Shown: in pieces, positions 1-64,000 of the stretch
How the letters are laid out: each line of letters starts with the position of its first letter
Position numbering within the stretch: the stretch's first letter is position 1
Source: Diacronema lutheri
Lineage: Eukaryota; Haptophyta; Pavlovophyceae; Pavlovales; Pavlovaceae
Assembly: GCA_019448385.1 (NCBI GenBank)
Contig: JAGTXO010000006.1
Span: forward strand, 992,001 to 1,056,000
Length of the DNA: 64,000 nt
Direction of reading: 5' to 3'
Program-made: the position numbers and the translations under genes
The notes under the pieces: model-generated
Database searches by the model: none
What the model was told of the DNA's origin: nothing
What the model saw: the letters and a program-made list of their open reading frames with translations, nothing else

Positions 1-299
1 GATCGTCGTGCCCGAAACGAGAGTGTCTATCGCGGTCGCGAGCTGCGCGCTCGATGAGACGCTCACTATCGCCGCATCTGCGACCGCGAGCGCGAGCGAA
101 AGGAAAAAGCCGCGCCGTGCCATCGACCCAGAACTCCCGATCTCCGGAGGTGGGGATCGGCAATCTCACTTTTCAAGTTTTCACAAGGGCTGCTGCATCT
201 TAAAAGCTTTTAACCCTTTTTTGGTAGCAGACGCAACGGGCGAAACGTGCCGCGTGGCAGGCGTGCCGCGTGCGTCATCCGCGCCGTCACAGGCTGCAA

Positions 300-363
<64 letters not shown>

Positions 364-480
364 AGCTCGAATCCTCGGTACCGAGCGACTCGCCCGTGCC
401 GGCACGCGCGGCGCCTGGCGCGCGGCGGATGGGGCTCGGCGCTGCGCGCAACGGCATGGTCGCGCCGCGCTTGCAGCGTT
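1..480. other. Left-edge segment without a supported gene
   Basis: All open frames here are short or pass through the poly-C run, where any frame gives homopolymer proline or glycine. I see no domain, RNA gene or transposon end. A relatively AT-rich patch lies at about 195-225. Confidence 0.5.
301..363. repeat. 63-base uninterrupted poly-C run
   Basis: Positions 301-363 are all C, followed by ordinary unique sequence. No other homopolymer of this size occurs in the window. It could be a real poly-C/poly-G tract able to form G-quadruplex or i-motif structures, or an assembly or polishing artefact. Its exact length should not be trusted. Confidence 0.85.
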
Positions 481-900
481 TTCAGCGCGGCCATGCGCAC
501 CCCAAGCGTTGCGCCGCCTGCATCTTCCGTCCCTTCACACGCGACGCCTCGTCGTCGGCAGAAGCTTCCGTCGCCGCACCTGCCGTTGGACCCGACGGTC
601 CTGACCATCTGCGCCGCGACTGCAAACTTCGCGGGCACGCCGCCACGCAAGGATTTGCTCGCGTTGAAGCGCCAAGAACGGAATCATGGAACATAGACTG
701 GCGGCGTAGGCCATTGTGAACCATCATGTCGCCGCCGGCTAGGGCGTCATGGCGCCGTTCGCGCCGCGCGATCCGGCGCGGCACGCGCCCACCGTGCGCG
801 GCGCGCGTGGCGCGCCCACGCGTGCGAGTGACGCAACCCCGTTGGGCCCATGCGCGCGTCGGGCAAAGCATCGCAAAGATGCCAAAGGTGCCCAGCACGA

Positions 901-1140
901 TCAGCGCGGCAAGTACGGCTCGTCGCGCTTGATCGCGCCGCGCACACGGCTGATCGCGCCGGAGAGTGACACGCCAGATGCACGCTCCCACGCCCAGCTC
1001 CTCCAAGACTGCGCCGATTCGTCGCCGTCGCGGCTGTGCTCCTGGTCGATCCAGCTGTTCGTGTGCTCCCACACTCGGCTCTCGAAGCCCTGCAGCTCGT
1101 GCACGGCGCGCTTGTACATGTGCGCGACGGCCTCGGGCAT
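901..1140 (-). CDS. Candidate hypothetical protein, incomplete model
   Basis: The minus-strand frame from the ATG at 1140 gives 79 residues of balanced, charged composition, unlike the Arg/Ala-rich shadow frames nearby. It includes an amphipathic stretch (AVAHMYKRAVHELQGFESRV). The frame stays open upstream to about 1230 without another ATG, so a further 5' exon is possible. Directly after the stop, a neighbouring frame encodes a hydrophobic segment (VLAALIVLGTFGIFAML), as expected if an unrecognised splice joins the two into a tail-anchored membrane protein. I do not recognise a family. It would be divergent from the zinc-finger gene that follows. Confidence 0.3.
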   Translation of the reverse strand: MPEAVAHMYKRAVHELQGFESRVWEHTNSWIDQEHSRDGDESAQSWRSWAWERASGVSLSGAISRVRGAIKRDEPYLPR

Positions 1141-1330
1141 GTTGTCAAACGTCGGCGGCGTTTGTGATGCTCTTCACGGAAAAGTCTTCGTTCCCGCCAG
1201 CCCCCGAAACCGCCAGCAACTTTAAATTGGTTAAAACCTGTTTGGACTGTTACACGTGCTCAACGGCAGCACGGCCGCCGACGCGACGGTTGCGGCCGCC
1301 GGCCGGCACCAACGCGGGCTTGCGGTGCGC

Positions 1331-2568
1331 ATGAACCTCGCGCAGCGCGCGTCCAAGTCGGGCATGACGTGCGTTGACCTCGGCGCGCCGAGCGCGCCCG
1401 CGCCGCCGGGGACGGCAGCCGCGCACACTTTTGACACCACCGTCGCGGTGGGCGCGAGCGATGTGCTCAACTGGTGCCACCAATGCAAGGAGCGAAAGCG
1501 CGTCTCGCAGTGCACAAATGAGCATCCGCGTTGCCGCCGACGCTACTGTGAGGCGTGCCTGCGCACCAATTATGGCGAACGGATTGCCGACGTGCTCCGG
1601 CTCTCCACGTGGGCCTGCCCGTGCTGCCGCTCGCTCTGCGTCTGTGCCGCGTGCAAGCGCCGGAAAGACGCGCTCGTCGCCTCGACGCTCGCCGCGGCGC
1701 GCGCGCTGCGTCAGCAGGAAGGCGTGACACCGGCCGATGGGCTCGACTACCGGCCGCCTCCTTTGCCCCTCCCGCCACCGCGCAAGCCCACGCTGCGCAT
1801 GCCGTATAACTGTGCCAAATGCGGCTTGCCCAAGGTGAGCGCACGCGCGCACGCGCGTCGCGGGCCCGCGCGCTGAGGCGTGCATGCTGCGCCACGCCGC
1901 GCCACGACGCGCCATGCCACACCTGCGCGCGCGCGCGAGCAGCAAGGGCACGTGTGCGTCGGAGCGCGCACGCCGCGGCTCGACGGCCTTGCAGGCGCGG
2001 AGCTCAGCAGCGGCGGCGAGCGGCGCACCGGCGCGGCGCAATCCGCGGCGCCGTGGTCGCCGCCTCGCGCTGAGCCGCCCGCGCAGCCCTCGCGCGATAC
2101 CTTGGCGCACGATCGCGCCTTCTCGCCCGGCGCGCGCGCTGGCGAACTCGCGCGGCTGATGCTCGACGCGCATCCCGCGCCGGTCGCAGCCGCACTGCTC
2201 GGCACGTGCGTGTCCGGCGCTGCGGCGGTCTCCGCGCTGTACGCCGAGCTGCAGCGGCAGCTCACGCGTTACGTACCACCGGGCGGCGGCGCAGCGTGTG
2301 GCAATGGGGGGCGCGCGGGGCGCGCCGACGGCATGGTGCTAGACGGGGCCATCGCGGCGGAGGCGGATTGCGTGGGTGGTGCGCGCGCGCGCGCGCGCGC
2401 CGCGGCCGGCTGCGCTGCAGGTCACCGTCTTTCGCACGCCCGCGCTCGCGCCGCGCGCCGCTGCTCGCCGTCGCCGCCGCCGCAACAGGCGAGCGAGCGA
2501 GCGCAACACCGCGCAAGCGGCCACGCACCGCCACCCAGCTCGCGCCGACCGGTGCCGCGGCGTCGTGA
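1331..2568 (+). CDS. CDCA7-type zinc-finger protein (zf-4CXXC_R1)
   Basis: The N-terminal exon (1331-1834, 168 codons) carries the CDCA7/R1 zinc-finger pattern: CHQC, a spaced Cys, YCEACLRTNYGE, then CPCCR and CVCAACK. Family members bind DNA in the nucleus and, in animals and plants, recruit the HELLS/DDM1 remodeller to methylated or hemimethylated DNA. A GTGAGC donor after CGLPK joins phase 0 to an exon starting near 1943, restoring CGLPKQGHVC, a Cys pair typical of such proteins. The start is the first in-frame ATG; the open frame extends upstream to 1256 without one. The 3' part is uncertain: a second intron near 2372-2420 is likely, but three reading phases remain possible. The end given is the stop of the frame that does not run into the tRNA gene. 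Confidence 0.7.
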
Positions 2569-2711
2569 GCGGTCACTCGGAGGGTCAGCTCTCACAGCGT
2601 TGGTTCGCGGCGCGCCACGCGACAGGTCTTCGCACCAGCCCTGCGCGCGGCCGCGTTGGTCGCGCCGGCTGGCGCGATCAAAAAAGGAAGAAAAAGGCAG
2701 GATAGGGCGAG

Positions 2712-2782
2712 TGCACTCTACGAGAATCGAACTCGTGCCCGCTGCATGGGGAGCAGCGATTCTGCCACTAAACTAAGAGTGC
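2712..2782 (-). tRNA. tRNA-Gly(CCC)
   Basis: The reverse complement folds into a full cloverleaf: acceptor stem GCACTCT/AGAGTGC, D arm GTTT/GAAT, anticodon stem GCTGC/GCAGC, loop TCCCCAT with anticodon CCC, and T arm ACGAG/CTCGT with loop TTCGATT. The discriminator base is A. There is no intron and CCA is not encoded. Position 33 is C instead of the near-universal U. A run of T on the minus strand, just beyond the 3' end at about 2680-2697, could serve as the Pol III terminator. Confidence 0.95.
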
Positions 2783-2957
2783 GCCATTTTACAACATCGT
2801 CCAAATTTTGCCTTGATATACGCGTAAAGTCGTATTCAACATGCTGCTTGCGGCGCCGGGGCGCGCCGGTGGTGCGTGCCCTCAACCGCCGGCGCTGCGC
2901 GTGCCGCAACGCGCGTGACCTCGGCGTCACGCGCCGGCCTCGCTTCGCTTCGCGCCC

Positions 2958-5900
2958 TCACGCCGCATGCTCGAGCGCGGCCGCCACCTGCCGCAGGACT
3001 GCGCCGTCGACGGCGCGCAGCGCGTCCTCGCCGCCCGGCGCGGCGCGCAGCGCGCCGACGCACGCGCGCAGGAGCTCGCGCGCGGGTAGCGCGCGTGTCG
3101 GGTCGGGCGCGAGCTCGTCAAGCGCGGCGCCAAACTCGCCCGACGCGCCGCCGGCGTGCGGCGGCTCGCCCGAGCATGCGCCGTCGGCGGCAGCGGCGGC
3201 GGCGCGCCCATCCTGCTCTGCAACGACGCCCGTCACAAAGGCGAGGATCTCGTCGGCGCGCGCGCGCGCGGGCGCGGCGTCGACGAGCAGCGCGAGCAGC
3301 GCGGCCGCGCAGAGCGCGCGCGCGCTGGCCAGGAGCACGCAGTCGAGGGAGGCGAGCCAGCCGTCGAGCACGCGCGCGAGCGCGTCCGCCGGCGCCGCCG
3401 CGCCGCCTGCGAGCATTGTCATGAGCGCAGGTAGCGCGTCGGCGCGGTGGACGCACAGCCGCGCGAGCGCGCACGCGCACGCGCCGTCGACGAGCCCGCC
3501 GCCGCCGCCGTCGGCGGCGGCGGCGAGCGCGGCGGCGGCGGCGAGCAGCGCGGGCGCGAGCGCGGCCGGCGCGGCAGCGGGCGCGACGCGCAGGCATGTC
3601 TCGACGACGCCGAGCGCGGCGACGGCGCCACGCCGGCCATCGCCCGGAGCGCCCGCACCCGCGCGCACGCCCGCCTCGAGCGCGCCGCCGAGCTCGGGCG
3701 CCCCGAGCAGCGCGCCGGGCGAGAGGAGCGCGTAGTGGTCGACGACGAGGAAGGCAGCACGCGCGTGCTCGCCCGTGCCCGCCGCGTCGGCCGCGACGGC
3801 GAGCGCCCGGCGCGCGAGCGCGGCCAGCTCGGACGGCGGCGCAGCGCGCGCGCTTGCCGCCGCGCGCATCGCGGCGAGCCAGAGCGCCGTGCCGCGCTCG
3901 CAGAGTCCGGTTGGCGTGCCGGGTGCGGTCGCGCGCTCAATGATCGCCGCGCACGCTCGCAGCGCGCCGCCGAGGAGCGGCGGCGCGCGCGGCTCGGCGC
4001 GGTCGAGGTCAGCGGCTCGGCGCGCGACGCACGCAGCCGCGTCGCAGCACGCCTCGGCGAGCGGCTGCTCGCTGCCGCTCGCCGCCCACACGGCGGGCAA
4101 CGCGTCGAGCGCGGCGGCGAGCGCGGTGCGCGCGCCCGCCGCTGCCGGCTCGGCGCACGCCGCGTCGACGACGCGAGGCAAGAGCGCGAGCGCGCGCCAG
4201 CGCGCGTCAGCGCGCGCGAGCGCGCCGCATGCGCCGCATGCGCCGCCGCCGCCGCCGCCGCCGCACGCGAGCAGCACGGCGGGCAGCGCGGCGCGGCCGA
4301 GTGCGGCGGCGCGCGCACCAGCCGCGCCCTCGCGCCGCGCGTCGGCCGCGTCGAGCGCCGCGCGCACGGCGGCGAGCGCGACGAGCGCGACGGCCGGCTG
4401 CGCGTCCGCCGCGAGCGCCGCGACGAGCGCGAGCGCGCCGTCAACGAGGTCGTCGGCGCCGTCGGCGCGCCGCCACCAGTCGGCGCCGTGCGCGAGCGCG
4501 ACCGCCCACGCGGCGCGCAGCCGCGCGAGCGCGCCGGCGCGCGCGTCCGCGCCGTCGGCGAGCGCGGCGCGCAGCGCGCGCGCGCGCGCGCCCGCCGCGC
4601 CGTCGCTCCGCCCCGCGCCGGCGAGCAGCAGGCAGAGTGCGTGCAGCGTCGCGTCGCGGCGCGCGCGCTGCGCGTCGCCGGCGGCGCGTGGCGCGAGCGC
4701 GTCGCCGTCCGCGAGCTCGAGCGCGGCGCGCAGCGCGCCGTCGCGCACGCACGCCGGCGCGACGCCGAGCGCGAGCAGCGCGAAGCGCGCCGCGTCGCGC
4801 GCGCCCGCGCCGTCGGCGAGGGCGGCGACTGATGCGCTCTCGAGCGCGCGCGCGCCAGCGGCGTCGGCCTCGGCGGTGGCGGCGGCCACGTCGACAGCAG
4901 CTGAGACGCCGGCCAGCTCGGCCGCCGCCACCTCCTCCGGCTCATCGGCCCAGGCGTCGAGCGCGTCATCGCCCGCCGCGCCCGCCGCGAGCGCACCAAC
5001 GAGCGCGCGCGCGAGCGCGCCCACCGCGCCCGACGCGGCGTACGTGTCGCACAGCGGGCCGGCCCACGCGCCGGCGCCGTCGGCGAGCACGCGGCCGAGC
5101 AGCACCGCGCACCGCGCCCAGAGCCGCTCGCGCCGCGCGCCGCCCGCGCCGACGAGAACGCCGTGCGCAAACTCGACGGCGTCGGCCACGCCGCGCGCAC
5201 CGAGCGCGGCCGCGCCATGGCGCTCGTGCACGCCGGCGACGAGCTTGAGGAGCGCGCGCGCGAGCGTTTCGGCTGCCTCGCCCTCGATCACGCCGTCTGT
5301 GCCCGCGCTGTCGAGCATCGCCGCGAGCGGGCGCAGCGCGGCGGCCGCGTTGTCGGCGTGCGCGCGCGCGGCCGCCGACCGAGCGTCCGACGCCGCCTCG
5401 CGGAGCCCGACGTGGCCGTGGACGAGGAGCTCGCGGAGCACCTTGGCGCAGAGCGCCGCGCCGACCAGCGCGCGCGCGCGCGCGCCATTGTCGCCGCCAC
5501 CGCCGCCGCCGCCGAGCGCGGCGGCAACGTGCACGCCGAGCATGCGCGCAACGTCTGTTGCGAGCGCGGGCGCGAGCGCGCAAAACTCGCGCTTGTGCGG
5601 GAGAAGGCGGCGCGAGGCGAGCTCCTTGACAACGCGGTGCAGCGCGCGCAGCCCGCGTGCCGCAGCGTCGGCGTCCGGCCGCGCCGCCGCGCCGAGCAGC
5701 GCGGGCAACAGGCCGGCGTGCTCGCCCGACGCGCCGTCCGCGCGCGCGACGCGCGCGAGCGCGAGCGCGCCGTGCGCGGCGACGCGCTCGTCACGCGCGT
5801 CGGTGGCGATGCGCAGCAGCCGCGCGCGCGTCGCCGCCTTCTCCTCGCCGCCGATGGGTTCCGCTTCCCCGCCGCGCGCGCCGGCCAAGCGCGACGGCGC

Positions 5901-6107
5901 CCACCGCCTGTCGATCGCGTGCTTGGCGCACAGCACGGCGAGGAGTGCGGCGTCGGGCGCGAGGCCAGGCGCCTCGAGTGCGTCGAGAAGCGCAGCTACT
6001 GCGCCCGGCCGCGTTTGCGCCGCCTCCAGCTCCCGCTCGCTCGCGCACCGCGCCTCCGGGTCGGCCGAGAGCGCACCGTGGAGCACGCGCACGAGGGCGG
6101 CTTCCAT
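2958..6107 (-). CDS. Importin-11-like karyopherin beta
   Basis: A single exon of 1049 codons, close to the usual karyopherin-beta length. The N-terminus fits the importin-beta N-terminal domain (LVRVLHGALSADPEARCASE, then CAKHAIDRRW). The stretch ALHRVVKELASRRLLPHKRE resembles importin-11. The rest is Ala/Leu-rich helical repeat, as expected of a HEAT solenoid. Family members carry cargo through nuclear pores under Ran-GTP control; importin-11 imports ubiquitin-conjugating enzymes among others. An upstream ATG at 6245 is in frame but adds 46 basic, low-complexity residues, so the start at 6107 is preferred. Protein composition is strongly skewed to alanine. Assignment to importin-11 over other importins is moderate. 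Confidence 0.78.
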   Translation of the reverse strand: MEAALVRVLHGALSADPEARCASERELEAAQTRPGAVAALLDALEAPGLAPDAALLAVLCAKHAIDRRWAPSRLAGARGGEAEPIGGEEKAATRARLLRIATDARDERVAAHGALALARVARADGASGEHAGLLPALLGAAARPDADAAARGLRALHRVVKELASRRLLPHKREFCALAPALATDVARMLGVHVAAALGGGGGGGDNGARARALVGAALCAKVLRELLVHGHVGLREAASDARSAAARAHADNAAAALRPLAAMLDSAGTDGVIEGEAAETLARALLKLVAGVHERHGAAALGARGVADAVEFAHGVLVGAGGARRERLWARCAVLLGRVLADGAGAWAGPLCDTYAASGAVGALARALVGALAAGAAGDDALDAWADEPEEVAAAELAGVSAAVDVAAATAEADAAGARALESASVAALADGAGARDAARFALLALGVAPACVRDGALRAALELADGDALAPRAAGDAQRARRDATLHALCLLLAGAGRSDGAAGARARALRAALADGADARAGALARLRAAWAVALAHGADWWRRADGADDLVDGALALVAALAADAQPAVALVALAAVRAALDAADARREGAAGARAAALGRAALPAVLLACGGGGGGGACGACGALARADARWRALALLPRVVDAACAEPAAAGARTALAAALDALPAVWAASGSEQPLAEACCDAAACVARRAADLDRAEPRAPPLLGGALRACAAIIERATAPGTPTGLCERGTALWLAAMRAAASARAAPPSELAALARRALAVAADAAGTGEHARAAFLVVDHYALLSPGALLGAPELGGALEAGVRAGAGAPGDGRRGAVAALGVVETCLRVAPAAAPAALAPALLAAAAALAAAADGGGGGLVDGACACALARLCVHRADALPALMTMLAGGAAAPADALARVLDGWLASLDCVLLASARALCAAALLALLVDAAPARARADEILAFVTGVVAEQDGRAAAAAADGACSGEPPHAGGASGEFGAALDELAPDPTRALPARELLRACVGALRAAPGGEDALRAVDGAVLRQVAAALEHAA

Positions 6108-6949
6108 CGTGCGCTTTCGCCCAACCCGGGCGCCGGCCGTGGCGCGATGAAGGCAGCGCGCGCACGTGCGATGGACCGTTGCGGGGACGCGCCGCGCTTT
6201 GACGTCGCCGATTCCATGCTTCTCGGCTGGGCGCGCCGTCGGCATCGCGCGCCAAGGGCAGTGCTGCGCGCGCGCGCGTCGCGCGCGCCGGCCGGGCCGC
6301 GCGCGCGTCGCGCGCCGTTGGCGGTTGGACGCACCAAGAGGATCGGCCAGGCCGAGGCCGCGAGCGGCCTACCGCGTCGCGTCCCGCATTGGCGAGGGCG
6401 CACGCGCGCGCGCGCGCGCACGGCATGTACACCGCGCCGCGCGCTTGCGACGAATGAATCGCGCGGCGCGCTCGTGCTGAGTTGAACAATGACGATGCAA
6501 CGAATGAATCGCGCGCGCCGCGCAAAACCCCCCACGACGGCTTCACCACTTTGGCGGCAACCGCTGTTGGCCGCCACGAGCATGTGGCAGAGCGCCGGGG
6601 AAAGAGGGCCTTGTGAGAAAGCTCCTCGATTGGCGAGCGCCTCGATCGGCGGCGGCGCGCGCCACGCTTTTTTGCGGCCTGGTCGCGGCCGACGTCGCGG
6701 CCGAGCGGCTGTGGCGCGGCCGTGCCGGTGCGGCGCGTCCGGGCACGAAGGGCCGCGCAGCACCGGCCACGAGCGGCTCGCAGCGGAGCGTGCGGCGCCG
6801 CCGCTGCGCCGCTCGGCCGCCTCAAAGCCGTCTCGCCGAGTATCAGCTGCGTGCGACTTTTCGTGGTGAAAGAAGTGACGTCGGCGACCGTTCAAAGGTA
6901 TGAGGTATCCACGTCCTATCCTTCAGTTTGTCCGCCGGTGGCCGGGAAA
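6108..6949. other. Long divergent intergenic region
   Basis: This 842-bp region separates the importin gene from the next plus-strand ORF. It holds CpG runs (for example near 6405-6420) and a short near-repeat: an ACGAATGAATCGCGCG-like string occurs at about 6450 and again at about 6500. No conserved coding frame is seen; long ORFs here are Arg/Ala-rich shadows. Confidence 0.5.
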
Positions 6950-7555
6950 ATGCCCGGGCCAAGCTCGACCACGCCGCCTCGCGTGCTGTGCGCCGCGGCG
7001 TTTAGGGACGCCGAGGGCCCGGACGAGGTTATTCCTACCGAAGCTGAGCGCATTGGCGCGCGCACTGGCGCCGGCGCGAGCATTGGCGTCGGCGCACGCC
7101 AACACGCTGGTTGCGACGAGGCGCCCGCCGACGGCGCGCGCGCGCCACTGCGCTCGGTGTCCTCCGGCGATGCTTCACCGGGCGGTTGGGCGGAATGTGC
7201 AGGCGCTGCGGCCGCCGCAGACGGCTGCTTGGGCACGCTTCCGTCGCAGCGCGCCAAGCGGCCGCGGGACGTCGACAACGCCGACGGCGCGCGCGCGCGC
7301 GCGCCGCGGCTGCATGGCGAGCCGTGGTGGCAATCGGCGCCAATCGACGAGCATTGCCTCGCCGCCTTTTGGAAGGCAACGCACGCGAGCGCGGAGGTGC
7401 GGCTGCGCGTAATGCGCGCCGCGTCGTTCGACGGCGACGAGCGCGACCGCGCTGTTCCCGGCATGCTCGCGGCCGTTGTCCAGGACGCACTCCGCTCGCC
7501 GGCGCTCCTACACGCGTTCGTCGGCAACCTGCGCGCGCGACGTGCGCAGCCCTAG
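6950..7555 (+). CDS. Hypothetical protein, 201 aa
   Basis: The first ATG at 6950 opens a 201-residue frame ending with a TAG. The N-terminal 130 residues are Ala/Gly-rich and probably disordered. The last 75 residues look like a folded helical segment (DEHCLAAFWKATHASAEVRL, then VPGMLAAVVQDALRSPALL). A basic KRPRDVD motif could be a nuclear localisation signal. I recognise no family. The opposite-strand ORF over the same bases is Ser/Arg-rich and less protein-like. Confidence 0.4.
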   Translation: MPGPSSTTPPRVLCAAAFRDAEGPDEVIPTEAERIGARTGAGASIGVGARQHAGCDEAPADGARAPLRSVSSGDASPGGWAECAGAAAAADGCLGTLPSQRAKRPRDVDNADGARARAPRLHGEPWWQSAPIDEHCLAAFWKATHASAEVRLRVMRAASFDGDERDRAVPGMLAAVVQDALRSPALLHAFVGNLRARRAQP

Positions 7556-7636
7556 ACATGTGATTGGGACATGTTGATGGCTCAAAGCCCGCGCTGCGTT
7601 CCTCGGCGGCCTGCGCGGGCTTCCTGAACCAAACGC

Positions 7637-9490
7637 ATGAATGGCTCGACCATGCGCACACAGACCGCGGTCCGCGAGGCACCTGAGTCACCGACTGAGC
7701 GACGGCCGGCCGCGATGGCGGCGGCATTGAGGGTGCGCGCGTCGAAGAAGGGCGGCGCGCCGGTGACGGTCGAGCGGCGCGCGCGCGGCAAGGTCGTCAC
7801 AGTCGTGCGCAACGTGCAGGGAGACGCCGCGTCGCTCCTCGACGTGCTCAAGCGCGCACACGGTGCGGGCGGCTCGATCAGCGCGGCGGGCGACGTCGAA
7901 GTGCAGGGCGACCACTGCGAGGCGGTCGTCCGGCTCATCACCACCTCAGGCATGCTCGTCGGAGCACGTCGCGACCCGCCCGTTTCTGCGCGCGCCGGCC
8001 GCGCGGCCGCGCCGGCCGAGCCGGCGCGCGCGCCGTCGCGGCCCAAGCCGCGCGCACCGCCGCCGCCGCCGCCGCTGCCGCCGCCGCAGCGCCAGCCGCG
8101 CGACGGCGCGCCCAAGCCGCCGGCGCGCGCCGACCCCGCCTCATTCAGCGCGTTCGAGCGGCTGATGAAGGCGTGGCCGTACTGGGAGCACGACTACTGC
8201 CGTCTGCGCGAGCTGCACGGCGCATGGCTGGCCGAGCGCGGCGGCGCGCGCGCGGCGTCGTCGGGCTGGCTGCTCGGCGATGAGGAGCGCGCGGCGCACG
8301 CCGGCTCTTCCGCGCGCGCCGCCAGCGCGTTCGCCACGCTCGACAACGCGCTCGACAGCGTCGAGATGCGCGCCGCGCCGTGCCCATCACGCCAGACGCG
8401 CGCACAACGGCGCGCCGCGGCGGCGGTCTCCGCACCACCCCCCGCGCCGGCGGCGCGGCTGCCCGGCGCGGCGGGCGCGCCCAGCGCCGTCGCCCATCGC
8501 TTCATCACGCACGCGCTTGGCCAACGCGCCGATTGCGCTGGCGCGCGGCCGCAGCCGGCCGCACGGCAGCCCGCGTTGCCGCCCCGCGCGCCCGGCGCAT
8601 GTGCGCCATGTGGCGCAGCGGCGGCCCGGCCGCGCCGGACCGACGAGCAGGACAGGGTGGACGACGACGAGGAGGATGAGGCGGAGGAAGAGGGCGAGGG
8701 CGAGGACGACGATTGCGCGCGCGCAGCGATTGGCGTGTCGCTCGGTGACTTTTGTGCGCGCGGCGCGCGCTGCCCGGCGGAGCCCGGCGCGCGCGGCGCG
8801 CGCGGCGCGCACAGCGCGACGGCCCTAGGCCGGCTCGCGTCGCTGCGCGCGCAGCTGCAGGGCGGCGCGTCCGACGAGGAGGCGCTCGCGGCCGCGCTCG
8901 CGCGCTCGGTGGACGACGCGCGCGCTGTCATCGACGACGCCGACGTCGACGACGATGGCGGCCTGGCGCTCGCGCTGGCGCTCAGCGCGAGCGACGGTGG
9001 CGCCGGCGGCGTGCACGGCGGCGCGCAGCGCAGCCTGTGCGCGGGCAAGAGCAAGGGCGAGGCGCGGCTGCCGCACCTGAGCCCCACGGACGTGTGGGGC
9101 GAGCTGGACGACGACGAGGCGCTCGCGCTCGCGCTCGCGCTCAGCCGCGCGGACGCGCCGACCGAACGCGCTGCGCGCGACAGCGCAGGCGAAAGCCGTT
9201 GGCCGTCGCTGCGCGCCGCGCCAACGCTGCCACCCGGCCTGCGCGTCGCCGGCGCGACCGCTGCGCGCCGCGTCGACGACCACGCATCGAGCGCGCCGGG
9301 CTTTGCGGCCTGGGCCTACCGTGCGCTCGAGGCGTGCACTGGCGAGGCTGACAACGAGGTGCTCGTCGACTTTCTGGTTGCGATCGGCGATGTGGACGAG
9401 CAGCTCGACTACCTCGCCGAGGTCGTCGGCGCCAGCCGCGAGCTGCGCGACGAGTGGCTGGCGCGCCGGCTCAACCGACCGTTGCCGTGA
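7637..9490 (+). CDS. SUI1-domain protein with C-terminal ubiquitin-interacting motifs
   Basis: A single 617-codon frame. Residues about 35-105 match the SUI1/eIF1/DENR fold: KKGGAPVTVERRARGKVVTV, then LLDVLKRAHGAGGSI, a GDVEVQGDH turn, and VVRLI. SUI1 domains act in start-codon selection on the 40S subunit. A Pro-rich linker and a short helical block (FERLMKAWPYWEHDYCRLRE) follow. Next come acidic runs and at least two UIM-like motifs, EEALAAALARSVDD and DDEALALALALSRADA, which in known proteins bind ubiquitin. The final 60 residues (WAYRALEACTGEADNEVLVD onward) form a separate helical block faintly like the C-terminus of GIGYF/EXA1 translation repressors. The methionine at residue 27 is an alternative start. 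The combination is unusual and could link translation initiation to ubiquitin; that role is inference. Confidence 0.75.
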   Translation: MNGSTMRTQTAVREAPESPTERRPAAMAAALRVRASKKGGAPVTVERRARGKVVTVVRNVQGDAASLLDVLKRAHGAGGSISAAGDVEVQGDHCEAVVRLITTSGMLVGARRDPPVSARAGRAAAPAEPARAPSRPKPRAPPPPPPLPPPQRQPRDGAPKPPARADPASFSAFERLMKAWPYWEHDYCRLRELHGAWLAERGGARAASSGWLLGDEERAAHAGSSARAASAFATLDNALDSVEMRAAPCPSRQTRAQRRAAAAVSAPPPAPAARLPGAAGAPSAVAHRFITHALGQRADCAGARPQPAARQPALPPRAPGACAPCGAAAARPRRTDEQDRVDDDEEDEAEEEGEGEDDDCARAAIGVSLGDFCARGARCPAEPGARGARGAHSATALGRLASLRAQLQGGASDEEALAAALARSVDDARAVIDDADVDDDGGLALALALSASDGGAGGVHGGAQRSLCAGKSKGEARLPHLSPTDVWGELDDDEALALALALSRADAPTERAARDSAGESRWPSLRAAPTLPPGLRVAGATAARRVDDHASSAPGFAAWAYRALEACTGEADNEVLVDFLVAIGDVDEQLDYLAEVVGASRELRDEWLARRLNRPLP

Positions 9491-9519
9491 AACTGCCCGC
9501 AAGAAGACCCTGAAACTTC

Positions 9520-9527
9520 TATTTAAA
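9520..9527 (+). promoter_or_regulatory. TATA-like element
   Basis: TATTTAAA stands out in very GC-rich sequence 30 bases after the SUI1 gene stop and about 250 bases before the next start codon. Downstream is the inverted CAGAC-A-GTCTG. It could be a core promoter for the 9778 gene or part of the upstream gene's 3' end. Confidence 0.3.
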
Positions 9528-9777
9528 GACGGTGGACAGACAGTCTGCCCAGATCGACCCCGTTTAACGCGGTGCGGCGGACGGCCCCGAGCGCCGCGAG
9601 TCGTGCGCGACAGCGTCACGCTTGCGGCGCGCAGTGAGGTGCGCTGCGTCGCGCGGTCGCGCATGATAGGGGCGCACGCGCCGCGGCCGCCGCGCTGCCC
9701 GTCTTCGTGCCTCTCAACTCTCCCGGCACCCGGCGCGCACCGCGGCAACGCAGACGCGCGCGCGGACCCCGGACCGC

Positions 9778-12700
9778 ATGGCGTGCAACGCCACCGCGCG
9801 GATGCTGCTCCTCTTTGCGGGCGCGATGCGGTCGTACGAGCACGCGTACCCGATGCTCCGCGCGCAGCTTCGGCTCGACGAGCTCGCGTCGGCGCGCGCG
9901 CTCGAGACAGATGTCGTTGTGCTCACGTCGCTCCGCGTCGGGTGCACGCAAAAGGACGTGCAGCTCGGCGTCTGCGTGCGCCCGGCCAGAGAGACGAGCG
10001 GCGCGAGCGTGCGTCGACGGATGCGCGGCGTGTACGGCCACCGGCTGCGCTTCATCATGGACATGCCCGACATATACGGCAAAGGGGTCGCGGTCATCAG
10101 GAGCGCGGTCGACACGCGCGCCGCCATCTTTCTCAACTGGCTCGCGCACGCGTGCGAGCCGTCGGCGCCGGGCTTGGGGCGCGCAGCGCTGCAGCGCAGC
10201 GGCTCGCCGAGCGCGCTGCGCGCGTACGCGGTTGTGCTCGTCCTCAGGCCCGACATCTACCTCGTCGCGTACGCGCCGCAGCGCCCGCGCACGTTCGCGC
10301 CGCTCAACCCGCTCGAGCTCTGCGCGCGCCACCCAGGCGCAAGCCTGCTCTCGGGCTCGCTGTACCGGGTCGCCCGGTTCCATCACCGCGATTGGGACCA
10401 CGGCATGCTCATCTGCCCGCCCGCCCGCCTCGAGGACTGGCTCCTCCTCGACCGGAAGCCGGACGACTCGTGCGTCGACACGGCCGGCTGCAAGCTCGAC
10501 CCGCCCGTCCCGCCCGAGCGGCCCGAGCACATCACGGGCAACTGGAGCGGCGGGCAGCACGCGGAGTGGGCGGTGTGCCGCACCGTGCCGTGGCTGCGCT
10601 TTCTGTGCGACCGCGCGCTCTATTTTCGCAACCGCCGCGTCCCGTTCGACGCGCTGCCGGACGCCGTTGCGCTCACGCACATCCTGCGGCTGCGGCGCGC
10701 GCCGCTCGGCACCGGCTTCGAGCCGTGCACGCACTGGGAGGAGGGCGCGGATGGGCTGCTCACGCTGCCCCGGAGCACCTCCATCCACGCGCGCGGGTGC
10801 GTCCCTTTTGCGCTGCCTGCGCTCCTCGCACCGCCGCCGGCTCGCGGCGCGCGCGCGCCCGACGCGCCGTGGTGCGAGCCGCCGTTCGCCGGCGCCGACG
10901 CCGTGTCGTCGCTCAGCGTCGCGTCCGCGGTGGTGGTCCGTACGGCGGCGGACGTGCGCGCGGGCGTGGGCACGGGTGCGCTCCTCTCCACACCGCCGCT
11001 CGGCCGCCCGCTCCCCACCAGCGCCGAATGGGACTATATGCGCTGGCTCGTCGGCGACGCGTGTCGAGCGCTTCCGGCGAGCGCGCGCGCGCCCGACGCC
11101 GTCCGCGACGAGCGGCGCGCGGCCCAGATCAGCGCGCACGACGCCGCGCCGGCCGCGCGCGCGGAGGGATCGGCCGCGCCGCTCGACGCCGCGGCGATCG
11201 AGGCGGTTCGCGCCTACCTGCGCGCGGTGTACCCCGCGGTTGCGCGGCCGCTCGAGCACGCGCCCGCCGCCGAGCTTGTGCGCCTCTTCGAGTCGCTCGA
11301 CTACTTTTACGACGCGCGCGCCGAGCGCGGCGCGGCGATGGCGCCGCTGGTGCAGTTCGCGAGCCTCTCCGCGCCAACGGCCGGCAGCGCGCCCGGCAAG
11401 GCGCCGCCGCTCCCCTACCTGCCCGCGGGCGTGTGGTACGACGCGCGCGCGCCGGCGGGTGACGGGTCACGCGAGCGGCCGCCGTGGATTGCGCGCGGCT
11501 CGTTCTCGCGGTGGCGCGTGCCCGTGCGCGTCGCGCGCGAGCCGCTGCCGCTTCTTGGCACGCGCGCGCGTTCGCTGCATTCGGTTGTCGGCAGCCGGAA
11601 CGGTCCGGCGCCGGCATGGACGTCACCGATGGCCATCACGCGGTATGTCCTCTGGCCCGCCGGGTTTGCCGGATCCGGCGGGCTCGGCGCGCTCGCGGAC
11701 GACGGCGGCGGCGGTGTCGGTGTCGGCGGAGGCGCGCGCGACAGCTGGCCGCAGCGGCCGTTGCCCGCGGGCGCGCGCGCGCTGCGCACGCCGGTTGCCG
11801 ACGGCGGCGCCGTCGCGGCTGGCGGCGCCGGCGGGCCGGGCGGGCGCCTCGCGCGGCTGCGCGCGCTGCGCGACGGCGACGACATCGAGATTGAAAACTT
11901 TGGCGGCCCCCGATGGGCCACGGACGAGCGCTGTCCGGGCGTGTGGGCCAACGTGTGGCGCGGGACCGGCGTCTTCCTGCGCGTCGGCGCGCCCTTTGTC
12001 TCGACAAATAAGCTCGTCGCCCTCGCTGAGATGGCGCTGGAGCTCGGCACGCGCGCGCCGGCGGGCGGTTCGACGGCGCTTCGCGCGCTCGGCGACGCGC
12101 TCGGCCTCACGCGCGCGCGCACGAGCCTCGCCACGCGCTTCCCGGACGCGAGCGAGAGCGACGTGTTCGTCACCACGCTGCTCGCGACTGGCATGCCCGC
12201 CGACGGGCCGTGCAGCGCCGCGGCGCGCGACGCCAAGGCGACCCTCGGCGCGGCGTGGAACGCAACGCCATGGCTGCGTGCCGCGCGCGAGGGCGCGCTG
12301 CACCCGCGCGAGGCGGTCCGGCGGCTGCGCTTTTCGCAGCCGGGCGCCGAGACCGACGCGTATGCGCTCTTCTGGCAGTTTGGCGCGTGCGGCACTGGCG
12401 CCTACTACAATGCGCGCGCGCGGCCGTGGGCGTCCTACGATGGCCTGCTCGCGACGTTCGCATGCATGCTCGGTGTGCACACGCTGATCCTCGGCGCGAG
12501 CGCAAATGACAACGGGCTGCTGCACCAGGAACTCGTCGACTACGACGCGCCCGCCAATTCGAGCTGGCCGAAGATTGTGCACACCGGCGAGCGCGCGCCG
12601 ATCAACCCCGTCGGCGCGTGCGTGCCCGCGTTTGAGGCCGCGCGTGGCGGCGCGGCCGACGGGTCGTACGTCGCGCGGCCGCGGCCAAGCCCCGACGCGC

Positions 12701-12978
12701 TCGCGGCGCACTGGAAGGCGACGGGCAAGTTTGCGCTCGGCGACCCACGCGAGCGTGTAGACGACGCCGCGCCGCGCGCGCGGCTGCCGTGCGCGCTCTT
12801 TGGAGGCGGCGCGCCGTGGAGGGAGCGGCCGCGCTGCGCCGTCCCGCCCGCCGCGTGGGGCTCGACGTTTCCCAATGCGCACAAGCTCAAATGCCACACG
12901 TACTGCGCCGGCGCCATGTCCGAGGCGCACGCCGGCGTGAGCGTCGCCGCCGTGCTTTTCGCCAACGCGACGCTGTGA
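9778..12978 (+). CDS. Large glycosyltransferase-like protein, 1066 aa
   Basis: One uninterrupted 1066-codon frame. Residues 1-330 show a pattern common in algal glycosyltransferases of uncertain family: a hydrophobic start (LLLFAGAMRSYEHAYPMLRA), VVVLTSL, an AYAVVLVLRPDIYLV strand, and later RDWDHGMLICPPARLEDWL. After a linker, residues about 480-1066 form a second region with ITRYVLWPAGF, DDIEIENFGGPRW and ASANDNGLLHQELVDYDAP, which I cannot place. The two halves may be separate enzymatic domains. A cleavable signal is not obvious, though the N-terminus could anchor in the Golgi. It lies between the SUI1 gene and a coiled-coil gene on the same strand. Coding status is firm; function is weakly supported. 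Confidence 0.6.
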   Translation: MACNATARMLLLFAGAMRSYEHAYPMLRAQLRLDELASARALETDVVVLTSLRVGCTQKDVQLGVCVRPARETSGASVRRRMRGVYGHRLRFIMDMPDIYGKGVAVIRSAVDTRAAIFLNWLAHACEPSAPGLGRAALQRSGSPSALRAYAVVLVLRPDIYLVAYAPQRPRTFAPLNPLELCARHPGASLLSGSLYRVARFHHRDWDHGMLICPPARLEDWLLLDRKPDDSCVDTAGCKLDPPVPPERPEHITGNWSGGQHAEWAVCRTVPWLRFLCDRALYFRNRRVPFDALPDAVALTHILRLRRAPLGTGFEPCTHWEEGADGLLTLPRSTSIHARGCVPFALPALLAPPPARGARAPDAPWCEPPFAGADAVSSLSVASAVVVRTAADVRAGVGTGALLSTPPLGRPLPTSAEWDYMRWLVGDACRALPASARAPDAVRDERRAAQISAHDAAPAARAEGSAAPLDAAAIEAVRAYLRAVYPAVARPLEHAPAAELVRLFESLDYFYDARAERGAAMAPLVQFASLSAPTAGSAPGKAPPLPYLPAGVWYDARAPAGDGSRERPPWIARGSFSRWRVPVRVAREPLPLLGTRARSLHSVVGSRNGPAPAWTSPMAITRYVLWPAGFAGSGGLGALADDGGGGVGVGGGARDSWPQRPLPAGARALRTPVADGGAVAAGGAGGPGGRLARLRALRDGDDIEIENFGGPRWATDERCPGVWANVWRGTGVFLRVGAPFVSTNKLVALAEMALELGTRAPAGGSTALRALGDALGLTRARTSLATRFPDASESDVFVTTLLATGMPADGPCSAAARDAKATLGAAWNATPWLRAAREGALHPREAVRRLRFSQPGAETDAYALFWQFGACGTGAYYNARARPWASYDGLLATFACMLGVHTLILGASANDNGLLHQELVDYDAPANSSWPKIVHTGERAPINPVGACVPAFEAARGGAADGSYVARPRPSPDALAAHWKATGKFALGDPRERVDDAAPRARLPCALFGGGAPWRERPRCAVPPAAWGSTFPNAHKLKCHTYCAGAMSEAHAGVSVAAVLFANATL

Positions 12979-13070
12979 CTCGTGAGTCGTGACGTGCCCG
13001 ACGCTGTGATCAGTGAGTCGTGACGCGCGCCACGCCATGCTGCGAAGTGGATGGTGGGCAGACCTCGGAC

Positions 13071-14387
13071 ATGCCTTCGCCCCTGCCCACGACGGAGCCC
13101 GCGCGAACAGCGGCGACGCAACGTGCGCTGCGCCCGCTCGAGCTCGTGGCGGCGCTGCACACGGCGCGGCCAGTCCGTCCGCGCGAGCATGCCGGCGACG
13201 ACCCGCTCTTGCGCGCGCTGTCGCTCAGCCCGCGGGCGGCGCGCGGAGTGGAGGGCGCGCGGCACGCGCACGCGAACGCGGCCGCGAGAGCGCCGCATGC
13301 GGTTGCGCGCGACGCCGCCGCGCGCGACGCAGTGCTGCAAATCGCGGGGCGGCTCGAGCGCGAGCTGCGCGAGCTCGACGCCGCAGAGCGTGTGCGTGCG
13401 CCGCTCGCCTGCCCGCCCGATGCGCCTTCGACCGCCGCAGAGCACGTCGAGGCGCTCGACCGGCTCGACCGACGGATCGCGCTGTGGGACGCGGCGCTCC
13501 GGCGGCTCGCCGAGCGTGCGTTCGTCACGTGCGCTGAGCAGGGCCAGCTCCTCGAGGCCGCGCGCGACGCGTACGCATCGCACGGGCGCGCGACGCGCGC
13601 CCTCGCTGGTCGCTCGCTCCGCAGGGCGGAGGCGCTCGACGAGCAGCTTGCGGCCGGCGTGCGCGACGTGATCTACCGCACACCGCACGCGCAGCAGCGG
13701 CCGTCGCCAGCGCGCGAGATCGAGCCCTCGCTCGCCCAGCAGCGCGCGGCGCTCGCGTTTGGCCGCGCGCGCCTCGCCGCACAGGCGGGTGACGCCGTGC
13801 GCGCGCCGGCTGCCGGCGCGCCTGCCGCCGCCGCGCCGCCGGCCGAGCTGACCGCCGAGGACGTTCTCGTGTCGATCGGTTCGGGCGAGCTCGAGCTCAC
13901 CTTCCCGCAGCGCGTCGCGCTTGTCGCGCTCGCTCTCTCACCGCTCACGCCCGGCATGCGCGCGCGCGCGCTGCGCGAGGCGGAGCACGAGCTGCGCGGC
14001 GCCGATGGCGGCCCGGCGGGCGTGGCGAGCGGCCAGCACGACTCTTCGCTGGCCGACCTCGCAACAGACGCGTCGCGAGACCTCGCGCACGCGCTGAACG
14101 CGCTCAGCCGCGAGCAGCGCGAGACACCGATTGATCTTCTCTTCTGCGGCCTCGCGCCCGACGCGACGCGGCACGTGCGCAGCTTCTTTGCCGAGGTCGC
14201 GACGGCCGAGGTGGGCTCGCAGTGCGAACTCGTGAGCCGCGCGGGCCGGCGCGCGAGCGCCGACGCTGAGGATGACGCGTGGCCGTCGCCCGCCGAGGCC
14301 CGCGCACTGGCGCCGCCCGCGCCGCGGATGGAGCAGCACGGCACGCGCGGCTTTGCTCCGGTTGCGATCCACATAAGCGAGTCGTGA
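13071..14387 (+). CDS. Coiled-coil protein, possible axonemal dynein light-intermediate-chain relative
   Basis: A 438-codon frame from the first ATG. The middle (about residues 90-210) is helical and charged. It contains LWDAALRRLAERAFVTCAEQ followed by GQLLEAARDAYASH, a layout resembling the coiled-coil core of axonemal dynein light intermediate chain p28/DNALI1 (ELIRQVTINCAERG-type motif). If correct, it works in flagellar motility. A more C-terminal block (VLVSIGSGELELTFPQRVAL, and a segment about 430) is not in that family, so this is a larger or different protein. Two near-identical GTGAGTCGTGACG strings precede the gene at about 12981-13022. Confidence 0.5.
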   Translation: MPSPLPTTEPARTAATQRALRPLELVAALHTARPVRPREHAGDDPLLRALSLSPRAARGVEGARHAHANAAARAPHAVARDAAARDAVLQIAGRLERELRELDAAERVRAPLACPPDAPSTAAEHVEALDRLDRRIALWDAALRRLAERAFVTCAEQGQLLEAARDAYASHGRATRALAGRSLRRAEALDEQLAAGVRDVIYRTPHAQQRPSPAREIEPSLAQQRAALAFGRARLAAQAGDAVRAPAAGAPAAAAPPAELTAEDVLVSIGSGELELTFPQRVALVALALSPLTPGMRARALREAEHELRGADGGPAGVASGQHDSSLADLATDASRDLAHALNALSREQRETPIDLLFCGLAPDATRHVRSFFAEVATAEVGSQCELVSRAGRRASADAEDDAWPSPAEARALAPPAPRMEQHGTRGFAPVAIHISES

Positions 14388-14587
14388 AGCGCGGCGAGCA
14401 GGCGTCGACATCCCCGTGGGGCACTCCTGGCGAGCGACGGACAGATTGTCCCTGTGGGTTCCGAACTCTCAGACTCCACTGTTGACCACTGTTGACAGTC
14501 AACTGTGACGGCAGGAGAAAACAACCGGCCACGTGAGGCGAGCGCTCGGTGGCGCTCTCGCCTGGCCAGGAGGCCTCTTGCCGCGCC

Positions 14588-15189
14588 ATGCACACGTTCT
14601 GGCAGCGCGTCAACGCCATCTTCTTCTACGCGCTCTCGGTGCTCGGCTTCCTGGCCCTGCTTTGCGCGGGAACCACCTACTTCCACACCGCACACCCGGA
14701 CGTGCAGCTCGGCCTCGACAGGGCGTCGCTGTGCGCGCACGCGCGCGCCGTCGCGCGGCGCGCGCGCGCACACACACATCTCACGGTGGCTTTGGCGTCG
14801 GCGCGCACCGACGCGACAGACGCAAGATCATGGGCGCGGGCCACGAGCAGGCGACGCTGCGGCTAAGCATCGACGCCGACCTGAGTACGGTGTTCAACTG
14901 GAACGTCAAGCAGCTGTTCGTCTTCATCACGGCTGAGTACGTCACCAAGCAGAACAAACTCAACCAGGTGGTCGTGTGGGACCACATCGTGACTGGCAAG
15001 GAGTACGCGCGGATACATTCCTCCTCCATCGTCAACAAGTATAGCCTCACCGACCAGGGCTATGGACTGCGTGGCAACGACATCACGCTCGTGCTGCACT
15101 GGAACACGATTCCGATCACCGGGCTGCTGACGACGACGGGCTTTCGGCAAAGCGTGCACACGTTCACGCTGGAGGACCAATACTCCTGA
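14588..15189 (+). CDS. SPCS3: Signal peptidase complex subunit 3 (SPC22/23)
   Basis: Two exons, 14588-14730 and 14820-15189, give 170 residues, close to the 180 of animal SPCS3. Exon 1 encodes a short cytosolic tail and the single membrane anchor (FFYALSVLGFLALLCAGTTY). Exon 2 encodes the lumenal domain with the family signatures VFNWNVKQLFVFITAEY and NQVVVWDHIV. The 89-bp intron starts GTGCGC, ends GACAG, and is phase 2. SPCS3 is the essential non-catalytic subunit supporting SEC11 in removing signal peptides at the endoplasmic reticulum. Assignment is secure. Confidence 0.93.
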
Positions 15190-15415
15190 CATCACCAGCC
15201 CAAACCCACAAATCGGGGATGCGCAAGCGTCACCGCATGTAATTTCTCGCGCGAGCCGTGTGCGCTGGTGAGCGCGAGAGCGCAGGGCGTCTCACCATGT
15301 CCGACGGGTCATTTCCCCCGTCGGGCCAGTCACTGACGCTGCCTCGCTGGGCGCAGAACTGCATTTGTTGCAAGGGCGCTTTCAAGGACGTTGCGTGCCT
15401 TGGGCACTGTGGCGC

Positions 15416-17701
15416 TCACATGCCCTGCCACGCGGGCCCACCGCCGCCCTCGGGCACAACCCAGTCAATGTTTTGCGACGGGCATTTGATGTCGCACGTC
15501 TTGCAGTGGATGCAGTTCTGCGCGTTGATCTGTAGCCGGCGCGCGCCCGCCTCGTCCGCCACATACTCGTACACGCCCGCCGGGCAGAAGCGCTGCTCGG
15601 GGCCGTCGTACAGCGCGAGGTTACGCGCGAGCGGCACGGCGTCGTCGCGCAGCGTAAGGTGCGGCGGCTCGTTGTGGTCGTGGTTGGTGCTCGTGAGCGC
15701 GACGGAGGAGAGGATGTCAAAGGTGAGCTTGCCGTCCGGCTTCGGGTAGACGATTGGCGTGCATTCCTCCTTGCGCCTGAGCGCGGCCGAGTCCGGGCCC
15801 GCGTGCCGGAGCGTGAATGGCTCGCGCCCGCCGAAAAGGTATTGCACGATGCCTGCATACGCAAGCATGCCCCACAGGCCGAGCGGCGAGTGGAAAGAGG
15901 GCCGAACGTTGCGCACGGCGTGCAGCTCGCTCCACACCCACGAGCCCTCCATCGCCGGCTGGTAGCCGGCCATGTCGATGAGCTGGTCGTCGGGCGCGTC
16001 CGTAGGCAGCGCGTCGAGCCCGGCAAACGCCGTCTCCGCGGCGACCATCCCCGACTTCATCGCCGTGTGCGTGCCCTTGATCTTGGGCACGTTTAGGAAG
16101 CCAGCGGAGCAGCCGATCAGCGCGCCGCCCGGGAACACCAGCTTCGGGATCGACTGCAGCCCGCCCTCATTGAGCGCACGCGCGCCGTACGAAAGCCGCT
16201 CGCCGCCCTCAAAGATTGGCCGGATCGACGGGTGCGTCTTCCACTTTTGAAACTCGCCAAAGGGTGAGAGGTACGTGTTGGCGTAGTCGAGGCCGACCAC
16301 GTAGCTGCGCAGCGCGCGCCGATGCGATTCGACGGCGCGGCGAAGCGCGCGTGAGCCCGACGCGCGGCGCGCGCGGCGCGACTTGCGTGCCTGGCGCAAC
16401 GCACGTCGCAGGCGCGCGCGCATGCGCCCACCCGGCAGCGACGAGCGTGTCGTCCGGCTCATCGAGGTGGTACAGGAAGGAGCCTCCCCACGTGTGCCTA
16501 TCCACCGGCCACCCGGCCGTGTGCTCGACACGGCCGGGCTTGTGCAGCTCGGGCTTGATGCGCCATACCTCCTGCGCGACCGGCGACGGCGCAGCGCACG
16601 GCGTCGGCGCGGCGTGCGGTGCGACGGGCGCCGTCGGCGGGCGCCCCGTCGGTGCGCGCGGTGCGCACCCGCGGCGCGCCGCACGCGGCCGGCGCCCGGC
16701 CCATGGCAACGGCCGCGGCCACGGCGCGTTGCAACAGACGCGGCAGAGCCCCGCCGCGCAGCGCGCGCGCGCGGCGACAAGGCGCGCGGCGCCGACCTTG
16801 AGGCCCAGGCCGTACGTCTGCTCGCACTTGCCCTCGCGCAGGCTGTACTTCACGATGGCCTCCTTGGTCAGCGAGCCGTGGCACCCCTCTGCGAGGAGCG
16901 TCGCGCGCGCGCGCAGCTCCATCCCGCGCTCGAAGGAAGGCTTGGGCGAGCCGTCCTTGGCGACGCCAACGTCGTTGGTCGCCGCGCCGACCACAGCACC
17001 AGTTTCGTCGAACAGGAGCTCGACCGCGCCATACCCGGTGTAAATCTCAACGCCGAGCTCCTCCGCCTGTGCACGGCGCGCGCGCGGGCGGCACGCGCAG
17101 CCGTGCGCGCGCGTGAGGCGGGGCGTGCAGCGCGCGCCGCGCCGCGCGGCGCGGCGCGCCGCGCGGCGCGCCGCACCTTCTCTGCGAGCCATGCGACGAC
17201 GTTGCCGAGGCGGACAATGTAGTTGCCGTGGTTGTCCATGCCCGAGCGCGGCGGGATGGGCAGAGGGATCGACATCGTCTCCGTGAGGATCGCCATCGAG
17301 TCCTGGGTGACAGCGGTCGTGACGGGCGCGCCAAGCTCCTTCCAATTCGGGAAGAGCTCGTCGAGCGCGCACGGCTCGATGACGGCGCCGGAGAGCGTGT
17401 GCGCGCCGGGCGTGCCCGCCTTCTCAATCACCGTCACCCGAAACTCCTTCCCTGCGGCCGCGCACAGCTGCTTGAGCTTGATCGCGGCGCTCAGACCGGC
17501 TGGGCCGCCCCCGACGATGAGCACGTCCGTCTGGTCGACGGCGCGCTCCATGTCGACGCCCTCCCAACGCGGGTCCGTGCTACGATCGAGCTTCTTGTAA
17601 TGCGTGGTCAGCCTTGGTTGCGCCGACGCGAGCCCACGCGACGCGCGAGGGCGTCGGGAGAAGGTGGAGAGCACACGACGGCTCGCAAGGACGGCCGACA
17701 T
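15416..17701 (-). CDS. ETFDH: Electron transfer flavoprotein-ubiquinone oxidoreductase
   Basis: Four exons, 17701-17177, 17066-16797, 16571-16432 and 16304-15416, give 607 residues versus 617 in human ETFDH. The protein moves electrons from ETF (fatty-acid and amino-acid oxidation) to ubiquinone at the mitochondrial inner membrane. An Arg/Ser-rich mitochondrial presequence precedes the FAD-binding [18 protein letters not shown]. The membrane/quinone region has [17 protein letters not shown] and [13 protein letters not shown]. The C-terminal 4Fe-4S ligands are in [10 protein letters not shown] and [18 protein letters not shown]. Intron phases are 0, 0 and 2, and all introns are CpG-rich. The start codon is the first that gives a presequence. 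Confidence 0.95.
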
Positions 17702-17740
17702 CGCTCGTGGCTTCCTTCTGACGTCGGAAGGCAAGAGAGA

Positions 17741-17839
17741 CTGAGAAAGGACAAGACGTCGGAAGGCAGACTGACTGAGAACTCTTGTCCTTTCTCAGCC
17801 TCACCACGAGGCCGCACGACCTTCCGCCCTCGTGGTGAG
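17741..17839. repeat. Two adjacent inverted repeats between MRE11 and ETFDH
   Basis: A 15-base arm, CTGAGAAAGGACAAG at 17741-17755, is perfectly inverted at 17784-17798. A 12-base arm, CTCACCACGAGG at 17800-17811, is inverted at 17828-17839. The tract also repeats GACGTCGGAAGGCA directly (about 17730 and 17754) and AGACTGAGAA(G/A)G several times (about 17738, 17868 and 17879). It lies in the 243-bp gap between the MRE11 stop and the ETFDH start, so it may form transcript hairpins at the MRE11 3' end or act as an ETFDH promoter. Confidence 0.85.
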
Positions 17840-17944
17840 ACAAGAGTCTCAATCAGTCAGACTGAGAAAGGACAGGAGAGACTGAGAAGGTCGCACCCGG
17901 GGCCGACGCGAGTCAAGCGACCCCACGGGCGGGTGACACCGCGC

Positions 17945-20702
17945 TCACCTGCGGCGCGAGCCCCACTGCGCGACGCCGCCGCGACCGGCGTAGTGATTGC
18001 CGGCGTCGCCGTCGTCGTCGTCGTCGCCGCCGCCGCCCTCGTCAACGTCGGAGAGGTCGTCGTCAACTTCGTCGAGCGCGGCGGCGGCGGTCTGCCGGCT
18101 TGGTGCGGCCGTGCCATGCGACGGCGCGGCGCGCGACCTCGACGCCGGCTGCGAGATCGTGCGCGCACTGCGCGCAAAGCCGTTCGAGCCCACCCCGACG
18201 CGGCGCGCGCCACCGCCGCCGCCGCCATTGTCGTCGTCGTCGTCGTCGTCGAGGTCGAACGGCTGCGCCGCCGCTCGGCTCGCGCGCGCCTTGGCCGCGC
18301 CACCGCCGCGCCCGCGCGCGGCGACGCCGACGCCGCGTGCACGCCCGCCGCGCGCTGCACCGCCGCGCGCGCCACGCCCGCGCCCGCGACCGGTCGGCGG
18401 CGGCGCGGGCGGCTCGTCCTCGTCGTCTTCCTCCTCGGCACCTGCGCCGCTGCCGCTGCCGCCGCTGCCGCCGCCGCCCTCGTCTTCGTCTTCGTCGCTG
18501 TCCGCGCGCGCGGCGCCGCGCGCGCGCTTGGCCGCCGCCGCCTTGGAGGCAGCAGGCAGCGCGCGCTTGGCCGGCGCCTTCTTGGCCGGCGGGGGCGGCA
18601 CATCGTCGTCATCGCCGTCAGGCTGCGCGCCAATGTCGCCACTCGGCTCACCACCGCCGCCACCGCAGCCGCGCAGGTGCTCGCTCAGCACGCGCGCGCG
18701 CTCCTTCGCGTCGCCCGCCGAGAGCTTGGCGTTGAGGTCCTCGTTCTTCTCGAGCTCGCGGTTGGTGCGGCGCATCATGTCCTCGACGAAGGCGCGGATC
18801 GAGCCGGCAGCCTCCTTGTGCACGTACGTGTGCACCGCGTCGTTGAAGTCACCAACCTTCAAAACGCTCAGCTGCTCACCCGACGCACTCATCATCTCAG
18901 CGACGAGGTCCTCGATCGCGCGCGTCTCCTGGCGCAGCGCCGACAGGCCGTAACCGGGGAGCGCATCCTCGAGCTCGTCGCCGTCGGCGCCGTCGGCCGG
19001 GCCGGTCGGGCCGACGCCGCCCGCCGGCCTCGCCTTCCGCGCCGCCTTCCGATAGAAGAGGAGCAGCTCGTTCGGATTTCCGACGCGTCCGACAAAGCGC
19101 GCGCCAAACCGCTGCGGGTTGCACGTCAGGCACTCGCTGTACTCGACGCGGATGCGGATGAGCGGGAGCGCGAGCTTGTCCAGACCCTTCTGCAGCGGGT
19201 TGGCCGGCGCCGTCGCCTCGTGTGCCGCGGCGATCATCTCCTCGACGAGCTTGTTGAGCGTGTCCATCAGCTGCTCCTCGGTGCGCGGCGGCGACGGCAG
19301 CTCGCGGAGCACGACGTCGCGGTGCATGAAGGAACGGACCGAGTCGAGCTTGATCGGTTCGATGCGCCACTGGTCGCCCAGCACGTGCAGCAGCGCGATG
19401 TGCTTGGGCTGCGCCTCGGCCGTGCTGAGCGACGTGGCAACCGTCGATCCGGGCTGCAGCACGGTAAAGCTGCGGCCGGGCGACTGCGCGAGCGCGGCCA
19501 TCCCGCCCTGGAGCAGGCACGTGTGCTCGTGGCCCCAGATGACGAGGTCGAGGAAGTCGGGCAGGAAGCTCTCCTTGAGGAAGCCCTTGGCCGGCCCGCT
19601 CGTCGCGCCGCGCGTGAGGCGGTTCTGGTGGACGCAGCACAGGTTGAACCAATCATCTTTCCCCTCGGCCGGTCGCAGAAAGGAGACCTTGTGGTCGGCG
19701 AAGACGCGGTGGAGACGCTCGTCGCGGATGTGGCCGAGGCCGTACAACGCCAGCTTGGTCGAGCCCTTCTCCAAGAGGATCGGTTGCAGCGCGATCTCGC
19801 GCAGCGCGATGTGCCGTCCAAAATAATTGATCAAGTTCGCCGTGCTCAGCACATCGAGCGCGGCAAGCCCGCCGTCCTGCGCGCCGCCGGCCGCGGTGGC
19901 GGCAGCGTCGAAGGAGCACGCGCGCGCGCGCGCGCGCGCGGGTGAGAGCGGCGTGTGCCGCCGGCCGCGCCCGGCACGCACAACGGCGAGGACGCGCGAC
20001 ACCTCGCACGGGCTCGCGGCTCGACGGCGCGCACGCGGCGCGTACGCCCGCCGGGTCGTCGTGATTGCCATGAATAGAGAAGACGGGCAGCTCGACGTTG
20101 TAGTTTGGGTCCTCGTAGTTTGCGCTGTGATGCCTGCCGAGGCGCCGCGAGACGCACCAGCCCGCAACGCGCGCCGCCCGGGCAGGCGGGCGAGTGAGCG
20201 CGCCGTGGCGAGGGCGCGGGCGTGCGGGCGCGCTTGGCGCGTATCGGCGGGGCTGAACGACGGAGGCGCGCACTTGTCGTGGAAGTTTTCGCTCTGGTTG
20301 GACGTAATGGTGAACAGCACCTCCTTGGAGCCAAGGCAGTTGTCGCGCAGGAGCTCCATCGTGCGCTGCATCGTCTTGCGCGACGGCTTGTTGTCGTGGA
20401 AAAGGTCGCCGCCGAGCAGAAGAAAGTCAGCCTGCGTGCGGGTGCGCAGCACACTCGCGCAAAGGCATGGGCCGCCGAGCGCGCGCGCGCGGCACACGCG
20501 CGCGGCGCGCGCGCGCGGCGCCGTGGCGCGCGCATGCGCGAAACGCGCGCACATCGCACTCCTTCGCCCGGTGGAGCACCTCCTCGAAGGCGAGGAACGA
20601 GTCGTCGCCGCGCACGGGATCCTTCTCCATGTACCCCAGGTGGATGTCCGACGCGATCATGATCTTGAACGTCGAGGCAGCGCTCGACCCGTCATCGCCC
20701 AT
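17945..20702 (-). CDS. MRE11: Double-strand break repair nuclease MRE11
   Basis: Four exons, 20702-20553, 20431-20274, 20124-20046 and 19876-17945, give 772 residues. Phosphoesterase motifs are in place: [39 protein letters not shown] and [16 protein letters not shown] and the capping region ([28 protein letters not shown]) follow the family. The C-terminus is long, with Asp/Glu runs alternating with Gly-Arg-rich DNA-binding segments, ending in SQPASRSR-like basic stretches. MRE11 forms the MRN complex with RAD50 and NBS1 and resects DNA ends. All three introns interrupt the nuclease domain. The gene is divergent from TFIIH p44 with 62 bp between start codons. Confidence 0.94.
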
Positions 20703-20764
20703 GACCCGTCGTTCGACCGACCGTCCGACGCGCGCAAAAGTCGGCCCCGGCTGTGCTCTTCAGC

Positions 20765-22057
20765 ATGGAGGACGACGCGGACGCGTACGCGTGGGAACGG
20801 CGGTACGAGCGGACGTGGGAGGACATTGCGGTGGGCGAGGACGGCGTGCTGCGCGTCGAGCAGCCTGAGGGCGCTGATTGGCGCCTGCAGTCCTCTGGGA
20901 TCGACGCGGATGCGCGGCGCGGCGTGATTCGGCACGTGCTCGTGCTGTGGGACGTGTCGAGAAGCGCCGGCGCGATCGACGGCGACCTCAAGCCGACGCG
21001 CGCGGTGGCGACGGCGAGCGCGCTGATCGAGTGGGTCGAGGAATTCTTCAACAAGAATCCCATCTCGCGCCTCGGCATCGTGCTCGTCGGCAAGGTCCAG
21101 GACTCGGTGTCGGGCGTCGTGCGCGAGGTGCAGGCGGGCGCCGAGCTCTGGTCGCACATGTCGAGCAACCCAGAGGACCACGTGCGGAAGCTGCGCGCGT
21201 TCCGCGAGCACGGGCGTTGCGACGGCAGCTTCTCCCTGCAGAACGCCCTCGAGCTCACGTGCGACGTGCTCATGCCCATGCCCGCGTACGGCACGCGCGA
21301 GGCACTGCTGCTCGTCTCGAGCCTCTCGTCGTGCGATCCGGGCGACGCGAAGGCGGCGATCGGCAAGGTGGAGGAGAAGGGTATTCGCTGCTCGGTGCTC
21401 GCGCTGCAGGCCGAGACGTACATCTGCCGCCTCGTCGCCAAGCGCACGCGCGGCGCGTTCGCCGTCATCTGCTCCTTTGATCACCTCAAGGCCGAGCTCG
21501 ACCGTCAGCTCCTCGCGCCGCCGATCGCCTCAGGCGGCGTGAGCACCGCAAAGTGCCTGATCCAGATGGGCCTGCCATCGCGCGCCACAAGCAAGAGCGC
21601 GACGCTCTGCGCGTGCCACGTCGCCCTCACGCGCACCGGGTACGCCTGCCCGCAGTGCGGCGCGAAGCACTGTCAGCTGCCGACGTCGTGCGCGGTGTGC
21701 GGCCTCGTGCTCGTCTCGTCGCAGCACCTGGCGCGATCGACGCGACATCTCTTTCCGCTGCCGCCGTTCGTCCCGGCCGCCACGGCCGCGGCCGTGGCGG
21801 CGCCGGCGGCAGACGACGCCGAGCCCGCGTGCGCGGCGTGCGCGGCGTGCTGCTGCGCGCTCGCGCCGCACCAGCGGCGGTGGCGGTGCACGCGGTGCGG
21901 CGAGGCGTACTGCGAGGCGTGCAACGCCTACCTGCACGACGTGCTCAACAACTGCCCGGTGTGTGACAGCACGGGCGCGATGTCGAGCGCGCCCGAGTCC
22001 GGAAGCGGCGGGCTCCCGGCCAACGGGAATGCGAGTTTTCCCCTGGCAGTCAGCTAG
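20765..22057 (+). CDS. GTF2H2: TFIIH subunit p44 / SSL1
   Basis: A single exon of 430 residues from the ATG at 20765. The N-terminal half is the Ssl1-type von Willebrand A domain (RHVLVLWDVSRSAGAIDGDL, FFNKNPISRLGIV, GSFSLQNALE, EALLLVSSLSSCDPGD). The C-terminal half holds the C4 zinc domain (CPQCGAKHC, CAVCGLV) and the RING-like C-terminal domain (CRWRCTRCGEAYCEAC-type spacing and NNCPVC). p44 stimulates the XPD helicase in transcription initiation and nucleotide excision repair. The metal-coordinating vWA motif reads DVSRS. It shares a 62-bp divergent promoter with MRE11. Confidence 0.95.
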   Translation: MEDDADAYAWERRYERTWEDIAVGEDGVLRVEQPEGADWRLQSSGIDADARRGVIRHVLVLWDVSRSAGAIDGDLKPTRAVATASALIEWVEEFFNKNPISRLGIVLVGKVQDSVSGVVREVQAGAELWSHMSSNPEDHVRKLRAFREHGRCDGSFSLQNALELTCDVLMPMPAYGTREALLLVSSLSSCDPGDAKAAIGKVEEKGIRCSVLALQAETYICRLVAKRTRGAFAVICSFDHLKAELDRQLLAPPIASGGVSTAKCLIQMGLPSRATSKSATLCACHVALTRTGYACPQCGAKHCQLPTSCAVCGLVLVSSQHLARSTRHLFPLPPFVPAATAAAVAAPAADDAEPACAACAACCCALAPHQRRWRCTRCGEAYCEACNAYLHDVLNNCPVCDSTGAMSSAPESGSGGLPANGNASFPLAVS

Positions 22058-22499
22058 ATGGCAGCGAGATTGGGCGTTCCTACGCCTGTCTAGCACGCGA
22101 CGCACACCGAGCGGCGAGCGCGAGGCCGTGGGCGGCGGGCGCACCGGTAGCCCGCGTTGCCCCGGCTCCCTGCCCAGCTGTTGAGAAGCAAATCGCCGCG
22201 GTCGACCGGGAAATGCGGGCCGCGGCGCGACCAGCAAATCTGCGACGCCCAACGCTGCCCGCCGGCAGGACGCATGGCGGGGCGGCGCGCCACACCGAGC
22301 ACCGCGCCGTGCGCGAGCTCGCTCTCTCACGGCCTGGCCGCAGAACAAGGATCAGGCCGCGCGGCGCTCGCCACGCATCCAAGTTGCGTGCTCGGCACGC
22401 CTTCACAAAGCTCAGCGTGGGGAAGGCCGCCTGCTGAGCCGCACGCTCGCCGCAGCGCGCACCGTCCCAAGCACCTGCGATGCGCAGCTGCGTGGGCGA
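22058..22499. other. Intergenic region between TFIIH p44 and bL35
   Basis: This 442-bp stretch between two convergent stops has no frame with recognisable protein features, no tRNA and no clear repeat. It presumably holds the two 3' untranslated regions. Confidence 0.5.
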
Positions 22500-22856
22500 T
22501 CAGCGCGACAGGATCTGCGTGTACGTCTTGATCATGGCGCTCGACACCTGTCCAATCTTGCCAGCGTGCTTCTTGTTCTTGTGCTTCTTGTTGAACAGCA
22601 GATGCTGCTTGTTCGCGCGGCGGCGGAGGATCTTGCCGCCCGCAGTCATCTTGAAGCGCTTGGCGACGGACGAGCGCACCTTGGCGCCCTTCAGCTTCGT
22701 GCTAGGCTTCGGGCCACGCATCTGCACGGCGGACACGGCGCAGGACTCAGGCCGTCGCGCCATCGAGAGCGCGCCACCCCCGATGAACGCGAGCTCCGCC
22801 GTGGCGGACGCGCCGGCCACAGCCAGCGCGACCACCAAGAAGATGGCCTTCATCAT
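22500..22856 (-). CDS. Plastid ribosomal protein bL35 with bipartite targeting leader
   Basis: The 118-residue frame ends with a bL35 domain: KLKGAKVRSSVAKRFKMTAG, GKILRRRANKQHLLF, then a Lys/His-rich segment. It is part of the large subunit of bacterial-type ribosomes. The first 20 residues (MMKAIFLVVALAVAGASATA) form a signal peptide with an ASA-type cleavage site, followed by about 30 residues that would serve as transit peptide. That layout targets proteins to secondary plastids through the ER. The longer open frame upstream of 22856 lacks a signal-like start and was not used. A divergent ATG lies 48 bp away at 22905. Confidence 0.9.
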   Translation of the reverse strand: MMKAIFLVVALAVAGASATAELAFIGGGALSMARRPESCAVSAVQMRGPKPSTKLKGAKVRSSVAKRFKMTAGGKILRRRANKQHLLFNKKHKNKKHAGKIGQVSSAMIKTYTQILSR

Positions 22857-23087
22857 CAAGCCACGCGCACCGTCTTCTCGTCGATACGGTGCTCCCGGAC
22901 TCGCATGGCGGAATGGGACCTCACGGACAGCGTTCAGGTAGATGGACCCATCTCCGCGCCCGAGCACCGCCGATCGGGGCCAGCCACCGACTTCATCCTG
23001 CCCGAGCCCGGCATCACGCGCCTCTCCAATAGCTCGCGCGGCTGGGGGATAGCTCGAGCTGCACGCACCAACTGACGCACGCACCAC

Positions 23088-23348
23088 CTGACGCACGATC
23101 CGAACATCACGCTCGACGTGGTGCCCGCGTACCACTTTGGCTCAGAGAACCTTGTCGTGCTCGAGCTCATGATGCCGCGCGACATGCAGCCGAGCGAGAG
23201 CCATGACGTCGCTGTGCGCCTGCAGCACCGCGTCGAACCGCTCGACTTCTGCAGGGTGGATGAGCATGACCCGCGCGCGTCGCTACGCGACGAGACTGAG
23301 CTGCCTGGCGCGGTCGGGGCGGCGAGCAGCGCCGAGGCGGGCGGCTGA
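23088..23348 (+). pseudogene. Isolated C-terminal domain of a cation-efflux (CDF/MTP) transporter
   Basis: The frame 23088-23348 encodes THDPNITLDVVPAYHFGSEN followed by LVVLELMMPRDMQPSESHDV and LQHRVEPLDF. This matches the cytosolic dimerisation domain of CDF zinc/manganese transporters. The six membrane helices that should precede it are absent; bL35 occupies the opposite strand within 250 bp. The usual ERCFVHVDY-type segment appears shortened to CRVDEHD. No start codon opens the frame. A separate short frame from the ATG at 22905 (56 residues, MAEWDLTDSVQVDGPIS...) ends at 23075 and might be an upstream exon, though I see no credible donor. A gene remnant is most likely; a spliced small gene is the alternative. 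Confidence 0.6.
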
Positions 23349-23526
23349 CGCAGCGTGCGGCTCGTACTCCGTCTCGTCCGAACTTCGTTCCCGTCACAGT
23401 CGGTCGCCGCACGCAGCATCAGCCGGCCGGTTCTGCACGCTGCGCGAGCGTGCGGCGAGTGCGGCGAGCGTGAGGCTTCGAGTCAGGCTCTCTCGCACGT
23501 CCAGCGACGGCATGCCCACGCTCAGG

Positions 23527-24906
23527 TCAGCCCAACGAATCGCCGTCGCGCCCCGCGTCGCGAGCGCCGCCGGCCGGACGCTCGGCCCACGGGTACAGCC
23601 CTCCGTGCGCGGGCAGGAGGGCAGCACACAGGTTGCACCGATCAAACGCGAGGCCGTCGGCGTCCGTGTGCCACGCGTCTTTGCGCGGGTCATATGCGAA
23701 GATCGCTCGGCTCGGACTGCCGATCGCGCGCGTGAGGACCAGCGCGCCCGCCGGGATGGCGCCATCGCGCCAGCCGTCCGCTGGGTCGTCCGACGCGTCG
23801 ATTGCGCCACTCCTGTCGCCACCAAACACGAACAGTCGGCCATCGATGCCAAAGCTCGCGGCATGGAAGCCGCGGCTGGCGGGGAGCGGCGCGCATGGCC
23901 GCCAGCGGCCGTCGCGCGGGTCGAAGCATTCGGTGCTCGCGCTCATCGCAGTCCCGTCTCCCGTACCGCCGACGGCGAAAATGCGGCCGTCGGGGCCGAG
24001 TGATGCGCTCAGCCCCGAGCGCGGAGCGCTCATCGGCGGCGAGGCGAGCCAGCCGCGCCCGCCCGCCGAGCCGAGCGGGAGCATCTCCACCGAGCTGTTG
24101 TATTCGCGCCCGCCACCGTACCCGCCGAGCGCGTAAAGCACGCCGCGCGGCGCGTCGTGCACGACGGCGAGGCCGCACCGCGCCGCAAGCATCGGCGGGC
24201 CCGGCCGCCACACGGCGGCGTCGGGCACGTAGAGCTCAGTGCTCGCGTGGCAGCGCGCGCCCCACCACGGGCTGGTGCCCCCGCCCACCGCGAAGATGTT
24301 GAACCCGTCGACGCACGCCGCTCCGGGGAAGGCGCGCTTCTCGGCCATTTGCGCGCCGAGCGACCGCCAGCCGGCCGGCGCGGCCGTGGCTTCGAGGGTC
24401 TGGCACGAGCGCAAAGATGCAGAGGGGAGGCTGTTGAGCGCGTGGTCGCGCAGCACCCAGCCACCGAGCGCGTAGACCGTGCCGGCGCAGTCGGTCGTCG
24501 CGGCGAGCGCCTGCGCGTACGGCGTTAGCAGCGCGGAGCCCGCGGGCGCCGACGCGGTGTGGCGCACGCCGGCGGGCGTCACGTCGACGAGCGGGTACTT
24601 GAACGCCTCGTCCCAGGAGGATGTGCCGCCGACGAGGATGACGGTCGCGCCCTTTCGGAGCCGCGCGTGCATGTGCAAGACGGCAGCGCGCGAGGGCGCG
24701 CTTGAGCCGGCGCGCCACGCGAGCTCGGGGAACAGCCAGCCGTGCCGCCGGACGAAGGCGCGGTGCCAGTGCTCGCACGGTGAGCCAAGGAGCGCGCGTA
24801 GCGCGGTGCACGAAGCCGAGAGCGCCGCCAACTCCTCGAGCTCGAGACGCGCGCAGAGGGCGATGAGGACCCCATCCGGGACATTGAGCAAACCGGCCGG
24901 CGCCAT
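23527..24906 (-). CDS. F-box/Kelch-repeat protein
   Basis: A single exon of 459 residues. Residues 5-50 fit an F-box (LLNVPDGVLIALCARLELEE, ALSASCTALRALL, then W). Residues about 85-430 contain six or so Kelch blades marked by GG doublets: ILVGG, VYALGGW, IFAVGGG, LYALGGYGGG, IFAVGGTGDG, LFVFGGDRSG. F-box/Kelch proteins are substrate adaptors of SCF ubiquitin ligases; the F-box binds SKP1 and the propeller binds the target. The start codon is only 14 bp from that of the divergent RRM gene. The substrate cannot be inferred. Confidence 0.9.
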   Translation of the reverse strand: MAPAGLLNVPDGVLIALCARLELEELAALSASCTALRALLGSPCEHWHRAFVRRHGWLFPELAWRAGSSAPSRAAVLHMHARLRKGATVILVGGTSSWDEAFKYPLVDVTPAGVRHTASAPAGSALLTPYAQALAATTDCAGTVYALGGWVLRDHALNSLPSASLRSCQTLEATAAPAGWRSLGAQMAEKRAFPGAACVDGFNIFAVGGGTSPWWGARCHASTELYVPDAAVWRPGPPMLAARCGLAVVHDAPRGVLYALGGYGGGREYNSSVEMLPLGSAGGRGWLASPPMSAPRSGLSASLGPDGRIFAVGGTGDGTAMSASTECFDPRDGRWRPCAPLPASRGFHAASFGIDGRLFVFGGDRSGAIDASDDPADGWRDGAIPAGALVLTRAIGSPSRAIFAYDPRKDAWHTDADGLAFDRCNLCAALLPAHGGLYPWAERPAGGARDAGRDGDSLG

Positions 24907-24920
24907 CGTTGGCGACGGGG

Positions 24921-25973
24921 ATGATGAGCGCTCCCGCGCGCAGTCATAAGGCGAAGCGCCAGCGCGACGAGGAGCCGGCTCGTGTGGAGGCCGCCGCGCC
25001 CGACGCTGAGCCGCGGTCCGCGCTCGCCGCCGAGTCCGTGACCGGCGCGTCCGAGCCCTCGCCGCGCCGCAAACGGCCGCGCCGCAAGAAGGCGCCGCGC
25101 GCCGCCGACGGCGCGCACACGGACGCCGGCGACACGCCGGGTGGCCCGAAGGCCAAGCGGGCCAACCCGCCGTCGCAGACGGTATTTGTCGGCCAGCTCG
25201 CCTTCACCACCACCGAGGACCAGCTGCGCGCGCACTTTGCCGCCGTGCCCGGCATGTCGGGCCCGCCGGTGCGCGTGCGCCTCCTCTCGCACAAGGCGAC
25301 GGGCGAGCCGCGCGGCATGGCCTTCGTGCAGCTGGCGGGCGAGGCGGACGTGCACACGGCGCTCAAGTCGCTGCATAAGAGCGTGCTTGGCGGCCGCCGC
25401 CTCAATGTCGAGCGCACGGTTGGCGGAGGCGGCACGTCGACCGCGCGGCTCGACAAAATCAAAAAGTTGCGCACGATCCAAGACGCGTCGATCCACCGGC
25501 GCGTGCAGTCGCTTGTCGACGCGGTCGTTGCCGAGTTTGGCGGCGATGACGACGTGGACGACGCAGACGCGCCCGCGGAGACGCAAGAGACCATGGGCCT
25601 GCGCGCATCCGACGTCGATGAGCGCGCGCGCGAATTCTTGTCGACCGTCTCGGAAGACCTCGCACGCGACGCGCTGCGCGATTTTGCTGAGTCGGCCGCG
25701 CGGCGCGTGGACAACCGGCCGGCTTTTCTGATGGGCGTGCTCAAGCGCTTTGTTGAGGAGCGCGCGGCGGAGGACGCCAAGGCCAAGGAGAAGGCGCGCG
25801 GCAAAGGCAAGGGCACGGCCGGTGGCAGCGGGGGGCGCGGCGGCGGCGGACGCGGCGGCAGCGGACGCGGCGTCGGTGGGCGCAGCGGTGGCGGGCGTGG
25901 TGGTGAGCGCGGCGGGCGCGACGGCGCGGCGGCAGACGCACGCGGGAAAAGGCGGCGCGGAAGCGAATTTTGA
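24921..25973 (+). CDS. RRM-domain RNA-binding protein
   Basis: A single exon of 350 residues from the first ATG. An N-terminal basic stretch (RRKRPRRKKAPR) is a nuclear or nucleolar signal. Residues about 88-165 form one RRM with RNP2 VFVGQLAF and RNP1 RGMAFVQL. A helical region follows (RAREFLSTVSEDLARDALRD ... NRPAFLMGVLKRFVEER), a motif seen in other algal and plant RNA-binding proteins. The C-terminus is an RGG/Gly-Arg tail. The set suggests a nucleolar or pre-mRNA-binding role. It is divergent from the F-box/Kelch gene with 14 bp between ATGs and convergent with the mitochondrial carrier, 161 bp between stops. Confidence 0.9.
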   Translation: MMSAPARSHKAKRQRDEEPARVEAAAPDAEPRSALAAESVTGASEPSPRRKRPRRKKAPRAADGAHTDAGDTPGGPKAKRANPPSQTVFVGQLAFTTTEDQLRAHFAAVPGMSGPPVRVRLLSHKATGEPRGMAFVQLAGEADVHTALKSLHKSVLGGRRLNVERTVGGGGTSTARLDKIKKLRTIQDASIHRRVQSLVDAVVAEFGGDDDVDDADAPAETQETMGLRASDVDERAREFLSTVSEDLARDALRDFAESAARRVDNRPAFLMGVLKRFVEERAAEDAKAKEKARGKGKGTAGGSGGRGGGGRGGSGRGVGGRSGGGRGGERGGRDGAAADARGKRRRGSEF

Positions 25974-26134
25974 TGTGAATGTGCATGGACGGGTCTCGTG
26001 GCTGTCGCTCCGAGTGCAAGCTGAAGGAACGCCACACCGTGAGACTCACGCGGCGGCAGGGTTGTTCGGAAGGCGGCGCCGGCGCCGGGCCGCATGGCGC
26101 ACGCCTCGCGTGCCGCGCTCGTGACGGCCCGAGG

Positions 26135-27073
26135 CTATTTGGAAGGCAGCCCCGCCCACAGCCTGTAGGACGCCGTGAAGTGCTTGAGCGTAAACTCATA
26201 GATTGAGAAGAAAGCCATTGACTGCGGCACGGTCCGTAGCATCTGCGCGAAGATACCACGGTAGAAGGCGCGCAGCCCGCCCTGCCGCCAGAGCGTCGTC
26301 GTCGTGACGAACATCGACGAGTAGGGCGTGCCCTTGGCGCCCGGTTGAGGCCGCTGCTGCATAACAGCGCGCAGCACCTGCGTGGGGTAAGTCACGACGG
26401 TGGCAAACACCTTTGCGAGGAAGGAGGCGGCGAGGACGGAGGGGCAGATTGATCGGATCTGCTCGTACGACATGAGCAGGATCGCGCCGTGCGACACGAG
26501 CAGCATCGACGGCGCGAAGCCACGGTAGAGGCCGCCGACGCCCTCCTCGCGCACAATGCGCCGCGCCGCGTGCAGCCCGTCGCGGTACGCACTCTCGGCC
26601 TCCGGGTGGGCGGGGAGGCCGCTGACAGGGCGCACCTGCAGCTGCATCCGCACTTTGACCAGAAAGATCGGGTGCACCACGAAGTTGCTCAGGCAGCCCG
26701 CGCACAGCGAGCACGCGAGGTTGCGGGACGCGTGCGGCTTTGAGCCCTCGTGCTCGGAAGCGCCGTTGGACGCCCAGCGCTTGAGCTGCGCGTACAGCGA
26801 GAGCTGTAGGCCCCATGCGAGTGCCGTGCCCACGACATTGGGCATCAGCCCGTGGAAGAAACCGCGCCAGCTCTCCGTCGCGACGATCGTGCGCACGGCG
26901 TGCGTGAGCGAGCTGTAGACCGGCAGCCGGCCGACGCGCGCGTCCTGCACCTGCATACGCGTCTTGAGCAAGTCGAGCGGGTGCCAGGCGGCCGTTTGTA
27001 TGGCGCCTGACACGGCGCCCGCTGCGAACAGCACCGCCGACGGCACCGGCGCCTCGTCGCCTATCCTTTGCAT
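26135..27073 (-). CDS. Mitochondrial carrier (SLC25), folate/FAD-carrier-like
   Basis: A single exon of 312 residues with three tandem carrier repeats. Signature motifs are HPLDLLKTRMQ, HPIFLVKVRMQ and YPTQVLRAVMQQR. Six transmembrane helices are expected. The motif YRGFAPSMLLVSHGAILLMSYE and the third signature resemble the SLC25A32/Flx1 branch that moves folate or FAD into mitochondria, but residues alone do not settle the substrate. The ATG at 27073 is used because the frame upstream has no other ATG. It is divergent from a small ORF 143 bp away. Confidence 0.93.
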   Translation of the reverse strand: MQRIGDEAPVPSAVLFAAGAVSGAIQTAAWHPLDLLKTRMQVQDARVGRLPVYSSLTHAVRTIVATESWRGFFHGLMPNVVGTALAWGLQLSLYAQLKRWASNGASEHEGSKPHASRNLACSLCAGCLSNFVVHPIFLVKVRMQLQVRPVSGLPAHPEAESAYRDGLHAARRIVREEGVGGLYRGFAPSMLLVSHGAILLMSYEQIRSICPSVLAASFLAKVFATVVTYPTQVLRAVMQQRPQPGAKGTPYSSMFVTTTTLWRQGGLRAFYRGIFAQMLRTVPQSMAFFSIYEFTLKHFTASYRLWAGLPSK

Positions 27074-27216
27074 CCGGCGATCTCTCACGCGGCCATGCGC
27101 GTGCCGGCGTACTGATTACTAGGAAGGCGTCAAAAGAGTGAAAGGGTGTAAAAGGTGCGCCGAACAGCGAAACGTCAAACGACGGCCAGCGCGCCTTTTC
27201 GTCTTGCACGTACGAG

Positions 27217-27438
27217 ATGGACGTGGTGCACCGGCAGATCCAGCCGCTCGTCGAGTCCCTTCAGGACCGCGCGTCGCAGATCATGGGAGAGGTGAGCTCG
27301 GCGATTGAGACGATGATTAACGTACCGGCCATCGCGTTCCACTCGCTGTCGGTGCGCCCAGAGCAGGAGTACATGAGCGCGGAGGAGGTGAACGACTACA
27401 TGAAGGCGTACCGATCACCTCTTCGCCGGGCGAAGTAG
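27217..27438 (+). CDS. Small hypothetical protein, 73 aa
   Basis: An ATG opens a 73-residue frame of balanced composition (MDVVHRQIQPLVESLQDRAS ... EEVNDYMKAYRSPLRRAK) with a predicted amphipathic helix at residues 1-35. It contrasts with the Arg/Ala-rich shadow frames around it. I do not recognise it. The stop may be real, or the ORF may be the first exon of a spliced gene. The 238 bp between it and the next gene's stop contain no further supported frame. Confidence 0.45.
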   Translation: MDVVHRQIQPLVESLQDRASQIMGEVSSAIETMINVPAIAFHSLSVRPEQEYMSAEEVNDYMKAYRSPLRRAK

Positions 27439-27676
27439 CCCGCTTTGCGGTGCGCGTGCCGGAGCGTCTGCTTCACGAGGCAATGCAGTGATGGCAGCGC
27501 CTAAGCGCTGCCATCTTTCCGGCGGCACACCCGCCGCGCAGCGCAGCAATGCGTCGCGCGGCGTGTACGTTTGCGCTGATGACACATGCGACGAGCGCGT
27601 GCCTCGGCGAGCATGGCATTGACAACGACACGACGTATTGAGACTCACGTGTAAAGGCTCGACGAATGAACGACAC

Positions 27677-30600
27677 TCACTCTGCGACAGGCCGCGCGGC
27701 AAAGTCGCCCGCCTCCACGGTCACATGCTCCGCGTGCGCCTTCCGACGCGCGGGAGCGGCGTGCGCGGCGTCCACGCTCACCGGCTGCGATCCGGCGGCC
27801 TCGGCGCGGCGACCCGGCTGAGACTCGTCGGGCGGCGTCTCAAAATTGAGGCGCCCGCTGCTCTCGCCGGCGATGCCCTCCGCCGCCATGCGGCGCACAG
27901 GCACGCCCTCGGCGACGCCCGCGTCCGCACCGCACACGCCGCCGCGCACCGCGCCGTTCGAGGCTGGCGCGGCGAAGCGCGCGGTGAGGTAGCTGTCAAT
28001 GTGCGGCGCGCAGTCCTCGCTCAGGCCGTGCGCCGCGCAGAAGCGGCGCACCAGCTCGTCGATCTCATCGCCCGTGCGGATCGCGAGCGTCGCCCCCCTC
28101 CCGTTTGGCAGGACGATTGGCACGTCCACTGTCACTTGGCTTGCGGACGGTGGTGGCCGCCGGCGCGGCGTCGTATTGGCCAGCGCGTACGCCTGCGCGC
28201 ATGGCGGCGTGCACGTGCCGCATGCCGCGGACGGCGGCGCAGCGTGCGGCCCGTGCGAGAGCCGCCTACTCGGTGTTCGCGAGGGCGACGATGGCCTCTG
28301 GGTGGCGGAGCGCGCGGACAGCGGGTGCGCGAGAGGCACGGCGCGGGCGGCGGGCAGCGAGGTCGCGCTCGGCGTGTGAGGAGGGCTGGCGGTTGCCTCG
28401 CGCGCGGCATTGGAGGCGCGCCCTTGTTCGTATTTAAAAGCATCGCCGCTGCCGCCACCGCGCGAGAGCGCTAGCAACAGCTGCATCACCGCCGCCGACC
28501 AAAGACCGCTGCCAATCGCCGCGAGGAGCTGCACCGCCCACACCGACGTCGTCGTCGACGCGGTCTCGGTCGCGCGCGGCTCGGCCGGCGCGAGCGACGT
28601 CGGCAGCGGCGAGCACGCGGCGATGAGCAGCGCGGGCGGCACGGCGGCGAGCCCGGCGAGGATGAGCGCGTGCGACGGAGCGTCGAGCACGCTCGCCGGC
28701 GCCGGCGCGCGGCCGCGGCTCAGCCAGCCACCGCTTCCGCCATTGCCGCCATGCGCTTCGTCAACGGCCGCGTCGCGAACGAAGAGGGTCTCGATCGAGC
28801 CGGCGGCGAGCGCGGCGAGGGCGGAGCCGGCGGCCGCCTGCAACGCGACCACGCGCAGCGGCTGCACGCCTCCCGCCACGGCGGCGCACGCCGCGCCCAT
28901 GAGCGCCCCAATGACGACGTCGCTGTACCCGCCCGCAGGCCGACTGTCCGTTGAGGTCGCAACAAGCTCTGCGCCTCCGAGCATGGCGAAGGAGACCGAG
29001 CTGCGCATGCCCGGCAGCGAGAGCTTGTCGTACAGGCTCTGCCGCCTCCGCTCGCGCAGCTCTGTGAAGATGCCCCACACCGAACCGCCGACCACCGCCT
29101 GGCATCGCGGAGCCACGGCGCGGCGCGGCGCGTGCGCGGCGGCGGCAGAGGTGAGGCACGAGGGGGAATGCTTGCAGGTTTGGTTGTAGTGTGTTGAGAC
29201 AAACAAAAAGGGGGCAAGGGTGTGGTTGTGTGGCCCGGCGTGTGGGCGATGGGCAGGACGCATGCAGCGCGCACCGACACGACCGTGCCAACCGCCGCGC
29301 CCACGGCGCTCCCGCCGTAACTCGCCGCCGAGGCGGCGTACAGCCCGATCGCGCCGAGGACAAGGAGCGCTGCGCGGTGCGGGCGGTCGGCGCGGCGCGC
29401 GCGCGCGGTGCGAATCGACGGCGCAGCAGCGGGCGTGCGGCGCGCGTGTGAGAAGACCGTTGCCGAGAGCAAGAAGGCCCGTGCACGCGCGCCCACGGCG
29501 CGCACGGGGAGCAGCTCGCATGCGCGCACGGCGTGCGCGCGTGGCGCGTTCGCTCAGGTGCGCGCGCACACCCCCGACAAGTGTGGACGGCGCGTTACAC
29601 AAGCTGCTGCGGCCGTCAATGTCAAGGTCGAGGTCGAGCGCGTCGTCGTCGGCGGCGGCGGCGCCGCAGCCGTTGCCGAGCGGCGCTCGGCGCATCGCGC
29701 GCTCGCGCGCGACGACGCACAGAGCGCTCGCGGCCGTTACGCCCATGGTGACCGCGCCGGACACGTCGATGGCGCCGCGCGCGCGCAGCGCGCCGGCCGC
29801 GCCCCACACCCAGTGCATGGGGGGGCAGGCGCCTATCAGCAGCCAGCACGCGAGCGCGAGCGCGAGCGCCGGCGTCGACGGCCATCGCGTTCGCACGACG
29901 CCGCAGGAGCCAAGGCCGACGGTCAGGACGAGCGCCCGCACCAAGGTCAGGGCGAAGAACTGCGAGGCGGTCGTTGCGTCCGCGACGAGCTGTGCCGCGC
30001 GCGGCAGGCGGAGCGGCGGGCTCGCAACGAAGCCGTTGAGCAACTCCACCGTGCCGTACGCGAGCGAGAAGCCGACGCCCGTCCACGCGACGATCGTGAC
30101 CGCCACGAGCGTGCACGTGCGCACGGCTGCTGCGCGACGGACGTGCCCTTCGCTCGCCGCGGCGCTCGCCATCACGCCGCCGCTCGCCGCGAACGTGCCG
30201 CGCGCGGCGCGGTCGTCGCCACGTGTCTGCTGCGACGCGAGCGCGAGCGCGGGCACGAGCAGCGCGCTGAGTGCGACCCAGCACCAGCCCTGCATGAACG
30301 CGCCGGCGGGCGCGCGCTCCGGCTCGACGGCCGCTCGCGCGCCGGCCGCCTCGCCGCCACTTCCGGCCGCGCCGCGCGGAGCCGCCGCGCTCGAGCGCGT
30401 CGGTGCGAGCGCGCCGGTTTCAAGCCCGCGCGTCGAGTAGATGGCGTACGCGCCCGCGCCGACACGCAGCACGTATTCCGCCGCCGAGCAGCTGAGGCAC
30501 CGTCCAGTCCGGGAGGAGAAGCTGGCGTACGGTGCATCGCGCTCTCGGAGCGCGCGCTCGGCGCACGCGCGCTCGCTCGGCGCGCGCGCGCCCATCGACG

Positions 30601-33600
30601 TGCCGCACGCGAAGCCATCGAGCAGCGCGGCGAGCGGCGGCTCGGACGCTGCGAGCGCTGGAGCGAGGGCCGACGCGCGGCTCGCCGCGGCCGGCAGCAC
30701 AGCGAGCGGCAGCGGGCTCGGCGCCGCAGGCGCGGTCACGTGCGGCGGCGGCGGGCGCGGCAGCGGCGGCGACGGCGACGGCGGCGAGGCCAAAGCTGGT
30801 GCCGGCGCCGGCGAAGGCGGCGCGCGCGGTGTGGGCGATGGCGGCGGCGGGCTCGCGCGCGCGCGCGGCACGCCGCCATAGGCCTCCATCGTGTAGATGT
30901 TGTAAAGGGCGTTGCGGGTGCGTTTGCCCAGCTGCGCTTCGTCACACGCAAAGCACAGCCGCGTTTGCGCGCCCCACGTGAAGGAGGGCGCGGGGCGGTG
31001 CTCGCGCACAAGCTCGGCGCACGCGGCGGCGGACCTGACCGCCCGCATCACGATGGAGCCGCAGCCCTGGCGCGCGTACAGCACGCCGGCGCCGGCGGCG
31101 TCGGCGCCGACGAGCGCGGGCGGCGGGCACGGCGCGGGCTGTGGCGGCGGAGACGGCGACGGCGGCAGCAGCAGCGGCGGCGGCGCGCGCGCGCGTGCGG
31201 GCGGTCGAACAGCCGCCGCCGCGGCGATCTCGGCCGCGCCGCCGGCCGGTCGCACGCGCGCGCCGGTCGCATACACGTCGAGCGCGCCAAAGGGCACGCG
31301 CGCGGCGAACTGCTGCGCGCTGCAGCCATGGCAGAGTCCGTTGGCGCCAGCCGGGGGCAGCGCGTAGTAGGGCAAACCGCGTGCGGCGGCCGCGCGCGCG
31401 CACGCGGGTGCGGACGGCGGCACACCGACATCGTCGCCATCGGCGTCGAGCACGTCGCCGCAGCCAAAGCCGCGCGCCACCGGCGCGGCCGCGCCCGACG
31501 CGCCCGCGCCCGACGCGCCCTCGCCCTCGCCCTCGCCGGCATATGGCGCGGCGGCGCGCGACGGCGCTTTCGGCGCGCTGCCGCCGCCCGGCGCCGCGCG
31601 GCCGCGCACAACGTTGGGCGCAGAGGGCGGCGGTCCAACGCGCTCGTAAATGTCATAATTGGGCAGCGCGATCCGCAGCGCGAGCCCGCGCGCCGTGCAC
31701 GCCGAGCAGATCGAGAGGCGGTGCGAGTAGGACATGTGCGTGGCGCCGGCGGTGCGTGCCGCGCACTCGTCGATTGACGAAACACTGCGCAGCGGCGGCA
31801 GGCACGGCGCGCGGGTGCAGTGAGCGGGCGCGGCACGCACTGCGCTCGGCGCGCGCGCAAGCGGCGTATGCGCGCGGCAGGTAGAGGCGCGCGTGCGCGC
31901 GTGCGCGAAGCAAGCGACCGGGTCGCGGGCGTGCGGGCGCGTGGCGCGGGCCGCGCCGCGAGACGCCGACGGCCTCGCGCACGAGCAGCGGCGCTCGGGC
32001 CGGCAGCACGCGCACGTACCGGTCGAACTGCGACGAGCTTTCTGTGCACGTCATCCCGGCAAACGCGAGCTCGATCGTCTCCGCGGCGCGCGCGCCCTCC
32101 GGCGCAGGCCGGCCCTCGACGAGCGTGTCCGCCGCGACGAACGCGCGCGTCGAGTAGACGTCGTGCATGTTGTCAGGCGCGTGCTCGACGGCCTGTGCAA
32201 AGGTGCACGCATAGCAATAGGTCGTATCCGACGACCACGCAAACGCATACGGCGCAAACGCCTCCTTGCCGCTCGCGCTCGCCGCCGCGACCTCGTGCGC
32301 GCACTCGCGCGCGCTCTCGACGCCCGTCGCGGTCGGCCAGCGGCGCAAGCCGCAGAACGCGCCGCTGTGCAGCAGCGCGGGCTCGGGCGGTGCAGGCGGC
32401 GGTGCAGGCGGCGACGCAGGTGGCGGCGCGGGCGGCGGCGCGGGCGGCGGCGTGCGCGGCGGCGCGCGCGCTGTCGCCGCGCTCTCGCCCTCGCCAGCCG
32501 CAGCGCGGCCGCGCGACACGCCGTAGATGTCGAACGACGCCGACGGCCGACGCGCGTCGAGCTCGGCGGCGCTGCAGCTAAAGCAGAGACCGTCCGCGGC
32601 GCGGAAGGCGACGGCGCGCACGTCCTCGGGCATGCCCGCCGCGCATTCCGCCGCACTCGCCGCCGCCGCGCGCTCGAACACGCCGCATCCCTGGCCGGCG
32701 TGCAGCACAGCCAACGGCGCCGTATCGCCCGCGCCAGCGGCGCGCCGCTCCGGCAGCGCCGGACTTTGCGGCGGCGAGCGCGCGAGCGTGCCTGCCGCGT
32801 CGCCGTGGCTCACGGCGCCGCCGTGCGGCGACGGCGCCACGCTCGGCGCCACGCTCGGCGCCACGCTCGGCGCCGGCGCAGCGCGCGGCGCAGCGCGCGG
32901 CGCAGGTACCGGCGCCGCGGGCGGGCGCGTGGGCCCGCTGGCCGGCGGCGGGCGCGGCGCGTACGTCTCGACTATGGGAAGCAGCTGCGCGACGCGGTAG
33001 ATGGCGTAGCTCGGTTCGGGCCTGAGCGGACGCGCCGCCTCCGCCGCGGTGCACCGGAAGCAAAAGTTGGACAGGTCGGACCACGCAATGAATCCGAATG
33101 ACGGCCCGGACAGTGCGGCGACAACCGACGTGCAGCGCGCCGCCGACGCAATGCCGCTCGCGACGAATGCGCCGCACTTGCTCGCCTCGGCGTACGGCGC
33201 GAAGGGCGGCGCCGATGCGCCGTCCGCCGCGGCCGCGTCGTCCGGTGCGAACGCCACGAAGCCTTGGGGCAGCTCGTGCGGGGCGTGCGCGCCGGCCGGC
33301 GTGGCCGCCGGCGCGGCCGCGGCTGCGGCCGCGGCTGCGGCCGGAGCTGGGACCGCGCGCGAAGGGCTCGCGCCAGAGGCGGTGCTCGGCAGCGCGCGGG
33401 CAGAATCGACGGGCTGCGCTCTTGGCTGCGCCATGGCGGGAGTGGCCGCTGCAGCAGCCGGGGCCGCGATGGGGTCGGGCGTGGCCGCGTGTGCCTGTGC
33501 GTCGGGCTTCGCGGCGGCGTCGCCGGCCGCGCCGCGCGGCGCCGCATCGGGTACGAGCAGCACGAAGATGTTGGTACCCTCGTCATCCGTCCGGCCGATC

Positions 33601-34346
33601 ACCTCGTCCGCCGTGCACGCAAAGCACAGCTGCGCGCCATCATTGTAGGCAAAATGCGTCGGTGGCGGCTGCGCGCTCGGCGCGCGCGCGAGCACCGCCG
33701 CGCGGCACGCGTCCGCGGATCGCGCGCCACCGCCGATGAAGCGGCCGCAGCCAGCGTTGACGAAGTGACGCACGGGCTCGGTAGGCGTCGCGCCCACGGC
33801 CAGCTCGACCGGCGCGGCTGGCGGCTGAACCCGCTGGCCAGGCTCGATGGCGGTTGGCGCGGCGCGTGCCGCGGGCGCCTGCACGTACGCTGACGAGCCG
33901 AGCGCCCGCTGCCCGACCGGCGGCCCAGACGCGAGAGCTAACGGCTGCGCGGGACCGTCGTCCGCGTGCGGCGCGGCCGCCGGCGCGGCCGCCGGCGCGG
34001 CTCGGGTGCGAAAGATTGCGTAGGACGCGTCGGGTAGGCGCTTGTCGATATCGAGATCGCTGCACCCGAGGCACAACCTGCTCTCCGCAGACCAGCTGAA
34101 GGCCGGCGGCTCAGAGCGCGCACGCCGTGCCGCGTCTGCGCATTCCTCTGGCGACGCAATCGCCACGGCCAAGATGGCGCCGCAGCCGAAGCCGTCGAAA
34201 AGCACTGCGGTCGCTCCCGCCGCCAGCATCAGTGCGCCGGTAGCCGGCACGCGGCCAGCAGCATCCCCGCTGGCCAAAGCCGAGACGATGGTGATGCCGT
34301 GCGCGCCGTTCAGAAGGGGGAGCCACCAAAGGGCGCGCATTGACAT
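27677..34346 (-). CDS. Nine-module Cys-rich ectodomain fused to an ammonium-transporter-like core (2018 aa)
   Basis: Four exons, 34346-32020, 31784-29572, 29369-29275 and 29098-27677, join in phases 2, 1 and 0 to 2018 residues. A hydrophobic N-terminus suggests a signal peptide. Nine modules of about 60 residues follow, pattern CG-x(8-15)-C-x(15-25)-[LFY]C-x2-C-x(15-20)-YxIY, near residues 55, 201, 392, 555, 666, 768, 885, 1010 and 1150, separated by Pro/Ala linkers; they resemble PAN/Apple-type folds only loosely. Residues about 1245-1740 align with the AMT/Rh family: GVGFSLAYG, CPPMHWVWGAAGALRARGAI, TLVGALLVLGAIGLYAAS, SAVVGGSVWGIFTELRER, VVIGALMGAACAAVAG and WAVQLLAAIGSGLWSAAVM. The first pore histidine is kept (MHW); the second, normally VHG, reads LQAAAG. 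A C-terminal module (GRGATLAIRTGDEIDELVRR then FCAAHGL) looks like a beta-grasp fold. A receptor or transceptor role is inference. An extra in-frame intron in exon 4 is possible. Confidence 0.82.
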
Positions 34347-34539
34347 TTTTCCCTCGTGGGATTTCAGGCGTTGGCAGAGGCGAAGGCTGACTGTGGGTGT
34401 GGCGCCGAGCTTGTCGCCGCTGAGGTGGCGCCGAGCAGCGCTGGCGTTGAGGCCCTTGCCAACAGCGGCCTTGTAGCCATGAGCACCGTTGCCGTGCGCT
34501 CAATACGGACTCGATGCAGTGACTGTGTGTGTCTATATA

Positions 34540-34996
34540 CGCCAGTGCCGGCGGCGGCAGCGCGCGCGGGCCGAAGCGCGGCCGGCGTTGACGCACGGCC
34601 GAGCCGCGCAGCGGTCGACGCTTTGCGGGCTCTGCCCAGGTCGCGCGCGGCTGGCGACGCGTGCCGCGCGCGGCACGACCGTGCACGCCGCCACCCGTGG
34701 CCGAGCGCGCCGCACCAGCCGGCCCGCTCCAACCGCCGTGCGGATCACGGACGCTCGCTACGGCTCGTCGGCGCGCGTCACCTGCGCCGGCGGCCACGGC
34801 GCCGTCTGCTCCGGCCTCGTCGCGAGCAGCCCGACCGCTGCTCGCCGCCCGCACGCCGCCGCAGCAACGCTGCGCGTCGTGCTCCCCCGCTCGCCAAACG
34901 CGAAGAGCTCCCTCACAAGGACGTCCTTCCGAACGGCCCGCGCTGCACTCGGGGCGCGATCGTGCCCCTGATCGGATTTGGCTTGACCATCTATAC
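34540..34996 (+). repeat. 457-bp repeat, solo copy A
   Basis: Read on this strand, the segment from CGCCAGTGCC to CCATCTATAC matches, base for base as far as I can compare by eye, the reverse complement of 61977-62433. Here it stands without the Fanzor gene. TATAC directly precedes the GCCAGTG start (34536-34540) and also forms the last five bases (34992-34996), so it may be a target-site duplication or a microhomology. The repeat supplies the last codon and stop of the TLC gene. Its recent origin follows from the lack of visible differences. Confidence 0.92.
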
Positions 34997-35903
34997 CTCC
35001 TTCTCGCGTCCGACCTTGTCTCCCTTCGCCATCTTCATCGCCGCGTTGATGATCTTGTAGCCCCAGTACTGCTGCAGCACGCAGAGGAAGACGTTCATTG
35101 CGCCGAACGAGATGAAGAGGCCGAAATGTGCCATCAGCTTTGGGTCGGCCGCCGCGTAGAGCCTGCGGCCGGCGCACAGTTTGCGCCCCACAGCGCAGGA
35201 AAGCGGCTGAGCTCGGTGCTTGGCATTTGGCGCGGCGCGTGGCGACGTGCGTCGCGGTGGGGCGCAGCGCGGCGTGGCGCGCGCACGCCAAAAAGTCCTT
35301 CCACCAAAAGTAGGAGACGTACGGCATTATAAGGCAGCGCACGGGCAGGAACGTCGCGGCGAACGCGATGCGCACAGCCTCGTTGACGGCGTCGACGCGC
35401 TTGGCGAGCTTTGGGAACGCGCGGAAGAGGTCAACAAAGCAGAGTGGCACCGAGGAGATCTCGAGGATGCCAAAGTAAAAAGGCTTCCAGTAGTCCAGGA
35501 ACCGCGTGCTCGTCAGCCAATAGGCGAGCAGCAGCGCGACGGTATGGTGCGCGATCGCGTCGGGCTTGCCCATCCCGGGCACGAGCACCGTCGTCGTGAG
35601 GTCGAAGATCTGTAGGCCGAGCATCGTCGGCGCGAAGCACGCGGCGCCCGGCATCTTGAAGAAGAGCCGGCTGCCTGGGTCGTCGGCTACCTCGTTGCTC
35701 GACGAATTCCAGTGCACGAGCCCCTGATAGGAAAGGAAGGCGAATGGCGCGACCATCACAACGTGGTGCGCGGCGAGCGCCGCGCGGCCCTTGAACGGGC
35801 CGACGGCAGAGAAGAGGACTGTGAGCACAGCGAACGAGGCAAACAGGCTGGACGCCCAGAACGTCGTGTACGCGTCGCTAAAAGGCGACAAGTCGAGCGC
35901 CAT
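34991..35903 (-). CDS. TLC-domain membrane protein (TRAM/LAG1/CLN8 family)
   Basis: Two exons, 35903-35287 and 35162-34991, joined in phase 2 by a 124-bp intron, give 262 residues. The TLC signature is spread over about residues 40-240: AALAAHHVVMVAPFAFLSYQ, MLGLQIFDLTTTV, AIAHHTVALLLAYWLTSTRF, FGILEISSVPLCFVDLFRAF and LFISFGAMNVFLCVLQQYWG. Six or seven helices are expected. Family members act in ER lipid metabolism or sensing; the layout is closer to TMEM56/CLN8-like proteins than to ceramide synthase, which has a longer Lag motif. The last six bases, encoding Val-stop, lie inside the 457-bp repeat, so the present C-terminus may have been set by that insertion. Confidence 0.87.
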
Positions 35904-36179
35904 CCCGTCCGCAAATTATTACTAGTACGAACGATGGCGTTGGGATTTTTTCTCCCCGGTTCCTGGCTTTCCGCCGTCGACGTCATTGACGCGTTGGCAG
36001 GCTCGATCGCCACGTGGCTCACGCCTCGGGCGCATGGCCCCGCCGCATGCGTGGTGTTTACACGGCCGCACATTGGCCCATGTGGTTCACCCGCCCCCGT
36101 CCCACGCCTTGACGCGCAGGCCGCAGCCCAGCCCTACACGGGCGGGATCTTGCGGACGGCGGTGCGCGCGCCGCGCGGC

Positions 36180-37013
36180 TCATGCGCGGTAGCTGCCCGG
36201 GCCAGGGATCAGCGACATGGAGCGTTCCACTGCGCGCGCGGGGAAGGGGCGGGTGGGGGGCAGGTTCGGATTGAGCGCGCAGCACGCGCAGTCGTCGGCG
36301 GCGAGGGGCGCGCCGGACGGAGGCGGCGTCGCGCGCGCGCCGCGGCGCGTACGACGCTCCGTCTCCGCGAACCGGCCGCCGACGCCGAACGCGTACGCGG
36401 GGACCGACGGCTTGTGCGACTGCAGCTGGCGGCCGAATGCGGACGGCGACTCGTACGCGCCGGGCGCGGGCGTCACGGAGATATCGGAGGTGATGCCAAG
36501 GGCAATGCGCTCCTCTTTGACGCGGAGCTGCTCGAGCGCCTGCGCATTCTGCGGGCCGAACGTGTAGCCTGGCGCCGTGCGGGTGCCAGCGATGACCTGC
36601 CGCCCAAAGCCCGAGCTGAGACCGACGCGCGCAAACGCGTGAGGGAAGCCGCCGACGGTGCGACCGGCGTTGGTCTCAAATCCGACGCCGCGTGCAAGCG
36701 GCCATGTCCCTGCGTGGCGGACAAACGAGTTGCGCTCATCGACCGCGAGGCCCGTCGGGTCGCTCACCGCCGATGCGGGCGGCGCGCGAGGCGGCATCGG
36801 CGGCGCCGGCTCGGGCGTGGGGCGCGGCCGGATCGCAAAGATGCGGCGCGCCTCGGCGAGCTCGTGCACGGCCTCGGTGTAAGTCTGAAAGCGCGCGGGC
36901 GACGGCTGCACCGCCGCGATCGCCTTGCGCCGCTCCACGCGCGGGCTCGGCGACGCGTCGGCCTCCGAATCCGCGTTGGACATACTTGCCAATCGGTCCA
37001 GCCCAGCGCACAT
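36180..37013 (-). CDS. STPGR (SHIPPO) repeat protein, probable flagellar component
   Basis: A 277-codon single exon. PG-rich repeat units typical of sperm-tail/SHIPPO proteins are visible: TPAPGAYESPSAFGRQLQSH, a TAPGYTFGPQ unit and the final IPGPGSYRA. Such proteins line axonemal microtubules in flagella (ODF3/STPG family). The rest is Pro/Ala-rich and probably disordered. The methionine at residue 11 (36983) is an equally good start. It is divergent from PUS7 with 58 bp between start codons. The 276 bp between its stop and the TLC gene start show no other gene. Confidence 0.72.
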   Translation of the reverse strand: MCAGLDRLASMSNADSEADASPSPRVERRKAIAAVQPSPARFQTYTEAVHELAEARRIFAIRPRPTPEPAPPMPPRAPPASAVSDPTGLAVDERNSFVRHAGTWPLARGVGFETNAGRTVGGFPHAFARVGLSSGFGRQVIAGTRTAPGYTFGPQNAQALEQLRVKEERIALGITSDISVTPAPGAYESPSAFGRQLQSHKPSVPAYAFGVGGRFAETERRTRRGARATPPPSGAPLAADDCACCALNPNLPPTRPFPARAVERSMSLIPGPGSYRA

Positions 37014-37071
37014 GTTAAGTTAACCCAAAATAGGCACGCCGAGATAGGCAGCAGAAGTCACGTGAACGGCG

Positions 37072-39180
37072 ATGGACGAGGCGTCCGTCGGAATTACGGC
37101 ATTCGTCTCGCCGGGCGTGCCGGGCTTCACGGGCATCTTCAAGGCCCGGTGCTCCGACTTTGTCGTGCGCGAGGTTGATCCAAGTGGCCGCACCGTCCAA
37201 CTTTGCGAGCCGGCGCGTCGCGGCCAGCTCCGGCCGGCGGCGCGCTCGGACGGCGCGGGCGACGCGGTGAACGGTGGGGCGCGACGCGCGCTCGAGCAGG
37301 CGGTTGCGCCGGACGAGCTGCGCGCGCTCGAGGCGCTCGCGAGCGCGGCGGGTGCGGACGCGCACGATGGTGTGCGCAGGACGACGCTCAGCGTCGGCTC
37401 GGACAAGGCGCGCCGCACGGCCGTGCACCTCGCAATCCGCGCGCTCTTCCCCGCACTCGCGTCCGAGACGAGCGAGGACGGCGCGTCGATCATTGCGGTG
37501 GTCAAATCGGACGCGCAGCGCCTTGAGCCCGCAAACAAGCGCGCCCGCTTCGCCGAGCAAGCGTGGCCGGGCGGCGCGCTCAAATACGTGCACTTTGTGC
37601 TTGTGAAGGAGAACCGGGACACGCTCGACGTGCTCGACTCGCTCGCGCGCGCGCTCGGGTGCCGGCCGTCGGTCTTCTCGTTCGCGGGCATCAAAGACCG
37701 GCGCGCGGTCACGGTGCAGCGCGTGAGCGCCTTCAAGGTGCACCCCGACCGGCTGGGTGCGATTGGGGAGCGCTCTGCGCTTGGCGTCGGCGTCCGGCTG
37801 GGCGGCGTGCGCTTCGCCGCGGATCCGGTGCGCTGCGGCGAGCTCGCGGGGAACCACTTCACCATCGTACTGCGCGCCGTGCCCGCGGACGAAGTCGCGC
37901 ACGTGCACGCGGCCGCGGCCGCGCTGCGCGAGCGCGGGTTCGTCAATTATTACGGCCTTCAGCGGTTTGGCAACAATCCGGCCGCACCGACGCATTTCAT
38001 CGGCCGAGCGCTGCTTACGCGCCGGTGGCGCGACGCGATCGATCTGATCCTCGCGCCGCGCGCCGGCGAGAACCCCGCCGTGCACGCCGCGCGCGAAGCG
38101 TACGCGCGCACGCGCGACCCGGCCGAGGGCTTGCGACTCATGCCCGCGTTCATGGCGCGCGAGCGCTCATTGCTCGAGGGCCTCGTCCGGCACGGCGACG
38201 CGGACCTGATGAACACGATCAACCGGATCTCGCGCAAGGTGCGCACCCTCTACCTCCACGCCTACCAGTCGTGCGTGTGGAACCGCGTCGCGTCCGAGCG
38301 CATCCGGCTGTGCCCGGACGCGCCGATCGTCGGCGACCTCGTGCACGTCACCGCCGACGGCCGGCCGGCGCGCGGCGCGATCCAACCGGACAGCGTAGGC
38401 GCGCCGGCGGAGGCTGTGGACGCGAACGACGGCGCCGACGCCGACGCGGCCGCTGCTGCCGACGTCGAGGGCGGCGGCGAGCTTCGTCTGTCGGCGGTCG
38501 CGGTGCGCGCGCTCACGCACGACGACGTCGAGTCAGCCGCTTTCTCGATTTTTGACGTGATCCTGCCGCTACCGGGCACGCACGTCACGTACCCGGCGAA
38601 TGCGCTCGGTGGTTTCTACGCCTCGCTCATGGCGGAGGACGGCCTCGACCCGAACGACATGGATCGGCGGGTGCGCGAGCACGCGCTTTCCGGAACCTAC
38701 CGCAAACTCGTCATCCGGCCGGGCGATGCGACGCACGAGCTGATCACCTATGCCGATCCGAACGCGCAGCTGGTCCCGTCCGACCTCGACGTGCCGCACG
38801 CGCCGCAGGCGGCGAGCGCCGCGCCCGCCGCCGCCGCCGGCGCGCCGGCGGCGGACGCGCCGGCAGTGGGCGTGCCGCCGGCAGTGGGCGTGCCGCCGGC
38901 AGTGGGCGTGCCGCCGGCAGTGGACGTGCCGCCGGCAGTGGACGTGCCGTCGGCGGGCGCGAAGGCGGCGGCGGCGGGCGCGCAGGCGGCGGCGGCGAGC
39001 GCGCAGGCGGCGGCGGTGGGCGCGCCCGCGACAGATGTGCCCCGCGTGCTGCACGCCGTCAAGCTCGAGTTCACGCTGCCCGCCGGCTGCTACGCGACGA
39101 TGGCCCTGCGCGAGCTGTGCAAGCGCTCAACCGAGACTGACGTGCAGATTGCTCTCACCGCGGCCGCCGCACGGCAGTGA
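37072..39180 (+). CDS. PUS7: TruD-family pseudouridine synthase PUS7
   Basis: A single exon of 702 residues. The catalytic motif FAGIKDRRAVTVQRVSAFKV holds the active-site Asp. Other TruD signatures are KYVHFVLVKENRDTLDVLDS, GNHFTIVLR, FVNYYGLQRFG, HAYQSCVWNRVASERI and LPLPGTHVTYP. The enzyme isomerises uridine to pseudouridine in tRNA, snRNA and mRNA. Residues 590-660 contain a low-complexity insert near the C-terminus made by a 15-base DNA repeat (VGVPPA, three to five copies, about 38868-38950) and a longer Ala-rich tract (GAKAAAAGAQAAAASAQAAA). That insert is absent from typical PUS7. Confidence 0.95.
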   Translation: MDEASVGITAFVSPGVPGFTGIFKARCSDFVVREVDPSGRTVQLCEPARRGQLRPAARSDGAGDAVNGGARRALEQAVAPDELRALEALASAAGADAHDGVRRTTLSVGSDKARRTAVHLAIRALFPALASETSEDGASIIAVVKSDAQRLEPANKRARFAEQAWPGGALKYVHFVLVKENRDTLDVLDSLARALGCRPSVFSFAGIKDRRAVTVQRVSAFKVHPDRLGAIGERSALGVGVRLGGVRFAADPVRCGELAGNHFTIVLRAVPADEVAHVHAAAAALRERGFVNYYGLQRFGNNPAAPTHFIGRALLTRRWRDAIDLILAPRAGENPAVHAAREAYARTRDPAEGLRLMPAFMARERSLLEGLVRHGDADLMNTINRISRKVRTLYLHAYQSCVWNRVASERIRLCPDAPIVGDLVHVTADGRPARGAIQPDSVGAPAEAVDANDGADADAAAAADVEGGGELRLSAVAVRALTHDDVESAAFSIFDVILPLPGTHVTYPANALGGFYASLMAEDGLDPNDMDRRVREHALSGTYRKLVIRPGDATHELITYADPNAQLVPSDLDVPHAPQAASAAPAAAAGAPAADAPAVGVPPAVGVPPAVGVPPAVDVPPAVDVPSAGAKAAAAGAQAAAASAQAAAVGAPATDVPRVLHAVKLEFTLPAGCYATMALRELCKRSTETDVQIALTAAAARQ

Positions 39181-39261
39181 GCCTACCGCACGCCCTTTTG
39201 AGCGCGCCGCAGTTGTACACAGCCAGCAGCACCACGTGTAGCTTGAGCAGGCAGTGGGGGG

Positions 39262-39356
39262 CACGTCGACCTGTAGCGAGCTCTGGCTGTGCGATGCGCG
39301 CCGGCACGTCGAGCTCTGGCTGTGCGATGCGCGCCGGCACGTCGACCTGTAGCGAG
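39262..39356. repeat. 33-bp tandem duplication flanked by 19-bp direct repeats
   Basis: A 33-base unit starting GAGCTCTGGCTGTGCGATGC occurs twice head to tail at 39278-39310 and 39311-39343. The 19-base string CACGTCGACCTGTAGCGAG frames the pair at 39262-39280 and 39338-39356. It lies in the 219-bp space between the PUS7 stop and the dienelactone hydrolase start, within its probable promoter or leader. Confidence 0.95.
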
Positions 39357-39399
39357 TCAATCAGACTCGCGCAGTGCAGCAGCCAGGGCAGGTTGCACG

Positions 39400-40185
39400 A
39401 TGGCGCTCAGCTCTAAGCTCAATACGCGAGCCTTTTTCGCGGCGACAAAGTCCGCGTCGCGCAACGCGACGCGGGTGGGCTTTGGGCCGAGCAAGGATGT
39501 GCCGGGCTTCGCCATGGGTCCCGCGGGTGCCCCGGCCGTAATTGTTGTGCAGGAGTGGTGGGGCGTGACCGAGCAGGTCCTTGACCACGCGGGACGGATC
39601 GCAACGACGGGGTTTCGGGTGCTCATACCCGACCTCTACAAGGGCAAGATTGGCGTCGACGCGGAGGAGGCGCACCACCTGATGGGTACGCTTGACTTCC
39701 CGAAGGCGGTGGGCGAGATCTGCGATGCTGCGTCGTTCCTCAAGGCCGAGGGTGCGCCAAAGGTGGGCATCGTCGGCTTCTGCATGGGCGGCGCGCTCGC
39801 GCTCGGCGGTGCGGCCGCGTCCAAGGACATCCGCTGCGCGGTGCCCTTTTATGGCGTCAATTTTGAGCTCTTCACACCCGAGCAGCTTGCGTCCAAGCCC
39901 GTCTGCGCCCACTTTGGCGAGGCCGACGCTATGGCGGGCTTTGCCGACCCGGGCGCGGCGCGCAAGCTGGAGGACATGCTGCGCAAGGCTGGCAACACGC
40001 AGTCGAGCGTGACCGTGCACCCAAAAGTCGGCCACGCCTTCATGAACGATTCGCCCGCGCCCTTCGCCTCGTTCGACGAGCGGCAGCAGAAGCTTGGATT
40101 CCCGCCGTACGACGAGCGCACCGCGCAGGCCGCGTGGTCAACGACGCTCAGCTTCTTGACCAAGCACCTCATTTTCGGCTCGTGA
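39400..40185 (+). CDS. Dienelactone hydrolase family protein
   Basis: A single exon of 261 residues in an alpha/beta-hydrolase fold. The catalytic triad of the DLH family is visible: nucleophile Cys in VGIVGFCMGGALA, Asp in HFGEADAMAG and His in VGHAFMND. VIVVQEWWGVTEQV and VLIPDLYKGKIG are family signatures. Members hydrolyse dienelactones or related esters; the natural substrate in algae is unknown. An N-terminal extension of about 35 residues (MALSSKLNTRAFFAATKSAS) could be a weak mitochondrial presequence. Confidence 0.93.
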   Translation: MALSSKLNTRAFFAATKSASRNATRVGFGPSKDVPGFAMGPAGAPAVIVVQEWWGVTEQVLDHAGRIATTGFRVLIPDLYKGKIGVDAEEAHHLMGTLDFPKAVGEICDAASFLKAEGAPKVGIVGFCMGGALALGGAAASKDIRCAVPFYGVNFELFTPEQLASKPVCAHFGEADAMAGFADPGAARKLEDMLRKAGNTQSSVTVHPKVGHAFMNDSPAPFASFDERQQKLGFPPYDERTAQAAWSTTLSFLTKHLIFGS

Positions 40186-40696
40186 GCTGTGTACCGCCTG
40201 CCCGAAGGTTTGGATTAGAGTCCCCTCGGCGCCCTGACTCCGGCAGCGCGGACGGCCGGGACGGCAAGGACGCGGCTGGACGCGGCATGGGCGGACACGC
40301 ACACACGCCTAGTCACCCCTCGCCGGCCCCCGTCGGCCGCCACCGCCGTCGCCGCGCCGGAAGCAGACGCCGTCCACACCGCCGCAAACGTCCACATCCG
40401 CCTGGACGTCGTGTGCGGCGTGGCGGTGCGGCGGCGCGTGCCCGCGCGCCATCTGCGCACGCGCGAGCACGAGCTGCGCGTGCCCACGCACGACGCACGC
40501 GGCGAGCTGGAGGCGCATGTGCCTCTCGAGCGCCGCTCGGGCGACGTCGCGCGAGGGCGCGCCCATGCGCGCCATCCACGCGTCCGCGCCCATGTGCGAG
40601 AAGGTGGCGAGAAGGTAGGCGACGCCGGCCCCACTTGCCAAACGAGCCGAGATACGGTTGTGCGAATGCAATCGCCCGCCATTGCGCGCCTTGAGC
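40186..40696. other. Gap with an unconfirmed minus-strand frame
   Basis: The 511 bp between the hydrolase stop and the coiled-coil gene stop contain one frame of fair composition on the minus strand (about 40700 to 40309: ASGAGVAYLLATFSHMGADA, then RDVARAALERHMRLQLAACV). It has no ATG at its start and overlaps the end of the coiled-coil gene, so it may be an alternative 3' exon or chance. No other signal is seen. Confidence 0.3.
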
Positions 40697-41155
40697 TCAT
40701 CCCTCCTCGTCCTCCAGGGCAACGTTTGCGACGGCTAGTCGCCGCACCTGCGACTTGAGCTGCCGCACGCGCTCCTCAAGGCCAAGGTTCTCCTGGATCA
40801 AGCGCGACGCATCCCTCCGCTCGTCGTCCGTGCGGTACGCGCAGATCATCGCGAGCATCTTCTCCTGCTGCGCGATCTCGTGGAGGTATCGCGCGCTCGT
40901 GCGCCGCTCCTCCTCGATTTCTGACTGCAATCTCTGCATCACTTCGTTGCGCTCCTCTGCCTCCAGACGCAGCCGCGCAACCTCCGCGCGCAGTTCGGCC
41001 GCAAGTGCCGCCTGCGCGGCGACTGCCGTCTCGCGCTGCTCGAGGAGAGCGTCCCGTTCGGCTGCGGCAGCCGAGAGTGCCTTGACCTCTTCTATCAGCT
41101 CGCTCCGCACCGCCTCCAGCTCGGCCACCTTGCGCCCCACGCTCACGAACGCCAT
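40697..41155 (-). CDS. Coiled-coil protein, 152 aa
   Basis: From the ATG at 41155 the frame gives MAFVSVGRKVAELEAVRSEL and then an almost continuous heptad pattern rich in Glu, Arg, Leu and Ala, broken near residue 105 by MLAMICAYRTDDERRDASRL. No specific family is recognised; candidates are centrosomal, flagellar or kinesin-tail proteins. The frame extends upstream without other strong start candidates, but the extra residues are basic and low in complexity. It is divergent from the nucleotidyltransferase-like gene with 89 bp between ATGs. Confidence 0.7.
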   Translation of the reverse strand: MAFVSVGRKVAELEAVRSELIEEVKALSAAAAERDALLEQRETAVAAQAALAAELRAEVARLRLEAEERNEVMQRLQSEIEEERRTSARYLHEIAQQEKMLAMICAYRTDDERRDASRLIQENLGLEERVRQLKSQVRRLAVANVALEDEEG

Positions 41156-41244
41156 CGCGCCGCCGCGCACGAACGCGCCTCGCTCTCTCCGTCCGAGGTC
41201 GAAACTCGAAACGGCGTGGCTCTTTTGTCTGCCACGTTTTGCCG

Positions 41245-43331
41245 ATGGCCCTCGACTTCGGCGGCTTTCGCGCCGGCATGACGCTCGAGCAGGGCGCACA
41301 GTACTCGGTGCTCGGCGGGCTGCTCGCCCTACTCGTGGTCCAGCTGATCGCCAAATTTTTCTCCAAGCCCGCGATCAGCGCGAAGGACAGGTGCGGCCGC
41401 GCGCTCTTGCAAGCGCGCCGCGCGTGGCGCAGCGCGCCGCCGCTCCGCGCAATATGCTCGCGCGCTCCGTCACCTCACGGGGGGCCAACGCGCGCGCGCG
41501 CGGTGCTGTGCGCGCGCAGGATGATGCACGAGCTCATCGATCGCATGCGCGGCCCAGGCGGCTTTGACTACGTGATCGTCTGCTGCTCCAACCTGTCGGG
41601 CGAGCGCTACTGGCAGCAGCGCCTCGAGGAGACCATCGCGCTCGTCACGGGCCACGCGAGCAAGGTGCTGTGCGTGCACGAGGACTGGGACGGTGGCGCG
41701 GGCAACGGGTTGGGCACGCTCTACGCCATCGTCAAGGCCATCCCGCTCGCGCGCGCCAAGCACGGCGTCGAATTGCTGAGCGAGCTCGCGGCGGGCAGGT
41801 CAGTCGCGCTCTACCATACCGCCGGCAAGGGCACGCGCCTCGCGCCGCTGCCTGCGGCGGAGAACAACAACAAGCCGGCGGTGAAGCTGCCCGAGCTGAT
41901 CGACGTCGGCGGCGAGCAGCGCGCACTCACCGTCCTCGAAGCAGTCATTCGACAAACCTCGATTCTCGGCCGGCGCGCTGCCGGCCGCCTCGCCGTTTTT
42001 TGGGGTGACCAGGTCTTCGTGCCGTCGACGCTCGCCGGCGTCGACAGCGCGCCGACGCACCACGCGGACATCCTCGCGGCGCTCGGCCCGATGCCCAGCG
42101 CCACGCAGTGGCAGGCGCGCGCGCTCCACCAATACGGCCTCATTGCGACCGATGCGTGTGGCGACGCTCTGCAGCTCGAGAAGGTGGGTTACAGTGACGC
42201 CGTCACGCTGCTCCCAAAGGATGTGCGTACGGTCGGCACGTCGCTCGGTTCGTTCTCCGTCTCGAGCGGGCTGCTCTGCGAGCTTCTCAAGGTGCGCGCT
42301 GCCGCGCTGATTCGGACTCGCCCCACCCCCCTCCCCCCCCTCCCCCACCCCCGGACTCGCCCCACCCCCCACCCCCCATTTCCCGGACTCGCCCTACCCC
42401 TCCCCCCCTGACGGCGGCGCGTACGGCGCGCAGCTGACCGGGCGTTCGCGCCCCGCGCGTGCGCGCGGCGCGGCTTCGCTCGGCGCAGGAGTTCAAGCCG
42501 GAGCTCGACAAGCGCGTGGGCCAGCTTGACGCCGACCCGCACTTCTGGATGCCCGTCACGCTCTCCGAGGCGGCGTACGTGCGCGTCATGACGAGCAAGG
42601 GCGCGGCGGAGCCGCAGGCGCGCTCGCATTGGGCGCGGATGCAGGGCCTCAAGGCGCGCGTGGGCAAGCAGATGCCCGAGCTGCGCTTCTTCGGTGCGGT
42701 GCCCACGGGGCAGGAGATGCACTGGTGGGACTACGGCCGCCTCGAGCTCTACAAGGACAATAACGTCCTCATCACCGACGCGTCACCGTCCGCGCGCGCG
42801 CTGCGGCATTTCCTCGGCGCGACCCGGCGCGTGCAGGCGTCGCAGCTGGGCGCGGTCAACGTGGCGCCGCGTGCGTGCGTGCTCGGCTGCGCGTTCCGCG
42901 GCGGGCACGTTGGCCCGCGCGCCGTGCTCGTCAACGTGAAGGCGCCGTACGTCGACGTGGACGACTGCGTGCTCGTCAACGTGAGTTCGCTCCGGCCGAT
43001 CATCGGGCGCGGCGGCGTGCTTTACAACGTCGTGGACGAGGAGGTGGCGGGCGTGCTCTCGTGCAGCGAGCAGGCCGTGCGCGCGGACGTCTTCGTGCCC
43101 GAGCGCGCGCAGCTCCTGCCGCGGCTCGGCTCGCTCGCCGCGCGCCATCTCGCCATCCACTCGGCCATGGATGTCGATGGCGGCAAGGCGTGGAAGCAAC
43201 GGCTGCCGCACAACGAGCTCTCCTTCGAGGAGGTGCATGCGCTCAACAAGGACGTCGACGTGATCGCCGCGCAGGAGGAGGCCGCGCGCCTGCACGCGCG
43301 CATCGCGCGCATGATCTTTATGCCCAAGTAA
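41245..43331 (+). CDS. Membrane-anchored sugar-phosphate nucleotidyltransferase-like protein
   Basis: Three exons, 41245-41390, 41520-42291 and 42489-43331, phases 2 and 0, give 586 residues. An N-terminal helix ([20 protein letters not shown]) anchors it. Exon 2 contains a nucleotide-binding loop, [22 protein letters not shown], like the GxGTRxxP...K motif of UTP/GTP-dependent sugar-1-phosphate pyrophosphorylases, and [11 protein letters not shown], which matches the metal-binding GD. Exon 3 has repeating short hydrophobic strands ([40 protein letters not shown]) typical of a left-handed beta-helix. It probably makes a nucleotide sugar for glycan synthesis. The exact product is unknown, and the membrane anchor is unusual for this family. 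Confidence 0.78.
42313..42410 (+). repeat. C-rich imperfect repeat inside an intron
   Basis: Within the second intron of the nucleotidyltransferase-like gene, a unit beginning CGGACTCGCCC(C/T)ACCCC occurs three times, at about 42313, 42352 and 42384, separated by C-rich stretches. The intron (42292-42488) is one of the longer ones here and is unlike the CpG tracts of other introns. Confidence 0.85.
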
Positions 43332-43530
43332 TAGTCGACGCCCTCGGCGAGCGCACGCCCTGTCACCCGGGCATTCCCGTCGCGCCGGCGGTCGGCGCAA
43401 TGGGCGCTTCCGGCGCTGACAAGCGCGCTGCTGTAAGAAGCCCTCAGTGGTGACTCATCACACTGCACAATTTCAAGGCGCGATGTTGTCGGATTGCACC
43501 AACCTCGTGAAAGCGCGAGCGTGCGCTCCC

Positions 43531-44020
43531 TCAGTTCTGGTTGTCGTCCACAAACTTGGATATTCTGCGCAGCAAGTCCTGCTTCACATCCTGCGGGATG
43601 GTCGCTGCACCGGAGGAGAGGGGCGCGGCGCACATGGCGTGCGGCCGCATGGTCACAAGGGCCCGCGCACAGGGAACGCGGGCCACGCGCGCGCGACGAC
43701 ACGGGTGACCACGCGGGCGCACCGCGGCCATGCGGGGTGATTTCGGCGGTTAGCTCATCCACGGTGATCTTCTCCTTGCCCTTGCTTCGGATGACCTCCT
43801 TGCAGTGCTCCTTGAGCTCGTCCCGCCAGCCGCACTCGATGAGCTTTGTGCGCAGCACCTCCTTGAGCCTGCGCGGCCACGCGCGCGGCGCGTAAAAGAG
43901 ATGGTGCGAACGGACGCACCTCGACAGAGCACAGTTGCCGCGCGTGAAGCCATCTCGCGCGCACCTGTCCCGCTCGCCCGTGTCGACGAGCAGCTCCTCG
44001 ACGGACTTTTTGGCGGGCAT
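43531..44020 (-). CDS. ENY2: ENY2/Sus1, SAGA and TREX-2 subunit
   Basis: Three exons, 44020-43965, 43868-43723 and 43604-43531, phases 2 and 1, give 91 residues, against about 100 in animals. The spliced protein reads [60 protein letters not shown] and [16 protein letters not shown], matching ENY2 throughout. ENY2 works in the SAGA histone-deubiquitinase module and in the TREX-2 mRNA export complex. Both introns begin GTGCGC. It is divergent from the P4-ATPase gene, 92 bp between start codons. Confidence 0.95.
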
Positions 44021-44112
44021 GGAAAAACGCCACTGGCCAAGGGCCCTTGCAAGGAGATATCCATGGCGTCGTCGTGACGTCCTCGACACCAGGGGGGTGA
44101 ACGGCCGGCCCG

Positions 44113-47100
44113 ATGCGCCGCGTGCGCGTGAACGTGCCCGACCTGTCTCTCCCGGATAACACGGTGTCCAACACCAAGTACACCCGCTGGAACTTCCTAC
44201 CCAAGACCCTCGCGCAGCAGTTTTCCAAGCCGATGAACCGCTACTTCTTGCTCATCGCGTTCCTTCAGCTCGACTCGAGCCTCACGCCGGTCAACCCGGC
44301 AAGTACGTGGGGCCCGCTGATCGCGGTCACGCTCATCTCGATGCTTAAGGAGCACCTCGACGACCGCAAGCGCGCCGAGAGCGACCGCCTCGCCAACGAG
44401 CGCATGTTCGCGGTCGTCGGCGCGTCGGGCGCGCTCGGCAAGGTGCGCGCGGCCAAGATCCGCGTCGGCCAGCTCGTGCTCGTGCGGCGCGACGACGAAG
44501 TGCCGTGCGACCTGGTGGTGTTACGCACGTCCGAGGAGGCGCTCGGCGCGGGCACCTGCTACGTCCAGACGACCAACCTCGACGGTGAGGCAGACCTCAA
44601 GCTTCGGCGGGCGCCGCCGAGCACACAGGCGCTCGCGCGCGACGCGCTGCCCGCGCTGCGCGCCGTCGTCGAATGCGCGGCGCCGAACGCGGACATCCAC
44701 GCGTTCGACTCGACGCTGTCGATCGAGCCGGACGGGGCCGCTGGCGCGGAGCATCTCGGCCTGAGTGCGGACAACCTGCTGCTGCAGGCGACGCACGTGC
44801 GCAAAACTGCATGGGCAATCGGCGTCGCCGTCTATGTCGGCAACCAGACCAAGCTCGGGTGCAACAAGACGGTGCCGCCGTTCAAGTACCCGGCGGTCGA
44901 GCAGCTCGTCAACCGCTTCTCCGTCGCCATCTTCTGCTTCCAGCTCGTTCTCACGCTCGCGCTGGGGATCGCGGGCGCGCGATGGCGCGCCGAGGTCGGC
45001 GCGACGCTGCCCTATCTAGGTTACGACCATTGGTCGCGCGCGCACCCGGTCGTGTACAATTTGGTGATCCCGCTGCGCTTCTTGCTCCTCATGTCGCTCA
45101 TGATCCCCATCTCCCTCGCCGTCACGCTCGACGTCCTCCGCTGGACGTGCGCACGGCGCGAGCGGCGCGCTCGCAGCCGGCGCACGCGCGCGGCGGCATT
45201 CGCGCGCGGCGGCATTCGCGCGCGGCACGGCGGCCGCTCACGCGCGCTGCGTGCGCCGCGCTCCTCGTCGTCGCGCGCGCGCTCTTGCCGCGCAGGTACG
45301 CGCGCTGGATTGGCGACGACGACGAGATGCGCGACGGCCGGACGGGCGCGCGCGCGGTCGCAAACTCGACTGCCGTGCCGGAAGATCTCGGACAAATCCG
45401 ATACGTCTTCGCGGACAAGACTGGCACGCTGACGGAGAACGAGATGAACTTTCGCCGCGCCTCGATCGGCGGCGAGGCCTACGGCGACGGCGACGGCGCG
45501 CCCGCCGGCATCTTCTCCGACGGGGCGCTCATCGCGCGCACGCAGGCCGGGCACGTCGCCATTTTAAATTACTGGCGGTGCATCGCGCTGTGTAACGGCT
45601 GCGCGCCGGTGCGCAGGGCGCAGCCAGCGGCGGATGGCGGGCTGTACGAGTACACCTCGCCGTCGCCCGACGAGGAGGCGCTCTGCCTCGCCGCGCAGCG
45701 CTTTGGAGTCGCGCTCGCCACGCGCGGCGCGGACGGCGTCGCAACGCTCGAGATGCGAGCGCTGCGCGTCGGCAGCACGCCGTCGAAGCGCGGGTCGACG
45801 GCGCTGCGGTGCACGCCGCTCGGCGGCGCGCCGAGCGCCACCGAGCGGTGGATCGTGCAGCACGAGATCCCCTTCTCGTCCGAGCGCAAGCGCATGTCGG
45901 TCATCGCGCGGCACGAGTCGAGTGGTCAACTTGTGCTCTTCACCAAGGGCGCTGACGACGCCATGCTGCCGCTGCTCGCGCTGCGCGACGATGGCGCGCA
46001 TTCGGTGGGCGCGCGCACCGTGCGGCACATCCGCCGCTTCGCACGCCTTGGCCTGCGCACGCTCCTCATCGCTATGCGCCGGCTCGACGCGCGCGAGTAC
46101 GAGGCGTGGGCGGCGCAGTTCCAGGCGGCGAGCGTCGCGACCGCCGACCGTAGCGCGCGGCTCGCCGCGACGTACGCGGCGATCGAGGTGCGGCTCGAGC
46201 CGCTCGGCGCGTCTGCCATCGAGGACGCGCTCCAGCCCGGCGTGCCCGAGACGCTCCGCGCGCTGCGCGACGCGGGCGTGCGCGTGTGGATGCTGACGGG
46301 TGACAAGGCGGAGACGGCCCTCGAGGTCGCGCGCGCGTGCAAGCTCGTGCCGCACGCGGCGTTCGTGGTCGACGTGCGGCCGGCGTCGCTAGTGGATGGT
46401 GCGTCCAGCTCGAGCTCCGCGTTCCGCTCTGGTGCTCGGCGCCCCCTCTCGCCCCTCTCGCCGCCCGGCGTGGGCGTGGCGCACGAGCAGTTGCATTTTG
46501 CGCGCGACGCGCGCGCCGACGGTGAGTGGCCCGAGGGCAAGCGGGCGCAGGTGGGCGGGCGCGCGCAGGCGCCCAATGGCACCGCCCTCGCCGACGCACA
46601 GCCGCGCGCGCACGCGCGCGAGATGAGCGCTGGCTCCGTCGAGAGCGCGGACGACGACGAGGCCCTGCCGGTTTTAAATGTGAGCGGCGGTTCCGTGGAG
46701 GAGCTGCTCGCGTGCATGCGCGCGCATCGCGCGCTGCTGCGGCAGCGCGCGTACGGCGGAGCCGACGGCGCGAGTCGCGCCGCCGACAACGAGTACGTCG
46801 CAGTTGACGACGATGGCGACGACGACGACGACGCCGCGGCCGACGGCGTAGACGGCGACGGCGCGGCAGGCGCCTACGCGCTCATCCTGGAGGGCGACGC
46901 GCTCGCACGCGCGCTCAGCGAAGCATGCCGCGCGCAATTCTACGAGCTCGCGCTCGGCGCGAGCGCGGTCGTCTGCGCGCGCGCGACGCCCAGCCAAAAG
47001 GCGGAGGTCGTGCGGCTCGTCAAGCGCGCGACGGCGGGCGCGGCGGGCGCGGCGGTGCGCGTGCTTGCGATCGGCGACGGCGGCAACGACGTCGCGATGA

Positions 47101-48065
47101 TCCAGGAGGCGCACATTGGCGTCGGGCTGGTAGGCAAGGAGGGGCTACAGGCGGCGCGCGCCGCCGACTACACGCTTGGCCGTTTCAGCTTCCTCCAGCG
47201 CCTCCTCCTCGTGCACGGGCGGCGCGCGCACCAAAGGACGAGCGCCATTTGCCTGTACACGTTCTACAAGTCGATCTTCTTCGCGTCGATCCAGGTGCTC
47301 TTCAACGTGTGGACGGGGTTCTCGGGCGCGTCTTTCTTCCCGTCGCTCGCCGTCACCGTGTGGAACGCGCCCTTCACGATGGTGACCGGCTTCTCTCTCC
47401 TCGTCGACCGTGACGTGACGGACGGAGGGCTGCTCGCCTTCCCGCGCCTCTATGTGCAGACGCAGGCGTCGCTCGACCTGAACGTGCGCGCCTTTGCGCT
47501 GTGGTGGCTGCGCGCCGTGCTGCAGGCGTGCTTCTGCTTCTGGGCCGTTATCGCCGCCTTCGGCACCGTCGACTATGTCCACCCGCGCACGGGCGCGGCG
47601 TGCGAGCTCGAGCAGACCGGTTACGTCGGTTACACGGTCGCGCTCTACGTGCAGGTGCTCACGGTCTACGTGGAGCACAGTGGCCTGGCGCCAGCGAATC
47701 ACGCCGCGCTGCTCGGTTGCCTGCTCGCATTCCACCTCAGCTTTTGGCTCTACTCGTCACTGCCTATGAGCGCGGACAGTCACGGCCTGATCGCCTACTT
47801 GTACGCCGACCCGTCCTACTGGCTAGGTTGCGGCACGATCGCGGCCGCGGCGGTCCTGCCCGTCGCGCTGCTCAAGTACGCGGTGCACCACACGTGGCCG
47901 AGCGAGAGCGCGGTCGTTCAGCACTACGAGCGCGAGCGCTGCGCGCGGACCCCTGCCAGCCAGGCCGCAGCGCCGCGCCGCGCGAGCGGCAACGAGCGCA
48001 ACGGCTGTTCGCCTTCGGGCGGCCTTGACGATTCGATGCGCGCGACGCTGCGCGGCGAGGCCTGA
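44113..48065 (+). CDS. P4-ATPase phospholipid flippase
   Basis: Two exons, 44113-45146 and 45296-48065, phase 2, give 1267 residues. It begins with the P4-specific [20 protein letters not shown] and the first helices, then the actuator motif [10 protein letters not shown] (usually DGET). The P-domain has [13 protein letters not shown] with the phosphorylated Asp, [14 protein letters not shown], and [20 protein letters not shown] (usually GDGAND). The C-terminal helices include [20 protein letters not shown]. The enzyme flips aminophospholipids to the cytosolic leaflet and normally needs a CDC50 partner. An Asp/Ala-rich insert near residues 840-890 is disordered. Its stop is 56 bp from the RPB1 stop, in convergent arrangement. 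Confidence 0.95.
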
Positions 48066-48121
48066 GCGCGCGCGGCCGGCAGCCGAGAGCCACTGCAGGA
48101 CCTTTTTACCGTGCGATTCGG

Positions 48122-51100
48122 TCAACGTGTAGGGCTGTACTGAGGCCCCTGCGGAGGCGCGCCATCCACTGGCGCGCCACCGCCGCCCAGCGCGTCTCCG
48201 CCACCGTTTGGCGAGACGGCGCCAGTCGGAACGTTTGGACTGTAACTCGGCGAATTGGGCGAGTACGCCTGGCCGCGTGCAGCGACGCGCGCGGTCGTTG
48301 CGGACGCGTGAGATAAGCGCAGGCGCGAGACGCGTCTGCCGGCGTGCGCACTCGCGAACGCGCGCACCGGAGACGTGGGCGAGTAGGCCGGGCTCGTCGG
48401 CGAGTAGGCGGGGCTCGTCGGCGAATAGGCCGGGCTCGTCGGCGAGTAGGCCGGGCTCGTCGGCGAGTAGGCGGGGCTCGTCGGCGAGTAGGCGGGGCTT
48501 GTCGGCGAGTAGGCCGGGCTCGTCGGCGAGTAGGCGGGGCTCGTTGGCGAGTAGGCCGGGCTCGTCGGCGAATAGGCCGGGCTCGTCGGCGAGTAGGCGG
48601 GGCTCGTCGGCGAGTAGGCCGGGCTCGTCGGCGAGTAGGCCGGGCTCGTTGGCGAGTAGGCGGGGCTCGTCGGCGAGTAGGCCGGGCTCGTCGGCGAGTA
48701 GGCCGGGCTCGTCGGCGAGTAGGCCGGGCTCGTCGGCGAATAGGCCGGGCTCGTCGGCGAGTAGGCGGGGCTCGTTGGCGAGTAGGCCGGGCTCGTCGGC
48801 GAGTAGGCGGGGCTCGTCGGCGAGTAGGCGGGGCTCGTTGGCGAGTAGGCGGGGCTCGTCGGCGAGTAGGCCGGGCTCGTCGGCGAGTAGGCCGGGCTCG
48901 TTGGCGAATAGGCCGGGCTCGTCGGCGAGTAGGCCGGGCTCGTCGGCGAGTAGGCCGGGCTCGTCGGCGAGTAGGCCGGGCTCGTCGGCGAGTAGGCGGG
49001 GCTCGTCGGCGAGTAGGCGGGGCTCGTCGGCGAGTAGGCGGGGCTCGTCGGCGAGTAGCCCGGGCTGAACGCATTGCCGCCGAGGCCGGCCGCTGGGCTC
49101 ATCGCGCCAGCGGGCGACCATTGCGCTCCGCCGCCCGACCACGGCGACTCGGGAAAGGGCGAGAAGGCCCCGGATGCGCCGCCCGGCGTCATCGCGCCCG
49201 CCGGGCTGAACGGCATGATCGGCGTGCCCGCATCCTGGAACGGCGTTTGGAGGTTGGCTGCGTACGCCGCCGCCGAGCTGTCGACGTCGAGGTATTCCGC
49301 GTCCTCGTTGATGTCGGGCAGCTCGTCAAGCATCGTCTCGTTGACGAAGAGCTCAAACTGCCCCGTGCCCATCGGCGCGAGCTGTCCAAGCATGATGTTG
49401 TCTGAGACGCCGCGCAGCGAGTCGCGGTGCGCAAACGCTGCGGCCTCCATCAATATGTCCACCGTCTCCTCGAACGAGCAGCGCGTGAGCGTGCCCTTCT
49501 CGCCGCGGTTGATGCCATGCCGCGAGATGGCCATCAGCGCGCCCGCATTCGTCATTGCGTCGCACAAGATTGCCAGGTGCCGATAGTTGACGTATGAGCC
49601 GTCGAATTCGATCACCGACCGAAGCTCTCGGAGGAGCGCCGCGCGCACCGCCTCGATGCCGAGTGCTTCGAAGATCTCAACAATGTTGTTGGACGTCGTG
49701 CGGCAGTGGTCCACCTCCGGGCAGTCGTGCATAACGCGCATGAGCGCCGAGCCCTCCGTGTCAAGCACCCACTCGCTGACAGCCTCGTACCCGCCCCTGT
49801 CGTTGACGGCGTTGGCCTTCGCTTCGCGCAAGAAGACGCGCTTGATGTCCTCGACGCCGCGCAGCGTCACGCTCTGCAGCGCCTCCGAGATGGCGTGGAA
49901 AAAGACCACGTCCCGCGACTCGGTCTCGGCCGGCGGCTGCGGCGCGCCGTCTGCGCCGTCGGGCGCACCCTTGCTTTTGTTCTCCTCCTCGCACATCCGC
50001 ACGTGCAGCACGAGCTTGTCGGCGTTGATGTCGGTGAAGATGACGTGGAGGCCGGTGCCGAACGCCTCGCTGACCTTTGCGGCAATCTCCTCCATCGAGA
50101 TGTTCTTCTCGTTGACCACCTAATGCGGTAAGCAGCGAGCGCCGAGCGGAGCGGCGCGTGCGTCGAGCGGCGATTGGTGTGTTGCACCGAGGAGCGGGCG
50201 CGCGCGTGCGTCGGGCGCGTGCAATTGGTGGGTTTGCACGGAAAAGCCGGCGCGCGCGGAGGCGTGCAAGCGGAAGCGCACGCGCGGCGCCACGCGGCGC
50301 ACACCTCCTTGTTGAGCACGACGCGCAGCAGCCATGGCGAAACGGACTCCATATTGACGTCATCCGGTTCAATGTCGTAAAAGTTGCGCACGAGATCCGC
50401 GTCTTCGGCGACGACGGTCACGACGTCGTTCTCGACCATCACGCGGTTGCCGTCGAGGGGCAGCGGGTCGTACCAGATCTCCGTCGACTCGGTGAGCGTG
50501 CGCAGCGTCGTGTGCTCGAGCAGTGTCTGGATACGCTTGGCCTCGTCCGAATCGCGACGAATCGACTCGCTCAAATACACAGTGAGCGATGGCGTCTTCG
50601 GCCGCTTCGCGATGTTGATGATCTCCTTGAGGCGCGGCACGCCAAGCGTCACGTTCTTGGACGAGACGCCGGCGTAGTGGAACGTGTTGAGCGTCATCTG
50701 CGTCGCGGGCTCGCCGATCGACTGCGCGGCGAGCGCGCCGCACATCTCGCCCGGGTGCGCAAGGTGCATTTTGAATTTGGCCTCGATCTCGCCGATCATC
50801 CAGTCGAAGGCCTCCTGGGTGAGGCGGTGGTTCTTGAGCAGCACCTTTGAGTGCAGCGTCGCGCGCACGAGCGCGAAGAAGTTGGTCGTCGCGTTCTGCT
50901 GTGCGGCAGTGGAGATGCTGTCCTTGCCGGGGACGACGCTCAGCCGCTCGAAGAGCGCCTCGACGCTCTCGACGACGTACGACGGGTGGAGCTTCGTCGG
51001 ACGGCGCTGGTCAATGTCGTAGAGCTGGCGCGCGTTCTCGAGCAGCCGCGTGAGGTTGACCGGCATCGGCCAGTCCGTCGTGTGGCTCGCGCGCTCGAGC

Positions 51101-54100
51101 TGCTCGTGGAAGACCTGCATGGCGTGCAGCGTGCAGCGCGCGGCGCGCGGCGCGCGGGCGCGCGGGCGCGCGGGCGCACGGCGCAGTGAGGCCCGCGTGC
51201 TGCGGCCATTCGCCGCCATGTCGCGCGCTCGCTCGCACCTGCGTGCGCAGCATGTCGCGGTCGCGCTCGAGCGCGCAGTACTCGTTCTGGAGGCGCTCGC
51301 GGATCTCCGGCGAGAGGCGACATTCTTCGACCACCTTGGCGTTGAGCCACGCGTCGTAGATGCCCGGCCGCGAGAAGTCCCACGAGTAGACGGCGCGGAA
51401 CTCCTCGTGCGCCATGTCGAGGAACTTGAAGTCCTGGTTCTCGAGCGTGCCGCCGTCCATCCCATCCTCGCCGTACAAAAACTGCAAAATCGACCCGGTG
51501 GCGTTCCGCACGGTCCCGTCGTACTTCACCATCACGTCCTCCATTGCCTTGACGAGACGGCGCTGGATGTACCCCGTCTCCGACGTCTTGACGGCCGTGT
51601 CGATCAGGCCCTCGCGCCCGCCCATCGCGTGGAAAAAGAACTCCTGCGCCGTCGAGGCGCGCGGGTCGGGCGCGCGCGCGGGTCGGGCACGCGCGCGGGT
51701 CGGGCGCGCGCGCGGGTCGGGCACGCGCGCGCGAGGCATGCCACAGGACTGCGCGGCCGCGGGCGAGCCGGAGCCAACATGGACGACGCGACGCGCGACG
51801 TGGTGACGGCCGGAGCGCAGCGCGCGCGCGCGCGCTGCGCACCTGCGGCGTGAGGCCGCGCAGGTACGAGTTCTCGACGAAACCGCGCGACTCCGGGCCG
51901 AAGTCGTCCTTTGTGAAGTGCGGCAGCGTCCGGTTGCGAAAGCCGTACGGGATGCGCTTGCCCTCGACGTTCTGCTGGCCGACGCACCCGATGATCTGCG
52001 AGATGTTGATGTTCGAGCCCTTCGAGCCCGCGTTGACCATGTTTTTAAAGTTGTTGATCTCGTAGAGCGACTTTTGCGCCTTTGTGCCCGCGTTGTCGCG
52101 GCACTCGTTCAAGACCTTGTTGACGCGGTTCTCGAACGACTCGAGCATCGTGCGGCCCGGCTGGCACTCGAGCGACGCGCGCTGCGCCTGCAGCACGAGC
52201 GACTTGACCTCCTCCTTGGCGCCCGAGATGATCCGCGAGATCTCCGCCATCGTGTCGTTGTCCGCGACCGTGTCGCCGACGCCGATCGACGAGCCCACGG
52301 CCAGGAGCCAGTGGTTGATGATCTTCTGGTGCTGCCCGAGGAAGGCGCGCGCGGCCGCCGGCCCGTACTCCCGGAACGCGACGTGCACGATCCCACCCGC
52401 GGTCGCACCGAGCGACTTCTTGTCGAGGATGCCCGAGACAAGCTCGCCAGCAATGATCTGGACGACCGTGTCCGACGCGGAGAACCAGCGGTGCTCCTCG
52501 TCAGTGTGCGTGGACGACGTGCGCCGCAGGTTGATGTTGGGCAGGTAGAGCGTCATGATCTGCTTGCCCGTCCAGAGCGGCCTCGGGAGCAGGATGGCGG
52601 GCGTGGGCACCTTGCCGTCCCACTGGTCGAGATGGAGGCACAGGTTCATCGTCAGGTCCTTCTCGAGGAAGCAGTCGCGCTTGGAGAAGCCGCGCGAGCC
52701 GAGCAGCGAGTCCTGCACGATGCCCATCACCGGCTTGTTCGACTGCGGCGAGACGATGCAGCGCGGCACGAGCATGATCTCCGTCGCCTCGGCGCGTGTT
52801 TCCATCGTCTGGGGCACGTGCAGGTTCATCTCGTCGCCGTCAAAGTCAGCGTTGTACGGCGAGGTGACGGAGAGGTTGAGGCGGAAGGTCGAGAAGGGCA
52901 TGATCTTGATCCGGTGCGCCATGATGGACATCTTGTGCAGTGACGGCTGCCGGTTGAAGAGCACGACGTCGCCATCCTGCAAGTGCCGCTCGACCTTGTA
53001 ACCGACCTGCAGGTGCTGGTCGGTCTTCTTGACGGCGCGCTTGAGGTCGAGGCGCATGCCGTCGGTGCGCACAATGAAGAGCGCGCCGGGCAGGTCCGTC
53101 GGCCCGTTCGCCACGAGCGCCTCCATCCGCTCGATGTTGAACGGCGTCACGATCTCCGGGTAGGTGAGCGTCGATGCGATCGAGCGCGGCACGCCGACCT
53201 GGTCGATCGCGAGGTTCGGGTCGGGCGTGATGACGGTGCGCGCGGAGAAGTCGACGCGCTTGCCCATCAGGTTGCCGCGCACGCGCCCGTGCTTCCCCTT
53301 AAGCCGCTCGGCGATCGCCTTGAGCGGCCGGCCCGACTTTGTCGTCGCCTGGCGTGGCACGAGCGGCGAGTTGTTCGTCACGAGCGTCGCGTGGTGGTAC
53401 TGGAGAAGGCGGGCAAACTCGGCGATGATGTGGGAGGGCGCGCCCTTCTGCTCGTTCTCCTTGAGCGTCGCGTTCGCCTTGATGATGTCCGCCAGCTTGT
53501 GCGTGATGTCGTCCTCCGAGCGCGCGGTGCCAGCAAAGACGCCCGGCCGCACATGCGGCGGCGGGACGGGCAGCACCTTTACGAGCAGCCACTCGGGGCG
53601 GCAGTTGATCGGGTCGAGGCCGAGGAGCAGGCAGTGCGCGTCCGAGATCTTTGAGAAGATCTGGTACGCGCGCTGCGCGTCCACCACCTGCTTCTCCGTG
53701 ACCTGCGCAGGAGCGGCCGGCGGCAAGCGGACCGGGCGCGCGGCGCGAGGCGCGCGCAGCCCGCCGGGCGCGTCGGCAGGGCGCGCCAGCGCACCGGCGC
53801 GCGCGGGCGGTGGCGCGGCCATCGCTCTTTCTCGCGCGCGCGCGCCGCGCGCACCGCCCCCTTCTCCTTAAACTCAAAGATGAACTGCAGCTCCGGCGGC
53901 TGGTCGCGGCGCACAGTAGCCGGCTGCGCGTGCCCGCAGCCATACTCCTCCGAGCACACCTTGTACGACTGGCAGACGCGCACGACCTCGTGCATGCGGC
54001 GCTCGGCGCGCTTGCGCTGCAGCGCGACAATCCGCTCGTCGTCCTCCGACGCGAGCAGCCGCGAGCAGTTGCAGCAGACGGCGCGCAGCAGCTTCTGTAC

Positions 54101-54391
54101 CGTGTTGAGGAAGCCGATGTGGTACACGGGCCGGCAGAGCTCGAGATGGCCAAAGTGGCCAGGGCAGTCATTCTCGCAGTGACACGTCTCGCAGATCCAC
54201 TGCCGATCGAGCGTGCCCATCCGCAGGTCGCACAGCCCCTTGGGCTTCGGCCGCCCATTCACAAAGCACTCGGCATGCGTCACCTCGACGACCGACAGCT
54301 GCTTGAGCTCATCGGGCGAGAGCACACCAAACTGGACGGCCTTCACCTTCTTGACCTCGGCTTGCGAGAAGGTGAGGTCGCCGGTCTGCAT
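48122..54391 (-). CDS. POLR2A: RNA polymerase II largest subunit RPB1
   Basis: Six exons, 54391-53855, 53702-51843, 51643-51239, 51114-50305, 50119-48368 and 48268-48122, all in phase 0, give 1836 residues. Clear RPB1 features are the N-terminal zinc clamp ([20 protein letters not shown]), the active-site [21 protein letters not shown], the bridge and trigger helix region ([40 protein letters not shown]) and the linker to a heptad CTD. The fifth intron (48367-48269, 99 bp) is inferred. It is in frame and stop-free, but removing it joins the heptads to [12 protein letters not shown], and it begins GTGCGC and ends CAG. If retained, it adds 33 basic residues. Confidence 0.97.
48365..49057 (-). 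repeat. 21-bp tandem repeat encoding 33 CTD heptads
   Basis: Thirty-three units of 21 bp encode 32 copies of YSPTSPA and a last copy whose position 7 reads Val if the following intron is retained. Units differ only at a few third positions (mostly CGGG or CCGG in the Ala-Ser junction and GTC or GTT), so the DNA is a near-perfect minisatellite. Confidence 0.95.
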
Positions 54392-54942
54392 GGCCGGCGC
54401 CCGTCGCGCACCGAGCCCGGATCAAGTGCCGCGCGCCCGGTCCCGAAACCTCGCGCGCTTGCCGTGGGGAGGCTGCGGCGCGCCCTCGCCTCGTCTGTGG
54501 ACACGGCTCGCACGATGGCGGAAGACTACGTTTTGACTTCGGCATGGAGACTGGAGAGTGAAGAGTGAAGACTGTCGTCGGGCCTCCAGGCGGAAGCATT
54601 TCCCAATCAAGCGCGCTTCAAGACAAGCATTTTCTAGCGCGTACTCCTCGAGACCGTCGCTGCTGACGATCCGTTCTCGCGTCGAGCGAAGGCGCGAGGG
54701 GAGCCGCATGCCGGCCCCCCGGGGGCGCGCGCGCTACTGCGTGAACCATGGCCGACAAGCCACTCGCCAGTCGGCACCACGGCGGCGCGGCTCGAACAGA
54801 ACCGCGCTCGCATTGCGCAACACGTCGGGCTCTCGAATGCGCAAGCCCGGCCTGTCTCGGCACGTGGAGTCGTTCTCAGTTCTCACAGTCAATTCAAATT
54901 CAAAACCCGAGCAAAATTCGAGCTTGGGTTTCGCCCCGCACC
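54392..54942. other. RPB1 upstream region
   Basis: The 551 bp between the divergent RPB1 and secreted-protein genes contain no supported frame. Visible details are a short GAGAGTGAAGAGTGAAGA repeat at about 54551-54570 and a lower-GC patch (AATTCAAATTCAAAA) at about 54890-54905, just before the next start codon, which could be core promoter. Confidence 0.5.
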
Positions 54943-55620
54943 ATGGACACCAGAGTCGCGCTCGTCGCGGTGATGGCCTTCATGGGGGCGCCGCTGCTGC
55001 GCCCGTGCAGCTCGCCGGGCAGTCTGGACGACATCGCGTCCTGGGCGATGCAAGGCCCCGCCAAGGACTTGCCTGCGCGGCTCAACGGCGTGTTCGTCTT
55101 CCGCGGCGTGAGCCCCGCGTTGCTGGTCGACATGTCGTACTCGCACTCGTACCTGCCCGCGGAGGGCTCGTTCGTGCTCGACGCGGGCCGCGCTTATATG
55201 TACGACACCGACGCGACCAGTTCGCGCTTTACCGGGATGTTCCAGCCGACGAGCCCGACCCCCGAGCTGCCTGGCAAGCTGCTGAGCCTGCTGAGCCGCA
55301 TGATGCGCCTCTCGCTCAAGTTCACGCTCAATGCGGACCGCACGGTCGCGTCGATCGAGCCGATGCTCATCTCGCAGTATAACCCGTTCAACAAGCTCTT
55401 CCCGCGAATTCTAAAGGAGCAGGCTGTCGCGTACAAGGGCGGCTGGAAGCGAGTCAACTTCGCCCCGCCGTCCAACGCGACGGCGACAAGCGCATCGTAT
55501 ACCCTTCATCCGGTCGTGACGCGCAAGCCAGACGGCTCGCTCAAGGTGCACGGCGACGGCCTCAAAATGGCGAAACGGAAGCTCGCCATGGGCAGCGGCT
55601 CGTTCGCCAAATGCCCGTGA
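54943..55620 (+). CDS. Secreted or organelle-targeted hypothetical protein, 225 aa
   Basis: A single exon of 225 residues beginning with a hydrophobic leader (RVALVAVMAFMGAPLL). The mature part has normal composition: LNGVFVFRGVSPALLVDMSY, FVLDAGRAYMYDTDATSSRF, LKFTLNADRTVASIEPMLIS and a basic C-terminus (KMAKRKLAMGS). Secondary structure looks mainly beta. I do not recognise a family; a lipocalin-like or plastid lipid-associated fold is possible but no signature is present. The start is the first ATG after a lower-GC promoter patch. Confidence 0.62.
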   Translation: MDTRVALVAVMAFMGAPLLRPCSSPGSLDDIASWAMQGPAKDLPARLNGVFVFRGVSPALLVDMSYSHSYLPAEGSFVLDAGRAYMYDTDATSSRFTGMFQPTSPTPELPGKLLSLLSRMMRLSLKFTLNADRTVASIEPMLISQYNPFNKLFPRILKEQAVAYKGGWKRVNFAPPSNATATSASYTLHPVVTRKPDGSLKVHGDGLKMAKRKLAMGSGSFAKCP

Positions 55621-56032
55621 AATCGCGCGCACCACACCAGGCCGGAGCGGTCTCGAGCGCGCGGCGTGGCGTTGATCTCGTCGCGCACGCGCCGACTCAG
55701 AGTGAGCTGCGTAAGCATCCGGCGCCCGACGGTCCTGGTAGCGGGGCCGCAGGGGCGGGCACGCCGCCGACGCGACACGCACAGTGCGCATCGAACAGCG
55801 GTGTCGCCGCTGCGCATGCATGGTGCGCATGCAGCCATCGCGACCGACATGATGTTCTCACCGTGTCAACAGCAGCCGAGCTCGCCTGTCCTGACACCTT
55901 TGCTCTCGCCTTTGACACCTCTGCTCCCAGGAGCAACAGCGGTCCATCGCTGTCTCTGTGTCTGCTCCCCAATCATCACGACAGTGGTCCGAAGTGTGGT
56001 TGCGCGGCAAACCTTGCAGCCCGTGACGGGCA
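55621..56032. other. Intergenic region
   Basis: This 412-bp gap between two plus-strand genes is less GC-rich than average (about 55840-56000) and carries CTTTGCTCTC/CCTTTGACACC-like pyrimidine stretches. No gene is supported. It probably contains the promoter of the DTW gene. Confidence 0.5.
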
Positions 56033-57064
56033 ATGCTCACGGCCCGCGGCCGCAGGCCGCCGTCGCCAGCGTGCTCGCCATTCGTGCCAGCGCCGGAGGT
56101 GAGCGATTACGTGACCACGATTGACGCCATCCTGCGCATCGCGCTCGCCGCGGCCGCAGACCGGGACGCGGTCGACATCAAATCTGTCCCACAGCACGAG
56201 CGCAACGAACTGCTCGTGAAACTCACTGTCGGCCTGCGCATCGCGCCTGCCTTTGAGCGCGCGCGATGCCGCTACTGCTTCCACTCGCGCTGCATCTGCT
56301 CGTTGATGGCTCGGCCGCGCGCCCTGCGGCACCGCATCTGGGTGTGGATACATAATGCTGACCTCTTTCGCGCGTCCAACTCGGGCAAACTCGTCGCGAG
56401 CACCTGCCCGTCAGCGCGGCTCGCCGTCGCCGGGATCCCGTCCACCGAGGCCGCGCTGCTGCAGCTCCTCGCGCAGAAGCGCCCAACAACGTGCGTCCTC
56501 TTCCCGGCCAAGCACGCGCGTACCACAGCTGAGTACGTGCAGTGGCTCGCGAGCGGCGCGCAAAATGGGCCATGCGACGAGACGCAGTGCGAGGCGGCTC
56601 CGAGGCGGGCAATGCTCCCGCCGGCGGCCGACTGCCGCGCAGGCGGCGCGATGAGTACGTGCGCGCGCGCGCAGAGCGGTGTGCTGCCGCCGCCGCTCGA
56701 CATTGTCGTGATCGACGGCACGTGGACACAGGTCCGGGGCATCGTTCGACGGCTGCCCGCCGACTTGAACTTTGTGCGCGTCAATTTGGGCTGCACGCCG
56801 TCGCTCTTCTCCGCGCGCCACCAAGGCCTGCAGCGCGAGCAACTCGGCTTCACCTCAACGCTCGAAGCGTGCGCGGCGCTTCTCGACGAGTTGGGCGAAC
56901 CCGAGGCCGTCTCGGCCGCACTGCGCGAGTCGTTCATGCTCAACGACGACACGGTCTTGCTCTTCAAGCGGGGCGAGCAGGCGCAGGCCTACGGTTCGTG
57001 GCTTCGCCGCTCGGACGGGGTGCTCGTGCCTCTCGCCGTGGACGTCGGTGGCTACGTGGATTGA
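56033..57064 (+). CDS. DTW-domain tRNA aminocarboxypropyltransferase (DTWD/TapT-like)
   Basis: A single exon of 343 residues. Features are a Cys-rich N-terminal motif (CRYCFHSRCICSL), VWIHNADLFRASNSGKL, the signature VVIDGTWTQVRGIVRRLP containing the D-G-T-W form of the DTW motif, and LSTLEA-type helices (FTSTLEACAALLDELGEPEA). DTW proteins transfer the aminocarboxypropyl group of S-adenosylmethionine to uridine in tRNA (acp3U). An insert of about 40 residues before the DTW motif is Ala/Cys-rich. The start codon is the first ATG in frame; the extra N-terminal 20 residues may not be used. Confidence 0.85.
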   Translation: MLTARGRRPPSPACSPFVPAPEVSDYVTTIDAILRIALAAAADRDAVDIKSVPQHERNELLVKLTVGLRIAPAFERARCRYCFHSRCICSLMARPRALRHRIWVWIHNADLFRASNSGKLVASTCPSARLAVAGIPSTEAALLQLLAQKRPTTCVLFPAKHARTTAEYVQWLASGAQNGPCDETQCEAAPRRAMLPPAADCRAGGAMSTCARAQSGVLPPPLDIVVIDGTWTQVRGIVRRLPADLNFVRVNLGCTPSLFSARHQGLQREQLGFTSTLEACAALLDELGEPEAVSAALRESFMLNDDTVLLFKRGEQAQAYGSWLRRSDGVLVPLAVDVGGYVD

Positions 57065-57076
57065 ATGGGGGGGTCA

Positions 57077-58649
57077 TCATTCGTTGCTGTCCTGCGCGCA
57101 GCGCCGCGCTCGTCTCCGAAACTCTCTCTTCCCGGCCTCGTCGGCTGAGAAGCAGAGGCCGGCCGCCTCGCGGTTGACGTGCGTGATCGGCTCCGGGTCG
57201 GGCTCCTTAGTGAGCAGCGCGCGCACCTCGTCGAGCACCGCCTTCACAGTGCGCTGCCGCGCCGAGCCGTTGTGCCACTGGAGCAGCGTGCTGAGGTACG
57301 GCGCGCCGTCTCTGCTGATGTTCGGGTGGAACATGCGCGTGGCAAAGCGCACGCGCGGCGAGCTGCGCGGCGCGCGCCGAGCGCGGATGGCGGTGCGAGT
57401 GGGCGCGAGCGCGGGCGTGTGACGCCGGCGCCGCCGCGGCGCACGTGACAAGGCATGGCCGACCGCGCGCGGCTGCACGCGGCGCGGCGTGGTGCGCGCG
57501 CGCGCGCGAGCGCGCGCACAGCTCGGGCCAGCTCGGCGGGAAGACGAACTCGACCTGGAAGTAGCCGCCCTCCCAAAGGGTGTTCTCTGGTCCAAGTAAA
57601 GTCAGCTCCCACACGAGCGCGTTCTGCTTACTCGAGCTGATCGAGACGTTGTCGACGCCGTCGGCGGCGAGCTCGTCAAACTGCTCGGCAAGCGCGCGCA
57701 CTGACGGCGCGAGCCCAATCGCGCGGTCGCTGCGCAGAAGCGCGGCCTGCTCCACGCCCGCCGCGCGCCAGCCATCGTGCTCCGCATCGAGCTGCGCTTT
57801 CACCGCAAGCAGCCGCTCGCGCACCGCCTTCCACCCAAAAGTGCCATCCATGCAGTTGGCGGCGCATTCGAATGGCATCATCTTGAACTGTCTGCCGTCG
57901 TGCACGGCCGAGTTGGCGGACGCAATCCAGCCGTTTAGCACGTCGAGGTAGTTGCACATATGCACGATGAGCAGCTGCTTGCGCAGGTCGGCAAAGGCGG
58001 GCGTGGCGCCGTTTGGTGGCGCGCGCGCCTGAAGCGTGTCTTCCATCGTGTCCACGACGGCGACGCGCAGCGTCTCGTGCGCAATTTTCTCGTTGTACCG
58101 CTCGACGTCGCCGGAGCCGTCGTCGTCCTCAAAGCTCGGTTCATTGTGGTATGGCTTGTCGTGCATGAGCGACTGGATCGAAAGAAGGACGGAGAGGACG
58201 TTCTGAACGGAGGACCACTGCTCGCCCGATGACTCGGCTGCGCGGACGATGGCCCGGCGCGCGCGCGAGCGTGAGCACCGGCGGCGCGCGCACTCTGGCG
58301 AGATGGGCGGCGCGTGGGCGCGCGTGGGCGCGCGCGCGCGCGCGCACATACATTTCCACGTGCCGAGGATAGAAAGGCAGACCTTGCCGTTGTTGTACAA
58401 GTTAGGGTTGAACCGCACGGTGCCGGATGACGTGGTCGTGATCAGCACGCGCGGCGGCGAGTTGGGGTAGTCCTTCGGGAAGCGCATGTCGAAGTGGAAC
58501 ATGCCGAGCCCGTACGGCGAATGCGGCGGGCCAACAATCAGTGCGGTCCAATGCAGGATATCATCTTCGTCGGCGAGCGCGAACACGGAGGGTGTCGACT
58601 GCTTGGCGAGCAGCTGGCACTCGGCGAGCAACCGACCTTGCGCGCTCAT
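57077..58649 (-). CDS. Tandem ubiquitin-conjugating enzyme, second domain without the active cysteine
   Basis: Three exons, 58649-58352, 58237-57520 and 57362-57077, phases 1 and 2, give 433 residues. Residues about 1-130 form a UBC domain like UBE2Z/BIRC6/UBE2O: DILHWTALIVGPPHSPYGLG, FPKDYPNSPPRVLITT, active-site GKVCLSILGTW, then EQWSSVQNVLSVLLSIQSLM. After a helical middle, a second UBC fold spans about residues 300-433: LVWELTLLGPENTLWEGGYF, PPSWPELSPRVRFATRMFHP and NISRDGAPYLSTLLQWHNG. The catalytic Cys position of the second reads Tyr, so it is probably a non-catalytic partner domain. An upstream extension with a GTG start exists, but the ATG at 58649 is the only usable start seen. Confidence 0.87.
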
Positions 58650-58697
58650 CTCCGCGTTTGCGACGTGGTGATATGGTTGGCCGTCAGGGATGGCCGC

Positions 58698-58742
58698 CAC
58701 CTTTTTTACAAACCGCCTTCCCCCTCACCTTTTTTACAAACC
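58698..58742. promoter_or_regulatory. 17-bp direct repeat in a shared divergent promoter
   Basis: CACCTTTTTTACAAACC occurs at 58698-58714 and again at 58726-58742, separated by 11 bp, giving a 28-bp period. It lies in the 124 bp between the divergent starts of the tandem-UBC gene and the STI1-like gene and is AT-rich in a GC-rich setting. A transcription-factor site pair is likely. Confidence 0.6.
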
Positions 58743-58773
58743 ATTTTCTTCGCCGCCACACACGTCCGGAGCC

Positions 58774-59319
58774 ATGACGACACGTGGCAATGGCGCGGCG
58801 GCAGCCGGCTCGCTGCTGCGGATCGGCGCGCTGCTCGTGCTCTTCGCGTCCATCGCCAGCGCATGGCCGTTTGGAAAGCCGGGGGGTGAGGCGGCGGGCG
58901 CGCAGCAGCAGGGCGGCGTGAGCATGGGCGGCGCCGCAAGCGTTGGCGGCGGGCTCGCCGACGTGAGCGCCGAGGAGCTGCGCCAGGCGCAGGCGATGAT
59001 GAACGACCCGGCCGCGATCTCGCAGATGCTCAACCAGCTCAAGGATCCACGGTTCATGTCGCAGCTGAAGGAGTCGCTCGCGTCGCCCGAGTCGCGCCGC
59101 ATGATGCAGCAGATGGGCATGAGCATGCCGACGGAGGAGGAGATCGCCGCGGCGATGGAGAAGCTCGAATCGCCCGAGTTCCACGCGCAGCTGCGCGCGC
59201 GCGCCGAGGCTGCGATGTCGCAACAGCATGAGGGCGGCAAGACGAGCGCGAGCAGGCTTTCGCACAGCAAGGTCGACCAGTCGGGCCAGCAGGCCGCCAC
59301 TCCGGTGCTCGGCGCTTGA
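58774..59319 (+). CDS. STI1-domain protein with signal-type leader
   Basis: A single exon of 181 residues. The leader (LLRIGALLVLFASIASAWPF) is a signal peptide with a likely cut after ASA, followed by WPF, a context used for secondary-plastid import. The middle holds an STI1-like domain: QAMMNDPAAISQMLNQLKDP, RFMSQLKESLASPESRRMMQ and MGMSMPTEEE, with a second PEFHAQLRARAE stretch. STI1 domains bind hydrophobic clients or Hsp70/Hsp90 partners; Tic40 in chloroplasts carries one. A plastid-import co-chaperone is a fair guess. An in-frame ATG at 58690 exists, but it overlaps the promoter repeat and would bury the leader. Confidence 0.75.
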   Translation: MTTRGNGAAAAGSLLRIGALLVLFASIASAWPFGKPGGEAAGAQQQGGVSMGGAASVGGGLADVSAEELRQAQAMMNDPAAISQMLNQLKDPRFMSQLKESLASPESRRMMQQMGMSMPTEEEIAAAMEKLESPEFHAQLRARAEAAMSQQHEGGKTSASRLSHSKVDQSGQQAATPVLGA

Positions 59320-59392
59320 GCCAGTTAGGAGTTCTCCTGTCGATCACTCCCCAGCCCTGAACATGATTTGGACAACGCACTGTGGCCACTGC

Positions 59393-60429
59393 CTACGCGT
59401 GCGGAGTGGGCGTGCGCTTTGCTTTCTTCACCTTGAGCTTGCCGTACGCTGCGAGCCGCTCGGCCGGGAGCTGCGGGACGCCCGCCTCCGCCCTGAGCTT
59501 CTCCCGATGCAGCTTTTTGCGCAGCTGCTTCTTGCTCGGCGGCTTGGCCGCATCGGCCGGCGCCGCCGGCGCGGCGGCGCCGCCTTGCAAGTTGGTGGGT
59601 GCGTCAACGATCTTGCGCGCGCCGCCGTCCTCCCGCCGCGCGCTCTTCTCCGAACGGTCGCCTCTGCTCGCACCCTCGGCGCGCTTACTAGGTCGCGCCC
59701 TCTCGCGCTCGGACGAGGCGGCCGCGCCCGGCGAGGACGCTGCGCGCGGCTTGGGCCGGTAGCCTCGCTCGCCCTGCGCGGGCACGGTCGCGTATCGCTC
59801 GACGTACGGCCGCTTGACCCAGCCAAGGGGAACTCGCCTGCTCGCGCGCCGTAGAGCACGCGCACGACGGACCGCGCGGCATCCCGGCGACGCGCACGGC
59901 CGAGCGGTGAGCAGCGGCACGGCCATGTGTTGCAATGGATGGGTGTGGAAGCGACGGATCGGGGCGCATCCGGCGGTGCGGCGCGCAAGCGAGCGCACGT
60001 CTCGGGCCGCATGCGGGCACGCAGCGCGCGTGCCCGCGTGTACCGCACGTCGCACAGCCACATCGGCGCGCACGCACGCGGGGCGCGTGGCGCGGCGCGG
60101 CGCGGCGCACTTGTTCAGCTCGCGATCAGAGCACAAGAGGAGCTCCTCGTCCTTTAGGCCAAACGAGCGCGGCTCGACCGAGCGGTAGCGGAAGCGCGTC
60201 GGGATCTCGCCCGCGAGTAGATCCTCGTATTCAAGCCCATAGTACTCATCCAGCATGGAAGCCACGTCGGGCCGCACCCCGCCCGCCGCCTCGATCCGGT
60301 CAGCCATCTGCTTGACCTTCGCCTCGAACGAGCCCTTCGCCGGCGGTGCGCGCGGCTCGGCCGCCGCGTCGTCAAGCCCATCGTCAAAGTCGCCGGCGTC
60401 CGACGCGCGCAGCCGCGCGATGCCGTCCA

Positions 60430-60508
<79 letters not shown>

Positions 60509-61882
60509 GCCGCCCCCACCGTCGCCGTCGCCGTCCCCGCCACCGCTGCCGCGCGCGGCCGTGCGCACGCTGCTCGCAAACGCCGGGTCGTCCTCGGCAG
60601 CTGCGTAATATTCGTCGTCAAAAACAGCGTCCATTTGCGCGTCCCACGTCGCTGGGTCAAAATCCGCGTCCACGTCGAACTTCTCCGCGCGCGCGCCGCC
60701 CGAGACATGCTTGATCTTCTCGAGCCGGTTCAGAATCTCGTCACGCTTGAGCGCCTTGAGCCGCTGCAGCTCGCGCTTGGTCTCCTCGAGCTTCGCAGCC
60801 TTCGCGGCCCTGCGCACTTCGTCCGCCGCCTTGCGCGCCTCCTTCTTCGGGTCGCGCCGCACCGAGCCGGCGACGGTGCGCGGGTTGGCCGCGACGCGAC
60901 CAGCGCCCGCCTCCTCGAAGCGGAAGTTCATCCGCCGCGCGAACTCCTCCTCGCGATCTGAGAAGTCGTCGTCCTCTTCGTCGTCGGCCGGCGGCTCGGC
61001 CGGCCGGTTGAGGCGGCGGACGCCGTCCGCGCCATCACCCGCGCCATCGCCCTCGTCGTCACTCGCGCCTGCCGCGCCCTCGCGCCCGCCCGCACCCTGC
61101 TCGTTTGGCGTCCGCCACAGCTGCTTGGTCACGTAGTCGCGCAAAAAGCGCTCATCGGGCGTGAGGTTAGCATCGGGCTCGTCCAGGTATCGGCGGAGCG
61201 TGACGCGCTCGTCGACGGGTTTCAACGTGTCCGCTGCAAGCTGCGCTTTGAGCCAAGTCGCGTACTCCTCCGCCTCCGCCGCGCGATCCGCGTCCGACTT
61301 TGGCTTGGCGCTGAAGAGTGCGTCGGCGTCGTCGGCAGCGTCGTCGCCGTCAAACGCGGATAAAAACGCCTTCTTCAGGCGGCGCTGCTGCTCGGTGTAG
61401 GGCAGCTGGTCGTCGTCCTCGGGTGCCGCCGATGCAGACGTAGCTGCCGTTGGCCGCGCGCTGCCGTCGCCGTCCTCGTCGCTGTCCGAGTGCGCGCCGC
61501 TCAGCATGTAGTCGCGCGTGGTCAGCTTCTTCGCCTCGGCGGGCTTTGCGGCTGTCGGCTGCTGGCGCGCTGGCGGTGCGACGGCGGGCATGTTGTCAAA
61601 AAAGCGTTTGTTTCGGTCGCGCACCGCCGGGTCGCGCGCGCGGATCGCATCGATCGTCCGGAAAATCTGCACGTCGACGTCGCGCGTGAGCAGCGCGCCG
61701 TCGTCGTCCTCCTCGACGCCCGCCTCCGAGTCGTCCGAGCCGTCGGCGTCAAGCGCAACGTCGCCGTACTGCTGGCGTAACCGATCGAGCTCCTGTTTGC
61801 GCTTCCGGTCCTCGAAGCGGTGCGCATAGTCCTTGTTTACGCGCAGCTCCGCGCCAGTCGGCGCCTCGCCGTCCCACAACAT
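59393..61882 (-). CDS. KRI1: KRI1, 40S ribosome biogenesis factor
   Basis: Two exons, 61882-60111 and 59837-59393, phase 2, give 738 residues. Signatures of KRI1 are VNKDYAHRFEDRKRKQELDR, FLRDYVTKQLWR, KREL/KALKRDEILNRLEKIK, VDADFDPATWDAQMDAVFDD and YYGLEYEDLLAGEIPTRFRY followed by RSFGLKDEELLLCSDRELNK. Splicing restores RVPLGWVKRPYVERY, the expected continuation. KRI1 acts in the nucleolus in early small-subunit assembly. A long Asp/Gly run (about residues 435-480) interrupts the conserved region, and the C-terminus is Lys-rich. The 273-bp intron is CpG-rich. Confidence 0.93.
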
Positions 61883-61976
61883 CCCGGAGGCACGTGACGC
61901 GTGACGGTGACATGTGATGAACGTCACCAGTGTTGGGTGACTCGTGCGGGCGCAAGTTGCTACAAGCCAGTGAAGC

Positions 61977-62433
61977 GTATAGATGGTCAAGCCAAATCCG
62001 ATCAGGGGCACGATCGCGCCCCGAGTGCAGCGCGGGCCGTTCGGAAGGACGTCCTTGTGAGGGAGCTCTTCGCGTTTGGCGAGCGGGGGAGCACGACGCG
62101 CAGCGTTGCTGCGGCGGCGTGCGGGCGGCGAGCAGCGGTCGGGCTGCTCGCGACGAGGCCGGAGCAGACGGCGCCGTGGCCGCCGGCGCAGGTGACGCGC
62201 GCCGACGAGCCGTAGCGAGCGTCCGTGATCCGCACGGCGGTTGGAGCGGGCCGGCTGGTGCGGCGCGCTCGGCCACGGGTGGCGGCGTGCACGGTCGTGC
62301 CGCGCGCGGCACGCGTCGCCAGCCGCGCGCGACCTGGGCAGAGCCCGCAAAGCGTCGACCGCTGCGCGGCTCGGCCGTGCGTCAACGCCGGCCGCGCTTC
62401 GGCCCGCGCGCGCTGCCGCCGCCGGCACTGGCG
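61977..62433 (-). repeat. 457-bp repeat, Fanzor-linked copy B
   Basis: Reverse complement of 34540-34996, with no difference found by eye. On the minus strand it begins inside the last 17 codons of the Fanzor frame and runs about 405 bp past its stop. That is where TnpB/Fanzor elements encode their guide RNA and their right end. Beyond the end at 61977 the sequence is the KRI1 upstream region. Confidence 0.92.
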
Positions 62434-64000
62434 CTGGCAGCTCCGCGGGCGGGGGTGCGGGCGCGAGAGCCGCCGCCGCCACCGCCGCCGCGCCCGCCGC
62501 CGTCGTCGCCACCGCCGTCGCCGCCGCCGCCTCCCCCGCCGTCATCGTCGTCGTCGCCGCCGCCGCCTCCGTCGCCGTCGCCGTCGCCGTCGCCCTCGCC
62601 GCCGCCGCCGTCGCCGCTGCCATCGTCGTCGTCGTCGTCGTCGCCCTCGTCGTCGCCCTCGTCGTCGCCGTCGCACTCGTCGTCGCAGTCGTCGCCCTCG
62701 CCGTGCACCATGCGCTCCTCACGCTCCCACACCTCGCCGCGCGCCCACCAGGCGAGCACGAGGGCAAAGCGCTCAGGCGTCGACGTGGTGTCGCGCCCGG
62801 CCGCGTGCGCCGCCATGTCGTGCACGTCGTAGAAGATGTTGCGCGCGGCGTTGTAGTCGCGGTGCACGGGCTTCTTGCCGCCGTTGCACGCCGGGCAGAT
62901 GACGAGCGCGTGCACCGTGCGCGTGCCGCCCTTTGCCACGGGCAGGCGCGGGTTCTGCGCGAGCTCCGCGCCGCAGCGCTGCAGCCTGCCGCCCTTGGCG
63001 AGCCGCGGCATCGAGCAGTGCATCGACGTGTACGGCTCGGGCACGAAGACGGCCGCGACGCCGCGCCGCCGCAGCTCGCGCAGCAGCCCCACCTGGAAGG
63101 CGGGCGGCGCGCCCTTGGGCTGCGCGCCCTTGTGGTCGCGCAGCCACTTGCCCACGCACACGAGCAGCCGGTCGCGCGTCACGCCGTCGACACAGTGCGC
63201 CGCGATGAGCGCCTCGGCGACGCGCGCCGCGTTGGACCGCCCGCCGCTGTCGCGCCGCCAGCGCTCCTTCCGGCGCGCCGGCGCGTCGTACACGTGCTCG
63301 GCGGCGCGCTCGCGCACCCGCGCGCTCTCGCGGTGGAAGGCGATGTATTTGCCCGCGTCGAGCACCTTGGCGCTGTGCGCCTCGCCAAGCCGCGCCTCGT
63401 CCGCCTCCACGCTGAACTCCTCGCCGCGCCCGTCGGTGCGCACGCGCCGCCGCGCCGCGTTGGTCTTGGCCGTCTCGCGCGCAAAGCCCGCGGCGCGCGC
63501 GCGCGCGCGCTGCGTGAACTGCCGCCAGACGGCCGCCCGCCCGACGTGCGCAGAGTAGGTGGTGATGTTGCCCATGTTCGGGTCGGCCGCGACGACGACC
63601 GCCGCCTCGACGTCGATCGCCCGCCGCAGCTCGGAGCCGAGCGCGACGGCGATGCGCCCGTCCGGCCGGCGCCAGCGGTGCAGGACGCCCGAGCCGCCGG
63701 CCGGCGCCTGCGCCTTCGGCACGAGGACGGTCCCGACGGCGTGCACGGCGACGCCATCTGTCACCACCGACTTGACGGGCTGCCGGCCCGGGAGCGGCAC
63801 GCGCGGCAGCGGCGCGAGGCCAACCCACGAGCGCCGCGCGTGCCACGGCAGATCGGCCGGCGGCCGCTCGCGCCCGGCGTAGTCGAAGACGCGGTTGGAG
63901 ATGTCGAAGCGCGTCGCAAAGACCGCGTACCTGACGCGCACGTCCGACATCGGCGGGGTGTTGCCGTTTGTGCCTGTCCACTTGATCGGCTCGCCATCGT
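62382..64000 (-). CDS. Fanzor (eukaryotic TnpB-family) RNA-guided nuclease, 5' end beyond window
   Basis: The frame is open to the window edge, so the start is not seen. Counting from the Met at 63950, the RuvC-like core is complete: Asp in VVVAADPNMGNITTYSA (about 123), Glu in VFVPEPYTSMHC (305), a zinc knuckle with Cys at about 312, 326, 352 and 355 (ICPACNGG), and Asp in PVHRDYNAARNIFYD (365), the RDxNAAxN signature. Basic helices precede the core. After the core, TPERFALVLAWWARGEVWER leads to a 100-residue Asp/Gly run and a basic end (RGPKRGRR), possibly a nuclear signal. Fanzors use an RNA from the 3' end of their element to cut matching DNA. All catalytic residues are present, so the gene looks functional, subject to the missing 5' part. 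Confidence 0.87.
   Translation of the reverse strand, partial: DGEPIKWTGTNGNTPPMSDVRVRYAVFATRFDISNRVFDYAGRERPPADLPWHARRSWVGLAPLPRVPLPGRQPVKSVVTDGVAVHAVGTVLVPKAQAPAGGSGVLHRWRRPDGRIAVALGSELRRAIDVEAAVVVAADPNMGNITTYSAHVGRAAVWRQFTQRARARAAGFARETAKTNAARRRVRTDGRGEEFSVEADEARLGEAHSAKVLDAGKYIAFHRESARVRERAAEHVYDAPARRKERWRRDSGGRSNAARVAEALIAAHCVDGVTRDRLLVCVGKWLRDHKGAQPKGAPPAFQVGLLRELRRRGVAAVFVPEPYTSMHCSMPRLAKGGRLQRCGAELAQNPRLPVAKGGTRTVHALVICPACNGGKKPVHRDYNAARNIFYDVHDMAAHAAGRDTTSTPERFALVLAWWARGEVWEREERMVHGEGDDCDDECDGDDEGDDEGDDDDDDDGSGDGGGGEGDGDGDGDGGGGGDDDDDGGGGGGGDGGGDDGGGRGGGGGGGSRARTPARGAASASAGGGSARGPKRGRR

Follow-up and report, generated by a model that had tools for sequence, protein, structure and literature searches.

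Nine predicted PAN/Apple-fold modules on an ammonium transporter-derived membrane core in a probable surface protein of a haptophyte alga

In the haptophyte Diacronema lutheri (Pavlovales), a minus-strand locus in the 64-kb stretch of DNA analyzed here (the window) encodes nine homologous cysteine-rich modules and a membrane core that, over about TM2–TM8, descends from ammonium transporters (AMT), and modules and core are fused within one exon. One of the modules, when modeled, has a PAN-type fold. The locus is probably an algal gene for a large surface protein. We see about an even chance that this protein is a multi-Apple surface adhesin or receptor built on an AMT-derived, probably non-transporting scaffold.

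Gene model and genomic setting

An earlier note on this DNA had joined four exons between 34346 and 27677 (minus strand) into a single protein, and splicing these exons does yield exactly 2018 residues and one stop, with the ends of intron 2 provisional (Table 1). With intron 1 spliced out, module 6 reads through in a single frame. For intron 2, 13 GT-AG choices keep the frame, giving proteins of 2002–2070 residues. The choice made in the earlier note ranks second of the 13 by AMT profile (33.7 bits; top, 34.6) and seventh by hhalign (50.0), where the best score, 54.2, belongs to a choice with the acceptor at 29514 and five choices combining this acceptor with donors at 29764–29713 reach 51.1–54.2. 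The AMT profile and hhalign rankings disagree, and in neither do the earlier boundaries come first.

Table 1. Features of the locus in window coordinates; residue numbers here and throughout refer to the 2018-residue model
Feature	Position	Strand	Residues	Basis or remark
Exon 1	34346-32020	-		Spliced reading frame
Exon 2	31784-29572	-		Spliced reading frame; 3' end as in the intron 2 of the earlier note
Exon 3	29369-29275	-		Spliced reading frame; 5' end as in the intron 2 of the earlier note
Exon 4	29098-27677	-		Spliced reading frame
Intron 1	31785..32019	-		235 bases, GTACGT...GCAG; plausible GT-AG ends
Intron 2	29370..29571	-		202 bases in the earlier note's model; candidate boundaries; acceptor may be 29514
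Intron 3	29099..29274	-		176 bases, GTGCGC...CCAG; plausible GT-AG ends; T-rich stretch inside
Start codon and possible signal peptide	34296..34346	-	1-17	First Met of open frame; by eye
PAN/Apple-fold module 1 (predicted)	33996..34208	-	47-117	Module alignment, leave-one-out profile
PAN/Apple-fold module 2 (predicted)	33546..33773	-	192-267	Module alignment, leave-one-out profile
PAN/Apple-fold module 3 (predicted)	32982..33203	-	382-455	Module alignment, leave-one-out profile
PAN/Apple-fold module 4 (predicted)	32508..32714	-	545-613	Module alignment, leave-one-out profile
PAN/Apple-fold module 5 (predicted)	32139..32381	-	656-736	Module alignment, leave-one-out profile
PAN/Apple-fold module 6 (predicted)	31631..32075	-	758-827	Split by intron 1; module alignment, leave-one-out profile
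PAN/Apple-fold module 7 (predicted)	31256..31486	-	876-952	Module alignment, leave-one-out profile
PAN/Apple-fold module 8 (predicted)	30872..31087	-	1009-1080	Modeled with two extra residues, pLDDT 94.1
PAN/Apple-fold module 9 (predicted)	30419..30631	-	1161-1231	Module alignment, leave-one-out profile
AMT/Mep/Rh-derived membrane core	28457..30304	-	1270-1759	Exons 2-4; PF00909, TIGR00836, hhalign
Gly1457	29741..29743	-	1457	Position of AmtB His168; hhalign alignment
Gln1632	28838..28840	-	1632	Likely position of AmtB His318; alignment here weak
Extra hydrophobic stretch	28589..28681	-	1685-1715	Between presumed TM10 and TM11; hydropathy only
Possible C-terminal ubiquitin-like/RBD-like module	27956..28138	-	1866-1926	Weak

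Exon 1 alone encodes modules 1–5, and exon 2 alone encodes modules 7–9 followed by helices TM1–TM5 of the core, in one open frame with no stop. Because modules and core are joined within one open exon, their fusion is independent of the intron calls, and the earlier proposal that the modules, the AMT-derived region, and the C-terminal module belong to one protein is supported, the join between modules and core lying within exon 2. A different reading would have the model mis-joined from two or more transcripts, or taken from a decaying gene; it draws on the facts that the model was predicted from sequence and that one intron has provisional ends. However, modules 7–9 share a single open exon with half of the core, the Cys pattern is kept in all nine modules at 21–37% identity to module 1, and third-position G+C lies between 0.845 and 0.906 in all four exons. 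We consider this reading highly improbable.

The G+C content of the window is 71.6%; that of the published D. lutheri assembly is given as 73.25% (PMC8379373; this and the other papers cited were available in part, and what is taken from them is limited to those parts). In a Pfam scan of ten coding-like frames of the window, eight matched, two below cutoff (TLC, ATG16). Neighbors in the window include a three-repeat mitochondrial carrier (26138-27115), TruD, Ssl1, and a dienelactone hydrolase, as well as the N-terminus of a P4-ATPase and a ribosomal protein L35 of bacterial or organelle type.

The cysteine-rich modules and their predicted fold

The modules are 69–81 residues long, and in their alignment four Cys and one Ser are invariant in all nine. 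Each is recognized by a profile built from the other eight at 30.8–73.4 bits, while shuffled versions (200 per module) reach at most 14.3. Thus the nine repeats described previously are real, but the pattern by which they had been defined, CG...C...CxxC...YxIY, is too tight: “CG” occurs in eight of the nine and a strict YxIY in four. Relatives of the modules were sought elsewhere with little return. Nothing convincing was found in the rest of the window, where the best match outside the gene had an E-value of 0.023 over 23 residues; a search of viral contigs with three close modules gave 90 pattern matches and zero relatives; and frames of at least 60 residues from 166 loci fetched in the AMT searches contained no module match at E ≤ 1.

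No module of the nine matched a Pfam model at E ≤ 10. Against PDB sequences, a nine-module profile placed two PAN-type molecules, MIC4 (0.015) and HGF (0.028), at the top, and a profile of eight slightly longer modules placed MIC4 third (0.47), after a viral polyprotein and HDAC6. At the sequence level, support for PAN is therefore weak and profile-dependent, and we base the assignment on the fold. For AlphaFold2, module 8 was aligned with seven other modules (eight of the nine in all; module 6, split by an intron, was excluded). The best model has a pLDDT of 94.1 and a pTM of 0.83; across the five models the pLDDT values are 94.1, 91.8, 89.2, 70.9, and 70.3, two of the five being near 70. A Foldseek search of the PDB with the best model returned 163 matches at E ≤ 10, the best at 0.015 and zero at E ≤ 0.001. 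Five of the ten best rows are the HGF N-domain, four are fungal copper oxidases, which presumably carry an N-terminal PAN domain, and one is the fifth apple domain of MIC4. The latter is the best whole-domain match among the best 50 of the 163 rows (TM-scores 0.69/0.72), and the HGF and MIC4 entries among the same 50 have TM-scores of 0.56–0.69 by query length at E-values of 0.04–0.37. Also among these 50 are AMA1, SML-2, kallikrein, factor XI, and plasminogen, all of which we take to be of PAN type, and a Wsc1 domain. Predicted viral proteins gave 144 matches at E ≤ 10, with zero at E ≤ 0.001; among the best 50, the named top rows are mostly PAN/Apple proteins of giant viruses.

Structure prediction of one repeat, proposed earlier as a check, has thus given a confident model whose matches, at modest E-values, are mainly PAN/Apple domains. 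In PAN/Apple domains, disulfide pairing ties the helix to the sheet. Four to six conserved Cys have been described in the PAN/Apple core (PMC9249922), and four are present in every module. Given the predicted fold, we use the name PAN/Apple-fold for the modules, which form a divergent group that the curated models do not cover; we file them under the fold and not under a named Pfam family because Pfam recognizes none of the nine.

The membrane core and its pore positions

The spliced core matches the Pfam ammonium transporter family PF00909 at 36.7 bits (E = 2.6e-9; cutoff, 23.2), best over profile positions 23–164 of 399, whereas neither the reversed core nor any of three block-shuffled cores had a hit at E ≤ 10; the AMT/Rh-like membrane region proposed from inspection is supported. 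TIGR00836 (amt) matches residues 1332–1565 in one stretch across both later exon junctions, at 39 bits (E = 4.4e-10), below its cutoff of 343.3. An AMT profile was assembled from 85 proteins (80 from bacterial genome loci and 5 from plasmids), 82 of which were used after filtering. Aligned to it with hhalign, the core scores 50.0 over residues 1322–1618, compared with a maximum of 23.3 in 100 block shuffles, and the score stays within 43.6–54.2 across all 13 choices for intron 2. Of 107 columns conserved in at least 90% of AMT proteins, 37 are kept. Taken alone, the region from helix 6 onward scores 19.7, below the best of 100 shuffles (28.4), and has no Pfam AMT match.

Two comparisons speak against this relationship. 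By phmmer, the spliced core found no chain among PDB sequences at E ≤ 1, although a query with a read-through stretch found AMT chains at 0.015–0.081, and a tblastn search of plasmids with the core gave no match at E ≤ 0.01. An AMT fragment searched against viral contigs gave 20 pattern matches and zero relatives, and with a five-sequence AMT alignment 80 of 226 viral-contig loci were kept. Hydropathy reveals eleven hydrophobic stretches in the core, one of which is the extra stretch at 1685–1715; the expected TM8 falls below threshold. On balance, the evidence argues firmly for AMT descent across about TM2–TM5 and give fair support for its continuing to about TM8–TM9; beyond that point the core is placed with AMT by hydropathy only.

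The S1 site, the Phe gate, and the twin-His pair have assigned roles in the AMT pore (PMC10433425). We placed AmtB numbering on the alignment columns by motif and by counting, and compared the core with 143 AMT readings of at least 330 residues (80 bacterial, 58 from viral contigs, 5 from plasmids), obtained from 166 loci after 23 shorter readings were dropped. Since the readings had been collected for their resemblance to transporters, they serve as a control for transporters and not for the whole superfamily. Among them, His168 is kept in 142 of 143 and His318 in all 143, as are Trp148 in 142 and Asp160 in 143. In the core, Gly1457 takes the position of His168, and this loss is secure because Gly1457 follows the conserved Asp by eight residues, as in AmtB, and none of the 13 choices for intron 2 puts a His there (the residue is Gly or Val in every one). 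Loss of the second pore His, at Gln1632, is less certain. The 2018-residue model has no His within residues 1434–1660; intron 2 acceptors at 29514 or 29552 would add His residues ahead of helix 6. By alignment, the Phe-gate positions Phe107 and Phe215 become Arg1392 and Leu1523, with Arg1392 standing within TM3 at a position that is both part of the gate and the third S1 residue, while Trp148, Asp160, and Ser219 are retained as Trp1436, Asp1449, and Ser1527. Both the twin-His pair and the Phe gate thus seem, from this alignment, to have been lost.

With both conserved His and the Phe gate lost, the core would probably no longer move ammonium in the usual way. The absence of the twin-His does not by itself prove a dead pore, however, because AmtB lacking this pair still passes ammonium in a channel-like manner (PMC10433425). 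Since AmtB becomes channel-like without the pair, and hydrophilic replacements of the twin-His make it a channel (PMC9040831, PMC10433425), the core might conduct ammonium, another cation, or a small molecule, the Apple array being only a tether. Against this stand the Arg aligned at the gate position within TM3 and the strong divergence of the second half of the core, and we judge a modified channel distinctly improbable.

The same residues bear on an ammonium sensor or transceptor, in which an outer site would bind ammonium, the core would signal to the C-terminal module, and the Apple modules would provide surface placement or a second input. The retention of outer-S1 Trp148 and Ser219 and of the structural Asp160 is consistent with such a sensor, and an AMT–kinase fusion, Ks-Amt5, senses ammonium while its pore is closed (PMC5764959). 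Yet Ks-Amt5 keeps the twin-His and the Phe gate (PMC10433425), both of which appear lost here, the third S1 residue aligns with an Arg, and two variants of yeast Mep2, each altered at one of the twin-His, still transport but no longer signal (PMC9040831). Ammonium sensing is therefore possible but unlikely, and less likely than a surface adhesin or receptor scaffold. The earlier note had suggested a surface receptor that senses nitrogen or binds ligands or cells: the binding role is in keeping with the PAN/Apple fold of the modules, whereas nitrogen sensing sits poorly with the loss of the twin-His and the Arg at the gate/S1 position.

A candidate surface receptor and its relation to known systems

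In the adhesin or receptor that we favor, the nine PAN/Apple-fold modules would project outside the cell on Pro/Ala/Ser-rich spacers and bind glycans or proteins, and the membrane domain, with its ammonium transporter ancestry, would hold the array in place. In AMT proteins the N-terminus is outside. AMT proteins have also been described as strictly trimeric (PMC5764959), and with trimers and an outside N-terminus the array could be shown as a cluster, of 27 modules if the protein is trimeric. The core would then serve as a scaffold, or as a signal relay to a C-terminal tail with a ubiquitin/Ras-binding-like module. For this protein, secretion, trimerization, ligand binding, and cytosolic signaling are what we infer. 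Protein or carbohydrate binding and a contribution to receptor dimerization have been suggested for PAN domains (PMC9249922).

The two ends of the protein are the less certain elements of this model. The first Met of the open frame opens a candidate signal peptide, as proposed earlier by eye, but its hydropathy is modest (best 19-mer, 1.23, against a peak of 1.93 at residues 37–66, ahead of and in module 1), so that a signal peptide at residues 1–17 is weakly supported. For the C-terminal beta-grasp-like module of the earlier note, residues 1866–1926 do resemble the Raf-like RBD (PF02196), at 18.5 bits and E = 0.002, but below the cutoff of 25.7; a match to the FERM F1 lobe (E = 0.034) is likewise below the curated cutoff. 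A single-sequence model (pLDDT 70.4) shows two strands and two helices. With this model Foldseek gave 869 weak matches at E ≤ 10, of which none reached 0.001; ISG15 and SUMO come first, and ELMO1 and the A-Raf RBD are also among them. A Ras-binding-like or ubiquitin-like module is thus weakly supported. If the stretch at 1685–1715 is a further helix, this module would lie outside, and the side of the C-terminus is uncertain.

A further reading is a surface glycoprotein or adhesin of an ordinary kind, whose AMT part would be just an anchor without signaling and whose C-terminal module would be incidental. Nine repeats on low-complexity linkers are an adhesin-like layout (nine linker stretches chosen by eye contain 52–86% P/A/S/T/G), and the weak support for the C-terminal module points the same way; however, a multi-pass core of ~490 residues far exceeds what an anchor needs, and this simpler reading seems to us quite improbable. 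Going beyond the adhesin or receptor scaffold that we favor, we raise as a tentative possibility a new receptor class, in which the AMT pore was given up and nine extracellular Apple domains are coupled, through a multi-pass and perhaps trimeric core, to a Ras-binding-like module inside the cell, in the manner of animal adhesion receptors.

If such a passage from transporter fold to receptor is true, it would show how a pore can be abandoned and its scaffold retained. Haptophytes are ecologically important algae, and if the architecture is conserved among them, it would be a candidate for the recognition of cells, prey, mates, scales, or viruses. Furthermore, the protein would offer a test case for signaling by an AMT scaffold that does not transport, an issue described as unsolved for Mep2 (PMC9040831).

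In the literature covered, which leaves most subscription papers outside, no paper was found that combines an ammonium transporter with an apple or PAN domain, nor one on PAN or apple domains in Emiliania huxleyi or its virus; among the matches listed in a broader search, nothing alike appeared by title or the start of the abstract. Family members may serve in ways other than transport: erythroid RhD and RhCE act in a membrane complex and are not known to be ammonium transporters or to carry an Apple ectodomain. The available part of PMC3742762 holds no statement either way on RhD and RhCE as non-transporters. Ks-Amt5 and the other AMT-sensor fusions, which pair an AMT domain with a histidine kinase, resemble the present protein in having an AMT-derived core within a multidomain protein and an output module behind it; in Ks-Amt5, however, the twin-His, the Phe gate, and a kinase are present (PMC5764959, PMC10433425), whereas here there is a large predicted Apple ectodomain, apparently no twin-His, and no kinase was seen. 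The HGF N-domain, the MIC4 apple domains, and plasma kallikrein share with the modules the predicted fold, the four conserved Cys, and the tandem arrangement, and the modules differ from all three in that no Pfam model recognizes them. To our knowledge, none of the three is joined to an AMT core, and we know of no Mep2 with an ectodomain array. The fungal Mep2 transceptors are members of the AMT family with a proposed receptor role, as suggested here, but Mep2 is an active transporter and has retained the first His (PMC9040831), which is lost in the D. lutheri protein. The AMT core and the PAN/Apple modules are each of a known kind; their combination, together with the apparently stripped pore, is what appears new.

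Possible PAN/Apple-like modules in haptophyte viruses

Among the matches listed by Foldseek for the AlphaFold2 model of module 8, searched against predicted viral proteins (BFVD), are two from viruses of haptophytes, namely Chrysochromulina ericina virus (PAN/Apple-like protein A0A0N9R3K7; E=0.044, TM 0.71, 11% identity) and Emiliania huxleyi virus 86 (putative membrane protein Q4A2U1; E=0.13, TM 0.58 by query, 24% identity). These structural comparisons suggest that haptophyte viruses may carry modules similar to those of the gene. If this is true, then haptophyte and virus possibly have a surface toolkit in common.

Intron 2 and other frames in the window

Within the membrane core, use of an acceptor for intron 2 at 29514 (29370-29514, minus strand) would add a protein stretch with the C-terminal end RPHRAALLVLG, which resembles the PHN motif that precedes helix 6 in AMT proteins, and five of the choices with this acceptor are slightly favoured by hhalign. 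The table lists three further frames of the window. The one ending in L35 probably encodes an organelle protein that is made from a nuclear gene and carries a long presequence.

Further frames of the window and the features recognized in them
Feature	Position	Strand	Basis
ORF with PGPGSY/PAPGAY repeats, resembling SHIPPO/outer-dense-fibre proteins of flagella	36183-37019	minus	By eye
Weak TLC-domain match, adjoining the gene	34761-35915	minus	Pfam, E=1.4e-4, under cutoff
Ribosomal L35, bacterial/organelle type, at end of 213-residue frame	22503-23141	minus	Pfam

AMT loci on bacterial plasmids

On the Alicyclobacillus dauci plasmid (L001), the AMT gene appears frame-broken at ~1601-2400, and across the second half of the gene a hypothetical protein is the sole feature listed. 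At the locus on the Vibrio sp. THAF64 plasmid (L005), the 3.6 kb analysed has no annotated features. Here the frame from ~1511 encodes an AMT domain and, without a change of frame, a following region in which an ATP-binding motif like that of histidine kinases is seen by eye; the putative product would be a bacterial AMT sensor fusion. This would be like Ks-Amt5, the known ammonium sensor in which an AMT is fused to a kinase.
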